NCBI RefSeq assembly: GCF_018362975.1
Contig: NZ_CP074371.1
Span: forward strand, 3,968,001-4,032,000
DNA: 64,000 nucleotides
Direction: 5' to 3'
From: Nocardia tengchongensis
GTDB taxonomy: Bacteria > Actinomycetota > Actinomycetes > Mycobacteriales > Mycobacteriaceae
A program made the position numbers and the translations under genes. Below, piece after piece: positions 1 through 64,000 of the stretch; within the stretch, counting starts at the first letter, position 1, and every line of letters begins with the position of its first letter. Below the pieces are notes generated by a model that worked only from the letters and a program-made list of their open reading frames with translations, made no database searches and had not been told where the DNA came from.

Positions 1-777
1 CCAGTCGGGTTCGATGATGTCCACCAGGGTGAGGCCGGCGGCGACGATCTCGCGGACGCGGTCGCCGATGGTGCGGTGGTGCTCGACGTAGGTGGGTTCG
101 CCGTCGGGGCCCACCTCCACGTACGGGGTGCGGTCGAAATAGGGGATGGTGGCGCGCAGGCCGGCGGGGCCGGGGTCGTCGGGGAAGATCCAGCGCATGG
201 GGTGGTTGACGGAGAAGACCCAGCGGCCGCCCGGGCGCAGCACGCGGTGGACTTCACGCATCACCCGCGCGGAATCGGCGACGAAGGGGACGCCGCCGAA
301 CGCCGAGCAGGCCAGATCGAAGGACGCGTCGGCGAAGGGCAAATCCTCGGCGCCGGCCTGGACCAGGGGGACTCGCGGACCACCCGCGGCCATCGCGGCC
401 AGACCGCGGTCCAGCATCGAGCGCGAGATGTCCAGCCCGACCGGGTGCGCACCGTGCGAAGCCAGCCAACGCGAGCACGGGGCCGAGCCGCAGCCGATCT
501 CCAGGATCCGCTTTCCTTCTATATCACCGAGCAGATGCCAGTCACCCTCGTGCAATCCCTCCGGGCACCACACGAACTCACCGGCGGGGGAGTCCACGCC
601 CAGGAAGTCGGCGTGCGTGTCGTGGTAGGCCGCCGCGTCGGCGTCCCACCATTTGCGGCTGGCGCGCGCACTGGATTGCGAATCGACCTTGGCGCGGGTC
701 ACTCCCACCGTGCCGAGCAGGGCGTTGGCCTCGGCGTGCCGGGCGTCGTCGGGGGTGGCAGAGTGATCTTCGGACAT
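1..777 (-). CDS. Class I SAM-dependent methyltransferase (3' end off the window)
   Basis: The reading frame is open from an ATG at 777 on the minus strand to the left edge, giving 259 codons without a stop, so the C-terminus is missing. The glycine-rich SAM-binding motif I (LEIGCGSAP) lies near residue 90. It is followed by an acidic motif II (GLDIS), a motif with AGAEDLPFADASFD, and the LRPGGRWVFS strand typical of Methyltransf_11 enzymes. The N-terminus carries a WWDADAAAYHDTHADFLG segment found in actinobacterial members of this group. The substrate cannot be read from the sequence. It is divergent from rpsA. Confidence 0.85.
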   Translation of the reverse strand, partial: MSEDHSATPDDARHAEANALLGTVGVTRAKVDSQSSARASRKWWDADAAAYHDTHADFLGVDSPAGEFVWCPEGLHEGDWHLLGDIEGKRILEIGCGSAPCSRWLASHGAHPVGLDISRSMLDRGLAAMAAGGPRVPLVQAGAEDLPFADASFDLACSAFGGVPFVADSARVMREVHRVLRPGGRWVFSVNHPMRWIFPDDPGPAGLRATIPYFDRTPYVEVGPDGEPTYVEHHRTIGDRVREIVAAGLTLVDIIEPDW

Positions 778-1070
778 GGGCTCACCCTAGCGAGGGTTGC
801 GATGGGACCCATGTTTGCTTGGTACAACACCCGTCGCGTACGCTGTTTTCCGCGAGTGTCTTCTGTACCCGGTTTCTCGAGACCGCGTAGAGCAGACAAT
901 CGTGCTGTGAGTCCGCAAGCTGTCTTTGGAAGTTACAGCAGGGCAGCGTTGTGCACCGTCGCAGCGCGTGCTGTGCATGACAACGTTAGTTCCAACGCCT
1001 GCTGTTCGCAGCAATACCGAAAGTCCACATGTCCACTACCGACCACAATCCGTCCGGAGCCTCCCAACAC
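778..1070. other. Divergent intergenic region upstream of rpsA
   Basis: This 293-bp stretch separates the methyltransferase from rpsA and must hold both promoters. No convincing -35/-10 pair could be fixed by eye. A GGAG at 1056-1059 sits 11 bases before the ATG at 1071 and is the likely ribosome-binding site of rpsA. An in-frame ATG at 1029 lies inside the stretch and is an alternative rpsA start. Confidence 0.4.
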
Positions 1071-2535
1071 ATGCCCACCACTGTCACCTCGCCGCAGGTT
1101 GCCGTCAACGACATCGGCACTGCCGAGGACTTCCTCGCCGCCATCGACAAGACCATCAAGTACTTCAACGACGGAGATATCGTCGAAGGCACGATCGTCA
1201 AGGTCGATCGCGATGAGGTCCTTCTCGACATCGGTTACAAGACCGAAGGCGTGATCCCGTCTCGCGAACTGTCCATCAAGCACGATGTCGACCCCAATGA
1301 GGTCGTTTCCGTGGGCGATGAGGTCGAGGCCCTCGTTCTCACCAAGGAGGACAAGGAAGGCCGCCTGATCCTGTCGAAGAAGCGCGCTCAGTACGAGCGG
1401 GCTTGGGGCACGATCGAGGAGCTCAAGGAGAAGGACGAGGCCGTCAAGGGCACCGTCATCGAGGTCGTCAAGGGCGGCCTGATCCTGGACATCGGTCTGC
1501 GCGGCTTCCTCCCGGCTTCGCTGGTCGAGATGCGTCGCGTCCGCGACCTCCAGCCGTACGTCGGCAAGGAGATCGAGGCCAAGATCATCGAGCTCGACAA
1601 GAACCGCAACAACGTGGTCCTGTCGCGTCGCGCCTGGCTCGAGCAGACCAGTCCGAGGTCCGCAGCGAGTTCCTGCACCAGCTGCAGAAGGGCCAGGTCC
1701 GCAAGGGCGTCGTGTCCTCCATCGTCAACTTCGGTGCCTTCGTGGACCTGGGTGGCGTCGACGGCCTGGTGCACGTCTCCGAGCTGTCCTGGAAGCACAT
1801 CGACCACCCGTCCGAGGTTGTCGAGGTCGGCAACGAGGTCACCGTCGAGGTTCTCGACGTCGATCTCGACCGCGAGCGTGTCTCCCTGTCGCTCAAGGCG
1901 ACCCAGGAAGACCCGTGGCGTCAGTTCGCCCGCACCCACGCGATCGGCCAGATCGTCCCGGGTAAGGTCACCAAGCTGGTTCCGTTCGGTGCGTTCGTGC
2001 GCGTCGAAGAGGGCATCGAGGGCCTGGTGCACATCTCCGAGCTGGCCGAGCGCCACGTGGAGGTCCCGGACCAGGTCGTGGCCGTCGGCGACGACGCCAT
2101 GGTCAAGGTCATCGACATCGACCTCGAGCGTCGCCGGATCTCGCTGTCGCTGAAGCAGGCGAACGAGGACTACACCGCCGAGTTCGACCCGTCGAAGTAC
2201 GGCATGGCCGACAGCTACGACGACCAGGGCAACTACATCTTCCCGAGGGCTTCGACTCCGAGACCAACGAATGGCTCGAAGGTTTCGAGAAGCAGCGTGA
2301 AGAGTGGGAGACCCGGTACGCCGAGGCCGAGCGTCGCCACAAGATGCACACCGCTCAGATGGAGAAGATGGCCGCCGACGCCGCCGCCGAGGCTGCCAAC
2401 GGTGGACCGTCGAACTACTCCTCGGAGTCGGGCGCCCAGGCTGCCGCTTCGTCCTCCTCGGAGCCGGCCGGTGGCTCGCTCGCGAGCGATGCGCAGCTGG
2501 CCGCGCTGCGTGAGAAGCTGTCGGGCAACGCCTGA
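1071..2535 (+). CDS. rpsA: 30S ribosomal protein S1, with two single-base frameshifts in this sequence
   Basis: S1 holds mRNA on the 30S subunit through tandem OB-fold S1 domains. The product is close to M. tuberculosis RpsA: four S1 repeats, for example GDIVEGTIVKVDRDEVLLDI and RKGVVSSIVNFGAFVDLGG, then a C-terminal tail ending in LREKLSGNA. The frame breaks twice. Near 1651 the expected ACC CAG TCC reads ACC AGT CC, with one C missing. Near 2245 the expected CCG GAG GGC reads CCG AGG GC, with one G missing. Adding one base at each place restores full-length S1, so sequencing error is likely. The start at 1071 (MPTTVTSPQ) matches mycobacterial S1 and has a GGAG upstream; 1029 is the alternative. 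Confidence 0.95.
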
Positions 2536-2560
2536 TTCGCTGATCCGCGTTAAGCGATAA

Positions 2561-2600
2561 CGAAGGTCCCCTGGTCAATTGACCAGGGGACCTTCGTTTT
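2561..2600 (+). terminator. Rho-independent terminator of rpsA
   Basis: A perfect 16-bp inverted repeat (2561-2576 and 2581-2596) encloses an AATT loop and is followed directly by TTTT. It lies 26 bases after the rpsA stop. Confidence 0.93.
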
Positions 2601-2676
2601 GCGTTAATGACCCGGTTACGTTCGACGGGTTCAATGCACTGTCACTGTCACTTCTAGCGGAAGGTACTACCGGAGC

Positions 2677-4203
2677 ATGGGCGTGTTCGCCGGAGTCAAC
2701 AGGCGGGATTTCCTGGCGAAAGCCATGGCAGCGGGCGGTGCGGGCGCACTCGCCTCGATCGCCGGCCCGATCATCGAAAAGGCTTACGCCGCAGACCCGG
2801 CCGGCATGGGCGGACTCGGCGACATCGAGCACATCGTGCTGCTCATGCAGGAGAACCGCTCCTTCGACCACTACTTCGGCACCATGTCGGGCGTGCGCGG
2901 CTTCGACGACCCGTCCCCGGCCTGGAACCAGTACGGCTACACCCCCGGCGTCGGCCCCACCCCGGACGGCTTCCTCAACCCGTTCCGCCTCGACACCACC
3001 CGCGGCGCGACCCTCGACGGCGAATGCATCAACGACCCGGACCACAGCTGGGCGGCCATGCACAAGGCGTGGAACAACGGCCGCAACGACGGCTGGATGC
3101 CCATGTCGATCGCGTCGGTGGGCGCCGAAAACGGTCCTGCCGCAATGGGCTACTACACCCAGGCCGACATCCCCGTGCACTGGGACCTGGCCAATGCCTT
3201 CACCTTGCTGGACAACTACCACTGCTCGGTACTGGGCCCGACCGACCCCAACCGCCTCTACTGGATGTCGGCGACCATCGACCCGGACGGTCGCAACGGC
3301 GGCCCGCTGCTCGAGACGCCGACCCTGATCCCGCAGAACGCCTATAGCTGGCGGACCATGCCGGAGAATCTCTCCGATGCCGGGGTCAGCTGGAAGATCT
3401 ACAACAACCGCGACATCGGTCCACTGTCGTCGGTGCTCCTGGACGGCATGATGGGCTGCTTCAAGCAAGCCGCCGACCCGAATTCCGAACTGGCACGGCG
3501 CGGTAAGGCCCCGGCCTACCCGCAGGACTTCGCCGCCGATGTCGCCGCCAACCAGCTGCCGGCCGTGTCCTGGGTGATCCCGCCGCTGCTGAACTGTGAA
3601 CACCCCGCGCTGCCACCGGCTTTCGGCGCGGTCGGCATCATGCAGGTGCTCGACATCCTCACCTCGAATCCGGCGGTGTGGGAGAAGACCGCGCTGATCA
3701 TCAGCTACGACGAGAACGGCGGCTTCTTCGACCACGTCACCCCGCCGACAGCGCCCGCGGGCACGCCGGGGGAGTACGTCACCGTGCCGATCGACAAGAA
3801 GCACGAGGGCATCACCGGGCCGATCGGGCTCGGCTACCGGGTGCCGGGATTCGTCATCTCGCCCTACAGTCGGGGTGGCCTGGTCGCCTCGGAGACCTTC
3901 GACCACACCTCGCAGCTGCGACTCATCGAGCGCCGCTTCGGGGTCGACGTGCCCAACCTGACGGCGTGGCGGCGCAGCGTCACCGGCGATATGACCTCGG
4001 CCTTCGATTTCGGGTCGGGCCCGGATGCCTCGAAACCGGCGTTCGCGCCCGCGGATCGAAAGGTCAATGACGCGATCGCGCAGTGCGGCCCGAACATCGC
4101 GCTGGGCACCGCGACCGTCGGTACCCCGTATCCGGTGCCGCCGAACGCGATGCCCCGGCAGGATCCCGGCACCCGGCGGCGGCCCAGTGGCCTGATCGTG
4201 TAG
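2677..4203 (+). CDS. Tat-exported phospholipase C (phosphoesterase family)
   Basis: This 508-residue protein matches the length of mycobacterial PlcA-D. It begins with a twin-arginine signal (NRRDFLAK, residues 8-15) and a hydrophobic [15 protein letters not shown] stretch ending near AYAADP, so export by Tat is expected. The mature part opens with the family hallmark [20 protein letters not shown] and [10 protein letters not shown], and continues with [15 protein letters not shown] and [16 protein letters not shown], which carry metal-binding and catalytic residues of this acid-phosphatase-like fold. It should hydrolyse phospholipids outside the cytoplasm. It is monocistronic, between two strong terminators. 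A GTG at 2683 with GGAG 8 bases upstream is a plausible alternative start. Confidence 0.93.
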
Positions 4204-4259
4204 CCGATCCGGCGGCGCCGGGGTCATCACCGGTGCCGCATCGGGAGACACGCGCACAA

Positions 4260-4297
4260 CACAGTGGCTCGGTCCGGTTATGGACCGAGCCACTGTG
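4260..4297. terminator. Terminator hairpin after phospholipase C
   Basis: A perfect 16-bp stem (4260-4275 and 4282-4297) has a 6-base loop but no clear T-run on the plus side. It lies 56 bases after the phospholipase stop and may also serve the small minus-strand gene at 4372-4590. Confidence 0.8.
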
Positions 4298-4371
4298 CGT
4301 GTATGTGGCGAATCAGGGGGCGGTGCTGGATCTTCCGGCGTCGGCGCCGAGCGGGTCGGCGGTGCGCGGGG

Positions 4372-4590
4372 TCAGCCGGCGGTCGCGGGCACCCAGCGTC
4401 GGACGACGCCGGTCTCGGGTGTCGGTTTTCGCCTCGCCGTCGCGCTGTGCCGGGCCGGGCTGAACAACGCGGTCAGCCAGGACCGTCCGTGCTCGGCGAG
4501 AGCGGCTGCGACAGCGGGGATCTGGGTGCAATGCACCGTGCCCGCCAGGCCCAGACGGTGGCGACCCGTCTGGAGTTTCTTGGTGCCCAC
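4372..4590 (-). CDS. Small hypothetical protein, 72 aa
   Basis: The start is a GTG at 4590 with an AGAAGGA ribosome-binding site about six bases upstream, a strong signal for such a short frame. The protein is basic and contains GRHRLGLAGTVHCTQIPAVAAALAEHGRSWLTALF, a helix-forming core, then a basic tail. I recognise no family and see no signal peptide or membrane segment. It is convergent with the phospholipase and divergent from coaE. Confidence 0.5.
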   Translation of the reverse strand: MGTKKLQTGRHRLGLAGTVHCTQIPAVAAALAEHGRSWLTALFSPARHSATARRKPTPETGVVRRWVPATAG

Positions 4591-4861
4591 TGATATTCCT
4601 TCTCTTGCGTGTGAACCGGCCTAAGATCGCCTGGCGCGAACGATAGCCGAACAAAAGTGTGCCTTACCGAATTTTGCGGGGCGTGTGCCCCGGCGTGTCG
4701 GAATGTTGCCGACAAACGGTCGGGATTGGCCGGAAAAGTTGCGAAATGATCTCACCGGCATCACGGAACGGGCAAGGACTGTGCTTGCAGGTGAAAACCC
4801 CAGGCCGGCCCGGGTAACCCCGGCCGCTCACCGGAATCGGCGTCGGTGCAAGACTGGTCGA

Positions 4862-5827
4862 ATGTTGCGAATCGGTCTCACCGGAGGCATGGGCGCGGGC
4901 AAGTCCACCGTGGCCCGCATTCTCACCGAGCGCGGTGCCGTGCTCGTCGACAGCGATGTCATCGCGCGCGAGGTGGTCGCCCCCGGCAGCGCGGGCCTGG
5001 CCGCGCTCGCCGCCGCGTTCGGCGACGACATCCTCGCCGCGGACGGCAGCCTCGATCGACCCGCCCTGGCGGCCAAGGCCTTCGCCTCCGACGAGGCCCG
5101 CGCCACCCTCAACGGCATCACCCACCCGCTGGTCGGCAAGCGCACCGCCGAACTCATCGCGGCCGCGCCCGCCGACGGCATTGTGGTGCAGGACATTCCG
5201 CTGCTGGTGGAGAACGGCCTGGCCCCGTTCATGAACCTGGTGGTCATCGTGGACGCCGCCGAGGAGACCCGGCTGCGCCGGCTGGTGGAGTTCCGCGGCA
5301 TCGACGAGGCCGACGCCCGCGCCCGCATCGCCGCCCAGGCCACCGACGCCCAGCGGCGCGCCGCCGCCGACGTCCTGCTCGACAACAATGGCGCGAGCGG
5401 CCTGATCGACGCCGAGGTGCACCGGCTGTGGGACGAGCGCCTGATCCCGTTCGAGCGCAATCTGCGCACCCGCACGCCCGCCGCCCGGCCGGAACTGCCC
5501 GTGGCAGAAGCGAATCCGGAATGGTTCGCGCAGGCGCGGCGGGTGATCGCGCGGCTCGCGGTGGCGTGCGGCGCGGACGCGGCGAGCATCGACCACATCG
5601 GGCCGACCGCGGTGCCCGGCAAGCCGGCCGCCGATGTCCTCGACATCCGGATCACGGTCGCGGCCGGCGTCACCGCCGAGGCGCTGCGGGATCGCCTGGC
5701 GGACATCGGTTTTCCGCCGGTCGCCGCGGACGACCCGATCGCCGCGGAGGTGCGGCTCGGGGCGGGGGAGCGGTTGCACGCCAACACCGATCCGGGGCGT
5801 GCGGTCAATCTGATCGTCGGCGACTGA
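4862..5827 (+). CDS. coaE: Dephospho-CoA kinase with a truncated GrpB-like C-terminal domain
   Basis: CoaE phosphorylates dephospho-CoA, the last step of CoA synthesis. The start [16 protein letters not shown] places the P-loop at residues 8-15. The kinase core follows, with [11 protein letters not shown], the substrate-binding region and [11 protein letters not shown], to about residue 200. A second domain from about residue 220 ([31 protein letters not shown]) is the UPF0157/GrpB fold that mycobacterial CoaE also carries. Here it stops early at RAVNLIVGD, about 60 residues short of the usual domain, and a terminator follows within 12 bases, so the truncation looks fixed rather than accidental. 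The other reading frames do not continue the domain. Confidence 0.92.
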
Positions 5828-5838
5828 ATCGACGAGTC

Positions 5839-5872
5839 GGGGCCGTCCACACTCCTCGGTGTGGGCGGCCCC
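5839..5872. terminator. Bidirectional terminator between coaE and DUF402 gene
   Basis: A 14-bp stem with one G-T wobble (5839-5852 and 5859-5872) around a 6-base loop lies between the convergent stops of coaE and the DUF402 gene. Confidence 0.82.
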
Positions 5873-5884
5873 GCATGCGTCGGT

Positions 5885-6421
5885 CTACATCCAGGTCAGG
5901 GTGATGCCCTGGGCGGCCAGCCAGGCTTCGAAACTGTGGCCGTGCGCGGCGATTCCGTCGATCGTCGCGGTGGCCGACTCGATGGCCTGCTGGGCCTCGG
6001 TCAGGGTCAGATAGTCGGCGGCGTGGGCGGCGAGCAGCTCGTCCACATCGAGCAGCTCCACCTCGCGGCCCTGGCGCACCACCAGGTCGAGATAGTGGTC
6101 GACCGACTTCCACCGCTTGGGTCCGACCTGCGCGAATTCGCCGATGTCGATGTAGTAGTCCTGGTCGCGCAGGTGCGCGGGGGTGAAGTGGAAGACGGTG
6201 GCGCGCAGCGACACGCTGGGCAGCAGCCAGGATTCGATGTAGTGGAATTCGGGATGGTCGGAGGTGCGGGCCATGTACAGCCCCCACGGCTCCACCTGGT
6301 ATCGCTCGACCTGCCGCACGAAACCCTTGGGATCGATATTGGTGAGCTCGTCGATATTGAAGTACTCCACCTTGGGTCGGTGTAGATCCACCGCGGGTGC
6401 GCGAGTCATGCCATTCAGCAT
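5885..6421 (-). CDS. DUF402 domain-containing protein (copy 1)
   Basis: This 178-residue protein has the DUF402 (FomD-like) core: the WGLYMARTSDHPEFHYIESWLLP strand pair, a DQDYYIDIGEF acidic metal-site segment and DHYLDLVV. It is the positional equivalent of M. tuberculosis Rv1632c, between coaE and uvrB. DUF402 proteins related to FomD and NtdP are phosphohydrolases using divalent metals, but the substrate of this branch is not known to me. A second copy lies at 7154-7738. A methionine at 6409 is an alternative start. Confidence 0.85.
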   Translation of the reverse strand: MLNGMTRAPAVDLHRPKVEYFNIDELTNIDPKGFVRQVERYQVEPWGLYMARTSDHPEFHYIESWLLPSVSLRATVFHFTPAHLRDQDYYIDIGEFAQVGPKRWKSVDHYLDLVVRQGREVELLDVDELLAAHAADYLTLTEAQQAIESATATIDGIAAHGHSFEAWLAAQGITLTWM

Positions 6422-6620
6422 CGCGTGTCCGGCGGCGGTCGTCCAGGGGAGCGATCGTGGCGTCGCTCGCAGATTGCTGGAATCGGGGCCGAGCGGGGCG
6501 AATATTCAGAAAACACTATCTGAAGCGTGCATGTTTCGCTATTGTTCGGTTGCGCTGTATCGTCGCGCACGACGACCCGCCGGACGTGGGCGGGCGACTC
6601 AACCGTAAGGGAATACCTGC

Positions 6621-7085
6621 ATGAGCGAACAGAAAACCCGTGCCCGCCGGCTCGGCATGGGCGTCACGACCTTCGGCGCGGTAGCCGGGACCATCATCCT
6701 GGCCGCGCCTCAGGCCGGCGCGTGGCCGACCGGCCTGGAAGTTTCCGGCACCAGCCACAATGTCGGCTGCTCCTACACGCTGACCGCGAGCATCGACGTC
6801 GACCGCCTGCTGTCGGTGGCCTTCCGGGACAACGGGTCCGAGCTCCCCGGCAGCCCCGTGACCCCGTCGCTGCTGAGCGGCAAGGTCACCATCAACTGGA
6901 CGCCGAGCACGGCGGGCAAGCACACGCTGACCGTTACCCAGACCCTGATCTCGAAGTCGATCGACGTCGATGTGGCGCCGGCCAACCCGCTGACCAGCAC
7001 CGGCAGCGTCGGCTGTGGTCTGAGCGGCGGCTCGAGCAACCTGATCCCGAGCCTGTCGGGCCTGCTGCCGAGCATCTCCGGCTAG
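6621..7085 (+). CDS. Secreted hypothetical protein with a beta-sandwich-like core
   Basis: The 154-residue product begins with a basic segment (MSEQKTRARRLG), a hydrophobic stretch (GVTTFGAVAGTIILAAP) and a cleavage site near AGAWP, so it is very likely secreted. The mature part has two cysteines (NVGCSYT and SVGCGLS) that could form a disulphide. Alternating strands such as VTINWTPSTAGKHTLTVTQTL resemble bacterial Ig-like or Fn3 folds. The C-terminus is Ser/Leu/Gly-rich. I recognise no named family. It sits alone between two minus-strand DUF402 paralogues and ends at a strong hairpin. Confidence 0.78.
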   Translation: MSEQKTRARRLGMGVTTFGAVAGTIILAAPQAGAWPTGLEVSGTSHNVGCSYTLTASIDVDRLLSVAFRDNGSELPGSPVTPSLLSGKVTINWTPSTAGKHTLTVTQTLISKSIDVDVAPANPLTSTGSVGCGLSGGSSNLIPSLSGLLPSISG

Positions 7086-7114
7086 TCGGAGGGCGGAGAT
7101 CCCCGCATCGCATA

Positions 7115-7144
7115 CGCCCGGTCCGGGCTCATCCGGACCGGGCG
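7115..7144. terminator. Terminator hairpin between secreted protein and DUF402 copy 2
   Basis: A perfect 12-bp stem (7115-7126 and 7133-7144) with a 6-base loop lies between convergent stop codons and serves both genes. Confidence 0.85.
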
Positions 7145-7153
7145 TTGTCGCGT

Positions 7154-7738
7154 TCAGAGCCAGGTGAGGGTGATGCCCTGCCCGGCCAGCCAGCGGTCGA
7201 CGTCGTGACTGCAGGCCGCCAGGCCGTCCACCACGGCCGCGGCCCGCTCGATGGCCTGATGGGTGCGCGCGGTGTCGAACTGTCCCGCGGCGTGCGCGGT
7301 CAGCAGGTCGTCGATGCCGAGCAGCTCGGGCGCGCGGCCGGGGCGGGCCACCACGTGCAGGTAGTGACTCTCGGCCCGCCACTTCTTGTTCTCGCACGGG
7401 CCGTAGTCGCCGATGTCGAGGTAGTGGGTCTGCGTCCGATCGTGGCCCGGGCGCAGGTGATAGACCGTGGCGCGCAGCGACAACTCGGGCAGCAGCCAGG
7501 ACTCGACGTAGTGGTAGCGCGGATTGTCCACTGTCCGTTCGATATACAGACCGAACGGTTCGGTGTGTATGCGCTCCACGGGATGCAGAAACCCGCGATA
7601 ATCGGTCCACGACAGATCCGCGAGATTGAAGTATTCGAGCCTGGGGCGATGCGGGGACACCGTGGGAGTGTCATCGGTCGTCCGGTGCGGGCGCGCGCCA
7701 TTGGTGGAATTCCGCTGCGGCGTAAACAAACCGGTCAT
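7154..7738 (-). CDS. DUF402 domain-containing protein (copy 2)
   Basis: This 194-residue protein is a clear paralogue of the product of 5885-6421. It shares [34 protein letters not shown], a [10 protein letters not shown] metal-site segment and the same C-terminal ending GITLTWL. Its N-terminus is about 25 residues longer and low in complexity. The arrangement suggests a local duplication of the backbone DUF402 gene with the secreted-protein gene caught between the copies. The start at 7738 has an AGAGGCAGGG element upstream. Confidence 0.84.
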
Positions 7739-8051
7739 CGCCCTGCCTCTTTTCGAATCGTGCGACCAGCGAGCTCAGAGTACACCTGGAACGTGGGATT
7801 CAAACCGTCGTGAACGGACTGAGATCTACGCGACACCGCGACGCGCCGGTGACGTGAAATCCCTTGGGGTAACGGTCAATTCGGACATGGGAAGTTCTTT
7901 ACCGAATTGAGTACCGGACTAGAGAATTCGTTGCGAGATCGCTCCCGGATGGGCTCCGCGCGCGGGCAGTCATCACCCCACGACGCGGTGATAGTGACCG
8001 CGGACACCGGGCCGATCCGCCGTCGGCGAACAGAGGAGCGGCGCCGGGAAC
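7739..8051. other. Intergenic region upstream of uvrB
   Basis: This 313-bp stretch holds no gene that I can support. It contains the divergent promoter region of DUF402 copy 2, and the uvrB promoter follows directly at 8052. Confidence 0.4.
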
Positions 8052-8074
8052 TTGTCGGTGGGGCGTCCTAGGCT
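8052..8074 (+). promoter_or_regulatory. PafBC-type (LexA-independent) DNA-damage promoter of uvrB
   Basis: The sequence reads TTGTCGGTG, eight bases, then TAGGCT. This fits the mycobacterial RecA-independent damage promoter consensus TTGTCRGTG-N8-TAnnnT. The -10 ends 6 bases before the ATG at 8081, so the transcript should start at or very near the start codon and be leaderless. Confidence 0.82.
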
Positions 8075-8080
8075 GGTGCC

Positions 8081-10246
8081 ATGGCTTTCGCAACCGAGAT
8101 CCCGGACGACCTGCCGCTGGCCCATTCCGAACATCGGCCCATCGGCGAGGTCGAGCGGACCGACAGCCAGTTCCAGGTGGTCAGCGAACACGTTCCCGCC
8201 GGTGACCAGCCGGCCGCCATCGAGGAGCTCGAGCGCCGGATCCGGGCGGGGGAGAAGGACGTGGTGCTGCTGGGTGCCACCGGTACCGGCAAGTCCGCCA
8301 CCACGGCCTGGCTGATCGAGCGATTGCAGCGCCCGACCCTGGTCATGGCGCCGAACAAGACGCTGGCCGCGCAGCTGGCCAACGAGCTGCGCGAGATGCT
8401 GCCCAACAACGCGGTCGAGTACTTCGTCTCGTACTACGACTACTACCAGCCCGAGGCGTACATCGCCCAGACCGATACCTACATCGAGAAGGACAGCTCG
8501 ATCAACGACGACGTGGAGCGGCTGCGCCACTCGGCGACCTCGAGCCTGCTCTCGCGCCGCGACGTGGTCGTGGTCGCGTCGGTGTCGTGTATCTACGGCC
8601 TCGGCACGCCGCAGTCCTATCTGGATCGGTCGGTGCAGCTGGAGGTGGGCACCGAGATCGATCGGGACCGGCTGCTGCGATTGCTGGTCGACGTGCAATA
8701 CACCCGCAACGACATGTCGTTCACCCGCGGCAGTTTCCGGGTCCGCGGCGACACCGTCGAAATCATTCCCTCGTACGAGGAATTGGCGGTGCGCATCGAA
8801 TTCTTCGGCGACGAGATCGAGGCGCTCTACTATCTGCATCCGCTCACCGGTGATGTGGTGCGGCAGGTGGATATGGTCCGCATTTTCCCGGCCACCCATT
8901 ATGTGGCGGGTCCGGACCGGATGGAGCGCGCGGTGCGCGACATCGAAGCCGAACTCGAGACGCGGCTCGCCGATTTGGAGAAGCAGGGCAAATTGCTGGA
9001 GGCGCAACGGCTTCGGATGCGCACCCAATACGACCTGGAGATGATCAAGCAGGTCGGTTTCTGCTCGGGCATCGAGAATTATTCGCGGCATATCGACGGC
9101 CGCGCGGCCGGCACCGCCCCGGCCACCCTGCTGGATTACTTCCCCGAGGATTTCCTGCTCGTCATCGACGAATCGCATGTGACCGTCCCGCAGATCGGCG
9201 GCATGTACGAGGGCGACATGTCGCGCAAGCGGAACCTGGTCGAGTACGGCTTCCGGCTCCCGTCGGCGGTGGACAACCGGCCGCTCACCTGGGAGGAGTT
9301 CGCCGACCGGATCGGGCAGGCGGTGTACCTGTCGGCCACACCCGGCCCCTACGAATTGGGCCGGACCGGAGGCGAATTCGTCGAGCAGGTCATTCGCCCG
9401 ACGGGTCTGGTGGATCCGCACGTGGAGGTCAAACCGACCAAGGGGCAGATCGACGATCTGGTGCACGAGATCCGGCTGCGGACCGAACGCGACGAACGCG
9501 TCCTGGTCACCACGCTGACCAAGAAGATGGCCGAGGATCTCACCGACTATCTGCTGGGACTCGGTGTGCGGGTGCGCTATCTGCACTCGGAGATCGATAC
9601 GCTGCGCCGCGTCGAATTGCTGCGGCAGTTGCGGCTGGGCGAATACGACGTACTGGTCGGCATCAACTTGCTGCGTGAGGGTCTGGACCTGCCCGAGGTC
9701 TCGCTGGTCGCCATTCTGGACGCGGACAAGGAGGGCTTCCTGCGCTCCTCCACCAGCCTCATCCAGACCATCGGCCGCGCGGCGCGCAATGTGTCCGGTG
9801 AAGTCCACATGTACGCGGACAAGATCACCGACTCCATGCGCCACGCCATCGACGAGACCGAGCGCCGCCGCGCCAAGCAGGTCGCCTACAACGAGGAACG
9901 CGGCATCGACCCGAAACCCTTGCGCAAGAAGATCGCCGACATTCTCGACCAGGTGTACCGCGAGGCCGAGGAGACCGAGGTCGAGGTGGGCGGCTCGGGC
10001 CGCAATGCCAGCCGCGGCCGTCGCGCCCAGGGCGAGCCCGGCCGGGCGGTCAGCGCGGGCGTCTACGAGGGTCGCGACGTGAAGAACATGCCGCGCGCCG
10101 AACTAGCCGACCTGATCAAGGACATGACCGCGCAGATGATGAACGCGGCCCGCGAGCTCCAGTTCGAGCTGGCCGGCCGCCTCCGCGACGAGATCGCCGA
10201 CCTCAAGAAGGAACTGCGCGGCATGGACGCCGCCGGACTGTCGTGA
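8081..10246 (+). CDS. uvrB: Excinuclease ABC subunit B
   Basis: UvrB is the damage-verifying helicase-like subunit of nucleotide excision repair, working with UvrA (22109-25111) and UvrC. The 721-residue protein has the Walker [12 protein letters not shown] near residue 66, the beta-hairpin region [21 protein letters not shown] that clamps [20 protein letters not shown], helicase motifs V and VI ([22 protein letters not shown]) and a C-terminal UVR motif near residue 685 that contacts UvrC. No ribosome-binding site precedes the ATG, in line with a leaderless message from the damage promoter. Confidence 0.97.
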
Positions 10247-10306
10247 GGCGTCCGACCTTTGGCGTGAAATCGAATGCCAGCGTGACAACTGATTTCGGTG
10301 CGGTGG

Positions 10307-10425
10307 GGGTAACTCACCGGGTACGTCCAAAATCGGTTTGGCACCCGACCGCCGGCACGGGTTGCCACGGGCCGGCGGCTCTCAGCCGTCCGCTAAAGGC
10401 TCGGGGAGGCGGCGCTAGCCATCCA
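10307..10425. repeat. Interspersed intergenic repeat, copy A
   Basis: About 119 bp here match 21920-22035 along the whole length, with substitutions and small indels. The best conserved core is GGTACGTCCAAAATCGGTT, followed by CCGCCGGCACGG and, 60 bases on, AAAGGC..CGG.GAGGCGGCG. Copy A lies after uvrB and overlaps the last ~33 bases of the VOC gene; copy B lies just before the uvrA promoter. Confidence 0.75.
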
Positions 10426-10875
10426 TTCGTTGACTCGGCGCTCGGCCTCTTCGCGGGAGACGTCCTCGACGCGGGTCATCACGATCCAGCGGTGGCCGAA
10501 GGGGTCCATGACACGGCCGTAGCGGTCGCCGGTGACGAAGGTCTGGGGTTCGGAGACGAAGCGGGCGCCGTTGTCGGTGGCCAGCTTCGAGACCGCGTCG
10601 ACGTCGGGGCAGTAGTGCACCACGCTGGTGTGGACCCAGTCGTCGGCGGGGGCGCGCAGGCCCTCGTCGGGCATGGGCATGCCGACCTGGATGGTGGAGT
10701 CGCCGATCAGGAGTTCGGCGTGGGCGGCCTGGCCGTCGGGAAGATCGTTGCGGCTCAACACCTTCGCGCCGAAGACCGCGCTGTAGAAGTCGATGGCGGC
10801 ATTGGCGTCGGGGACGGCCAGGAAGCAGGTGATGGAGTGGTAGTCCTGCGGAATCGGATTCACTGTGTCGCTCAT
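10393..10875 (-). CDS. VOC (glyoxalase/bleomycin-resistance) family protein
   Basis: The 160-residue protein has two beta-alpha-beta-beta-beta modules: HSITCFLAVPDANAAIDFYSAVFGAKVL at the N-terminus, then DWVHTSVVHYCPDVDAVSKLATDNGA and DRYGRVMDPFGHRWIVMTRVED. The closing PFGH..W motif and the early histidine are typical metal or substrate positions. It resembles the PhnB-like branch used for metal-dependent or antibiotic-binding roles, and the exact function is open. The start at 10875 has GGAAGG eight bases upstream. It is divergent from an AraC-type regulator 56 bp away. Its last codons lie inside repeat copy A. Confidence 0.87.
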   Translation of the reverse strand: MSDTVNPIPQDYHSITCFLAVPDANAAIDFYSAVFGAKVLSRNDLPDGQAAHAELLIGDSTIQVGMPMPDEGLRAPADDWVHTSVVHYCPDVDAVSKLATDNGARFVSEPQTFVTGDRYGRVMDPFGHRWIVMTRVEDVSREEAERRVNEWMASAASPSL

Positions 10876-10931
10876 GCCCATTACCTTCCTCGGCGCGGCG
10901 GCGATGGTCTTGTAAGAAAGCGACAGGGGCG

Positions 10932-11795
10932 ATGACCAGCGCCGACCATGCCGAAAACCGGTTCGCGCCACGGCCGGTGCCGCCGCCGGAGACCGCGAAG
11001 GGCATCCTGCGGCCGCGTCAGCAGAACGCGGCCAACAACCACGCCCGGCTGCCCGCGGGCGAACGGGTCGCGCGCTACGTCGAGTGGTATTGGGCGGTCC
11101 GCTGGGACCGGCGGGGCGAGCCGCCCTTCCTCGCCGAGGTGCTGCCGTACCCCTGCGTGAACCTGACCTTCGAACGCACCCACGAACGCACGGGCGCCTT
11201 CGTCACCGGCGTGTGGACCACCAAGTACGTGCGCGAATTGGCCGGGGCGGGTGAGACGTTCGGGGTCAAGTTCCGGGCCGGCGGGTTCGGCGCGTTCACG
11301 GGACTGGACGTGGGCGCGCTGAGCGACACCTCGGTCCCCGCGGCCCAGATCTTCCCGGCCGCCGACGCGCTGGCCGAGGCGGTGCTCGCCACCGAGGACA
11401 CCCTGCGCCGCCGCGAGTTGATCGAGGATTTCCTGGAGGCCGCCCAGGGCGCCGAGGGGGACCAGCGCGCCTACCGCCAGGTGCTGGCGATCATCGAGGC
11501 CATGGAACATGATCGCGACCTGACCCGGGTCGACCAGGTCACCGAGCGCTTCGACATCCCGGTCCGCACGCTGCAACGCCTGTTCCGCCGCTATGTCGGC
11601 GCGGGCCCGAAGTGGGTGCTGCGCCGTTATCGCCTGCAGGACGGCGCGCACCTGCTGGCCGAGGGCCGCACCTCGGACCTGGCCGCACTGGCCCTCGAAC
11701 TCGGCTATTTCGATCAGGCGCACTTCTCCAACGAGTTCGCCAAGGAGATCGGAATGCCTCCCCTGGAGTACGCCCGGATCTCGCTACCATCGTGA
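10932..11795 (+). CDS. AraC-family transcriptional regulator
   Basis: The 287-residue protein has an N-terminal sensing part with YVEWYWAVRWDRRGEPPFLAEVLPYP and FRAGGFGAFTG, the DUF6597-type domain seen in many actinobacterial AraC proteins. Two C-terminal AraC helix-turn-helices follow, from about residue 190 (VTERFDIPVRTLQRLFRRYVG and LALELGYFDQAHFSNEFAKEIG). It probably controls the divergent VOC gene and possibly the DoxX gene downstream. The ligand is unknown. Confidence 0.87.
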   Translation: MTSADHAENRFAPRPVPPPETAKGILRPRQQNAANNHARLPAGERVARYVEWYWAVRWDRRGEPPFLAEVLPYPCVNLTFERTHERTGAFVTGVWTTKYVRELAGAGETFGVKFRAGGFGAFTGLDVGALSDTSVPAAQIFPAADALAEAVLATEDTLRRRELIEDFLEAAQGAEGDQRAYRQVLAIIEAMEHDRDLTRVDQVTERFDIPVRTLQRLFRRYVGAGPKWVLRRYRLQDGAHLLAEGRTSDLAALALELGYFDQAHFSNEFAKEIGMPPLEYARISLPS

Positions 11796-11884
11796 CAAAC
11801 CGGCTGGTCCGGGAATAATCGCTAACCTGATGAGGTTGGTTGCCATGTCATCCAATGGCAGATCGATCACCTAAGGAGCGAGCC

Positions 11885-12304
11885 ATGGACGTGCTGGTAT
11901 TGATCGGACGAATCCTGTTCGCATTGCTGTTCCTGGGCTCTGGTTTCGGGCACTTGGCCCAGCGCGCGGCGATGGCGCAGTACGCACAGTTCAAGGGGAT
12001 TCCGATGCCCACGCTGGCGGTGCCGGCCTCGGGCGTGCTGCTGCTCGCCGGTGGGCTGAGCGTGCTCTTGGGCGTCTGGGCGGACCTGGGCGCACTGCTG
12101 CTGATCCTGTTCCTGGTGCCGACCGCCTTCCTGATGCACGCCTTCTGGAAGGAGACCGACCCGGAGGCGAAACAGGCCGAGATGGTCCACTTCAACAAGG
12201 ACATCGCCCTGGCGGGTGCGGCGCTCATGCTGTTCGCCTTCTTCGCCTACACCGGCGACGATCTCGGATTGACGCTCACCGGACCGCTTTTCAGCCTCTC
12301 GTAG
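11885..12304 (+). CDS. DoxX family membrane protein
   Basis: This 139-residue protein has four hydrophobic segments: VLIGRILFALLFLGSGFGHL, PTLAVPASGVLLLAGGLSVLLG, LGALLLILFLVPTAFLMHAFW and ALAGAALMLFAFFAYTG. They match the DoxX/DoxD four-helix fold of the inner membrane. Mycobacterial DoxX proteins have been linked to redox and thiol stress, but no specific role can be assigned here. AAGGAG lies seven bases before the ATG. It follows the AraC gene on the same strand and ends at a very strong terminator. Confidence 0.86.
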   Translation: MDVLVLIGRILFALLFLGSGFGHLAQRAAMAQYAQFKGIPMPTLAVPASGVLLLAGGLSVLLGVWADLGALLLILFLVPTAFLMHAFWKETDPEAKQAEMVHFNKDIALAGAALMLFAFFAYTGDDLGLTLTGPLFSLS

Positions 12305-12340
12305 GAAATCGGCAGCGATCGGCAATACGAGGTCACTGTT

Positions 12341-12389
12341 TCCGGGGTCGTTCGTTGTGATCGGACACAACGAACGACCCCGGATTTTT
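12341..12389 (+). terminator. Rho-independent terminator after the DoxX gene
   Basis: A perfect 19-bp stem (12341-12359 and 12366-12384) with a 6-base loop is followed by five Ts. It is the strongest terminator in the window. Confidence 0.96.
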
Positions 12390-12652
12390 CGGGCTTGTGA
12401 CCAATCTCCCAGGCGTGCAACGCTGTTGGCATTGTGTGTTCCCCGTCGCCATCGCCGGGGAATTCGCTGGTAGCCGGGGCCGTGTCCGGGGCGGGACGGG
12501 AAAGTCACACGCCCGGATCACGCCACGGAGTGTGATGTGTTGCGATATCGAATATTTCCGCCGGTTATGCCGCTATTGTCAGGCGAAGTTGCCGCGGTGA
12601 AAACCCCACTATCGAGGAATCCGCGGCCCCGACCCTTGTACTTGGAGGAGAA
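12390..12652. other. Intergenic region upstream of the universal stress gene
   Basis: This 263-bp stretch carries the promoter of the stress-protein gene. Local AT-rich blocks (12541-12560) could hold a -10 element. I found no DevR-box (GGGACT) motif and no gene. Confidence 0.35.
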
Positions 12653-13105
12653 ATGACCGCCTACCGGACGATCGTCGTCGGTACCGATGGCTCGGACTCG
12701 TCGTACGTCGCCGTCGAGCGGGCCGCGGCTCTGGCCGGCGACGAGGGCGCCACGCTGTACATCGCCTGCGCCTACTTCCCGACCGACGACCGCGATGTCG
12801 CCGCGGCCGCGGACGTGCTGAAGGACGAGGCCTACCAGGTGCGCGGCTCCGCGCCCACCAGCGAGATCCTGCGGGTCGCGCGGGACAAGGCCGTCGCCCT
12901 GGGCGCGGTGAACGTCGTGGAGAAGCCCGTGGTCGGCGAGCCGGTCGAGTCGCTGCTGGACCTGGTGAAGGACGTGGACGCCGACCTGCTGGTCGTCGGT
13001 AACCGCGGCCTCAACACCCTGGCCGGCCGCCTGCTCGGCTCGGTGCCCTCGGACGTGGCGCGCAAGTCGCGCTGCGACGTGCTGATCGTGCACACCGTGC
13101 GCTGA
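12653..13105 (+). CDS. Universal stress protein, TB15.3 (Rv1636) type
   Basis: A single UspA domain of 150 residues. The N-terminus IVVGTDGSDSSYVAVERAAALAG and the C-terminal nucleotide motif VVGNRGLNTLAGRLLGSVPSDVA closely resemble M. tuberculosis Rv1636, a cAMP-binding stress protein. The position between uvrB and uvrA is also the same, so this is its likely orthologue. The G-2X-G-9X-G(S) signature is intact, indicating nucleotide binding. GGAGGAG lies just before the ATG. It is transcribed alone and ends at the hairpin at 13126-13157. Confidence 0.92.
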   Translation: MTAYRTIVVGTDGSDSSYVAVERAAALAGDEGATLYIACAYFPTDDRDVAAAADVLKDEAYQVRGSAPTSEILRVARDKAVALGAVNVVEKPVVGEPVESLLDLVKDVDADLLVVGNRGLNTLAGRLLGSVPSDVARKSRCDVLIVHTVR

Positions 13106-13125
13106 TACCTGCTCAGCAGACGAAG

Positions 13126-13157
13126 AAGCGGCCGAGCCCGATTGGGCTCGGCCGCTT
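13126..13157. terminator. Bidirectional terminator
   Basis: A perfect 14-bp stem (13126-13139 and 13144-13157) with a GATT loop and a short T-run lies between the stress gene and the convergent HelD-like gene. Confidence 0.9.
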
Positions 13158-13194
13158 TCTCGTTCGCGGGGGCCGATCCGTTCGGCCGCGCGGG

Positions 13195-15531
13195 TCAGCA
13201 CAGCCGGTGCAGCACCTCGGGTAGGTCCTCGGAGTGCACCACGGCCAGTCGCTGGGTGGCGCGGGTCAGCGCCACGTACAGGTCGTTGAGTCCACGCGGC
13301 GATTCGTTCAGTATCCGATGCGGTTCGGCGAGGATGACAGCATCGAATTCCAGACCCTTGACGTCGTGGACGGTCAGCACCCGCACCGAATCATCGGTCA
13401 GGTGAGCGAGTTCGGTGGCCAGGTCGTGCGGCACGATGACCGCGGTGGTGCCCGGCTGCTCGGCCTCGGCCACCAGCAGGCGCTTGATCTCGTCGGCCAG
13501 CATGGTGACCGCCACCCGGGTGGCGGTGGGCGCGAAGCCCGAGTCGCGGACCGAGCGCGGCGCGGGCGCGGCCGGGTCGATGGCGGCCAGCACGTCACCG
13601 GCCACCGCCATGATCTCCGAGGGCGTGCGGTAGTTGACGGTCAGCTCGGTGAGCTTCCAGCGCTTGGCCACATACGGTTCCAGCACCTGCTGCCACGACG
13701 ACGCCCCGGCCGGATCGCCGGTCTGGGCGACGTCGCCGACCGCGGTGATCCATCGATTCGGGATGCGGCGCATGACCATTCGCCAGGCCATGGCCGAAAG
13801 CTCCTGCGCCTCATCCACGATGACGTGACCGTAGGTCCAGGTGCGATCCCCGGCGGCGCGTTCGGCGGTGGTCTGCCGGGTCCGCACCTGCTGGCGTTCG
13901 GCCAGCTGGGAGGCGTCGATCAGGTCGTAGGCCATGAGCAGTTCGGGGTCGAGGTCGTCCTCGAGATCCTGTGGCGCGGAACCGGTCAGGATGTCGAGGG
14001 CGTCCTGGGCCTCGGCCAGCTGGGCGCGCCAGCGGCGGCGGGACCGCTCGCGTTCCTCGCTGTCGTCGATGCCGAGCAGTTCGGCCAGCTCGTCGAGCAG
14101 CGGGGCGTCGGCGTCGCTGAACTCGCCGCTGTCGGAGCGACGCAGTTCGGCGCGGTCGGCGGGGCTGAGCTGCCCGGCGGCGTTGGCCAGGCGTCTCGGG
14201 TCGGCCCACAGTCCGCCCAGCACCTCCTGCGGGCTGAGGATGGGCCACAGTCCGGCGATGGCGCGCTGGATCTCGGTGTCGGCCCGCATCTCGTCGCGGA
14301 TCTCGGTGAGATCGGTCTGGCTCAACAGGTTTCGCCCGCCCAGCGGGTTGGAACCGATGGCGGCGGCCAGCTGATCGGTGAGCGCGTCGACCACGGCGGC
14401 GGCGAAGATGGGCCGGGCCAGGTTGTGCGGGCGGCGCGAGGAGCGGGCCCGGCCGCGGGCCTTGGTGACGATCTTGCGGTCCAGTTCCAGCTGGTGCCCG
14501 TCGAAGTAGAGCGGGATGGTCTCGCGCGGCACGTCCTGCCAGTCGCGCACCGCCTTCTTGAGCACCTCGAGCATCTCGAGGGAGCCCTTGAGCTCCCCGG
14601 CGCGCAGCGAATCCTCCAGTGTCGCCTGCACTCCCGGATACAGGTTGCCCACCGTGGACAGCAGTACGCCGGTCTCACCGAGCGAGGGCAGCACCTGGCC
14701 GATGTAGTCGAGGAAGGTGGAGTTGGGGCCGATGATGAGCACGCCGGCCTTGTCCAGCTGCTGCCGGTAGGTGTACAGCAGGTACGCCGCGCGGTGCAGC
14801 GCCACCGCGGTCTTGCCGGTGCCGGGCCCGCCCTGCACCACGAGCACGCTCTTGTGCTCGGAGCGGATGATGGCGTCCTGCTCGCTCTGAATGGTCTCGA
14901 CGATGTCGTTCATGTGCCCGGTGCGGGCCGCGTTGAGCGCGGCCAGCAGCGCGCTCTCGCTGCCCACGCCCCCGTCGCCGCCGACCACGCCGGCGCGCAC
15001 GGCGGCGTCGAGGTCCAGGTACTCGTCGTTGACCCCGGTGACCTTGCGGTTGCGGGAGCGGATGTGGCGGCGGCGGGTCACGCCGTCGGGCGCGGCGGTG
15101 GTGGCCAGGTAGAACGGGCGGGCCAGGGGCGCGCGCCAGTCCAGCAGCAGCGTCTCGTAGTCGGCGCTCTCGTCGAGGATGCCGATTCGGCCGATGTAGC
15201 GGTTCTCACCGTCGCCGTTGGTGGTGGCGTCCCCGTTGGCGCCCGGCCGGCCCGCGGCGATGTCGATGCGGCCGAAGCACAGGCCGTGCTCGGCGGCGTC
15301 GTATTTGGACAGGTCCTCGGAGTAGAGCTGGGTGAACGATTCGCGCTCGCTGCGCGCCTGCGGGGTGCCGCCGGTCTCCAGCAGGACGGTGCGCAGCCGC
15401 CGCTGTGCGTAGGCGCGCATGCCGTCGAGCTGTTCGTAGAGCTTCGTGAGGTACTGCTGCTCGCGTTCCAGGTCCGGGGATGCCGCGTCAGCGGAATCGG
15501 GCACGGAACGCTCCTCGGTGTGGTCGGGCAA
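13195..15531 (-). CDS. HelD-like RNA polymerase-associated ATPase (UvrD/Rep fold)
   Basis: The 778-residue protein has the HelD layout. An N-terminal coiled arm (LEREQQYLTKLYEQLDGMRAYAQRRL) is followed by a DWRAPLARPFY segment, Walker A GGPGTGKTAVALHRAAYLLY near residue 236, DEAQELSAMAWRMVMRR (motif II), a VGDVAQTGDPAG motif, and C-terminal motifs VNYRTPSEIM and LYVALTRATQRL. HelD and HelR pull RNA polymerase off DNA and, in some actinobacteria, protect it from rifampicin. I cannot tell the two subgroups apart by eye. The TTG start at 15531 has AAGGAG upstream; a GTG at 15504 with GAGGAG is equally good. Confidence 0.88.
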   Translation of the reverse strand: MPDHTEERSVPDSADAASPDLEREQQYLTKLYEQLDGMRAYAQRRLRTVLLETGGTPQARSERESFTQLYSEDLSKYDAAEHGLCFGRIDIAAGRPGANGDATTNGDGENRYIGRIGILDESADYETLLLDWRAPLARPFYLATTAAPDGVTRRRHIRSRNRKVTGVNDEYLDLDAAVRAGVVGGDGGVGSESALLAALNAARTGHMNDIVETIQSEQDAIIRSEHKSVLVVQGGPGTGKTAVALHRAAYLLYTYRQQLDKAGVLIIGPNSTFLDYIGQVLPSLGETGVLLSTVGNLYPGVQATLEDSLRAGELKGSLEMLEVLKKAVRDWQDVPRETIPLYFDGHQLELDRKIVTKARGRARSSRRPHNLARPIFAAAVVDALTDQLAAAIGSNPLGGRNLLSQTDLTEIRDEMRADTEIQRAIAGLWPILSPQEVLGGLWADPRRLANAAGQLSPADRAELRRSDSGEFSDADAPLLDELAELLGIDDSEERERSRRRWRAQLAEAQDALDILTGSAPQDLEDDLDPELLMAYDLIDASQLAERQQVRTRQTTAERAAGDRTWTYGHVIVDEAQELSAMAWRMVMRRIPNRWITAVGDVAQTGDPAGASSWQQVLEPYVAKRWKLTELTVNYRTPSEIMAVAGDVLAAIDPAAPAPRSVRDSGFAPTATRVAVTMLADEIKRLLVAEAEQPGTTAVIVPHDLATELAHLTDDSVRVLTVHDVKGLEFDAVILAEPHRILNESPRGLNDLYVALTRATQRLAVVHSEDLPEVLHRLC

Positions 15532-15641
15532 TACGGGAACTCCTTGTTCACCACGTCAGCCGTTCGGGCACGGCACGCGAAGCATCGAGAACAGAGTTGT
15601 CGAGTCTAGTGCGCGTTGGTGGCCGGCGCCGTATCGGCAGG

Positions 15642-16985
15642 TTACGAGGCGTGCGTACTGTCGGTGCGGCGAGTCAGCGGGCTGTTCTGGTGGTTCGGCG
15701 GCTTGGCCCGGTACATGGCCAGGTCGGCGTCGTGCAGGACGGACTCGGGGGTGCGGTTGTCGCCGGCGTGCAGGTGGGTGACGCCGACCGAGGCGTCGAC
15801 CTGGATGCGGTGCCCGCGGGCGATGATCGGCTCGGAGGTGGTCTGGCGCAGCCGGGTGATGAGTGTGTCGAGGTCCTCGCCGAGGGTGTGCCCCGACAGC
15901 AGCACCAGGAATTCGTCCCCTCCGATGCGGCCCACGACGTCGTCGGCGCGCAGTCCGCGTTGCAGCCGCTGGGCCACGATCTGCAGCACGGTGTCGCCGA
16001 TGGCGTGGCCGAGGGTGTCGTTGATGGCCTTGAAGCCGTCGAGGTCGATGAACAGCACGCTCGACACCGGCAGCGTCTCGGTGGTGCCCAGCGCCGCGGC
16101 CAGCCTCGAGAGCACCAGCGATCGATTGGCCAGCCCGGTGAGCGGGTCGTGGGTGGCCTGGTATTCCAATTGCCTTCGGCTGGCCCGGAATTCGGTGATG
16201 TCGTTGAACGAGGACACGGCCGGGGAGTTGGGGTCCACGGGGTTGAGCAGGCGGCTGTTGGCTGAGAGCCAGCGGCGTTGCCCGTCGGGCCGGTCCAGCC
16301 CGAACACGAAGCGGGTCACGTCCTCGCCGGTGGCGAGGGTGCGGATCACCGGGTACCAGGTCGAGGGCATGGGCTGGGCGTTGGCGTCGAGCAGGCACAG
16401 CGGGAGGTCGTCGATATGGGTGCCGATCAGGTCCTCGGCGTCGTAGCCGAAGATGCGGCGCGCGGCCGGGTTGGCCGATTCGATGCGCCCGTTGCGGTCG
16501 ATCACCACCACGCCCTCCTCGAGCTGCGAGACCACGGAGGTGAAGAAGTGCTCGGCGCGCTGCTGGGCGGCCTCGGCGCGGCGCTGCGAGGTCAGGTCGT
16601 GCACGACGACCTGATAGGCGAGGTGGTCGTGCCAGGCGGTGAGCACCGACACCGTTTCGACCTCCACGCTGTGCCCGTCGCAGCGCAGCAGGGTCATCTC
16701 GGTGGGGTCGGAGGCGGTGCCGGCGATGGTGAGCCGGCGGATGCGCTCGAGCATGGGCGCCACGCACGGCGGTGCGACGAAATCGGTGACGGGCCTGCCG
16801 ACCACATCCTCGGGCTCTGCGGCCCCGAGCAGGCGCAGCAGCGCCGGATTCGCGTAGACGACCACGCCGCGTTCGTGGACCACGATGCCGTCGGGGCTGT
16901 AGTCCACCAGGGACCGGTATCGCTGGGCCAGCTGTTCGGCATCGGCCGGAAGCCTCGCCCGATCGTTACCCACCATGTCATTCAC
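15642..16985 (-). CDS. Diguanylate cyclase with two PAS domains
   Basis: The 447-residue protein carries PAS domains at about residues 20-130 (YRSLVDYSPDGIVVHERGVVVYANPALL) and 145-265 (VVSQLEEGVVVIDRNGRIESANPAARRIFGY). A GGDEF domain fills residues 275-435. The catalytic GGDEF is intact at 355-359, and an inhibitory-site motif RADD at 346-349 has the canonical five-residue spacing. It should therefore make cyclic di-GMP and be product-inhibited. There is no EAL domain and no membrane segment, so it senses a cytoplasmic cue. The start at 16985 follows AGGGGG. It is divergent from a ketosynthase gene. Confidence 0.93.
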   Translation of the reverse strand: MNDMVGNDRARLPADAEQLAQRYRSLVDYSPDGIVVHERGVVVYANPALLRLLGAAEPEDVVGRPVTDFVAPPCVAPMLERIRRLTIAGTASDPTEMTLLRCDGHSVEVETVSVLTAWHDHLAYQVVVHDLTSQRRAEAAQQRAEHFFTSVVSQLEEGVVVIDRNGRIESANPAARRIFGYDAEDLIGTHIDDLPLCLLDANAQPMPSTWYPVIRTLATGEDVTRFVFGLDRPDGQRRWLSANSRLLNPVDPNSPAVSSFNDITEFRASRRQLEYQATHDPLTGLANRSLVLSRLAAALGTTETLPVSSVLFIDLDGFKAINDTLGHAIGDTVLQIVAQRLQRGLRADDVVGRIGGDEFLVLLSGHTLGEDLDTLITRLRQTTSEPIIARGHRIQVDASVGVTHLHAGDNRTPESVLHDADLAMYRAKPPNHQNSPLTRRTDSTHAS

Positions 16986-17164
16986 CCCCTGATCGTCGTG
17001 ACGAACACATCAATGGAGCACGGCATCGAACTGCGGAGTACTGCACCATTCTGTTATCTGAAACTTAGCTGGTGCACGTTGCCGACCGTATTGAATGAAT
17101 CACAGTTCCGCACGCATCGGCCCGCGAGTGGTGAAATTTCGGGCCGCGGCCCGGAGAAGGAGCG

Positions 17165-20152
<2,988 letters not shown>

Positions 20153-20181
20153 CTATGCGCGCCGCGGTTGCCGCGCGGTTG

Positions 20182-20829
20182 TCATGCCGAACGTGGTTGT
20201 CCCGTACGCAATTTCGACGCCAGCACGGCGGCCTGGGTACGGCGTTCCATGCCGAGTTTGGCCAGCAGCCGCGACACGTAGTTCTTGACGGTCTTCTCCG
20301 CCAGGAACATCCGTTCGGCGATCTGCCGGTTGGTCAGGCCGTCGCCGAGCAGGTCGAGCAACTTGCGTTCCTGATCGGTCAAACCGGCCATCGGACCGTC
20401 GAATTCGGTGCTGCGCCGCAACCGGGCCATCAGCGCGGCGGCGGCCCGGTTGTCCAGCAGCGAGCGGCCCGCGCCCACCTCCTTGATGGCCTTGGCCAGT
20501 TCCATGCCTTTGATGTCCTTGACCACGTAGCCACTGGCGCCGGCCAGGATGGCGTCCATCATGGCCTGCTCGTCGGTATAGGAGGTGAGGATCAGGCAGC
20601 GCAGGTCGTCGATCTCGGCCAGCAGGTCCCGGCACAGCTCGATGCCGTTGCCGTCGGGCAGTCGCACGTCGAGCACCGCCACGTCCGGGCGCAGCGCGGG
20701 GATCCGGGCCAGCGCCTGGGCGACGTCTCCGGCCTCGCCGACCACGGTGAGCTCCGGGTCCTCCTCGAGCAGGTCGGTCAGGCCGCGGCGGACGATCTCG
20801 TGATCGTCCACCAGGAAGACTTTGATCAC
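20182..20829 (-). CDS. devR: DevR/DosR-type dormancy response regulator
   Basis: The 215-residue protein is strikingly close to M. tuberculosis DevR. The receiver domain begins [17 protein letters not shown] and holds the phospho-acceptor aspartate in [21 protein letters not shown], then [20 protein letters not shown]. The C-terminal LuxR helix-turn-helix reads [21 protein letters not shown] and ends in [16 protein letters not shown], the DevR DNA-binding helices. The GTG start at 20829 has GGAGG six bases upstream. It should activate hypoxia and dormancy genes, and the divergent hibernation-factor gene is an obvious candidate target. Confidence 0.95.
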
Positions 20830-20984
20830 GACGGCCTCCAGGATGTCGGTGAATCGCGGGCGGGCGCGCGGGTGCGCGAGGGGTCCGGCCAACGTAACTC
20901 GCGGCGCGGCAACGGGATACCGCCGAAGGTCCCTAATCTGCGGGCGGTTCGGGGGAGGCGCGATCTTTTGTCGGAGGATTTTCC

Positions 20985-21018
20985 CCGAAAGTGGTCTGTT
21001 TCGGGACTTTCGGCACTG
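20985..21018. promoter_or_regulatory. Candidate DevR (DosR) box between devR and the hibernation-factor gene
   Basis: At 20999-21018 the run TTCGGGACTTTCGG matches the left half of the DosR box (TTSGGGACTWWAGTCCCSAA) and the core of known boxes. An inverted CCGAAAGT at 20985-20992 mirrors ACTTTCGG at 21006-21013, 13 bases apart, as in paired sites. It lies about 75 bp before the hibernation-factor start and 170 bp before devR. Confidence 0.55.
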
Positions 21019-21088
21019 TCGGGGCTGCGGGGGGTGTGTTGCCATGGAGTTCGGTTGCCGGGTCGGAACAGGGAGAGCGGGGTCGGCT

Positions 21089-21919
21089 ATGGACGCGTTC
21101 GATGTGTGGTCGAGTGGAATCGATCCGGATTTCGTGGTGACCACGCACGGGCCGGTCCCGTCGGGTGAGGTGACCCGGGTGGTGCGCGGATTGGGCAGAA
21201 TCCTGCGGCGCCACGGGGTCGACGGGCCGGTGCGGGCACGCCTGCACTGGCCCGATCCCGCCGACGGGGACGCCGAGGACGGCACCACCCTGGTGCAGGC
21301 GAGGGTCCGAGCGCTGGGGAAGGCGTTCCGGGTACAGGTCGCCGGGCCGGGACGCTTTGCCTCCACCTTCGCGCTCGAGCGCCTCGACCTGCGATTGGGC
21401 TGCCCGCCCGACGAATTGTCCAGGCCCTGGCCCGATCCCGCGCGCCCGTCGCTGTCCGCGGTCACCGAACTGCGGCCGATCGTGCGCCGCAAGGACTGCC
21501 GACTAAAGGTGGCCACGCCCGCGGCGGCGGCCCGCGTGCTCGACGCCATGGACTACGACGCGCACCTGTTCATCGATGCCGAGACCGGCGCCGAGGCGGT
21601 GGTCTGCTGGACCGGACCGCTCGGGGTGCGGACGCTGGGCCGGCCGCGCGACGGCGTCCCGGTGCTGCTCGAGGACGAGGCGGTGGCCGGGCTGTGCCTG
21701 GGCGGGCTGCCGTACCTGTTCTTCATCGACTCCGATGTCCGCCGCGGCCGGCTGCTCTACCGCCGCTTCGACGGCGATCTGGCCCTGGTTGCCGCCGCGG
21801 GGTCGGAGGAGCGGGGCCGCGATCGGGACCGGGCGCGGCAACCGCGGGTGATCGCCGGCTGTGTCCGGCGGGCGCTGCCGGCGTTTATGCCCGACGTGCC
21901 GACTGATCTCGTGAGCTGA
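21089..21919 (+). CDS. Ribosome hibernation factor, RafH-like HPF family
   Basis: The 276-residue protein has the actinobacterial long-HPF layout. An S30AE/RaiA-like N-terminal domain ([22 protein letters not shown], about residues 10-95) is followed by two copies of the S30AE C-terminal dimerisation fold: [37 protein letters not shown], and a second ending in [32 protein letters not shown]. smegmatis RafH (MSMEG_3935), which stabilises ribosomes in hypoxia under DosR control, has this form. Divergence from devRS and the motif between them support the same role. An in-frame ATG at 21044 is an alternative start. Confidence 0.82.
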
Positions 21920-22035
21920 GGGTAACTCGTCGGGTACGTCCAAAATCGGTTCCGCTCCCAACCGCCGGCACGGATTGCCAACGTCAACGGCACTTTGCCG
22001 CCCGCCAAAGGCGCGGAGAGGCGGCGGGGCATCCA
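21920..22035. repeat. Interspersed intergenic repeat, copy B
   Basis: This stretch is the partner of 10307-10425, about 116 bp with the same order of conserved blocks. It fills the space between the hibernation-factor stop and the uvrA promoter and contains no open gene of its own. Confidence 0.75.
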
Positions 22036-22038
22036 AAC

Positions 22039-22061
22039 TTGTCGGTGGGTGCCCCTAGCAT
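22039..22061 (+). promoter_or_regulatory. PafBC-type DNA-damage promoter of uvrA
   Basis: TTGTCGGTG, eight bases, then TAGCAT fits TTGTCRGTG-N8-TAnnnT, exactly as before uvrB. Transcription would start near 22068, leaving a 40-base leader before the GTG at 22109. Confidence 0.82.
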
Positions 22062-22108
22062 GGCGTCGGGGGTATGTCTGGATGCCGGAACGTTGGAAGG
22101 ATGGCCAG

Positions 22109-25100
22109 GTGGCGGATCGCCTGACGGTGCGCGGAGCGCGAGAGCACAACCTCAAAGGGGTCGATCTCGACCTACCTCGCGACAGTCTCATCGTTTTCAC
22201 TGGCCTGTCCGGATCCGGGAAGTCCTCGCTGGCCTTCGACACGATCTTCGCCGAGGGCCAGCGCCGGTACGTGGAATCGCTGTCCGCCTATGCCCGCCAG
22301 TTCCTGGGGCAGATGGACAAGCCGGACGTGGACTTCATCGAGGGCCTCTCGCCCGCGGTGTCCATCGACCAGAAGTCGACCAACCGCAACCCGCGGTCCA
22401 CGGTCGGCACTATCACCGAGGTCTACGACTACCTGCGTCTGCTCTTCGCGCGCGCGGGCACCCCGCACTGCCCGGTCTGCGGTCATCTGATCGCCAAGCA
22501 GAGCCCGCAGCAGATCGTGGATCAGGTGCTGGCCATGCCGGAGGGCACCAAGTTCCAGGTGCTCGCGCCCGTGGTGCGCACCCGCAAGGGCGAATTCGTG
22601 GACCTGTTCGAGTCGCTGAACTCGCAGGGCTATTCGCGCGTCCGGGTCGACGGCGTGGTGCACGCGCTGACCGATCCGCCCAAGCTGAAGAAGCAGGAGA
22701 AGCACGATGTCGAGGTGGTCGTGGACCGCCTCGCCGTGAAGCCGAGTTCCAAACAGCGCCTGACCGATTCGATCGAGACCGCGCTGCGGCTGGCCGACGG
22801 CATCGTGGTGCTGGACTTCGTGGACCGCGACGAGCACGCCCACGATCGGGAGCGTCGCTTCTCCGAGCGGCTGGCCTGCCCGAACGGGCACCCGCTCGAC
22901 ATCGAGGATCTGGAACCGCGCTCGTTCTCCTTCAACTCGCCCTACGGCGCCTGCCCGGATTGCACGGGTCTGGGTATCCGCAAGGAGGTCGATCCGGATC
23001 TGGTTGTGCCGGATCAGGATCTGAGCCTGGCCGGCGGCGCGATCGCCCCGTGGTCGCGCGGGCAGACCGCCGAATACTTCACCCGCCTGCTGTCGGGTCT
23101 GGCCGAGGCGATCGGCTTCTCCATGGACACGCCCTGGAGCCAGCTGCCGCTCAAGGCGCGCAAGGCGGTGCTGGAGGGCAGTTCCGAGCAGGTGCACGTC
23201 TCCTACACCAACCGCTACGGCCGCAAGCGTTCCTATTACGCCGATTTCGAGGGTGTGATGCCGTTCCTGCAGCGGCGCATGGACGCCACCGAATCGGAGG
23301 CGATGAAGGAGCACTACGACGGGTACATGCGCGACATCCCGTGCCCGGTGTGCAGCGGCGCGCGGTTGCGCCCGGAGATCCTGGCGGTCACGCTCTCGGC
23401 CGGGCCGGACCGCAAATCCATTGCGGACCTGTCGGATCTGTCGATCGGCGATGCCGCGAAGTTCCTGAACACGCTGACCCTGGACGACCGGCAGGCGGCG
23501 ATCGCCGCGCAGGTGGTCAAGGAGATCCAGGCCCGGCTGGGCTTCCTGCTCGATGTCGGCCTGCAGTATCTGACGCTCTCGCGCGCCGCGGCGACCCTCT
23601 CCGGTGGTGAGGCGCAGCGCATCCGGCTGGCCACCCAGATCGGTTCGGGCCTGGTGGGCGTGCTGTACGTGCTGGACGAGCCGTCCATCGGCCTGCATCA
23701 GCGTGACAACCGCCGCTTGATCGAAACCCTCACGCGCCTCAAGAGTCTCGGCAACACCCTGATCGTGGTCGAGCACGACGAGGACACCATCCACGCCTCG
23801 GACTGGGTGGTCGACATCGGCCCGCTGGCCGGTGAGCACGGCGGCCAGGTGGTGTACTCGGGACCGTACGAGGGACTGCTGAAGGACAAGGACTCCCTCA
23901 CCGGCGCTTACCTTTCCGGCCGCGAGCGCATCGAGCTGCCCCTCGTGCGGCGGGCGATCGACAAGAAGAAGCAGCTGACGGTGGTCGGCGCGACCGAGCA
24001 CAACCTGCGCGACATCGACGTGAATTTCCCGTTGGGCGTGCTCACCGCGATCACCGGCGTCTCGGGTTCGGGTAAGTCGACGCTGGTCAACGACATTCTG
24101 GCGACCGTGCTGCAGAACAAGCTGAACGGCGCGCGCCAGGTGCCGGGCCGCCACACCCGGGTCAACGGCCTCGATCACCTGGACAAGCTGGTGCAGGTGG
24201 ACCAGTCGCCGATCGGCCGCACGCCGCGCTCGAATCCGGCCACCTACACGGGCGTTTTCGACAAGATCCGCACCCTGTTCGCGGCCACCACCGAGGCCAA
24301 GGTGCGCGGCTATCAGCCGGGCCGGTTCTCCTTCAATGTGAAGGGCGGCCGCTGCGAGGCGTGCTCGGGTGACGGCACGTTGAAGATCGAGATGAACTTC
24401 CTGCCGGACGTGTACGTCCCGTGCGAGGTGTGCCACGGTGCGCGCTACAACCGCGAGACGCTGGAAGTCCACTACAAGGGCAAGACCATCGCCGAGGTGC
24501 TGGACATGCCGATCGAGGAGGCCGCGGACTTCTTCGAGCCGGTGACCTCGATCCACCGCTACCTCAAGACCCTGGTCGATGTCGGTCTCGGCTATGTCCG
24601 CCTGGGACAGTCGGCTCCGACGCTCTCCGGTGGTGAGGCGCAGCGCGTGAAGCTGGCCGCCGAACTGCAGAAGCGTTCCACCGGCCGAACCATCTACATT
24701 CTCGACGAGCCCACCACGGGCCTGCACTTCGAGGACATCCGTAAGCTGCTGGCGGTCATCAACGGTCTGGTCGACAAGGGCAACTCGGTGATCGTCATCG
24801 AGCACAACCTCGATGTCATCAAGACCTCCGACTGGGTCATCGACATGGGCCCCGAGGGCGGTTCCGGCGGTGGCATGGTCATCGCCCAGGGCACCCCGGA
24901 AGACATTGCGGCGGTGCCGGAAAGCTACACGGGCCAGTTCCTGAAGGACGTGCTCGAGGCCCAGCCGTCGGCGCCGGCCGAACCCAAGGCGGTGAAGAAG
25001 GCGGCGGCGAAGAAGGCTCCCGCCAAGAAGGCCGCCCCGAAGACCGAGGCGCAGGCCGCGGCCACCAAGAAGGCGGCGGCCGCGCGCCGCAAGGCCGCCG

Positions 25101-25111
25101 CGCTGCGGTGA
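22109..25111 (+). CDS. uvrA: Excinuclease ABC subunit A
   Basis: UvrA is the damage-scanning ATPase of nucleotide excision repair. The GTG start gives [22 protein letters not shown], matching mycobacterial UvrA, with GGAAGG about eight bases upstream. Both ABC modules are complete: Walker [13 protein letters not shown] near residue 32 and [12 protein letters not shown] near 650, and signatures LSGGEAQRI and LSGGEAQRV. Zinc-binding cysteine pairs lie in CPVCGH, CPDCTG and CEACSGDGT. The last ~45 residues form a Lys/Ala-rich tail (repeats of KAAAKKA type) beyond the usual end, probably a DNA-binding extension. The total length is 1000 residues. Confidence 0.97.
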
Positions 25112-25123
25112 CGACCCGATAGT

Positions 25124-25163
25124 CGAAGGCCCCGTACCGATTCCGGTACGGGGCCTTCGCTTT
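25124..25163. terminator. Bidirectional terminator after uvrA
   Basis: A perfect 16-bp stem (25124-25139 and 25144-25159) with a 4-base loop is followed by CTTTT. It also ends the minus-strand exporter operon. Confidence 0.93.
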
Positions 25164-25169
25164 TCGCGC

Positions 25170-27080
25170 CTATTCGGCCGCGGCCACCGGCGTGGTGAGT
25201 TCCTTGACCTCGGCGATGTGACCGAAGTCGAGTTTGACGATCTGGTCGGCGCAGTCGAAGTACCGGTCGTCGTGGGTGATCACGATGACGGTCTTGCCGC
25301 GGTTCTTCAGCGAGACCAGGATCTCGCGGTAGAAGACGTCACGGAACTTCGGCTCCTGATCGGCGGCCCACTCGTCGAACAGGTAGATCGGCCGATCCTC
25401 GAGCAGAGCGGTCAACAGCGCCAGCCGCTTGCGCTGCCCCTGGGACAGCGCGATGGTGGACAGCCGGCCGTTCTCCACGGTGACCTTGTCGTCGATCCGC
25501 AGTTCCCGCAGGTACTTCCGGACCTCCTCGTCGACTCCCTCGTCGAAGCCGAGATAATCCTCGAACAGGTGGAAGTCGGTGAACACCGCCGAGGTGTTCT
25601 GCCGGAACCATTCGATGTTCTCGTGGTCGATCGCCTCGCCGTTGAGCGACAGGTGACCCTGCTGCGGGACGTAGAGGCCGGTGAGCAGTTTGGCCAGGGT
25701 GGATTTGCCGCTGCCGTTGCCGCCCACGATGAAGGTGAGCTGACCGGGCTCGAAGGTCAGGTCCAGCGGTCCGAGGTGGAACCCGGAGCCGTCGGCCTGC
25801 GGCGGGTCCATGGGACCGGCCATCGGTACTGGTCCGCCGCGGCCGCCGTGGCCGACGAACCTGTGCCCGTTGACATCCGGCCGATCCACCCCCTCCGGGC
25901 CGCGTCCCGGAGGCGGGCCGCCGGGTCGTCCGCCGGGATGCGGTCCGGGACGTCCGCCCACGGGCGCGCCCGGCGCCCCGGGCCGGCCACCACCGCCGGG
26001 ATGCGGTCGCGCACCGCCGCCGGGGTGGGGTCCGGTGCCGGGCGGCGGGAACGCCGGCGGGGCCTCGGTCAGATAGCTGTAGCCGACGTCGTTGAGTTCC
26101 AGCCGGGCGGCGGTGACAGCGGGCCGCTCGGTGTAGGGCAGGCTCGATTCGTCGTGCGCGGTCTGGATGCTCAGGTTGAGCGAGCGGATCTTGGACAGCG
26201 CCACGTCACCGCGCAGCAGGTCCGGGATCCGGTGCATGAAGTTCTGCATGGGCATCGCCAGGAACGTGGTGACCAGGACATAGCCGACCATGACGTTCTG
26301 TGGCAGATGCAGGGACCGCGCCAGCCCGAACAGGATGAGCGCCATGGTGGCCAGCTGCAACAGCTGCCCGAACCCTTGGGCGACAGTGAATTTCGACCCG
26401 GCGTCGATGTTCTGCGCCCGCAGCGTCTCGGCGGAGCCGAGCAGGTGCTTGTCCATGAAGTCGCGTCGCCGCCCGCGGTGCAGCTTGAGCTCCTTGATGC
26501 CCAGCGACACCGCCTGGAACGAGCGCAGCAGCCCGTCCTCGTTCTCGCGCGCCGAGTGGTACAGGGCGCGCACCCGCTTGAGAACCAGTTCGACACAGGC
26601 GATTCCGAGCAGCGTGCCCGCCACGGTGGTGGCGAAGATCGGGCCGGACACGACCGCGAGGAACACGAAGCAACCCACGATGGTGGCCAGGTCGATGCAG
26701 ATGCTCGGAATGGCCGTGACCGCCTGCGACAGCGCCCGCACGTCCTCGGTGAGCGTCGCGATCAGCCGGTGCTGGCCGAGCCGCTCGAGGTGCTCGAGCG
26801 GTGCGGACACGATGCGCGCGCTGAGGTCGGCGCGCAGCCGGTAGATGGCGTCCTGCGCCAGCCGGATCAGCAGCACCTGCGAGATCACGCCGCTGATCAG
26901 GATGACCAGCGCGGTCGCCACGAAGGCCCCGACGGTGACGCCCGGGTGCGGTTCCGGTGACACCACTCCCCGAATCAATGTCACCAGGTAGGTATTGGCC
27001 GCACCGCAGACGAGACCGGCGGCGATGACGCCGGCGATCCGCATCCACGAGATGGAGATGAGGAATCTGATGAGTTGCAT
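25170..27080 (-). CDS. ABC exporter, cyclic-peptide/SyrD-like half-transporter with a Pro/Gly-rich insert
   Basis: The 636-residue protein fuses a six-helix membrane domain (residues 1-290) to an ATPase. The layout is that of the SyrD/PvdE cyclic-peptide exporter family. Walker A is GGNGSGKS (453-460), the signature is LSQGQ, and Walker B is IYLFDEWAADQEP. An unusual insert of about 90 residues (341-432) lies inside the first beta-sheet of the ATPase, between VGYSYLTEAP and FHLGPLDLTF. It is almost all Pro, Gly, Arg and His, with HPGG three times. It is the third gene of an operon with a type III polyketide synthase and a desaturase. The ATG at 27080 starts 41 bp after the PKS stop. Confidence 0.88.
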   Translation of the reverse strand: MQLIRFLISISWMRIAGVIAAGLVCGAANTYLVTLIRGVVSPEPHPGVTVGAFVATALVILISGVISQVLLIRLAQDAIYRLRADLSARIVSAPLEHLERLGQHRLIATLTEDVRALSQAVTAIPSICIDLATIVGCFVFLAVVSGPIFATTVAGTLLGIACVELVLKRVRALYHSARENEDGLLRSFQAVSLGIKELKLHRGRRRDFMDKHLLGSAETLRAQNIDAGSKFTVAQGFGQLLQLATMALILFGLARSLHLPQNVMVGYVLVTTFLAMPMQNFMHRIPDLLRGDVALSKIRSLNLSIQTAHDESSLPYTERPAVTAARLELNDVGYSYLTEAPPAFPPPGTGPHPGGGARPHPGGGGRPGAPGAPVGGRPGPHPGGRPGGPPPGRGPEGVDRPDVNGHRFVGHGGRGGPVPMAGPMDPPQADGSGFHLGPLDLTFEPGQLTFIVGGNGSGKSTLAKLLTGLYVPQQGHLSLNGEAIDHENIEWFRQNTSAVFTDFHLFEDYLGFDEGVDEEVRKYLRELRIDDKVTVENGRLSTIALSQGQRKRLALLTALLEDRPIYLFDEWAADQEPKFRDVFYREILVSLKNRGKTVIVITHDDRYFDCADQIVKLDFGHIAEVKELTTPVAAAE

Positions 27081-27120
27081 GGCTGCTGGGCTCTCTGGAC
27101 GACTGTGCGGGTCGGACTGG

Positions 27121-28317
27121 TCAGGAACGGATGACGTCGAAGACGACGCCCTCGAGGGTGACACCGGGCGCGAAGGAGAACGCGACGCCCGTCGAGATCG
27201 GCTGTGCCGCCGCCTGTGCGACCATCTGCTCGAGCACGAAGATCAGCGAGACGCTGAGCATGTTGCCGTATTCGGCGAGCACGTCCCAGCTGGTGGCGGC
27301 CTGCTCGGAGCCGAGGCCGAGCGAGCGCACCGACTCCTCGATGATCTTGGGGCCGCCCGGGTGGATGGCCCACAGATCGATGTCGGACTTGGTCAGGCCC
27401 TGGCGCGCCAGCACCTCGGTCACCACCGGGTCCACGCCGCGCAGGATGTACTGCGGCAGGTTCTCCGACAGCTCGCAGGTGATGCCGTTGTCGTTGACGC
27501 CCAGCACGATTCCGTCCTCGGCGTCGTCGAACAGGTAGCTGAAGCTGTCGCGCACGACGATGGAGCCGGCCGGAAGCTGCTGGTGCGCCTGGCGGGCGCC
27601 GATGACCACCGCGCCGCAGCCGTCACCGAAGAGGCTGTGGATGATGACGTCGTTGACGTTGTCGTCGAACACGGCGTTCACCGAGCTCAGCTCGATGCAG
27701 ATGACCAGCGCCTTCTTGTCCGGGTGCGCGCGAACGTAATCGGTGGCGGCGCGCACCGAGTTCATGGCCGCGGCGCAGCCCATGAAGTTCACGACGACCC
27801 GGTTGACGGCGGGGGACAGGCCCAGCTGCTTGACCACGGCCACGTCCACGCCGGGGGCGATGAACCCGGTGCTGGTGGCGAAGACCAGCATGCCGACCTC
27901 GCCGGCGGGGTCCTCGAGGTGGGCGATGGCGCGTCCGGCCACGTCCACGGCCAGCGGCACCGCGTGGTCGTAGAAGGTGTTCATGCGGTCGCGGATGGTG
28001 CCCGATTCCCGGCTGTAGGACAGGAATTCGGGGTCGATCGGGTCGACCGCGAGGTGGCGGGTGGTGACCCGGGTCTTCTGGTAGATCCGCGGAATCCGGG
28101 CCTGCTGGGCCGGGTCGGTGAACAGCCCGGCCACCTGGGCGGCGGCGTCGGCCTGCGAGAAGATCTGCGCGGGCGCTCCGGTGGCGATGGACTCGATCAC
28201 GCCGACGGTGGTCGGCGGGGCCGGCGGCAGCGGCGTCGGCGCGAAGTCGTACCCGGGTTCGCCTCCCGCGAACCGGGTCACGGGCCCAGTGGCCCCTTCA
28301 TCGATGGTGATGGACAC
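27121..28317 (-). CDS. Type III polyketide synthase (chalcone/stilbene synthase family)
   Basis: These homodimeric synthases extend an acyl-CoA starter with malonyl-CoA and cyclise it to resorcinols or pyrones without a carrier protein. The 398-residue protein has the complete triad: cysteine 181 in NFMGCAAAMN, histidine 319 in WAIHPGGPKI and asparagine 352 in AEYGNMLSVS. The closing loop FSFAPGVTLEGVVF is present. An N-terminal extension of about 35 residues is Pro-rich. The GTG start at 28317 follows GGGAG. It lies between a desaturase and an exporter, so a long-chain acyl starter is a reasonable guess. Confidence 0.92.
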   Translation of the reverse strand: MSITIDEGATGPVTRFAGGEPGYDFAPTPLPPAPPTTVGVIESIATGAPAQIFSQADAAAQVAGLFTDPAQQARIPRIYQKTRVTTRHLAVDPIDPEFLSYSRESGTIRDRMNTFYDHAVPLAVDVAGRAIAHLEDPAGEVGMLVFATSTGFIAPGVDVAVVKQLGLSPAVNRVVVNFMGCAAAMNSVRAATDYVRAHPDKKALVICIELSSVNAVFDDNVNDVIIHSLFGDGCGAVVIGARQAHQQLPAGSIVVRDSFSYLFDDAEDGIVLGVNDNGITCELSENLPQYILRGVDPVVTEVLARQGLTKSDIDLWAIHPGGPKIIEESVRSLGLGSEQAATSWDVLAEYGNMLSVSLIFVLEQMVAQAAAQPISTGVAFSFAPGVTLEGVVFDVIRS

Positions 28318-28399
28318 GATGACTCCCCTCGTATTCTTTGGTGAAGATCCGCGGTGCGTCCGGCGCATGTGCGGACGCCCCGCGGTGCCCGGAATCGGT

Positions 28400-29884
28400 T
28401 CAGACCGTGCCGATTCCGGTGAAGCCCTGGGCGGTGTAGACGACACAGGTCTTCAGGGCCAGCGGTGAGAAGTGCTCCTTGACGAACCCCCACTTGCGTT
28501 CCACCGCGTCGTCGGACGGCGCGAGAATGTAGGTGCGGATCTGCTTGGGGAAGCGGTCGGTGAAGAAGCTCTTGGCCGGCAGCCATTCCACGCCGAACTT
28601 CTCCGACTCCTCACGCAGCACGTCCTCGGTGGCGATATTGGCGAAACCACTGCGCTGGTAAGGCAATACGTGGTGCACCCGGTGCGAGCTGAGGCCCGCG
28701 GACAGGAAGCAGTCCAGGTAGCGGTTGCCGACCACCTTCAGGTCGTAGGCCTGCTCGATCTGGTCGACGCCCCAGTCCTCGGTGTTGTGCTCGAGTTCCT
28801 CGGCCTCGACCTCGAAGTCGTGGCTGGCCACCACCAGGAAGGTGGAGACCCACAGGGTGATCACGAATTGCAGGGCCCAGGCCCAGAAGTCGCCCATCAC
28901 GGTGAAGGCGATGAGCTCGCCCAGCAGCAGGAACCGCGCGCCGAAGGACCCGATGAAGTGCGGCAGCGCCCCGCCCCAGGTGCCGTACATGTCCTTGATG
29001 CCCACCTTGCGGGTGAGGCGGCAGACGTCGAGCAGGCGGATGGTCATGCCGGTGACGGTGTGACCGAACTTGTGCAGGGTGTGGATCGGCACCCGGTACA
29101 GCCGTGGGATCCGCATCATCATGGTGAAGACGTTCTTCTTGATGTCGACTTCACTCTGGGTGTGCGGGTGGTGCAGCAGGGCGTGCCCGTCGGCGGTCAC
29201 GAAAGCCAGTGCGACGTAATTGAAGTCGAAGGCATTCGTGTAGATCTTGTTCATGCCCTTCTGGGCGCGGTGAATGGCGTAGTGCCCGAAGCCGGCGAGC
29301 GAGCTGCGCAACAGCACCATGGCGATCACGAACACCGGCAGCGGCATCCAGGGGCGCTCGAACAGGCGCAGGCCCTGTACCGCGAAATACAGCACGGCGA
29401 GCACGGCCACCACGATGTTGAAGTAGGTGTCCATGCGCCGGATGCGCGCGGCCAGCTCGGGTTCCTTGAGCCGGGCCTTCACCTTGTGCAGCAGGTCGTC
29501 CTTGTTGTCGAAGCTGAACTTCGGGGTGTCGCGCCAGCTGTCGAAGCCCTCGTTGAACAGGAACGCCGGGGCGTTGGCCTTGGGGTGGATGTCCTCGGGC
29601 AGGGCGTCGCGGTCGAGGGCGTACTTCTTCAGGATCCGGCCGATGGCTTCCGGATTCTTGTGGTACGAACCGACGATCGAGGTGATGTCGCGATTCTTGG
29701 TGCGGCCGATGAAGAACTCGCCGCCGGGATGCTTGGAGATCCAGTCGGAGAGGTCGTAGGCTTTGCCGTCATAGACCCAGACGTTGGATATCGGCGGCGG
29801 GCCGTCGAGCGGGGGCCGGCGGAATTCACCTTCGGGCGCCTGCCGTTCGACCGTGGCCTCGGCCTCTGGCCGTTCGATCGTCAT
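28400..29884 (-). CDS. Cytochrome b5-fused membrane fatty acid desaturase
   Basis: The N-terminal cytochrome b5 domain holds the haem motif HPGGE at residues 52-56 and the second haem histidine at 75. The membrane part carries the di-iron histidine boxes HYAIHR (201-206), HALLHHPH (234-241) and HRVHH (401-405), with hydrophobic segments at about 155-175, 181-200 and 318-350. This is the layout of front-end or sphingolipid-type desaturases and hydroxylases, which is uncommon in bacteria. The substrate is probably a long acyl chain. The ATG at 29884 has GGAGGAAAG upstream. It is the first gene of the operon with the type III PKS (83 bp downstream). Confidence 0.9.
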   Translation of the reverse strand: MTIERPEAEATVERQAPEGEFRRPPLDGPPPISNVWVYDGKAYDLSDWISKHPGGEFFIGRTKNRDITSIVGSYHKNPEAIGRILKKYALDRDALPEDIHPKANAPAFLFNEGFDSWRDTPKFSFDNKDDLLHKVKARLKEPELAARIRRMDTYFNIVVAVLAVLYFAVQGLRLFERPWMPLPVFVIAMVLLRSSLAGFGHYAIHRAQKGMNKIYTNAFDFNYVALAFVTADGHALLHHPHTQSEVDIKKNVFTMMMRIPRLYRVPIHTLHKFGHTVTGMTIRLLDVCRLTRKVGIKDMYGTWGGALPHFIGSFGARFLLLGELIAFTVMGDFWAWALQFVITLWVSTFLVVASHDFEVEAEELEHNTEDWGVDQIEQAYDLKVVGNRYLDCFLSAGLSSHRVHHVLPYQRSGFANIATEDVLREESEKFGVEWLPAKSFFTDRFPKQIRTYILAPSDDAVERKWGFVKEHFSPLALKTCVVYTAQGFTGIGTV

Positions 29885-29998
29885 TGCTTTCCTCCACACG
29901 CAGACACCGCGGTCGATCTTTCACACGGAATCGTCGATGCTGCGGCTTGCATTTCACTGAACAATCTCTTAAGCGGGCTTTTGTTAACAGTGGCCCGG

Positions 29999-30068
29999 AA
30001 AAAATGCGAAAGCCGGCCGGGGCGCTACGACAGCCGTTGCCGCCGTTGCGTGTTCCCCGAACCGGCTC
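29999..30068 (-). terminator. Probable terminator after the lipoprotein gene
   Basis: On the minus strand a GC-rich stem (arms 30056-30068 and 30012-30023, one small mismatch) with a long loop is followed by seven Ts (29999-30005). It lies between the lipoprotein stop and the desaturase operon. Confidence 0.5.
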
Positions 30069-30096
30069 TCAACTCACAGGACAAGCGGGCGCGTGT

Positions 30097-30927
30097 CTAG
30101 CCGCCGGGCTTGGTGACGTGGACCGGCTTGGCCCAGTCGGACAGGGTGACGGTGACCGTGCCCGAGTCCTTGGTCACGATGGCGCGCACCAGGTTCGGGC
30201 CGGTGCCCGGCGAGGCGGCGGTGGAGGGCAGGGTGGTGCCGGTGCCGCTGGGCGGGGCGACGTCCTTGATGTACAGGGTGATCGGGAACTCGCCGCCGTC
30301 CTTGCCGATCTGCGGGACGACCGGGTCCATGACGGAGGCGTCGATGGTGCCGGTGATCTTGACGGTGTCGATGCCGTCGATCTTCTCGCGGGCCTCGGCC
30401 TTGGCGTTCTTCACCTGCGAGATGGCGAACGCGAGACCCTTGTCCTTGTCGAGCAGGACGCCCGGGTCGTAGATCTTCTCGGCGGGGCCGACGGGGGAGT
30501 ACTTGGTGCCGTCGCCGGTGTAGAGGGTCTTGTCGACGACCATGAACTTGGTCTTGGTGAAGTCGCCGCCCTCCTTGACCTTCACCTCGGCGTCGCCGAT
30601 GGCCTGGCCTTGGCCCTGCGGCTGGTTGGTGACGTCGGCCTTGATGTTCTTGACCGAGAGCGTCGGCAGGTCCTTGACGTCGAGCACCACGTGCACCGAC
30701 TGCAGGGTCTGGGTGGTCTTGGCGGATTCGGCCACGATCTGCGCGCCGTCGGGCAGCTGCGACGGCGGGGCCGCCTGCGAGGTGGTGGCCTTGCTGTCCG
30801 AGCTGGAGGACGAGGTGCAGCCGGCCACCAGCGCGGCGGTCGCGGCCGCGGCGATCATGATCGGGAGCACGCCGCGCCGAATCCGGCTTCCGGACGTGCG
30901 GTTCCCCTGGGATATCAAGTCATTCAT
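30097..30927 (-). CDS. LppX/LprAFG family lipoprotein
   Basis: A lipoprotein signal with RRGVLPIMIAAAATAALVAGC gives a lipobox LVAGC near residue 36, followed by a Ser-rich linker. The 240-residue mature domain has the LprG/LppX beta-fold: SVHVVLDVKDLPTLSVKNIKADV, VVDKTLYTGDGTKYSPVG and the ending VTVTLSDWAKPVHVTKPGG. In mycobacteria LprG carries triacylated lipids and lipoglycans and LppX carries phthiocerol dimycocerosates across the periplasm, so this protein probably moves an acylated lipid. No P55-like transporter follows it. The start at 30927 has GGGGG upstream. Confidence 0.9.
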   Translation of the reverse strand: MNDLISQGNRTSGSRIRRGVLPIMIAAAATAALVAGCTSSSSSDSKATTSQAAPPSQLPDGAQIVAESAKTTQTLQSVHVVLDVKDLPTLSVKNIKADVTNQPQGQGQAIGDAEVKVKEGGDFTKTKFMVVDKTLYTGDGTKYSPVGPAEKIYDPGVLLDKDKGLAFAISQVKNAKAEAREKIDGIDTVKITGTIDASVMDPVVPQIGKDGGEFPITLYIKDVAPPSGTGTTLPSTAASPGTGPNLVRAIVTKDSGTVTVTLSDWAKPVHVTKPGG

Positions 30928-31307
30928 GTACAACCCCCGAAGTCCATTCGATCTCGTAGTGAGGGCAGCCTTGCCGCCGCCCGTCGTAGTATGCAGGACG
31001 TCGCCCGCATTCGCGCCGATCGGTGCGATACTGCGGCATCCAACCAGCACCGGCTCGGTATCGCCAGCGCATTTCGATCTTGCAGCCGCACAGGCGATTA
31101 CCCTGCAACCCAGCTATGTCGCACGTCGGGCCGAGTGTTAACAGGTCCGAAGATCGCAGCAAGCCTAGCGTCCGATTCTGCGGATACTGTTCTGTCGCTA
31201 AATGTTTGCCAGTCGCTCGCTTATAGCTCGGCGTAAACCCTTTTGCCGTGCGGGTATTGGCTTCTTCCTGGGTGGGTATTGACATTGCCTGCCCGCTGCG
31301 CCCAATA
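30928..31307. other. Divergent intergenic region
   Basis: The region between the lipoprotein and the methyltransferase is lower in GC than its surroundings. A perfect TTGACA (31279-31284) is a likely -35 for the plus-strand methyltransferase gene, with an AT-rich CAATATGAA 18 bases on. No gene is supported here. Confidence 0.45.
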
Positions 31308-31335
31308 TGAACATACGTTCATGAACTGTCGTTCA
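31308..31335. promoter_or_regulatory. Tandem palindromic operators before the methyltransferase-TetR pair
   Basis: Two perfect palindromes of form TGAAC-N4-GTTCA lie head to tail without a gap: TGAACATACGTTCA at 31308-31321 and TGAACTGTCGTTCA at 31322-31335. They sit just downstream of a TTGACA box and 14 bases before the methyltransferase start. The TetR regulator encoded in the same operon (32193-32807) is the natural candidate to bind them. Confidence 0.72.
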
Positions 31336-31349
31336 TATAGGAGTCGATC

Positions 31350-32186
31350 ATGACCGAAATCGTGAATACCGCCCAGTCCGAAGCCTGGAACGGCTACGAG
31401 GGCGAACACTGGGCCGGGCACCACGACCGCTACGACGCGGTGAACCAGGGCTTCAACGAGCCTCTGCTGGCCGCCGCCCGCGTCGCCGACGGCCACCGCG
31501 TCCTCGACATCGGATGCGGTAACGGTCAATTGACCCGCGCCGCCGCCCGCCGGACCGGCAGCGGCTCCGCGACCGGAATCGACCTGTCCGGCCCGATGCT
31601 CGCCCGCGCCCACGGACTGGCCACCGCCGAAGGCATCCCGAACGTCACCTTCGAACAGGGCGATGCCCAGATCCATCCGTTCCCCGCGGCCGCATACGAC
31701 GCCGCCCTGAGTCGCTTCGGCATCATGTTCTTCACCGAACCGGTAGTGGCCTTCGCCAATATCGCCCATGCCCTGCGCCCCGGCGGCCGGCTCGCCGTCG
31801 CCGCCATGACGCCACTCCCGGGTACCGAACTGGGTGACGTATTCGGTGCTGCCGCAGCACATCTCGACGCCTTCGCGGTGAGCCCCGCCGAGGGCCCGTT
31901 CTCCGAGCCCGACCGCATCCGAGACCTGCTGTCCACCGCGGGCTTCCGGGACATCGCCATCGAACACCGGGAGGCCGACGGTAGCTGGGGCGCCGACATC
32001 CCCGACGCCACCGAATTCATCATGGGCTGGGGTCCGGTCCGCTACCACCGCTCCCTGGCCGGCTTCGCCACCGACGATCAAGTCCGCGAGGCGATCTCCG
32101 CCGCCCTGGTTCCGCACCTGGGCGCCGACGGTGTCGTCCTGCGCATGACGGCCTGGCTCGTCACCGCCACGACCCCGCTACCGTAA
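31350..32186 (+). CDS. SAM-dependent methyltransferase (Methyltransf_11 type)
   Basis: The 278-residue protein has SAM motif I VLDIGCGNGQLT near residue 55, motif II GIDLSGPML, VTFEQGDAQIHPF and the LRPGGRLAVAAM strand. It is a small-molecule O-, N- or C-methyltransferase; the substrate is unknown. AGGAG lies six bases before the ATG. A TetR gene begins six bases after its stop, and two palindromic operators cover its promoter, so it is probably induced by a ligand of that regulator. Confidence 0.87.
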   Translation: MTEIVNTAQSEAWNGYEGEHWAGHHDRYDAVNQGFNEPLLAAARVADGHRVLDIGCGNGQLTRAAARRTGSGSATGIDLSGPMLARAHGLATAEGIPNVTFEQGDAQIHPFPAAAYDAALSRFGIMFFTEPVVAFANIAHALRPGGRLAVAAMTPLPGTELGDVFGAAAAHLDAFAVSPAEGPFSEPDRIRDLLSTAGFRDIAIEHREADGSWGADIPDATEFIMGWGPVRYHRSLAGFATDDQVREAISAALVPHLGADGVVLRMTAWLVTATTPLP

Positions 32187-32192
32187 CCATCC

Positions 32193-32807
32193 ATGTCCCC
32201 CCGCAAGGCCGCGGCGCTGCGCGCCACCGACGACGCCCGCACCCTCCGCGACCACCTCGTCACCACCGCGCAGCGCCTGCTCGCCGAGGGGTCGGCCGCC
32301 ACCCTCACCGTCCGCGGCATCGCCCGCGCGGCCGGCGTGGCCGACGGTGTCCTCTACAACCACTTCCCGGACAAGGACACGCTGCTGGCCACCGCCGTGC
32401 GCGCTCATGTCGACGAGGCGCAGCGCGCGCTGGGCCCGCTGCCCGCACCCGGTGAGGCCGCCGTCGCCGGCAATCTCGGTATCTATCTGCGTGCGGGGCT
32501 GGACCTGCACCGCGCGGTGCTCCCGGTGTTCGCGAGCCTGCTGGCCACCCCGGTCGTGCTCACCCGCTTCGCCGAACTGCCCGCCGCCCACTCCGACTGG
32601 CGAATGCTGTTGTCGGACTATCTGACCGGAGAACAGCGGCTCGGCCGCATCGCCGCCGAGGCCGACACCACCGCGGCGGCGGCGATCCTGGTGGGCATCT
32701 GTCACGACCAGGTGCTGGGCGCCCTACTGCCCGGCATGTCGTCGCCCACCGTCGATCCGGACGCGGTCGTCACCACGTTGCTGGCGGGCATCGGTCCGCT
32801 GGAGTAG
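32193..32807 (+). CDS. TetR-family transcriptional regulator
   Basis: The 204-residue protein has a helix-turn-helix at about residues 25-70 (LLAEGSAATLTVRGIARAAGVADGVLYNHFPDKDTLLATAV) and an all-helical ligand domain. It is translationally close to the methyltransferase gene (six-base gap) and probably represses this operon through the tandem TGAAC-N4-GTTCA sites at 31308-31335. Confidence 0.88.
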   Translation: MSPRKAAALRATDDARTLRDHLVTTAQRLLAEGSAATLTVRGIARAAGVADGVLYNHFPDKDTLLATAVRAHVDEAQRALGPLPAPGEAAVAGNLGIYLRAGLDLHRAVLPVFASLLATPVVLTRFAELPAAHSDWRMLLSDYLTGEQRLGRIAAEADTTAAAAILVGICHDQVLGALLPGMSSPTVDPDAVVTTLLAGIGPLE

Positions 32808-32824
32808 CAGCCCCCGAAACGAAA

Positions 32825-32859
32825 ACGGCCCGTCCCGGGCGAAGTCCGGGGCGGGCCGT
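32825..32859. terminator. Bidirectional terminator
   Basis: A 14-bp stem with one wobble pair (32825-32838 and 32846-32859) and a 7-base loop lies between the TetR gene and the convergent DUF1844 gene. Confidence 0.82.
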
Positions 32860-32871
32860 GTCGACTGTTGG

Positions 32872-33240
32872 TCAGTACACCGGGCCGGTGTACTTCTCGC
32901 CCGGGCCGGCGCCCGGGGCGTCCGGGTACTCCGAGGATTCGCGGAACGCGCGCTGCAAGGACTGCAATCCGTCGCGGATCGGGCCGGCGTGCGGGCCGAG
33001 GTATTCCACCGACGCGGTGACCAGGCCGGCGAGGGCGGTGATCACCCGGCGGGCCTCGTCCAGATCCAGGTGCGGGCTGCTGGCCGGATCGGGCTCGCCC
33101 AGGCCGAGCTTCTCGGCGGCCGAGCTCATCAGCATGACGGCGGCGCGGCTGATGACCTCGACCGCGGGGATCTCGGCCAATTCGCGCACGACCTCGCCGT
33201 CGATGAGGGCGGAATCGTCGTTCAAGGTAGCCTCGCTCAT
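32872..33240 (-). CDS. DUF1844 domain-containing protein
   Basis: The 122-residue protein matches DUF1844, including EVISRAAVMLMSSAAEKLGL and the segment with LDEARRVITALAGLVTASVEYLGPHAGPIRDGLQSLQ. The gene is commonly found divergent from infC in actinobacteria, as here. The acidic, Pro/Gly-rich tail ends in KYTGPVY. No biochemical role is established to my knowledge. Confidence 0.88.
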   Translation of the reverse strand: MSEATLNDDSALIDGEVVRELAEIPAVEVISRAAVMLMSSAAEKLGLGEPDPASSPHLDLDEARRVITALAGLVTASVEYLGPHAGPIRDGLQSLQRAFRESSEYPDAPGAGPGEKYTGPVY

Positions 33241-33537
33241 GGGTTAGAGAATGCCATCGCGCGGGTCGGCGCTGGTCGCGGGGGCGGGCGATTCGGAGCT
33301 CGCGGCTATGAGTGTTAGACTCTTCCGCGACGACCGTCCCGGACAGGTTCCCGCAACCGACTCGGGGCATCAAGTGGAGCCCGACTCCCACCGTCAATCA
33401 GCCGTTCTTGTGTTGGACACAGGGCAGCGAGATTGCACGGTCCGGTCGCCCATCATTTACTGGATGGGTTCTGCGCGTGGGTTTTCCCTGCGTGTGGTGC
33501 GATGCGAGTTGTTCGCGTCGTCGATCGGTCGACTCGG
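33241..33537 (+). other. 5' part of the infC leader
   Basis: This stretch lies between the divergent DUF1844 and infC genes. A TAGACT at 33316-33321 is a possible -10. A small hairpin (CCCATC...GATGGG, about 33447-33466) occurs within it. The region is low in coding quality and long for a simple 5' leader. Confidence 0.4.
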
Positions 33538-33571
33538 GCCCCGTGGTGGTGAAATACCAGCACGGGGCTTT
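33538..33571 (+). promoter_or_regulatory. Attenuator-like hairpin in the infC leader
   Basis: GCCCCGTG (33538-33545) pairs with CACGGGGC (33561-33568). An inner TGGT/ACCA pair and a GAAAT loop sit above one mismatch, and TTT follows. The hairpin ends about 70 bases before infC. It could act as a conditional terminator or a binding site for IF3 or L20, both known autoregulators of this operon in other bacteria. Confidence 0.5.
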
Positions 33572-33638
33572 CGTGTTGAAATTGGGGTTGCAGTTATTGC
33601 TTGCGGTCGTTGACGAACCGCTTGACCTAGGAGGCCCC

Positions 33639-34307
<669 letters not shown>

Positions 34308-34319
34308 TAACGACAAGCA

Positions 34320-34349
34320 CCGGAGACAGGGGTTCACCCCTGTCTCCGG
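34320..34349 (+). promoter_or_regulatory. Intercistronic hairpin between infC and rpmI
   Basis: A perfect 13-bp stem (34320-34332 and 34337-34349) with a TTCA loop lies 12 bases after the infC stop and 22 before rpmI. There is no T-run. It may be an L20 target, a processing site or a partial terminator. Confidence 0.65.
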
Positions 34350-34371
34350 GACGAGACAGATTGAGGAATCC

Positions 34372-34566
34372 ATGCCGAAGATGAAGAAGCACAGCGGTGC
34401 CTCGAAGCGATTCAAGGTGTCCGGCTCGGGCAAGCTGCTGCGCCAGCAGGCGAACCGCCGCCACCTGCTCGAGCACAAGCCGAGCACCCGGACTCGTCGT
34501 CTGGACGGCGTGGAGGTCGTCGCGAAGGCGGACGTCGCTCGCGTCAAGAAGCTGCTCGCCAAGTAA
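34372..34566 (+). CDS. rpmI: 50S ribosomal protein L35
   Basis: The 64-residue, strongly basic protein is typical of L35: [21 protein letters not shown], then [34 protein letters not shown] precedes the ATG. It is the middle gene of the conserved infC-rpmI-rplT operon. Confidence 0.97.
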
Positions 34567-34635
34567 TTCGGCTGAGCCGACCGACCAACCTCCGGGTGCA
34601 ATCGCCGCACCCCTTACTTGATCAAGGACTGAAAA

Positions 34636-35016
34636 GTGGCACGCGTCAAAAGGGCCGTCAACGCTCAGAAGAAGCGCCGTTCCGTTCTCGAGGCCTCCAA
34701 GGGCTACCGCGGTCAGCGGTCGCGCCTGTACCGCAAGGCCAAGGAACAGCAGCTGCACTCGCTCACCTACGCCTACCGGGACCGCCGGGCGCGCAAGGGT
34801 GACTTCCGTCAGCTGTGGATCACTCGTATCAACGCCGCCGCGCGTCTGAACGACATGACCTACAACCGCTTCATGCAGGGCCTGAAGGCCGCCGGCATCG
34901 AGGTGGACCGCAAGATCCTGGCCGAGCTCGCCGTCTCCGACGCCGAGGCCTTCGCCCAGCTGGTCGCCGCCGCCAAGGCCGCGCTGCCCGCCGACGTCAA
35001 CGCCCCGGCCGCCTGA
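34636..35016 (+). CDS. rplT: 50S ribosomal protein L20
   Basis: The 126-residue protein begins at GTG ([23 protein letters not shown]) with AAGGAC upstream. The rRNA-binding N-terminal extension and the globular part ([39 protein letters not shown]) are complete. L20 is needed for 50S assembly and in other bacteria represses its own operon. A strong terminator follows. Confidence 0.97.
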
Positions 35017-35045
35017 TTCGGCCTGCGTGACAAAGCAATACTCGG

Positions 35046-35092
35046 AACGACCCGCGGACGTGCTCTTCGAGCACAACCCGCGGGTCGTTTCT
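35046..35092 (+). terminator. Terminator of the infC-rpmI-rplT operon
   Basis: A 12-bp outer stem (35046-35057 and 35078-35089) and an inner 6-bp stem are separated by a small internal loop and followed by TTTCTT. It is 30 bases after rplT. Confidence 0.9.
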
Positions 35093-35144
35093 TGTCGTAT
35101 CCCCGGGTGTGCCCGGGTTTCGTATCTTCGAGCGGCAGGTGGCC

Positions 35145-35948
35145 ATGAGCGCTGATTCCATCGACTGGCGTAACTCCCGAATCGTGTCGGCGGTCAAGCT
35201 GCACCGCAGCCCGGTCCGGCGCAAGACCGGCCTGTTCCTGGCCGAGGGCGCGAATTCGGTTGAGGCGGCGTTGGACACGGGCCGGGTCGAGGAACTGTTC
35301 TTCTCGGAGAAGGCCGCCGGACGTGAGCACGCGCTCGTCGCCGGGGCCGCCGCCCAGGGGGTGCGAACCACGCTGGTGACCGATCGCGCCGCGGAGATGC
35401 TGGGGGAGACCGTGACTCCGCCCGGGCTGGTCGCGGTGTGCCGTCAGGTGGACGTGCCGCTGCGTGAGGTCCTCGACGCCTCGCCGCGCATGCTGGCCGT
35501 GCCCGTCGAGATCGCCGATCCCGGTAATGCGGGCACCCTCATCCGTGTGGCCGATGCCGTCGGCGCGGACGGCGTTGTGCTCGCCGGTGATTCGGTGGAC
35601 CCGCACAACGGCAAATGCGTACGCGCTTGTGCCGGAAGCCTTTTCCATGTCCCGGTGGCCCGCTCCCGCGACATCGACGCGACGCTCGACGCGCTGGAAG
35701 CGGCGGGCATCGCGATTCTGGCCACCACCGCCAAGGGCGAGGTCGACCTCGACGACGCCGACGAGATCCTGAGCGGCCCGGTCGCCTGGCTGTTCGGCAA
35801 CGAGGCGCACGGCCTGGACAAGGCCATCGCCGCCCGCGCCACCCACCGGGTGCGGATTCCCATTCACGGTCGCGCGGAAAGCCTGAATCTGGCTGCCGCG
35901 GCGGCTATCTGCCTCTACTCGAGTGCTCGGGTGCAGAACGCGAAGTGA
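35145..35948 (+). CDS. TrmH/SpoU family RNA 2'-O-methyltransferase (TsnR-like)
   Basis: The 267-residue protein has an N-terminal substrate-binding domain (VKLHRSPVRRKTGLFLAEGANSVEAAL) and a SPOUT catalytic domain. Its three family motifs are present: motif 1 around DPGNAGTLIRVADAVGADGV, motif 2 AWLFGNEAHGL and motif 3 RIPIHGRAESLNLAAAAAI. M. tuberculosis has tsnR at the same place after rplT. The target is probably a 2'-hydroxyl on 23S rRNA. The start at 35145 has an AGGTGG upstream. Confidence 0.9.
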   Translation: MSADSIDWRNSRIVSAVKLHRSPVRRKTGLFLAEGANSVEAALDTGRVEELFFSEKAAGREHALVAGAAAQGVRTTLVTDRAAEMLGETVTPPGLVAVCRQVDVPLREVLDASPRMLAVPVEIADPGNAGTLIRVADAVGADGVVLAGDSVDPHNGKCVRACAGSLFHVPVARSRDIDATLDALEAAGIAILATTAKGEVDLDDADEILSGPVAWLFGNEAHGLDKAIAARATHRVRIPIHGRAESLNLAAAAAICLYSSARVQNAK

Positions 35949-35975
35949 CCCTGGCGGCGGGTTCCGGCCCGCCGG

Positions 35976-36548
35976 TCAGATGCCGTCCTCGCCGAGGTTC
36001 TCGAGGATCTCGGTGGCCCACGGCGGGTTGTCGGCCTCGAGTTCGGTGACGCCCAGCGCGGTCAGGTCGATGAGCAGCATGCCGGTGCCGAAGAAGCGGC
36101 GGACCTCGGAGGCCGTCGCGCCGGTGAGTTCCTTGGCGAGGTTGTAGAGCCGCCCGAAGTGGTCGCGGATATTGGCGCCGATGGCCGGATCGGCCGCCGC
36201 CGCGATGCCCTGCAGGAAGACCCGGGGCAGATCGCGTTCGGTGAGGAAGTGCTCGCCGAAGTGGCCGCCCAGGGTGTCGAGGCGGTCCTTGGGGGAGGCG
36301 TCCGGTTCGGCCAGGGTGGCCCCGGTGCGGAAGATCTCCTCGATGCGCCCGCAGACCTGGTCCAGCACGGCCAGGAACAGCTGCTGCTTGGTGCCGAACA
36401 GCCGGATCACGTAGGGCTGCGAGACTCCCGCGCGGCGTGCGATGTCATCGGTTTTCGTTGCCGCGTAACCGGATTCGGCGAAGGCAGCGGTGGCCGCGGT
36501 GAGGACTTCCGCGCTGCGTTCGGTCGCTGTCATCCGGGTCCTGGTCAT
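35976..36548 (-). CDS. TetR-family transcriptional regulator of the adjacent MFS efflux gene
   Basis: The 190-residue protein has the helix-turn-helix near the N-terminus (FAESGYAATKTDDIARRAGVSQPYVIRLFGTKQQLFLAVL) and a helical sensor domain. It is divergent from a drug-efflux gene, with two repeated operator-like sites between them, the standard arrangement of a local repressor. The ATG at 36548 has GAGGAGG 11 bases upstream; the longer frame from 36596 has no ribosome-binding site. Confidence 0.88.
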   Translation of the reverse strand: MTRTRMTATERSAEVLTAATAAFAESGYAATKTDDIARRAGVSQPYVIRLFGTKQQLFLAVLDQVCGRIEEIFRTGATLAEPDASPKDRLDTLGGHFGEHFLTERDLPRVFLQGIAAAADPAIGANIRDHFGRLYNLAKELTGATASEVRRFFGTGMLLIDLTALGVTELEADNPPWATEILENLGEDGI

Positions 36549-36589
36549 GGCTGCCGAGCCTCCTCGTCGTCGGGGAATCAGTTGCGCTG

Positions 36590-36634
36590 TTGACATGTTA
36601 TCAGCCGATGCATACTCTCTAGTTATCAGTCGAT
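36590..36634 (+). promoter_or_regulatory. Promoter and direct-repeat operators of the MFS efflux gene
   Basis: TTGACA (36590-36595), 17 bases, then TACTCT (36613-36618) make a good sigma-70-type promoter. GTTATCAGCCGAT at 36597-36609 fills the spacer and GTTATCAGTCGAT at 36622-36634 lies just past the -10. Each contains ATC-N4-GAT. A repressor bound to both would block polymerase. Confidence 0.7.
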
Positions 36635-36653
36635 TACAACAAGGGGATCGGAC

Positions 36654-38102
36654 ATGACTGAGACACTCGAAACTTCACTCGCGGGCAAGGTGGCCGAACA
36701 GGCCCGGCAGCGGCCGCTCGCCGCGGTACTCGCCGCCGTGGGCATCCCGATGTTCATGGTCACGCTCGACAACCTGGTGGTCACCAACGCGCTGCCGGTC
36801 ATTCGCACCGAACTGCACGCCTCACTCTCCGACCTGCAGTGGTTCGTGAACGCCTACACCCTGGCCTTCGCCTCGCTGCTGCTGACCGCGTCCGCGCTCG
36901 GTGACCGGCTCGGCCGCCGCCGCGTCTACCTGGGCGGCATCGCCCTGTTCACGCTCGGTTCGGCCGCGTGCGCGCTGGCCACCGAACCATGGATGCTCAT
37001 CGCCGCCCGCGCGGCCCAGGGCTTCGGCGGCGCGGCGGTCATGCCGCTGTCACTGACGCTGCTCTCGGCCGCGGTGCCGGAAAAGATGCGCAGCGCCGCC
37101 ATCGGCATCTGGGGCGGCATCTCCGGCCTGGGCGTGGCGCTGGGCCCGGTGGTCGGCGGCGCGGTCGTCGAAGGCTTGAACTGGCAGTGGATCTTCTGGC
37201 TGAACGTGCCGATCGGCCTCGTCGCGGTGCCGCTGGCGGCCCGCGTTCTGAACGAATCCTTCGGCGGCGCACGGCGATTGGACGTCCTCGGTCTGCTGCT
37301 GTCGGCGGGTGGCGTGCTCGCGGTGGTGTGGGGCGTCATTCACGGCGCGGACGACGGCTGGACCTCGGCCAAGGTGCTCGCCGGCCTGATCGGTGGCGCG
37401 ACCGCGCTGGCGGCTTTCGTGATCTGGGAGAGCCGGACCGCCGATCCGATGCTGCCGCTGCGACTGTTCCGCAAGCGCGGCTACGTCATCAACGCGGTCT
37501 CGTTCACCTTCTCGCTCGGCACCTTCGGCTCGATCTTCCTGCTGGCCCAGTACTTCCAGGTGGTGCAGGGGTATTCGCCGCTGGCCTCGGGAATCCGCAC
37601 CCTGCCCTGGACCATGGCCCCGATGGTGGTCGCTCCGCTGGCCGGGCTGATCGTGGATCGGGTCGGCGCCCGGGTGCTGGTGTCGATCGGCCAGGTGTTG
37701 CTCGCGGTCGCGCTGCTGTGGATGGCGTTCACCGCCACTGTCGACGTGTCCTACAGCCACTTCGTGCTGCCGTTCATCCTCGGCGGCGTCGGTATGGGCC
37801 TGACCTTCGCGCCCACCGCCACCGTCGTCATGGCCAATGCGTCACCGGCGGATCAGGGCATGGCCTCCGGCGCCAACAACACCATCCGTGAGGTCGGTGT
37901 GGCCATGGGTGTCGCGGTGCTGGCCTCGGTCTTTGCTTCGCACGGCTCCTACATGAGCCCGCAGGACTACGTGGACGGCCTGATCCCGGCGGTAAAGGTC
38001 GGTTCGGTCATCGTCGCGATCGGCGCGTTCGTCGCCCTGCTGCTGCCCGGCCGTCGCACACCGGTCGAATCCGAGTCCAGCGCAGCAGTTCTCGCGCACT
38101 GA
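36654..38102 (+). CDS. MFS drug efflux transporter, 14-helix DHA2 type
   Basis: The 482-residue protein has the EmrB/QacA layout. The first helix ends in MFMVTLDNLVVTNALPVIRTEL (motif D1), followed by WFVNAYTLAFASLLLTASALGDRLGRRRVYL (motif A) and LGVALGPVVGGAVVEGLNWQWIFWLNVPIG (motif C). It should export a hydrophobic drug or dye using the proton gradient. A TetR repressor is divergent, and a small DoxX-like membrane protein follows 28 bp downstream, probably co-transcribed. Confidence 0.92.
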   Translation: MTETLETSLAGKVAEQARQRPLAAVLAAVGIPMFMVTLDNLVVTNALPVIRTELHASLSDLQWFVNAYTLAFASLLLTASALGDRLGRRRVYLGGIALFTLGSAACALATEPWMLIAARAAQGFGGAAVMPLSLTLLSAAVPEKMRSAAIGIWGGISGLGVALGPVVGGAVVEGLNWQWIFWLNVPIGLVAVPLAARVLNESFGGARRLDVLGLLLSAGGVLAVVWGVIHGADDGWTSAKVLAGLIGGATALAAFVIWESRTADPMLPLRLFRKRGYVINAVSFTFSLGTFGSIFLLAQYFQVVQGYSPLASGIRTLPWTMAPMVVAPLAGLIVDRVGARVLVSIGQVLLAVALLWMAFTATVDVSYSHFVLPFILGGVGMGLTFAPTATVVMANASPADQGMASGANNTIREVGVAMGVAVLASVFASHGSYMSPQDYVDGLIPAVKVGSVIVAIGAFVALLLPGRRTPVESESSAAVLAH

Positions 38103-38130
38103 TCCGGATCGGTTCGAAGGGAGACGCATC

Positions 38131-38652
38131 ATGTTCGAGACCCTCCTGCTGCTGACGATCCCCACCCTGTCCCTGCGTCTGCTCGGAGCGCTCGGAGTGA
38201 CCCGCTTCGCGACCTGGCAGTCCGCTGCCGCGCACGGCCTGGCGTTCATGCTCGTCATGACCGGCACCGCGCATTTCGTCCCCGACTCGGTGACGGTGAT
38301 GCCGCATCACAGCGACCTGGTCGCCATGGTCCCGTCCTTCGTGCCCTTCCCCGATCTGACCGTCTATGTGACCGGCGTCCTGGAGTACCTGGGGGCGCTC
38401 GGCCTGGTGCTGGTCCCGACCCGCCGCGCGGCAGGTCTGGCCCTGGCCCTGATGTTCGTCCTGCTGCTGCCCGCGAATATCCATGCGGCAGTGGACAACA
38501 TCTCCTTCGGCGGTCAGCCCGCCACACCGTTGTGGTTCCGGATCCCCGAGCAGCTGGTCTACATCGCCGTGGCCCTGTTCGCCGCCCTGGGAACCGCGCC
38601 GATCGCGCAAGCGGTCCGGACGGTTCCGGTCAGGGCAGGGGAGTCGGGGTAG
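38131..38652 (+). CDS. DoxX-like integral membrane protein
   Basis: The 173-residue protein has about four membrane segments: LLLLTIPTLSLRLLGALG, AAAHGLAFMLVMTGTAHFV, VTGVLEYLGALGLVLVP and AAGLALALMFVLLLPANIHAAV. The GTAHF..P and ANIHAA features are those of DoxX-family proteins. It is probably co-transcribed with the MFS gene. AAGGGAG lies before the ATG. Its last 23 bases overlap the end of the convergent lipB-like gene. Confidence 0.8.
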   Translation: MFETLLLLTIPTLSLRLLGALGVTRFATWQSAAAHGLAFMLVMTGTAHFVPDSVTVMPHHSDLVAMVPSFVPFPDLTVYVTGVLEYLGALGLVLVPTRRAAGLALALMFVLLLPANIHAAVDNISFGGQPATPLWFRIPEQLVYIAVALFAALGTAPIAQAVRTVPVRAGESG

Positions 38653-39301
38653 CGCACGCTTCGAATGCCCCGGCGATGGTTGCGACGACTCGCTCCATCG
38701 TCGGGGCTTCTTCGTCGTTCAGCTCCCGTTCCACCGAGGTCATGTCGACATCGGGCAGCCCGCAGGCGACGGCCAGCTTCCACGGCGACAGGTCACCGGT
38801 GACATTGAGGGCGAAGCCGTGGGTGGAGACATTGCGGCCCACCCGCATACCGATCGAGGTGATCTTGCGGCCGGTGTCGCGAGTCCAGACCCCGGTGAGT
38901 AGTTCGGCGCCGGGCGGCGTGACGCGACGCTCGGCCGCGATGCCGAGTTCGGCCAGTGCCGCCACGATGCGGTTCTCGACATCGCGGATCAGGTCGACGA
39001 CGCCCTCGCCGGGCTGCAGCTTCACGATGAGATAGCCCACCAGCTGGCCGGGGGCGTGGTAGGTGAGTTGGCCGCCCCGGTTGGTGGTGAAGACCGGGAT
39101 ATCGGTGTCGGGGGCGGGCAGGTGCGCGTCGGGGGTGCGGCGGCCGATCGTGAAGGTCTGTTCATGGCTCAGTAGCCACAGGGTGTCGGGCCGCTGGTCG
39201 GCGACGCGTTCCTCCCACATCTCCTGCATGCGGTCCATCGCCACCGAGTACTCGATGAGGTGGTCGGTGTCGTCGATCAGGGTCACGGGCCGGGACTTCA
39301 C
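38630..39301 (-). CDS. Octanoyltransferase LipB-like protein
   Basis: LipB moves octanoyl from acyl carrier protein to lipoyl domains, making a thioester on a cysteine. The 223-residue protein has the family blocks RGGQLTYHAPGQLVGYLIVKL, the lysine motif KITSIGMRVGRNVSTHGFALNV and the cysteine motif ACGLPDVDMTSVERE, so the Cys/Lys pair is intact. The sequence differs from typical mycobacterial LipB (for example RGGKITWHGPGQ), so it may be a second octanoyl- or lipoyltransferase. A GTG at 39301 is the best start, but no strong ribosome-binding site is visible. Confidence 0.82.
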   Translation of the reverse strand: MKSRPVTLIDDTDHLIEYSVAMDRMQEMWEERVADQRPDTLWLLSHEQTFTIGRRTPDAHLPAPDTDIPVFTTNRGGQLTYHAPGQLVGYLIVKLQPGEGVVDLIRDVENRIVAALAELGIAAERRVTPPGAELLTGVWTRDTGRKITSIGMRVGRNVSTHGFALNVTGDLSPWKLAVACGLPDVDMTSVERELNDEEAPTMERVVATIAGAFEACATPTPLP

Positions 39302-39478
39302 GACTTCATTGGTACCACCGCGGCAGTCGCGGCCGCGCCGAAGGGTGGGCCCGAGCTGGGGAAATTCAGGTGAGGTGGGCTGATTAACCGGTTTACGATG
39401 CGACCAGCAAGAATGGGGTGGGCAGTAACCATTGCTGACAAGACTTTCCGCCCGACCCGTAACCAGCCTGGGGAGTGA

Positions 39479-40546
<1,068 letters not shown>

Positions 40547-40577
40547 CCTGACCCGATACGAGGAAGCGAAACGTCAA

Positions 40578-43079
40578 GTGCGAGTAGCGCAGTCCTGGCT
40601 GACGGACATCCTGCAGCGGACCACCCCCGGGTGGTCGGTGACGGCCGAGGAACTCGACGCGGGGTTCGTCCGGGTCGGTCTCGAGGTCGAAGAGGTGGAC
40701 CATCTGGCGCCCATCGGCGGTGACGTCGACAAGCCGCTGGTGGTCGGCCGCGTCGCCGAGATCACCGAGCTGACCGAGTTCAAGAAGCCGATCCGTTTCT
40801 GCAAGGTGGACGTCGGCAACCCCGAGCTGCAGGAGATCGTCTGCGGCGCACGGAACTTCGCCGTCGGCGACCTGGTCGTGGTGGTGCTGCCCGGTGGCGA
40901 GCTGCCCGGCGGATTCAAGATCGCCTCGCGGAAGACCTACGGCCACACCAGCAACGGCATGATCTGCTCGGTCGCCGAACTGGGCATCGGCAAGGACCAC
41001 AGCGGCATCCTGGTGCTCGAGCCCGGCACCGCCGAGCCCGGCGCGGACGCCAACGAGCTGCTCGGCCTGGGCGACACCATCATCGAGCTGGCCATCACCC
41101 CCGACCGTGGTTACGCGTTCTCCGCGCGCGGCCTCGCCCGGGAACTGGCCTGCGGCTTCGACCTGGAGTACGGCGACCCGGCCGTGCGCCTGCTGCCGGA
41201 CTCCGAGGTCGAGGCCTGGCCGGTGAAGATCGAATCCGAGTCGCAGTGCACGCGTTTCGCGGTGCGCCGCGTCACCGGCATCGACCCGAAGGCCGTCAGC
41301 CCGTGGTGGCTGCAGCGCCGCCTGCTGCTGTCGGGCGTGCGCCCGATCTCCCCGGCCGTCGACGTCACCAACTACGTGATGCTCGAACTGGGTCAGCCGC
41401 TGCACGCCTTCGACGCCGACAAGGTGCAGGGCGGATTCGTGGTGCGCCGCGCCAACACCGGCGAAACCCTGCGCACCCTCGACGAAGCGGAGCGCACCCT
41501 CGACGCCGAGGACGTGGTGATCGCCGACGATTCCGGCGTCATCTCGCTGGCCGGCATCATGGGCGGCGCGAGCACCGAGGTGTCCGACACTTCGACCGAC
41601 ATCCTGCTCGAGGCCGCCACCTGGAACCCGGTGGCCGTGGCCCGCACCGCGCGCCGTCACAAGCTCGGCTCCGAGGCGAGCCGCCGCTTCGAACGCATCG
41701 TGGATCCCGAGGTCAACCTCGCTGCCCTCGATCGCGCCGCCACCCTGCTGGCCGAGATCGCCGGTGGCACCGTCGAATCCGTGCTGACCGACGTGCGGGT
41801 GCCGGTTCCGGCCCCGCAGCCGATCACCATGGACATCGACCTGGCCGACCGCATCGCGGGCGTGCACTACGCGCCCGGCGCGTCGACCCGCCGCCTGCAG
41901 CAGGTCGGCTGCGCCATCGAGGTCGGTGTCAGCGACGCGGGTCACCCGCAGCTCATCGTGACCCCGCCGACCTGGCGTCCCGACCTCACCCAGCCGGCCG
42001 ACCTGGTGGAGGAGGTGCTGCGCCTCGAGGGTTTGGACCAGATCCCGTCGGTGCTGCCCACCGCCCCTGCCGGCCGTGGCCTCACCGCCGCCCAGCTGCG
42101 CCGTCGCGCCGTGAGCAAGGCCCTCGCCTTCGAGGGCTGCGTCGAGGTCCCCGCCCCCGTCTTCATGGCCGCCGGCGTCTTCGACACCTGGGGCCTGGAC
42201 GCGGACGACCCTCGCCGCAACACCCTGCGCGTGCTCAACCCCCTCGACGTCGAGCGCGCCGAGCTGTCGACGACCCTGCTGCCCGGCCTGCTGGAGATCG
42301 CCGCCCGCAACATCTCCCGCGGCCAGCGTGATCTCGCGATCTACGCGATCGGCCAGGTCACCCTGCCGACCGAGCAGACCGCCCCCGTCGGCCCGCTCCC
42401 CGTGGACCGTCGCCCCACCGACGCCGAGATCCAGGTCCTGCTGGACTCGCTGCCCAAGCAGCCGACCCGCGTCGGCGCGGTCCTCACCGGCCGCCGCGAA
42501 CCCCGCGGACCGTGGGGTCCCGGCCGCCAGGTCGAGGCGTCGGACGCCTTCGCGCTGGTCGACGCGATCGCCGAGGCTTCCGGTCTCACCATCGAACGTC
42601 GTGCCACCCAGTTCCTTCCGTGGCATCCCGGCCGCTGTGCCGAACTGCTCGTGGACGGCGTAGTCGTCGGGCACGCGGGCGAACTGCACCCCGCGGTCCT
42701 GGAGCGCTCCGGCCTGCCGCCGCGGACCTGCGCCTTCCAGCTCGATCTCGATGCTCTGCCGCTGCGCGAAATCCGGCCTACCCCGGTGGTTTCCGCGTTC
42801 CCCGCGGTGCTGCAGGACGTGTCGGTCAGTGTCGACAAGGCGGTTCCCTCGGTGACCGTGGAGACTGCTCTTCGTGCTGGTGCCGGTGAGCTTCTCGAAG
42901 ATATCTCCTTGTTCGATGTTTACGAGGGTGCGCAGGCGGGTGAGGGGCGCAAGTCTTTGACCTATGCTCTGCGTTTCCGGGCTACCGATCGGACGCTCAC
43001 CGAGGATGAGGCGAGTGCGGCGCGGGATGCTGCTGTTGCTCGGGCTGCTGATTCAGTGGGAGCTGTTCTGCGCGGGTGA
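40578..43079 (+). CDS. pheT: Phenylalanyl-tRNA synthetase beta subunit
   Basis: The 833-residue protein has, in order, the EMAP-like tRNA-binding domain ([19 protein letters not shown]), the B3/B4 editing domain, the B5 domain ([23 protein letters not shown]) and the C-terminal ferredoxin-fold anticodon-binding domain ([22 protein letters not shown], then [20 protein letters not shown]). The GTG start is 31 bp after pheS. The last ~65 codons use many more T-ending codons than the rest, just before the HNH element. A hairpin follows the stop. Confidence 0.97.
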
Positions 43080-43094
43080 TTTTGGATGTGTGAT

Positions 43095-43127
43095 CGCGGG
43101 CCTCAGTCCATTGGGCTGGGGCCCGCG
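43095..43127 (+). terminator. Terminator of pheST
   Basis: A 15-bp stem (43095-43109 and 43113-43127) has two T-G wobbles and a 3-base loop, followed by GTGTTTG. It lies 15 bases after the pheT stop and just outside the mobile-element copy. Confidence 0.78.
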
Positions 43128-43139
43128 GTGTTTGTAGAA

Positions 43140-45019
43140 GACAGAGAAAAGGACCAAAAGATAAAAGACGCCTGGAGAAGGGAGAGGGGCTGGCTGGGTT
43201 GGGAGGCTCGCTCACCTACCAACCCCATTACGGCTCGGCCGTGGATCGGCCCGGTGTCGGGGTACAAGCACTTTGAAGTTGTCGAGGTACAAGCACCGTG
43301 AGGGTGCGCGGGGAGAAGGTTGAGGTCGTCTTTGGTCTTTGGGTCTTTTGTCTCGAGAAGGTGATGCGTGCAGTCCGTGGGCCGGGATCGGCGGCTCACG
43401 GCTCCCAACTCGGCGTCAGCCCAGGTCCGGTAGGGCAGGCGAGGCGACCACACTCTATGTAGTTTTGCGAACGCCAGCAGGACACGAGCAGCACTGGTTC
43501 ACGCAGCCCGTGAGCGCCACTTTCGACAACTGGAATCGATGGCAGCGGCGATCGCCTGCCCCACGTGTTGGCGATCGTTCACGCGCGGCGTGCCGGTCGG
43601 GTCAACACTCTTGGGTGCAATCCACCCTGTTCGGCCTCGATGGGGTGAGTCTTTGCCCATGACAACGGTTTTCCAGCCATCGGGCCCGCCCTTGATGAGC
43701 GCGTGGCAGTGATCGCACGCGAGTGTCAGGTTGTTGATGTCGGTCGGTCCGCCTTTTGCCCAGTCGGTGACGTGGTGGGCGGCGCACATCGAGGCGGGTT
43801 GTTCACAACCCGGACGGGTACACCCCTTGTCCCGGGCGATCAGTGCGAGGCGTTGGGCGCGGTTGGCGGTGCGGCGGGACCGCTGCAAGTACAACGGCAT
43901 CCCGTCCCCGTCGAGAACCGCGATCACCGGGTGAGTTCCCTCGGCCATCTTCAGCGCTTCGTTGATGGAGATCTGGGTGCCGGTGTTGGTGGTGGCTACG
44001 CCGGTCCCGTTTTCGAGGTCGGTGAGGCTCATGGTGAGTACGACCTCGACCGGCAGCCCGCGGTGCATGCCGAGGGCACGCATGTTCACGCCCGGCTGCA
44101 TCAGGGCCATCAGCGCGTCGTGGGTGCGCTGCCCGGCATCACGCCGGTCCCGGCCCGCGGCAGCATCGAGAACGCTGTCGGCGATGAACCCACCAGAGGC
44201 AGAAGGGCTTTCCGGGTCCTCCACGTTGCACATACCCGGTCGAGCGAGCTTGGCGAACACCGCATCCAGGCACGCCCGCAACTCAGGGGTGATCCAGCCT
44301 TCGATCCGCGACATGCCATCCACGCCGGGGCGGCACAGGGTGATCACACGCCGACGCCGACGGTCGGCATCAGAAACAACCTTGCCGTCCGGATCGAGCC
44401 GCGCCAGGATGTCGCGCCCGATCTTGGGCAGATCGTCCGGCCATCCGTCACGCGAGTAGCCGACGAGGATCTGTTCGGCTTCCGCGCGTGCTTCTGCGGG
44501 AATGTCGGTCGGGAGGTGGTCCATCACGTCCATGATGTTGCGCACGTGATCCCGCGAGATATCGCCGGCCGCAAACGCTTCCGCCATCGCTGGCAGAACT
44601 GGCGGGCGCAGGTGTCCGCTCGGTTCGAAGAATTCTCCGCAGTGATGAGTGACCTTCACCCGCAATGCGGCGTCATACCGGGACAGTCCGAGGGTGTGCC
44701 GCAGGAACGGCACCATCTTCCCCGCACCACTGCGGGCGTGGAGTGAACGCTCTCCGGCTTCGATGATCAGCCGCGTATCCAATGCCGCCAGCTGCCGCTT
44801 GCAGGCTTCGAGCTGCCGCATCAACGCCACGACGTCTTCATCGGAGAACTGGGCCATCGTGGACTTCTGGATGGTTTCGGTCAGGGTCGAGACCGCGGCC
44901 GCCAGTTCAGCGATACCGCAGTCGTCGAGTGTCACCCCATTCGAATCCATGTGCTAATTCTACCCCGACCCAACCACGATAGATAGCCGAATTACAGTGT
45001 TATGCAAGGCATTTCAGAA
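43140..45019 (-). mobile_element. 13E12-type HNH repeat element, copy 1
   Basis: This ~1.88-kb unit is matched by an inverted copy at 54882-56786. The similarity covers the HNH gene, ~70 bp upstream of it (to TTCTGAAA) and ~360 bp after it, ending near a purine-rich AAAAGGACCAAAAGATAAAA stretch. Flanking sequences differ immediately outside. The 3' part holds a doubled GGTACAAGCAC motif (43259 and 43287 areas). No transposase or clear terminal inverted repeat was found. M. tuberculosis REP13E12 repeats have the same gene content. Confidence 0.75.
43499..44950 (-). CDS. DUF222 / HNH endonuclease 13E12-family protein, copy 1
   Basis: The 483-residue protein has a DUF222 domain (from about residue 40, with ALDTRLIIEAGERSLHARSGAGKMVPFLR) and a C-terminal HNH nuclease: CTRPGCEQPASMCAAHHV, then GGPTDINNLTLACDHCHALI, with zinc-type cysteines and the HH pair intact. 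These proteins occur as multi-copy repeats in mycobacteria and nocardiae and presumably promote spread of the element by cutting DNA. It differs from copy 2 at about 36 of 483 residues with no length change, so both copies look active. Confidence 0.92.
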   Translation of the reverse strand: MDSNGVTLDDCGIAELAAAVSTLTETIQKSTMAQFSDEDVVALMRQLEACKRQLAALDTRLIIEAGERSLHARSGAGKMVPFLRHTLGLSRYDAALRVKVTHHCGEFFEPSGHLRPPVLPAMAEAFAAGDISRDHVRNIMDVMDHLPTDIPAEARAEAEQILVGYSRDGWPDDLPKIGRDILARLDPDGKVVSDADRRRRRVITLCRPGVDGMSRIEGWITPELRACLDAVFAKLARPGMCNVEDPESPSASGGFIADSVLDAAAGRDRRDAGQRTHDALMALMQPGVNMRALGMHRGLPVEVVLTMSLTDLENGTGVATTNTGTQISINEALKMAEGTHPVIAVLDGDGMPLYLQRSRRTANRAQRLALIARDKGCTRPGCEQPASMCAAHHVTDWAKGGPTDINNLTLACDHCHALIKGGPDGWKTVVMGKDSPHRGRTGWIAPKSVDPTGTPRVNDRQHVGQAIAAAIDSSCRKWRSRAA

Positions 45020-45081
45020 TTGCCGCCGTTCCATACTGGCCGGAGTGTCAGGTCCTGGCGACAGTGCGGTAAGAAGGAGCC

Positions 45082-45867
45082 ATGTGGCATCCGGCGACGC
45101 CTGTCCTCAATGCGCTCAGCTATCAACCGGGCGAGCGCGGCATCGTGGCGACTCCAGATATGTACGGATTCGCCTACGAGGATCTGTATCTGCGGACCTC
45201 GGACGGCGAGACCGTCAATGCGTGGTTTGTGCGAGCGGCCGGGGAGCCGCTGGGGCACATACTGTTCGCACACGGGAATGGGGGGAACATCGGGGACCGG
45301 TCGCCGATGCTGGCGATGCTCGCGGCGGCCGGGTTCGATGTGATGGTCTTCGATTACCGGGGGTACGGGCGTAGTACCGGGCGGCCGGGTGAAGACGGGA
45401 CCTATCGGGATGTTCGGGTGGCGCGGGACGCGTTGCTGGCGCAGACCGGGGTCGATGCCGGGCGGGTTGTGTATTTGGGGAAGTCGCTCGGCGGGGGAGT
45501 GATGCTCGAGTTGGCGAATGCCTTTCCGCCGGCCGCCCTGCTGCTGATGTCGACGTTCACGAGCATGCGGGACGCTGCCACGGCGGTCTATCCATTCCTG
45601 CCGAAGGTTTTCGTGCCCAATGCCTATCCGAGTCTGAAGCGGATCAAGAAGCTGAGCTGCCCGGTGCTGATCATGCACGGCGACGCCGACGAACTGTTGC
45701 CCGTGCGGATGGGGCGTGAATTGTTCGCCGCCGCACCGGAGCCCAAGGAGCTGGTGATCTATCCGGGTGGCCTGCACAACGATCTGATCGGGTTCCCCGG
45801 CTGGGCGGAGCGGGTCTCGGGCTGGGTGGCCGGTGTGCTGCCGCCCAAGCGGCTTACTTCCGGATGA
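45082..45867 (+). CDS. Alpha/beta hydrolase, Bem46/ABHD13-like
   Basis: The 261-residue protein has the oxyanion motif HGNGGN (64-69), the nucleophile elbow GKSLGG with serine 135, the acid in VLIMHGDADELLPVRMG and the histidine in YPGGLHNDLIG. This is a serine hydrolase of unknown substrate. A short N-terminal hydrophobic anchor, usual in Bem46 proteins, is not evident. GAAGGAG lies just before the ATG. Its 3' end overlaps that of the convergent short Rho gene by 14 bases. Confidence 0.88.
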   Translation: MWHPATPVLNALSYQPGERGIVATPDMYGFAYEDLYLRTSDGETVNAWFVRAAGEPLGHILFAHGNGGNIGDRSPMLAMLAAAGFDVMVFDYRGYGRSTGRPGEDGTYRDVRVARDALLAQTGVDAGRVVYLGKSLGGGVMLELANAFPPAALLLMSTFTSMRDAATAVYPFLPKVFVPNAYPSLKRIKKLSCPVLIMHGDADELLPVRMGRELFAAAPEPKELVIYPGGLHNDLIGFPGWAERVSGWVAGVLPPKRLTSG

Positions 45868-47026
45868 TGTTGGCCAGGAATTCGGCATTGCTGCCGGTCT
45901 TGCGCAGGCCGTCGAGGAGTAGTTCGAGGGCGCGCTGATCGTCGACGTCGGCCAGGGTGCGGCGCAGGGTGTCGACGGCCTGGCGTTCGGCCGGGTGGAG
46001 GAGTAGTTCGTCGCGGCGGGTGCTGGATTTGGCGATGTCCACGGCGGGGAAGATGTGGCGGCCCGCCAGGGTGCGGTCGAGTTTCAGTTCGGCGTTGCCG
46101 GTGCCTTTGTACTCCTCGAAGATGACGGTGTCGGCGAGCGAACCGGTTTCGACGAGCGCGCTGGCCACGATGGTCAGCGATCCGCCGTTCTCGATATTGC
46201 GGGCCGCGCCCAGGAAACGCTTGGGCGGCAGCAGTGCAGTGGAGTCGACGCCGCCGGAGAGGATTCGGCCCGAGGCCGGTCCGGAGGTGTTGTAGGCGCG
46301 AGCCAGCCGGGTGAGCGAGTCGAGCAGGACCACGACATCGTGGCCCTCCTCGACCAGGCGCTGCGCCCGTTCGATGGCCAGCTCGGCGAGCGCGGTCTGC
46401 TCGGCGGGGGAGTGGTCGAAGGTGGCGGCGACGACCTCGGCGGGGACACCGCGCGACAGCTCGGTAACCTCCTCGGGGCGTTCGCCGACGAGCACCATCA
46501 TGAGGTGCACCTCCGGATGGTTGACCGCGATGCCGTGCGCGATCGACTGCAGCACAGAGGTTTTGCCCGCCTTCGGCGGCGCGACGATCAGCGCACGCTG
46601 TCCCTTGCCGATCGGCATGATGAGGTCGGTGACGCGGGTGGTGAGCTTGCCGGACTGGGTTTCCAGCCGCAACCGCTCATCGGGGTGGATGGGGGTCAGG
46701 TCCCGGAAGTGCGGGCGTGCCCCGAGCTCGGCGGCCGGTCGGCCGTTGACCGTGTCGACGCGGACGAGCGGAGCTTGCCTGCCGCCCTTGGTATTCGGCT
46801 GCGCGAGCCCGGCGACGACATCGCCGCGGCGCAGTCCGTGGGAGCGGATCAGGCGAGCCGGGACGTGGATATCGTGCGGGTCGGGCAAGTAGCCCTTCAG
46901 GCGCAATACGCCGTTCTGGCCGTTGATATCCAGGAGTCCCGTTGCGGGAGTGAGTGTTTCGATGTGGTCGAGGGCCTGGGCCGGATCATCGGATACGACC
47001 GGGGGCCGGATTTTGGTGGTTGTCAT
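45854..47026 (-). CDS. Short paralogue of transcription termination factor Rho
   Basis: The 390-residue protein is a Rho hexamer ATPase: Walker A APPKAGKT at 149-156, DVVVLLDSLTRLARAYNT, the Q-loop region SGGVDSTALLPPKRFLGAARN, and the R-loop EEYKGTGNAELKL are all intact. The N-terminal helical subdomain and the long insert typical of actinobacterial Rho are absent. The cold-shock RNA-binding part is short, and its GFGFLR aromatic motif reads QNGVLRL, so primary RNA contacts are probably altered. It lies in an island between two HNH elements, so it is probably an accessory Rho. GAGGAG precedes the ATG at 47026. Confidence 0.88.
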   Translation of the reverse strand: MTTTKIRPPVVSDDPAQALDHIETLTPATGLLDINGQNGVLRLKGYLPDPHDIHVPARLIRSHGLRRGDVVAGLAQPNTKGGRQAPLVRVDTVNGRPAAELGARPHFRDLTPIHPDERLRLETQSGKLTTRVTDLIMPIGKGQRALIVAPPKAGKTSVLQSIAHGIAVNHPEVHLMMVLVGERPEEVTELSRGVPAEVVAATFDHSPAEQTALAELAIERAQRLVEEGHDVVVLLDSLTRLARAYNTSGPASGRILSGGVDSTALLPPKRFLGAARNIENGGSLTIVASALVETGSLADTVIFEEYKGTGNAELKLDRTLAGRHIFPAVDIAKSSTRRDELLLHPAERQAVDTLRRTLADVDDQRALELLLDGLRKTGSNAEFLANIIRK

Positions 47027-47233
47027 GATGTTTCTCCTCGAGGTGGCCGCATACGGCCGAGGGCGGTCTGTGGACCGCAGATGAATGTCGAGTGATCGCC
47101 GCATGTGCGGGACCTGCTCGGTGAAGAAGGAAATCGCGTGGGAGGGACTATGCGTCGACCTGCATCCACTGGATTGCGACGCCCTCACGGTACGTCACCC
47201 CGCGGGGCGCGGTCAATGCGTAGCCTGGAAACC

Positions 47234-47743
47234 ATGAGCGATGCCCAGGAAATCGTGGCGTTGTTGGCGCAGCTGCCGGACGCCGAATTCGCGGCCGTGG
47301 TCGCGGCCGCCTCCGACGGCCGGGCCGGTCTGGCCGCCCTGCACGCGGTGGCGCAGTCCTTGACGGACACCCTCGGTCATGCGCCGGATGTCATCGATGT
47401 GACTCCTGACACCCTGCCGGTGGAAAGCTATTCACAGTCTGAGACGGCCGGGGTATCCGGGCAGGTGGGAGCGGGTCCGGTGGCAACCGGGATACCGGTA
47501 CCGCCTGCGGGTATCCCCACCGGGCCGGCGGCGGGCGGGTACACCTCCGCGGGCGTCCCTACTTTCGAGTCAGTTCGCGATAAGGTCGAGCAGCGCTACG
47601 GGACATCGCAGGGGATGGGCGAGCTCGATCGGCAGACACCCGTGGGCCGTAGCGTAGAGGAACAGTGGGATGCGCGCGCCAAGGCCGCGCGGGAACGTCT
47701 GGATCAAATTCGAAAATCGATGCACGGCAACGATTCCGAGTAG
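47234..47743 (+). CDS. Hypothetical protein, 169 aa
   Basis: I do not recognise this family. The N-terminal ~50 residues (SDAQEIVALLAQLPDAEFAAVVAAASDG) look like an amphipathic helical bundle. The middle is Pro/Gly/Thr-rich and probably disordered. The C-terminus (VRDKVEQRYGTSQGMGELDRQ, then EEQWDARAKAARERLDQIRKS) is charged and helical. The next gene starts 32 bp downstream on the same strand, so the two are probably co-transcribed. It is divergent from the short Rho gene. Confidence 0.65.
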   Translation: MSDAQEIVALLAQLPDAEFAAVVAAASDGRAGLAALHAVAQSLTDTLGHAPDVIDVTPDTLPVESYSQSETAGVSGQVGAGPVATGIPVPPAGIPTGPAAGGYTSAGVPTFESVRDKVEQRYGTSQGMGELDRQTPVGRSVEEQWDARAKAARERLDQIRKSMHGNDSE

Positions 47744-47775
47744 GTCCGGCGTTCCCTCTTAGATTGGGTGGAACT

Positions 47776-48807
47776 TTGACCGAGCCTCGTGAAATCGCCG
47801 AGAAGCTGCTGGATCTGCAGGTCGACTTCATTGTCGCCGAGGTCTCCGGCGACCGCTTCGCCGAAGTGATCGCCCGCGACGTGGAAGCGGTGATCGGCGT
47901 CGCCGACACCATCATCTTCCGCGACGTGGTCGAGATCGATCAGGCCAAGCAGACCGTCGCCAACGTCATCGACCTCATCGGCGGCAGCCCGGTGCTGGGC
48001 GAGATGGTCGGCACGCTGGCCGACTCGCTCTACGACGACATCGCCGGCAACACCGACTACACCCTCGGTGACGTGGTCGACCGCGAGCCCGTCGAGCAGC
48101 TGCTCGAGAAGCTTTTCGGCATGCACCAGGCCCAGGAACGCATCCTGGAACGACTCACCGAGAGCCCCCTGATCGCGACCGTGGCCGCCAAGTTCGTGGA
48201 CAAGCTGGTCGACGATCTCATGGAGACCAACAAGCAGCTCGCCTCGAAGATTCCCGGCGTCGGATCGCTGGTCTCGATGGGCACCAACGCCGCCAAGACC
48301 GCGCGCAAAGCCGCTGAGAAGGCCGGCGGCACCTTCATCGGCGAAATGGCCGGTAAGGGAGCGCAATTCGCGCTCAAGCGCACCAACAACGCCATCCGCG
48401 AAATGCTGCGCGACGCGCCCGTGCACGACGCCGCCATGGAGTTCTGGGACCTGCACGCCGGGGAACCGGTCGCCGGACTGCGCGAGTACCTGTCCCAGCA
48501 GGACCTGAAAGACCTCGCGCAGATCGTTTACCAAATCGCGCTGACCACCCGCAACAAGGAATACGTCGGCGTGCTGGTGGACCAGGGCGTCGAGGTGTTC
48601 TTCGAGAAGTACGGCGACCACACCCTGGCCGCCATGCTGCCCGAGCTGGGCCTGTCCGAGGCGGTCGTGGCCGAGGAGATCCTGCGCTACGGCCCGGCCG
48701 TGGTGGAGGCCGCGAAGCGGAACGGCGTGCTGGCCAAGCTGATTCGCGAACGGCTGGAGCCGTTCTTCCTGTCGGAGCCGGTGCTGGCGGTACTCGCCGG
48801 GAACTGA
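47776..48807 (+). CDS. Hypothetical protein, 343 aa, mainly helical
   Basis: No family is recognised. The protein is rich in long amphipathic helices such as REIAEKLLDLQVDFIVAEVSGDRFAEVIARDVEAVIG. A glycine-rich basic middle (about residues 165-215: GVGSLVSMGTNAAKTARKAAEKAGGTFIGEMAGKGAQ) could touch membranes or nucleic acid. There is no signal peptide. The likely start is the TTG at 47776 with GGTGGA just upstream; no ATG fits. It follows the 169-aa gene and ends at a strong hairpin. Confidence 0.72.
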   Translation: MTEPREIAEKLLDLQVDFIVAEVSGDRFAEVIARDVEAVIGVADTIIFRDVVEIDQAKQTVANVIDLIGGSPVLGEMVGTLADSLYDDIAGNTDYTLGDVVDREPVEQLLEKLFGMHQAQERILERLTESPLIATVAAKFVDKLVDDLMETNKQLASKIPGVGSLVSMGTNAAKTARKAAEKAGGTFIGEMAGKGAQFALKRTNNAIREMLRDAPVHDAAMEFWDLHAGEPVAGLREYLSQQDLKDLAQIVYQIALTTRNKEYVGVLVDQGVEVFFEKYGDHTLAAMLPELGLSEAVVAEEILRYGPAVVEAAKRNGVLAKLIRERLEPFFLSEPVLAVLAGN

Positions 48808-48820
48808 CACCCGAGACTCG

Positions 48821-48859
48821 ACGCAGGGCCGCACGCTGGAATCGCGTGCGGCCCTGCGT
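48821..48859 (+). terminator. Terminator of the two-gene hypothetical operon
   Basis: A perfect 16-bp stem (48821-48836 and 48844-48859) with a 7-base loop lies 13 bases after the stop codon. Confidence 0.9.
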
Positions 48860-48860
48860 T

Positions 48861-48975
48861 ATTCCCTGGAGGGGAGTGTCTGCCATTCCCTCGACGGCTG
48901 TGCTCGTCATTTCCTGCGGGCTGCGTTCGTCATTCCCTGGAGGGCTGTGTCTGTCATTCCCTGCAGGGAATCGCG
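48861..48975. repeat. Tandem repeat with a 24-bp period, about 4.6 copies
   Basis: Units begin ATTCCCTGGAGGG or a close variant at 48861, 48885, 48909, 48932 and 48956 (spacing 24, 24, 23, 24). Each ends in a GTGTCTGTC or TGCTCGTC type tail. It starts directly after the terminator hairpin and leads into the NTF2-like gene, so it is a MIRU/VNTR-like minisatellite in an intergenic region. Confidence 0.85.
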
Positions 48976-49000
48976 CACCGCATCGATTCCTCGCAGACTC

Positions 49001-49438
49001 ATGGTCATGACGAACACCGACATCGACATCAACGACTTCGCCAGCCGCTACCTCGCCCAGTGGAACGAGTCCGACCCGGACGCGCGCCGCAAGCTCATCC
49101 GCGACCTGTGGGCCGAGGACGGCGCCCAGATCCTCGTCGATCCGCCCGAGGACATGCGCGAGGCGGCCGCCAACCTGAACTTCCCGATCCCGGCCCTCGA
49201 GGTCCGCGGCCACCACGCCCTCGAACGCCGCGTCGAGCGCGCCTACGACATGTTCATCGGCACCGGTCACCGCTTCGTGCAGCGCGGCGAGGCGACCGCG
49301 CTACTGAACCACGTCATCGCCTTCACCTGGTCCATGGTGACCGCCGACGGCAGTGTGGTCGGCGGCGGCATGGATGTGCTCGCACTCGACGAGGACGGCC
49401 GCATCCGCACCGATCACCAGCACATCGCGGTCGCTTGA
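49001..49438 (+). CDS. NTF2/SnoaL-like fold protein
   Basis: The 145-residue protein resembles small nuclear-transport-factor-2-like proteins: DFASRYLAQWNESDPDARRKLIRDLWAEDGA at the N-terminus, and strands such as NHVIAFTWSMVTADGSVVGGGMDVLALDEDGRI at the C-terminus. Such proteins are small lyases, isomerases or ligand binders; the role here is unknown. Starts at 49001 and 49007 are both possible, with no strong ribosome-binding site. Confidence 0.82.
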   Translation: MVMTNTDIDINDFASRYLAQWNESDPDARRKLIRDLWAEDGAQILVDPPEDMREAAANLNFPIPALEVRGHHALERRVERAYDMFIGTGHRFVQRGEATALLNHVIAFTWSMVTADGSVVGGGMDVLALDEDGRIRTDHQHIAVA

Positions 49439-49683
49439 GGGACTGCCGTGCGGGCCGAGGCCGACTGCGGCCGGTGGACCCGAGGTTCTGGTTCCACCGC
49501 CGCGCCGCGGGCCCGTCTTTCGGCGCGCGACGCGGTCCCATCGGGGTCGATGCGGTCCGCGGTAGCATCGCAGACGCCCGCCGTCGCCGTGCGCTCCCTC
49601 GTCCGGCCTGGAAAGCATCCCGATCAGCGGGGCCAGGGGGCAAGGCGCGACGCTGTCCAATATGGGAACGCGAAGCGCATTTC

Positions 49684-49941
49684 ATGGTGTACGGGTTCCG
49701 GTACATGGCCCCCGCGATCCACTCGCCCGAAAAGATTGCGGCCATCGTCGACTGGTATAGCGCGGCTCCGAAGTGGGATCGCTTCTGGTCCAACGAAGTC
49801 GGTCCCGGCGACAGCGAGCGACGTCCGGTCCGGGTGCTGTCGCCCGACACCGGCGACTGGGTGAACTATCGCATCCAGGTCTTCAAATCTGAATGGCCGC
49901 AACGAACTTGGTGGATCTACTCGCCGGCTCCCGCCACCTGA
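49684..49941 (+). CDS. Small hypothetical protein, 85 aa
   Basis: The frame has strongly GC-rich third positions and a tryptophan-rich sequence (WYSAAPKWDRFWSNEVGPG, then WPQRTWWIYSPAPAT), which looks coding. The last 25 bases overlap the 3' end of the convergent GlxA gene. I recognise no family. The start codon is uncertain because no clear ribosome-binding site precedes it. Confidence 0.45.
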   Translation: MVYGFRYMAPAIHSPEKIAAIVDWYSAAPKWDRFWSNEVGPGDSERRPVRVLSPDTGDWVNYRIQVFKSEWPQRTWWIYSPAPAT

Positions 49942-50981
49942 GCCGGGCCCATGGCGAAATGCTGCCGGTAGCGCTCGGGTGTGGTGGCCAGGCGGCGGGT
50001 GAAGACGCGGTGCAGGGTCTCGCCGTGGCGGTAACCGACCTGGCGGGCGATCGCGCCGATGGTCAGTTCGGTGGACTCCAGCAGACGGCGGGCCGCCTCC
50101 ACTCGCAGAGCCTCCACGAATGCCGCTGGCGTGCAACCTGTTTCGGCGCGGAAGGCGCGGGCGAAATGGCGTTCGCTCATGCCCGCACGGGCGGCCAGTT
50201 CGCTCACCGTGAGTTCCGCGCCGAGGTGGTCGGGCAGCCACTGCTGCACGGCCCGGATGGCGGGCGTCCGGGCGGGCTGGCTGCGTAATTGGGCACTGAA
50301 CTGGGCTTGTCCGCCCGGCCGGCGGGTGAACACCACATACACCCGCGCGATCATGGCGGCCGTCTCCCGGCCGTGGTCGTCCTCGACCAGAGCCAGGGCG
50401 AGATCGACGCCCGCGGACATGCCCGCCGAGGTCCAGCGGTTGCGATCCCGGACATAGATGCGATCCGGCTCGACCGTCACCCGCGGATAGCGTTGGGCCA
50501 GTAGGGCGGTCGAGCCCCAGTGGGTGGTTGCGCGGTAGCCGTCCAGCAGTCCCGCGGCGGCCAGTAGCAGCGCGCCCGCGCACACCGACGTCACCCGGCG
50601 AGCCTTGCGGGCCAGGGCCGGCAAGGCGGGGACCACCGCCGCCGCGCCGGGCCCGGACACATCGCCGCCGACCACGATGAGAGTGTCGAAGTCGTCACCG
50701 GCGGCGATGTCGTCGAGCGAATGCGCGACCGAGAGGGTCAGCCCGCCATCGGCTTCGATGGGCAGTCCGCCGGGCGACGCCGTCAGCAGCCGATACGGCG
50801 GTGCGGAGTCGACCGCATCCGCGCCGACAGCGCTCGCGGGCGCCCGCAAATCCGGCGGCAGCCGCTCCGGCGGTGTCTCGACGATGTCGTTGAGAAGCGC
50901 GAAGACGTCGAGCGGCCCCGCCAGTTCGGAGATCTGCATGCCTTGGAAGACGACGAAGACAACGGTGCGGGTCGCGGGCAC
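49917..50981 (-). CDS. GlxA family transcriptional regulator (DJ-1/PfpI + AraC)
   Basis: The N-terminal half (VVFVVFQGMQISELAGPLDVFALL, then DDFDTLIVVGGDVSG and VTSVCAGALLLAAAGLLDG) is a DJ-1/PfpI-like ligand domain that keeps the cysteine at the elbow. The C-terminal half carries the AraC helix-turn-helices (LTVSELAARAGMSERHFARAFRAE and IGAIARQVGYRHGETLHRVFTRRL). It is the last gene of a four-gene minus-strand group with two hydrolases and a monooxygenase, which it probably controls. A GTG at 51017 that would overlap the upstream hydrolase is an alternative start. Confidence 0.88.
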   Translation of the reverse strand: MPATRTVVFVVFQGMQISELAGPLDVFALLNDIVETPPERLPPDLRAPASAVGADAVDSAPPYRLLTASPGGLPIEADGGLTLSVAHSLDDIAAGDDFDTLIVVGGDVSGPGAAAVVPALPALARKARRVTSVCAGALLLAAAGLLDGYRATTHWGSTALLAQRYPRVTVEPDRIYVRDRNRWTSAGMSAGVDLALALVEDDHGRETAAMIARVYVVFTRRPGGQAQFSAQLRSQPARTPAIRAVQQWLPDHLGAELTVSELAARAGMSERHFARAFRAETGCTPAAFVEALRVEAARRLLESTELTIGAIARQVGYRHGETLHRVFTRRLATTPERYRQHFAMGPAQVAGAGE

Positions 50982-51019
50982 CCCGCGATCATCCCAGTCG
51001 CCGGGGACGGCTGTCACGG

Positions 51020-51899
51020 TCAGTTGCTGACCGATCCGGCCCGCTTGCCCGTGGTGTGGCGGTGCAGGAACGGGATCATCAGCTCGGCCACCCGGTCGGG
51101 GAACTGGGCGTGCGGGTAGTGGCCGCCCTGGTCGATCAGGGCGTACTGGCCGAGACCGGCCGGCAGCCCCGCCACGATCGCCCGGCCTTCGTCCTCGGGG
51201 CGCGGGTAATCCGGATCCTGCGCACCCATGATCACCAGTGCGGGACACCGGACTTCGGGCAACCGGGCCGCGGCGTCGGCCGGGGTGGTCTTCCCGGTCT
51301 TCATGAATTCCGCCCAGCGACCCGGTCGTTCCAGCAGGGCCCGGAGTTCGGTGAGGTAGTCGGCGTGATCGGCGGGTTGGGTCGGGTATGCCACGCCGTC
51401 GAGGTAGCGGAACCACAGGCGGGGCGACTTCAACAGCTGAGTGCCGACCAGTTCGAACATGCCCCGGCGATGGCGGCGGTCCCTCCACATCGCTCCGAGG
51501 TCGATGCTCTGGGTCAGCGTGAACGGGTTGATCTCGATGATCGCCGACACCAGCTCCGGGGCCTCGGCCGCCGCGATGGTGGCCGAACCGCCGGACAGCG
51601 AATGCCCGACAATGACCGCCCGGCCCCCGAAATGCCGGATGATTCCGAGCAAGTCGAGGGCCACGTCGGTGCGGCTGATGGCGGCTTTGCCGGTCACGGA
51701 CGGCCAAATCCAGAGTGGATTCGCCGTGGCCGCGCATGTCGACGTTCACCACCCGGTACCCGGCGGCGGCCAGCGGGGCGACCAGGTGACGGAAGTCCCG
51801 CCGCCAGGTCCCCATGCCATGGGACAGCACCACCAAGGGGCCGTCACCGGTCACGTCACACGCGATCCGCCCGTGCTCGAGCGCTACATACTCGGTCAT
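51020..51899 (-). CDS. Alpha/beta hydrolase with one frameshift
   Basis: The N-terminal part (VVLSHGMGTWRRDFRHLVAPLAAAGYRVVNVDMRGHGEST) and the C-terminal part (the nucleophile elbow VGHSLSG, then MGAQDPDYP and DQGGHYPHAQFPD) lie in different frames. The break is in a TTT run near 51710: removing one T turns LDLAVR into LDWPSVTGKAAISRTD and joins the halves into one 292-residue hydrolase. The Ser-Asp-His triad is then complete. It sits between the monooxygenase and GlxA genes and is probably part of the same catabolic or resistance group. Confidence 0.85.
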
Positions 51900-52018
51900 T
51901 TCCCGGTCCTTCCAAGCGATTTCGCTCCGCTGCCGCGTTGGGCGGCATAGGGGAATTGAACGCTGGAAGCCGAGTTCGGCCGAGAGCCCGGGCAGAGGGG
52001 ATCAGTGCTGTGGCCGAT

Positions 52019-52037
52019 CCAGTCAGTCACTGACTGG
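52019..52037. promoter_or_regulatory. Operator-like palindrome
   Basis: CCAGTCAGT-C-ACTGACTGG is a perfect 9-bp inverted repeat around one base. It lies 120 bp upstream of the alpha/beta hydrolase start, in the 317-bp gap between it and the monooxygenase gene. No regulator is assigned. The same gap holds four tandem 8-bp GGCCACGC-type units at 52161-52192 and nothing else that I can support. Confidence 0.6.
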
Positions 52038-52160
52038 GGCGACCGGGGTGCGGCAGCCGCGCCTCGAATCGCCCGGTGCCAGGCAGGTCCGGCGCGCAAG
52101 AAGCGGGTGGCCCTGCGTGGGAAGGACCCGGCGGTGGTCCGGACAGCTGCCGGCATCATC

Positions 52161-52192
52161 GGCCACGCGGCCACGCGGCCACGCTGCCACGC
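52161..52192. repeat. Four tandem 8-bp units
   Basis: GGCCACGC occurs three times in a row, followed by TGCCACGC. It is intergenic, just past the end of the monooxygenase gene. Confidence 0.8.
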
Positions 52193-52216
52193 ACTGCCGC
52201 GCACCCGTTCATCCGC

Positions 52217-53780
52217 TCAGCTGACAGCGGCTTCGGCCTTCACGTCTGCGGCTCCGAACCAGTGCGTGAGCGCATCCCGCAGCGCGGCCGCCGCGGAGTC
52301 AGGTTCCTCGTCCACCGTTGCGGCCCAGGCGATGTGGGCGTCCGGACGGATCAGCAGGGCGTCGGCCGGCCGGTCGTCGGTGGCGGCGGTGTGGATGTCG
52401 ACGCGACCGGCCCAGTCGGCGGCGATCTCGTGTAGGTCCGGACGGTCGGCGAGCACGAGCAGGACGGGCGGGCAGTGCGCAGGAGATCCGCGACACGCGT
52501 GTCCGCCTGGCCGGTCCGCAATGGCAGGTCGGGGACGACGGTGCCGGTCAGGGGGTGGCGGTTGGGGTTCGGCAGCGGGTAGCGGAGGTCGGTGCCCGCG
52601 ATGAGGGCGCCCACCCGGCGCAGGGCGGGCTCGTCGGTGAGGAGTTCCTGGAACAGCGCACGCAGGGCCAGTGCCGCCGGATCGTCGCCGCGCCGCAACG
52701 CCACCTGCGCCTGGGTCTGCATCATGATGCGGGCGCCCGCGAAGTGGCGTTCTTCGTGATAGCTGTCCAACAGTCCCGCCGGCGCCCCGCCGTGCAGGTC
52801 GGCGGCCAATTTCCAGGCCAGGTTGATCGCGTCGAGCATGCCCGCGTTGAGGCCGACACCGGTCGCGGGAAGGCGTGCGCGGCGTCGCCGGCGATGAAAA
52901 CCCGCCCGGCCCGGTACCGTTCGGCCTGGCGGGCCTGGAACTGATAGCGGGACAGGCGAATCGGGTCGCCGAGGGGAAGGTCGACACCGAGGATGCGGCG
53001 GATGCTGTCCTGCAACTCGGCCAGGGTCATCGGCTCGTTGTCGTCGGTGTCGGCGGTGGTGTCCTCGGTGGTCTGGATCATCATGGAGCCGGGAGCGAGC
53101 GACCCCATCGCGAATACGCCGTGCTCGGTGCGGGTGAAACCGGCCGCGACGGTGCCGTGCCCGGGAACTTCCAGGTCGCCGTTGTCGAGCTGCGTCAGCG
53201 AGTCCGGCACGCTGACCTGACCCAACCGGTTGACCTCCGGATACGTGGTGCCGGGAAAGTCGACGCCAGCCATGCCGCGGACGCGGCTGCGCGCACCGTC
53301 GCAGGCCACGACATAGTGTGCGGTGAGCCGGTATTCGCCGTCGGGACCGTGCACGTCCACGGTTACCGTGGCGTCGTCCTGCTCGAGGGCCGTCACCTCG
53401 TGGCCCCGGCGCACCTCCGCGCCGAGTTCGGTGGACCAATCATCGAGCAGCTGTTCGAGTTTCGGCTGCGGCAGGTGCATGGCCTGCAACGGCGAATCGG
53501 CCAGCGGACTGAGATCCACGTGCAATCCGCCGAACGGAATCGCCGCGGTGGGCCCGGCATCCACGCCGATCTCAGCGAGCCGTCGGGTCAGCCCCCGGTA
53601 ATCCAGCAGCCGCAGGATCTGCCCGCCGAGTCCGTTGGCCTTCGGAACCGTCCGCAACTGCGGCTGCCGCTCCAGAACCACCGGCCGCACCCCCGCCAGC
53701 CGCAGTTCGGCGGCCAGCATCAGACCCGTCGGGCCCGCACCCACGATGATCACGTCAGCATCGGTTCTACGCACTCGCAC
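52217..53780 (-). CDS. FAD-dependent monooxygenase (aromatic hydroxylase class), with two frameshifts
   Basis: The N-terminal FAD-binding motif DVIIVGAGPTGLMLAAELR, the VACDGARSRVRG motif and the GRVFIAGDAAHAFP motif define a class A flavoprotein hydroxylase, the group of rifampicin and phenol monooxygenases. The frame breaks near 52868, between HAFP and ATGVGLNAGMLDAINLAWKLA, and near 52471, between LLRTARP and VLLVLADRPDLHEIAADWAG. One missing base in a short C/G run explains each. Restored, the protein has 521 residues with a thioredoxin-like C-terminal domain. A GTG at 53780 is the best start. The substrate is unknown. Confidence 0.86.
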
Positions 53781-53936
53781 TACCCCGTTTCCCGTGGTTA
53801 TCAGCTTCGGGCAGCGATTCTGCAGCACGGCCGGGGTCTTGCCGCAAGCCCCGGTCTGCGATATATGTTGAAGAGGGAAGCGGGTCGACCCACCTCCCCA
53901 TTCACCTCTCCGCGGTTGCCCGACGGATTCTTTTGC

Positions 53937-54677
53937 TCACCGACCCAAGTGATGCCGCAGGAACGCGGCCGCGAAATCAGGCTGTGTCTTGGACATTTGG
54001 TTGTGCCGGCCCGGCGTGGCCAACAGCGTCTTGTCCTCGGATGCGAAGGCTTCGAACAGGTCGAAGCTGGGCCGGCGATCGATTTCCTCATCGTTCCAAG
54101 CCACTTGGAGCGTGAGCGGGACGGTGATCTTGCGTGCGATATCGAACAGCGCGTCGAAGACGAAGACGCTGTTGAAGGTCGCGGCCTGGATGCGGGGCTC
54201 GACGGCGGTCAGCCACATCCCGATGACGGTGCCCAAGGTGACGCCGCCATACCCGAACGGTGCGTCCGGGCCGATCTCGGGCAGCGCCTGGAGCGCGTCC
54301 AAGGTGGCCTGCCATTCGGGCACGGCCCGCTCCGCCAGTGAGGTGTTGTACTCGGCGATAATCGAATCCATCGGTTCGCCGGCCGCCCGCGCCGCGTGCA
54401 GCGCATCGGCCCACCGCTGATCCTCGTCGCTACGCGGCCGATCGCCGTGCCCCGGGGCATCGATCGCGGCCACCCGATAGCCGCTCTGTGTCACCAGATG
54501 ACGCGCCGTCGTCGCCAGATTCGGCGCCTTCTTGTGCATGCCGCCGCTGTGACCCAGCAGGATCAACGGCGCACCCTCGGAATGGGATTCGGGGGACCAC
54601 AACACACCGGTGATCTCGCCCAGTCGGAATTCACGTTCGATGACACCGTTATTCGATGCCTGCGCAATGAAATGCAT
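53937..54677 (-). CDS. Alpha/beta hydrolase-fold protein with Thr at the nucleophile position
   Basis: The 246-residue protein has the fold of dienelactone-hydrolase-like enzymes: LILLGHSGGMHKKAPN near residue 40, AAIDAPGHGDRPR, and a final histidine in TPGRHNQMS. The elbow reads GYGGVTLGT, so threonine 147 replaces the usual serine of GxSxG. It may be inactive, slow or use a different chemistry. GAGAGG precedes the ATG at 54677. It is the first gene of the four-gene minus-strand group that ends with GlxA. Confidence 0.83.
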   Translation of the reverse strand: MHFIAQASNNGVIEREFRLGEITGVLWSPESHSEGAPLILLGHSGGMHKKAPNLATTARHLVTQSGYRVAAIDAPGHGDRPRSDEDQRWADALHAARAAGEPMDSIIAEYNTSLAERAVPEWQATLDALQALPEIGPDAPFGYGGVTLGTVIGMWLTAVEPRIQAATFNSVFVFDALFDIARKITVPLTLQVAWNDEEIDRRPSFDLFEAFASEDKTLLATPGRHNQMSKTQPDFAAAFLRHHLGR

Positions 54678-54881
54678 GATGTTCTGCCTCTCGGGAATGC
54701 CTTGCTACACAAGCGCTCCCGGCGACATTTACTTCGTACGCCCGACCGTGACCACGATGGGGAGCACCCATATGGAATCAGCGTTCATGGGTCTCACCTC
54801 CTTGCGTGATGTCACGGTCGCGAGAACGGTACCAACCGGCATGGAAGGTGGCAAGCGATTGGTTGGTTCTGCTGGGCGGGG

Positions 54882-56786
54882 TTCTGAAAATGCTTGTATC
54901 ACAATGCAATTCAGCTATTGATCGTGGTTGGATCGGCGTAGGATTAGCACATGGATTCGAATGAGGTGACACTCGACGACTGCGGTATCGCTGAACTGGC
55001 GGCCGCGGTCTCGACCCTGAGCGAATCCGTTCAGAACTCCACGATGACTCAGTTCTCCGATGAGGATGTCGTGGCGTTGATGCAGCAGCTGGAGGCCTGC
55101 AAAAGGCAGCTGGCCGCATTGGATACGCGGCTGATTATCGAAGCCGGGGAGCGGTCACTGCATGCGCGCAGCGGTGCGGGGAAGATGGTGCCGTTCCTGC
55201 GGCACACCCTCGGACTCTCACGCTACGACGCCTCACTCCGGGTGAAGGTCACTCATCACTGCGGGGAATTCTTCGAACCGAGCGGACACCTGCGGCCCGC
55301 AGTGCTCCCTGTCATGGCGGAAGCGTTTGCGGCCGGCGATATCTCGCGGGATCACGTGCGCAACATCATGGACGTAATGGACCACCTCCCGGCCGACATT
55401 CCCGCCGAAGCGCGCACCGAAGCCGAAGAGATCCTCGTCGACTACTCCCGTGAAGGCTGGCCCGATGACCTCCCGAAGATCGGGCGCGACATCCTCGCCC
55501 AGCTGGATCCGGACGGGAAGGTTGTCTCCGATGCCGACCGTCGCCGCCGCCGCGGGATCACCCTGTGCCGCCCCGGCGTGGATGGAATGTCGCGGATCGA
55601 AGGGTGGATCACTCCCGAACTGCGGGCGTGCCTGGATGCGGTGTTCGCCAAGCTCGCACGCCCGGGCATGTGCAACCCCGAAGACACCGAAAGCCCCACC
55701 GCCAGTGGCGGGTTCATCGCCGACAGCGTTCTCGACGCTGCTGCGGGCCGGGATCGGCGTGATGCAGGGCAGCGCACCCACGACGCCATGCTCGCCCTGA
55801 TGCAGCCGGGCGTGAACATGCGCGCGCTCGGGATGCACCGGGGTCTGCCGGTCGAGGTTGTTCTCACCATGAGCCTGTCCGATCTGGAGAACGGGACCGG
55901 GGTGGCGACCACCAACACCGGCACGCAGGTCTCGATCAACGAGGCGCTGAAGATGGCTGAGGGCAGCCACCCGGTGATCGCGGTCCTCGACGGGGACGGG
56001 ATGCCGCTGTACCTGCGGCGTTCTCGCCGCACGGCGAACCGCGCTCAACGCCTCGCATTGATTGCCCGCGATAAGGGATGTACCCGTCCGGGTTGTGAAC
56101 AACCCGCCTCGATGTGCGCCGCCCACCACGTGAACGGTTGGGCCAAAGGCGGTCCCACCGATATCAACAACCTGACTCTCGCGTGCGATCACTGCCACGC
56201 GTTGGTCAATGATGGGCCCGATGGCTGGAAAACCGTTGTCATGGCCAAAGACTCACCCGATCGGGGTCGAACGGGGTGGATTGCACCGAAGAGTGTTGAT
56301 CCCACCGGAACTCCGCGCGTGAACGATCGCCATCACGTGGGGCAGTCGATCGCCGCTGCCATCGATTCCAGTTCACGAAAGTGGCGCTCACGGGCTGCGT
56401 GAATCCAGTGCTGCTCGTGTCCTGCTGGCGTGCGCAAAACTACATAGAGTGTGGTCGCCTCGCCTGCCCTACCGCACTTGGGCTGACGCCAGGTTGGGTG
56501 CCGTGAGCCGCCGATCCCGGCCCACGGACTGCACGGATCACCTTCTCGAGACACAAACCCAAAGACCGACAAAGACCCAAGGCTAAAGAATCGAGACGAC
56601 CTCAGCCTTCTCTCCGCGCACCCTCACGGTGCATGTACCTCGACAACTTCAGAATGCTTGTACCTCCACACCGGGCCGATCCACGGCCGAGCCGTAATGG
56701 GGCTGGTAGGTGAGCGAGCCTCCCAACCCAGCCAGCCCCTCTCCCTTCTCCAGGCGTCTTTTATCTTTTGGTCCTTTTTGTTTGTC
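54882..56786 (+). mobile_element. 13E12-type HNH repeat element, copy 2
   Basis: This ~1.9-kb unit is the inverted partner of 43140-45019 and has the same parts: ~70 bp upstream from TTCTGAAA, the HNH gene and ~380 bp downstream ending near CTTTTTGTTTGTCA. The last few bases contain the stop codon of the neighbouring F420-type gene. With copy 1 it brackets about 9.9 kb (45020-54881). Confidence 0.75.
54951..56402 (+). CDS. DUF222 / HNH endonuclease 13E12-family protein, copy 2
   Basis: This protein has the same length (483 residues) and domain order as copy 1: DUF222, then HNH with CTRPGCEQPASMCAAHHV and LTLACDHCHALV. Substitutions are spread along the protein and no indel or stop has appeared, which argues that both copies are still under selection. 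Orientation is opposite to copy 1. Confidence 0.92.
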   Translation: MDSNEVTLDDCGIAELAAAVSTLSESVQNSTMTQFSDEDVVALMQQLEACKRQLAALDTRLIIEAGERSLHARSGAGKMVPFLRHTLGLSRYDASLRVKVTHHCGEFFEPSGHLRPAVLPVMAEAFAAGDISRDHVRNIMDVMDHLPADIPAEARTEAEEILVDYSREGWPDDLPKIGRDILAQLDPDGKVVSDADRRRRRGITLCRPGVDGMSRIEGWITPELRACLDAVFAKLARPGMCNPEDTESPTASGGFIADSVLDAAAGRDRRDAGQRTHDAMLALMQPGVNMRALGMHRGLPVEVVLTMSLSDLENGTGVATTNTGTQVSINEALKMAEGSHPVIAVLDGDGMPLYLRRSRRTANRAQRLALIARDKGCTRPGCEQPASMCAAHHVNGWAKGGPTDINNLTLACDHCHALVNDGPDGWKTVVMAKDSPDRGRTGWIAPKSVDPTGTPRVNDRHHVGQSIAAAIDSSSRKWRSRAA

Positions 56787-57270
56787 AGGCGCGAGTCAGC
56801 ACAGCGATGGGGAAGGTGCGGGGACTCAGAGCCCGGTACGTATCGAAATGGGGATACGTGGCCGTGAGAGTGCGCCAATGCGCTTCGTATTCGGCAGGGT
56901 CGGTGACTACCCGATGGGTCACGGCAAAGGAGTCGCGACCGATTCGGACTTCGGCTTTGTCAGTGGCGAGCAGGTTCTTCCACCAATTGGGAACGCCATG
57001 GTTACCGCCGTTAGAACCGCACACCAGAAGATCGTCGCCGGACCGGACAAGCATCAGCATGACGGGCCGCGGCTCACCGGACTTCCGGCCGCGAACCGTC
57101 AGTTCGAAGACCGGGTCGCCGAAGAGAGTGGCAAACCGCGTTCCGCCGAAGCGGTTGTAGAGACGGCGGTGCACACGCGCGTAGAAGCGGGAGACGGCAC
57201 CGAGGTAGGTGCTGGAGTAGTAGTTGAAGCGGCCGGCCAGAGTCAGCGGGGTCGGATCGGTGCTGGACAT
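56785..57270 (-). CDS. Nitroreductase/deazaflavin (F420)-dependent oxidoreductase, Ddn family
   Basis: The 161-residue protein has the split beta-barrel of Ddn-like enzymes: FELTVRGRKSGEPRPVMLMLVRSGDDLLVCGSNGG, NWWKNLLATDKAEVRIG and YPHFDTYRALSPRTFPIAVLTRA. In mycobacteria such proteins use F420 to reduce quinones or nitro compounds. The N-terminus carries an extra ~35-residue helix. The stop codon lies at the border of HNH element copy 2, so the last residue or two may come from the insertion. It is divergent from an ECF41 sigma factor gene. Confidence 0.9.
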   Translation of the reverse strand: MSSTDPTPLTLAGRFNYYSSTYLGAVSRFYARVHRRLYNRFGGTRFATLFGDPVFELTVRGRKSGEPRPVMLMLVRSGDDLLVCGSNGGNHGVPNWWKNLLATDKAEVRIGRDSFAVTHRVVTDPAEYEAHWRTLTATYPHFDTYRALSPRTFPIAVLTRA

Positions 57271-57359
57271 GGGAATTCCCCTCGGGTCGCCGGGTAGTCG
57301 GGCTCACTGTACATGGCGTCCAGTGAGTTAACGTGGGGGCTTGTGGCTAGGCTTCGGGG

Positions 57360-58268
57360 ATGGGGATGGGGATGGGGATCAGGGCCGCGGTGAATGGGGT
57401 TGAGGAATTCGACGGGCTGCGGCCGCTGCTGTTCACGGTCGCGTATCAACTGCTCGGGAGTGCGGCCGACGCCGAAGACGTGGTGCAGGACAGCTATCTG
57501 CGATGGCGCGAGACGGACCGGGCGCGGGTCGAGAATCCGCGGGCGTACCTGACCACCATCGTGACGCGGCAGGCGCTCAATCACCTGCGAACCGTGCGCC
57601 GGCGGCGCGAGGAGTATGTGGGTAGCTGGCTGCCGGAACCTATCCGGACGGACGACGACGCGGGCCGGGATGTGCTGCTGGCCGAATCGGTGTCGATGGC
57701 CATGCTGCTGGTGCTGGAAACGCTCGGGCCGACCGAGCGTGCGGTGTTCGTGCTGTCGGAGGTGTTCGGGCACAGTCTCGTGGAAATCGCCGCGATGGTA
57801 GGCAAATCCGATGCCACAGTGCGGCAGATCGCGCATCGGGCTCGAGCGCATGTGCGGGAGCGCCGCAAGCGGTTCGAACCCGACGCCGAGACCAGCCGGG
57901 CGGTGATCGAACGGTTCCTGATCGCCACACAGACCGGCGATATGCAGACGCTGATGGATGTGCTCGCGCCGGACGTGGTGCAGATCTCCGACGGCGGCGG
58001 CAAGGTCACTGTGGCGGGGAAACCGGTCGCCGGCGCGGAGCGGGTCGCGAGCTATCTGGTGCGGCTGGCCCGGAATGGTGTGGCGGGCATGCTCGTCGAG
58101 TTCGGCACCTTCAATGCGCGGCCCGCCGTCCTGTTGCGCACGGCTGAGGGACTGCTCGACACCGTTCAGCTGATCGAAACTAGTGGTGACCGGATCACGG
58201 GACTGTATGCGATCCGCAACCCGGACAAGTTGCAGACCGCCGAACAGATCCGGGTACTCGATAGGTGA
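57360..58268 (+). CDS. ECF41 (SigJ-type) sigma factor with C-terminal SnoaL-like domain
   Basis: Sigma region 2 (FDGLRPLLFTVAYQLLGSAADAEDVVQDSYLRW) and region 4 (LGPTERAVFVLSEVFGHSLVEIAAMVGKSDATVRQIAHRARAHV) are complete. The ECF41 hallmarks are present: WLPEP in the linker, DGGGK in the C-terminal NTF2-like domain and NPDKL near the end. The C-terminal domain controls the sigma factor in place of an anti-sigma protein. It is divergent from the F420-type oxidoreductase gene, a plausible target. Four GGGGAT hexamers cover the start, giving three in-frame ATGs (57360, 57366, 57372). Confidence 0.93.
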   Translation: MGMGMGIRAAVNGVEEFDGLRPLLFTVAYQLLGSAADAEDVVQDSYLRWRETDRARVENPRAYLTTIVTRQALNHLRTVRRRREEYVGSWLPEPIRTDDDAGRDVLLAESVSMAMLLVLETLGPTERAVFVLSEVFGHSLVEIAAMVGKSDATVRQIAHRARAHVRERRKRFEPDAETSRAVIERFLIATQTGDMQTLMDVLAPDVVQISDGGGKVTVAGKPVAGAERVASYLVRLARNGVAGMLVEFGTFNARPAVLLRTAEGLLDTVQLIETSGDRITGLYAIRNPDKLQTAEQIRVLDR

Positions 58269-58289
58269 CCCAGCGCGGCTGTTGCTCGG

Positions 58290-59066
58290 CTACGGCTCCA
58301 GAACGCGCTGAATTGTTGCGTAACTGGGGATTTCGGCGACCAAGGGATGGCCGTGGGCGACCGATTCGGCCGTGTGCACCGCCGCGGCCAGCGCTGCGCG
58401 ATACAGCAGGGAACCTGTGCTGATGCGCCGGACGCCCAGCGCACCCAGCTCGGCCACGGTCGGGCCGGCGGGGGAGAAGAGGATGTTCAGGGGCGCGGTC
58501 AGTGCGGCGGTGAGGGTGCGAATTCCTTCGGGGTCCGTGATGCCGGGCACGAAGATGCCGTCCGCGCCGCACTTCTCGTAGTGCAGGACGCGTTCCAGGG
58601 TGGAGTCCGTGTCGATGCCGAGCCAGTGGGTGTCGGTGCGCGCATTGATGAAGAGCTCGGGCACGCGGGCCTTCACCGCGGCGATCAGCTCACCGTGCTC
58701 GCGCGGGTCGGCCAGTTCCGTGTTGGATCGGCTGTCCTCCAGGTTGATTCCCGCGATACCCGCTCGCACGAGTTCCGCGCAGAACTCCGCGACTTCGGCG
58801 GCGTTGGTGCTGAATCCGCCCTCGATGTCGACGGTGACCGGGATGGTCAGCCGGCCGAGCCGCTGGGCCAGGGCGAGGGTTTCGGCGCGGGTAGCGGCGG
58901 TGCCGTCGGGCAGCCCGGCCGCGGCGGCGACGCCCAGGCTGGTGGTGCCCAGCGCCGGGAAGCCCGCCTCGGCGAGCATGGCCGCGGACCCGAAGTCCCA
59001 TGCGTTGGGCAGGACCAGCGGGCGGTCACCGTGGTGCAGACTGCGGAAAAGCTCGGTCTTCGTCAT
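58290..59066 (-). CDS. Isocitrate lyase/PEP mutase superfamily protein
   Basis: The 258-residue protein has the TIM-barrel of this family: LVLPNAWDFGSAAMLAEAGFPALGTTSLGVAAAAG, IPVTVDIEGGFS (Mg-binding acid), GINLEDSR and FINARTDTHW. The ending with GVRRISTGSLLYRAAL is typical of the PEP-mutase-like branch (2-methylisocitrate lyase-like and oxaloacetase-like). The exact C-C or P-C bond cleaved is unknown. GGAG lies seven bases before the ATG at 59066. It is convergent with the ECF41 gene. Confidence 0.88.
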   Translation of the reverse strand: MTKTELFRSLHHGDRPLVLPNAWDFGSAAMLAEAGFPALGTTSLGVAAAAGLPDGTAATRAETLALAQRLGRLTIPVTVDIEGGFSTNAAEVAEFCAELVRAGIAGINLEDSRSNTELADPREHGELIAAVKARVPELFINARTDTHWLGIDTDSTLERVLHYEKCGADGIFVPGITDPEGIRTLTAALTAPLNILFSPAGPTVAELGALGVRRISTGSLLYRAALAAAVHTAESVAHGHPLVAEIPSYATIQRVLEP

Positions 59067-59159
59067 GGCGCACTCCGTATTTCGGCGGTGGGTCACGCGG
59101 TCGGGCAGGGCGGCGTCACTTCACGAACGGTCACTTCACGAGCGTCAGTTCAGTCAGCG

Positions 59160-60873
59160 TCAGTTCACGCAGGGGATCTTCGAGCCGATGGTTGTGGTCA
59201 CCGGCTTGCCGGAGTCGGGCGCGTCCGAGGTGGTCGTGTCCGTGGTCGCGGCCAGGCTGTTGCTGGAGCCGTTGGCGGTGGTGGTCGGGGTGGTGGAGGT
59301 CGCGGTCGGGTCCAGGGTGGCGGGGATGTCGAGGTCGCTGCCGACGACCAGCTTCACGTGCCCGGCCGAGACCGAGGTCGACGGGCTGACCGGCAGGCCG
59401 CCGAACATCTCGGAGACCTGCTTGGCGTCGGTGTCCGCGCCGGCGCCGTAGTAGACCGTCGAGCTGGTGCCGTCACGTAGGAGGCGTTGGCGACCTCACC
59501 GGCGGGGAATCCCTTGTCGGTCAACAGCTTCGACACCTTGGCCGCCTGGCCGGGGGTGCCGCTGGCGTTGACCACGTCCAGCGTCGAGGTGGGGGTGACG
59601 ACCGGGGCGCTGGGCGCGGCCGGGGTGGAGACGCCGAACGCCTCGCGGACCGTCTTCTTGATCGCCACCGGATCGATGACGTTGACGTCCTGGCCGTCGA
59701 CATTGTCGTAGCGCAGTACCGGCAGGGTGCGGAACTCCACCGACGGCGAGTCCGCACGGCCCAGGGTGGTGGCGAAATCGGTGAGGCTCCAGCCGTCGGA
59801 GAGCACCACGTCCTTGTGCGCCACGTCGATGAGCGCCTTCAGCCGTCCCGGATTGGTCAGCGTGCCCGAGCTTTTCATCGAGTTCGCGACCGAGGTGAGG
59901 AATGCCTGCTGGCGGTGGGTGCGGTCGAGGTCGCCGTTCTCGAGGCCGTGCCGCTGCCGCACGAAGGCGAGCGCGTCGGAGCCGTCGAGGTGCTGGGGTC
60001 CGGCGGGGAACTGCGCGCCGGAGTAGTAGCTGTCGTCCACGGCGTGGTTGAGGCACACGTCCACGCCGCCGAGCGCGGTCGCCAGATCGTAGAAGCCCGC
60101 CAGGGAGACCTCGGCGAACCGGTTGATCGGCACGCCTGTGAGCGCTTTCACAGTCTGAACGATGCTGGCGCGCCCGGCTTCCCGGCCCTGGCGCTCCAGT
60201 TCGGGACCCTCGGCCATGCCCTTCGCCTTGAGCTTCTCCTCGACCGTGTACTTCTTGAGGCCGTAGGACTCCTTGATCTTGGCGTGGTCGTAGCCGGGGA
60301 TGCCCTGGACGGCCACGTAGTCGTCGCGCGGGATGGAGAACGCGACGATGTGCTTGAGGTCCTTCGGAATGTGCACCAGGATCAGCGAATTGGCGTTGTA
60401 GCCGCCCTCGGTGCCGTCGCCGGCGTGCAGCTGATCCAGGATCTCCTTGGGGAGATCGTTGCCGTTCAGGTCTTTTCGGGTGTCCAGGCCGATCAGCAGC
60501 ATGTTGATGTCGCCGTCGAGGTTCACGTCCTCGGGGGAGATCGCGCCGGAGCGGGTGAAGCCCTGGTCCAGGCTGGTCTCGCCGTACCAGACGATGCCGG
60601 TGATGCCCATCACGCCGGCCGCGACCATTGCCATGATGCCGCGTCCGGCCAGCCGCAGGCGCTTGTCGCGCTCGCGTTCGGCGGCGGTGCGTTCTTTACG
60701 GTCCGGGGTGCGTCGCGGCGATCCTCGGTACGACGACGGCTCGCGCGCGGGGGAGTGGAGTCGCCCTGGGCGCGCCGCGAGCGGCGGGGAGCTGGGTTCG
60801 GCGTTTCCGGTGCCTGGGTACGGCCCGGTTGGGGGCCGACAACCGGCAGCGGTTGGGTGGCGTCGTCGTACAT
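59160..60873 (-). CDS. LytR-CpsA-Psr (LCP) cell-wall ligase with LytR_C domain, two frameshifts
   Basis: LCP enzymes attach polymers such as arabinogalactan to peptidoglycan. After a charged disordered N-terminus and one membrane helix (IMAMVAAGVMGITGIVWYG) the LCP core has INMLLIGLDTRKD, AFSIPRDDYVAV, ALGGVDVCLNHAVDD and the AFVRQRHGLENGDLDRTHRQQAF arginine motif. A LytR_C domain and a Thr/Ser-rich tail follow. The frame breaks near 60710 (one missing base in a C/G run, between RRDAP and DRKERTAAERERD) and near 59473 (one missing base, between NASYV and DGTSSTVYYGAGA). The start is uncertain: ATG at 60873 or GTG at 60942. Confidence 0.87.
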
Positions 60874-60924
60874 GGCGCTGTCGAGTGTGCCGTAAGCGGC
60901 GCTTCCTGTCAGATTTCCGCCCGG

Positions 60925-63254
<2,330 letters not shown>

Positions 63255-63258
<4 letters not shown>

Positions 63259-64000
63259 GCGATGTGGTGAAACAGCTTTCGGCCCTCGACAAGGCGCACG
63301 TCCTCGCCGACGCGCTGCCGTGGCTGCAGAAGTTCCGCGACAAGATCGTGGTCGTGAAGTACGGCGGCAACGCCATGATCGACGACGAACTCAAGCGCGC
63401 CTTCGCCGCCGACATGGCGTTCCTGCGCACCGTCGGCGTGCACCCGGTGGTGGTGCACGGCGGCGGCCCGCAGATCAGCGCCATGCTGAAGAAGCTCGGC
63501 ATGGCCGGGGAATTCCGCGGCGGCTTCCGGGTCACCACGCCCGAGGTCATGGACGTGGTGCGGATGGTGCTGTTCGGGCAGGTGGGCCGGGAACTGGTGG
63601 GGCTCATCAACGCCCACGGCCCCTACGCGGTCGGCATCTCCGGTGAGGACGCGCACCTGTTCACCGCCACCCGCCGCACCGTGCAGGTCGACGGCGAGGC
63701 CACCGATATCGGCCTGGTCGGCGACGTCACCTCCGTGGAGCCGTCGGCCGTGCTGGATCTGATCGCGGCGGGCCGGATTCCGGTGGTGTCCACCATCGCC
63801 CCGGACGCCGACGGCGTGGTGCACAACATCAACGCCGACACCGCCGCGGCCGCGCTGGCCGAGGGCATCGGCGCCGAGAAGCTGGTCGTCCTCACCGATG
63901 TCGAAGGCCTGTACACGAATTGGCCCGACCGGTCCTCGCTGACCAGTCACATCGACACCGACGAACTGGCCAAGTTGCTGCCGTCGCTGGACGAGGGCAT
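63255..64000 (+). CDS. argB: Acetylglutamate kinase (3' end off the window)
   Basis: ArgB phosphorylates N-acetylglutamate and is the usual arginine-feedback point. The N-terminal helix ([23 protein letters not shown]) is the one used for hexamer formation in arginine-sensitive kinases. The core motifs [32 protein letters not shown] and [30 protein letters not shown] are present. The window ends after 248 codons, so about 50 residues are missing. The ATG overlaps the argJ stop. Confidence 0.96.

What the first reader, a model, noticed from the sequence alone, without database searches (positions are those of the whole stretch)
25170..29884. Operon of cytochrome b5-desaturase, type III polyketide synthase and SyrD-like exporter
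Three minus-strand genes with gaps of 83 and 41 bp combine a membrane desaturase or hydroxylase with its own cytochrome b5, a type III PKS with a full Cys-His-Asn triad, and a cyclic-peptide-type ABC exporter. Known bacterial phenolic-lipid operons that I can name (for example srs in Streptomyces) pair the PKS with a methyltransferase and a hydroxylase, not with this set. The inferred product is an exported resorcinol- or pyrone-type lipid with an unsaturated or hydroxylated chain.
Basis: partly seen in the sequence, partly recalled or inferred. Interest (0 to 1): 0.72.

Follow-up and report, generated by a model that had tools for sequence, protein, structure and literature searches.

The report
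LprF-desaturase-Pks18-exporter lipid gene block
A Nocardia gene block that seems to make an unusual fatty polyketide, alter its tail, and carry it out to the waxy outer layer; relatives of most of its genes sit together in many mycobacteria, where their product is not known.

Summary
The three genes are real and placed as stated. The block is larger: the next gene upstream on the same strand (30097-30927) encodes an LppX/LprAFG-family lipoprotein closest to LprF. Desaturase and PKS stay together: 82 of 83 desaturase copies in 79 genomes have the PKS directly downstream; the exception lies at a contig end. In 150 Nocardia genomes the Pks18-type PKS and the strong LprF homologue occur in the same 62. 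The exporter family gave no match at E<=1e-40 in 34 Nocardia genomes without that PKS. Named desaturase loci are all from genera that bear mycolic acids. The desaturase-PKS pair is not new: it is the rv1371/rv1372 (pks18) pair of M. tuberculosis, already studied as an operon (PMC13141999). In 15 of 20 mycobacterial loci a sulfotransferase stands in the exporter's place; one has both. New points: the LprF link, the SyrD-like exporter and its exchange, the regulatory layout. Best model: the PKS makes an alkylpyrone- or resorcinol-type lipid, the b5-desaturase alters its chain, the ABC protein exports it, the lipoprotein carries it to the mycomembrane. No product was shown.

The parts
25170..27080 (-). 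SyrD/YojI-type ABC exporter (TIGR01194), membrane and ATPase domains fused, with a Pro/Gly/His-rich insertion of about 90 residues before Walker A (about 25788-26066)
27121..28317 (-). type III polyketide synthase of the Pks18 family; start GTG 28317 (ATG at 28368 also possible)
28400..29884 (-). membrane fatty-acid desaturase-like protein with its own N-terminal cytochrome b5 domain (Rv1371-type)
29946..29966 (-). 21-nt element conserved upstream of the desaturase in many Nocardia; promoter or regulator site (inferred)
30007..30071 (-). long hairpin after the lipoprotein stop codon, followed here by a U run; terminator-like
30097..30927 (-).

Best explanation
The block makes and exports one cell-envelope lipid of mycolic-acid bacteria. 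The Pks18-type PKS extends a long-chain acyl-CoA with malonyl-CoA and closes an alkylpyrone (or resorcinol) ring. The membrane di-iron enzyme, fed electrons by its own cytochrome b5, puts a double bond (less likely a hydroxyl) into the alkyl chain, before or after the PKS step. The ABC protein moves the lipid across the inner membrane. The LprF-like lipoprotein takes it up in its pocket and hands it to the mycomembrane, as LppX is thought to do beside the DrrABC exporter for phthiocerol dimycocerosates. In most mycobacterial copies a sulfotransferase takes the exporter's place, so the product there is probably sulfated and exported otherwise. Shown: genes, motifs, co-occurrence, order, narrow lineage. 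Inferred: product, order of steps, substrates of exporter and lipoprotein.
For: Desaturase-PKS linkage in 82 of 83 copies; the exception, G191, has the coordinates of L200, where the contig ends just after the desaturase. PKS main clade and strong LprF homologue in the same 62 of 150 Nocardia genomes, none alone; on one contig in 59, on two contigs in 3. In the window's genome the lipoprotein is the only PF07161 match and the exporter the only TIGR01194 match at the thresholds used. TIGR01194: 0 of 34 Nocardia genomes without the main PKS clade at E<=1e-40. The block keeps its order in several unrelated flanks, and the lipoprotein stays adjacent when turned round (49 same strand, 10 opposite). 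Desaturase: 6 of 394 class genomes, all in the window's family. PKS closest to 7cb3 (592.7 bits) and Pks18 1ted (568.5 bits), next family 290.8. LppX and DrrABC precedent: PMC8427324 (passages).
Against: No product or activity was measured. The exporter family is named for cyclic peptides, not lipids. Most mycobacterial copies lack the exporter next to the PKS (15 of 20 loci, 2 more cut by contig ends), and one M. gordonae copy and one G207 copy show no lipoprotein beside the desaturase (L174, with only 1.35 kb upstream to look in, and L115). The lipoprotein seems to be transcribed separately. LprF has also been tied to KdpD signalling (PMC3850990, passages). The desaturase domain has no solved relative by sequence, and its model was weak (mean pLDDT 61.8). 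In one search only 29 of 104-199 candidates per genome were scored. Nocardia genomes share ancestry, so the 62 are not independent.
Confidence: 0.6

Rival explanations
1. Desaturase, PKS and exporter make and secrete a small diffusible pyrone (signal or antibiotic); the lipoprotein is a receptor, a self-protection factor or an unrelated lipid handler.
For: The exporter family is named for secreted peptides; the lipoprotein has its own terminator-like hairpin and can be inverted.
Against: Lipoprotein and PKS occur in the same 62 Nocardia genomes; Pks18 takes C6-C20 starters (PMC13141999); hits stay within mycolic-acid lineages.
Confidence: 0.2
2. The product is a membrane redox or storage lipid (quinone-like, as from pks10 of M. 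smegmatis) that stays in the inner membrane; the ABC protein only flips it.
For: Type III PKS lipids that become quinones are known (PMC5916927, passages).
Against: No fifth protein cluster goes with the block in more than 15 of 60 loci (these clusters were not annotated); the methyltransferase at 31350 was found in 8 of 51 block-bearing loci; a family of lipid-binding lipoproteins is the near-constant companion.
Confidence: 0.12
3. The desaturase acts on membrane fatty acids or phospholipids in general, and the PKS is only co-regulated with it under stress.
For: Rv1371 is listed with a 15-fold rise in a table of PMC3898074 (passages; the condition was not in the passages seen); many desaturases act on bulk lipids (recalled).
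Against: No desaturase copy without the PKS next to it where the contig allows.
Confidence: 0.08

Closest known systems
rv1371/rv1372(pks18)/rv1373 operon of M. tuberculosis and BCG (PMC13141999)
   Same: desaturase followed by Pks18 PKS; lprF is Rv1368 (PMC3850990), three numbers before Rv1371
   Different: sulfotransferase in place of the ABC exporter; by recall an insertion element, Rv1369c-Rv1370c, lies between lprF and Rv1371; the paper's main text has no match for lprF, Nocardia or transporter
LppX / DrrABC / PDIM export system of mycobacteria
   Same: polyketide lipid whose export needs an ABC transporter and an LppX-family lipoprotein (PMC8427324, passages)
   Different: MmpL7 takes part there, and the PKS is type I (recalled); here type III PKS and a SyrD-like exporter
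srs operon of Streptomyces and pks10 operon of M. smegmatis
   Same: type III PKS making long-chain phenolic lipids (PMC5916927, passages; srs gene make-up recalled)
   Different: methylation and oxidation there; here b5-desaturase, exporter and lipoprotein
SyrD / PvdE / YojI exporters (TIGR01194; member names recalled)
   Same: family score over cut-off, fused membrane and ATPase domains
   Different: no peptide synthetase seen in the window; Pro/Gly/His-rich insertion before Walker A in the 11 sequences printed

Membership tests
Pks18-type type III PKS | Cys-His-Asn triad and both chalcone-synthase domains | tested here: met
   (10 of 10 rows, window included)
Pks18-type type III PKS | Pks18 and its close orthologue are the nearest solved relatives | tested here: met
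   7cb3 592.7 bits (M. marinum by recall), 1ted Pks18 568.5 bits, next family 290.8
Pks18-type type III PKS | small residues at acyl-tunnel positions T144, A148, C205 of Pks18 (positions recalled) | tested here: met
   read by eye from the alignment: T, A, S; Ser also in 7cb3
Pks18-type type III PKS | makes alkylpyrones from long-chain acyl-CoA | not testable with these tools
   needs an enzyme assay
LprF (LppX_LprAFG lipoproteins) | family domain and lipobox | tested here: met
   192.3 bits (cut-off 24); LVAGC read from the translation
LprF (LppX_LprAFG lipoproteins) | closer to LprF than to LprG or LppX | tested here: met
   220.1 against 87.6 and 31.7 bits
LprF (LppX_LprAFG lipoproteins) | binds and transfers a lipid | not testable with these tools
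   none
Cyclic peptide exporters TIGR01194 | score over curated cut-off | tested here: met
   422.7 against 286.2
Cyclic peptide exporters TIGR01194 | peptide synthetase nearby as source of substrate (typical, not strictly defining) | tested here: not met
   longest window frame is 1038 aa and is UvrA; 10 larger window frames show no synthetase domain at E<=1e-6; neighbours in other loci were not annotated
b5-fused membrane desaturases | three histidine boxes and heme-binding His pair | tested here: met
   HX3H, HX3HH, HX2HH and H52/H75 invariant in 23 rows
b5-fused membrane desaturases | desaturase rather than hydroxylase chemistry | not testable with these tools
   model too weak; fold search not obtained
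rv1371/2/3-type operon | desaturase directly upstream of Pks18, same strand | tested here: met
rv1371/2/3-type operon | sulfotransferase downstream | tested here: not met
   window has the ABC exporter; sulfotransferase in 16 of 80 named loci, one of them also with the exporter
srs-type operon | methyltransferase goes with the PKS | tested here: not met
   methyltransferase at 31350 in 8 of 51 block-bearing loci

The most novel reading that the evidence does not exclude
This is a dedicated export pathway for a type III polyketide lipid in mycolic-acid bacteria, in which LprF, a lipoprotein described in 2021 as of unknown function, is the periplasmic carrier of the Pks18 product, and a SyrD-like ABC protein is its inner-membrane flippase; in most mycobacteria the flippase was exchanged for a sulfotransferase, turning a neutral exported lipid into a charged one.
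Probability: 0.42. Interest if true: 0.8.

Novelty: new variant of a known kind. Interest (0 to 1): 0.6.

Why it matters
Two mycobacterial proteins without a settled role in the cell, LprF and Pks18, are tied to one pathway by gene order and by presence and absence. The Nocardia form, with its exporter in place, gives a simpler place to find the product than the mycobacterial form. If true, another LppX-family lipoprotein gains a specific lipid cargo, and a peptide-type ABC exporter is used for a polyketide lipid.

Tried and rejected
Desaturase structure: one AlphaFold model reached mean pLDDT 61.8 and pTM 0.61, too weak to decide desaturase or hydroxylase; the fold search was never accepted. 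A profile search of solved structures up to E 1 gave 20 matches, 19 of them in the b5 region and one (annexin fusion, E 0.73) at chance level. The methyltransferase (31350-32186) and TetR regulator (32193-32807) were considered as part of the block and dropped: in the 51 loci the methyltransferase is seen in 8, all with uvrA in the stretch. A second Nocardia PKS clade (15 genomes by score, 60-66% identity; one, G486, also has the main clade) was set apart: no desaturase, lipoprotein or exporter match in the 9 loci looked at, and Asn where Pks18 has C205 in the two rows aligned. M. tuberculosis itself was not recognised among the genomes searched, so its gene order rests on papers and recall. 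No Rfam family at gathering score and no tRNA lies in the window. Literature: no held paper has both lprF and pks18, none has three of Rv1369c, Rv1370c, Rv1371, lprF; searches for a Nocardia T3PKS cluster with a desaturase (1 paper) and for at least 4 of 5 terms around a type III PKS set with exporter, lipoprotein and desaturase (3 papers) listed nothing that, by title and abstract start, describes this block.
Full report
What is there. The three genes lie where the finding says. Protein 1 is a fused ABC exporter that passes the TIGR01194 cut-off (422.7 against 286.2 bits). Protein 2 is a type III PKS. Protein 3 has a cytochrome b5 domain followed by a membrane desaturase domain. The PKS triad is invariant in 10 of 10 aligned rows; the heme pair and eight histidines of the desaturase in 23 of 23, window included in both. 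The PKS frame is open up to 28446 and overlaps the desaturase there; several homologous matches contain a stop (one search does not say where), so I take the start near 28317.

A missed gene. Directly upstream on the same strand, 30097-30927, lies a lipoprotein with lipobox LVAGC and Pfam LppX_LprAFG (192.3 bits). Its best solved relative is LprF (220.1 bits), then LprG (87.6) and LppX (31.7). The lipoprotein beside the pair in one mycobacterial-genus locus, L113, is also closest to LprF (289.9 bits).

Conservation. Of 60 fetched loci (43 Nocardia of the main PKS clade, 9 of a second clade, 8 from other genera), 51 carry the desaturase; all 51 have the PKS next to it and 50 the lipoprotein (L115 lacks it), 46 have the exporter and 5 the sulfotransferase instead. 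A scan of named genomes with the desaturase alignment gave 80 loci, the best 80 of 95, from Nocardia, Antrihabitans, Tsukamurella, Gordonia, Mycobacterium, Mycolicibacterium and one unassigned Mycobacteriaceae genome; that these bear mycolic acids is recalled. The PKS follows in 79 of 80; in the last the contig ends. A lipoprotein of this family lies within 1.5 kb of the desaturase in 77 of 80; two are cut by contig ends and one (L174) shows none in 1.35 kb. The exporter follows in 62 of 80, a sulfotransferase alone in 15, and 3 are cut. Of the 20 mycobacterial loci, 15 have the sulfotransferase alone, 2 the exporter alone (L169, L174), 1 both (L190, Mycolicibacterium arenosum) and 2 are cut. 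The two sets overlap in genomes and must not be added. Two sulfotransferases scanned match Sulfotransfer_1.

Linkage by coordinates. The desaturase is in 54 of 401 family genomes and 30 of 346 genomes of the Mycobacterium genus, 79 genomes and 83 copies in all. The PKS lies directly downstream on the same strand in 82 of 83, with 41-307 bp between profile matches. In a class-wide sample the desaturase is in 6 of 394 genomes, all of the window's own family. Of 544 database proteins the best 120 were listed; one row is named Streptomyces (84% identity), a misnamed record or a transfer.

Presence and absence. Among 150 Nocardia genomes the main PKS clade (over 590 bits) and the strong PF07161 homologue (over 180 bits) occur in the same 62, none alone. 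In 59 both lie on one contig, 1649-2155 bp apart, 49 on the same strand and 10 on opposite strands; in 3 they lie on different contigs. Weak PF07161 paralogues (50-96 bits) are in 14 genomes, 2 of them without the main clade. The exporter family gave 0 matches at E<=1e-40 in 34 of the 88 Nocardia genomes without the main PKS clade; 29 of 104-199 candidates per genome were scored, and the control genome E. coli rang. The genomes share ancestry, so the p-value is not to be taken at face value. The flanks vary: uvrA/infC in some, at least four other neighbourhoods in others, so the block holds together by more than a shared address.

Trees. In trees of 38 desaturase and 41 PKS rows (37 of 131 desaturase-bearing loci chosen by hand, the window, and 3 loci of the second PKS clade) the mycobacterial rows, with exporter or sulfotransferase, form one supported set (100/100 and 100/99), apart from the rest. 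The order among Nocardia, Antrihabitans, Gordonia and Tsukamurella is not resolved at the base. Inside the mycobacterial set the exporter-bearing copies group weakly together (90/66 and 88/67). This fits one old block in which the exporter was lost or exchanged, but does not prove the direction. M. gordonae and genome G207 carry one copy of each kind.

Transcription. A long hairpin follows the lipoprotein stop in the window (z -3.06, 0 of 200 shuffles as low) and in 11 of 12 other loci with z below -2 (L113 is -1.38). The U run of the window is not clear in most of the others, by eye. In 9 hand-picked loci where the lipoprotein is inverted (two are the same genome), the best hairpin downstream of its stop has z -3.0 to -9.1, and in each it beats the best one between the two genes (-1.6 to -3.6); these z-scores use crude block shuffles and the best of several windows. 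So the hairpin travels with the lipoprotein gene and is probably its terminator. A 21-nt element lies 62-82 nt upstream of the desaturase start; its 19-nt core is kept with at most 4 mismatches in 46 of 97 distinct upstream regions, all 46 from Nocardia, though some Nocardia exceed 4; the best of five shuffles per region never went below 5. It occurs once in the 8-Mb genome at up to 3 mismatches. I therefore read desaturase-PKS-exporter as one unit and the lipoprotein as its own; no RNA was seen.

Function. Pks18 is described as an alkylpyrone synthase with C6-C20 acyl-CoA starters in PMC13141999 (parts 1-3 of 5 read). Its M. marinum orthologue MMAR_2190 groups with malonyl-CoA users (PMC5916927, passages). 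At three recalled tunnel positions the window PKS has Thr, Ala and Ser where Pks18 has Thr, Ala and Cys (by eye). So a long acyl starter is likely. PMC13141999 also reports that the mycobacterial genes are co-transcribed, that knockout and complemented strains differ slightly in lipid profile and in SDS survival, and that no product was identified; its authors favour a negatively charged lipid. PMC3087520 (one passage) lists Rv1371-Rv1376 among possible horizontally gained genes. LppX and the DrrABC exporter are needed to move a polyketide lipid in mycobacteria, and LprF was called of unknown function in 2021 (PMC8427324, passages); an older paper ties LprF to KdpD signalling (PMC3850990, passages). 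A lipid-synthesis-and-export set is the best reading. The desaturase step, the exporter's substrate and the lipoprotein's cargo are inferred.

What is new. The desaturase-Pks18 pair and its operon are known. I found no held paper linking lprF to pks18 or describing the exporter as part of the set (titles and abstract starts only). The library lacks most subscription papers, so this is not proof of absence in print.

Noticed in passing
window 25788-26066 (within the ABC gene): Pro/Gly/His-rich insertion of variable length between the first ATPase strand and Walker A, present in the 11 exporters printed; the TIGR01194 match is split there.
   Followed up: partly
L103-L111: A second Nocardia PKS clade, 60-66% identical, without desaturase, lipoprotein or exporter match in the 9 loci looked at; Asn in place of Pks18 C205 in the two rows aligned.
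   Followed up: partly
L190: Mycolicibacterium arenosum carries lipoprotein, desaturase, PKS, exporter and sulfotransferase in one stretch, a link between the two block types.
   Followed up: yes
L174 and L179; L115 and L116: M. gordonae and genome G207 each hold two copies, one with the exporter and one with the sulfotransferase.
   Followed up: partly
window 29946-29966: A 21-nt element unique in the genome at up to 3 mismatches, with a short palindrome TTCAGTGAA; the regulator is unknown.
   Followed up: partly
window 31350-32807: Methyltransferase and TetR regulator genes divergent from the lipoprotein, seen with the block in the uvrA/infC setting.
   Followed up: partly
window 17564-21549: GAF-domain frame and a response regulator with LuxR-type domain on the minus strand, resembling a DevS/DevR-type pair by recall; the long GAF frame showed no kinase domain at E<=1e-6.
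   Followed up: no
PMC3443423, passages: A survey of IS6110 sites lists an insertion inside Rv1371, at 17.8% of its length, under genes called essential.
   Followed up: no
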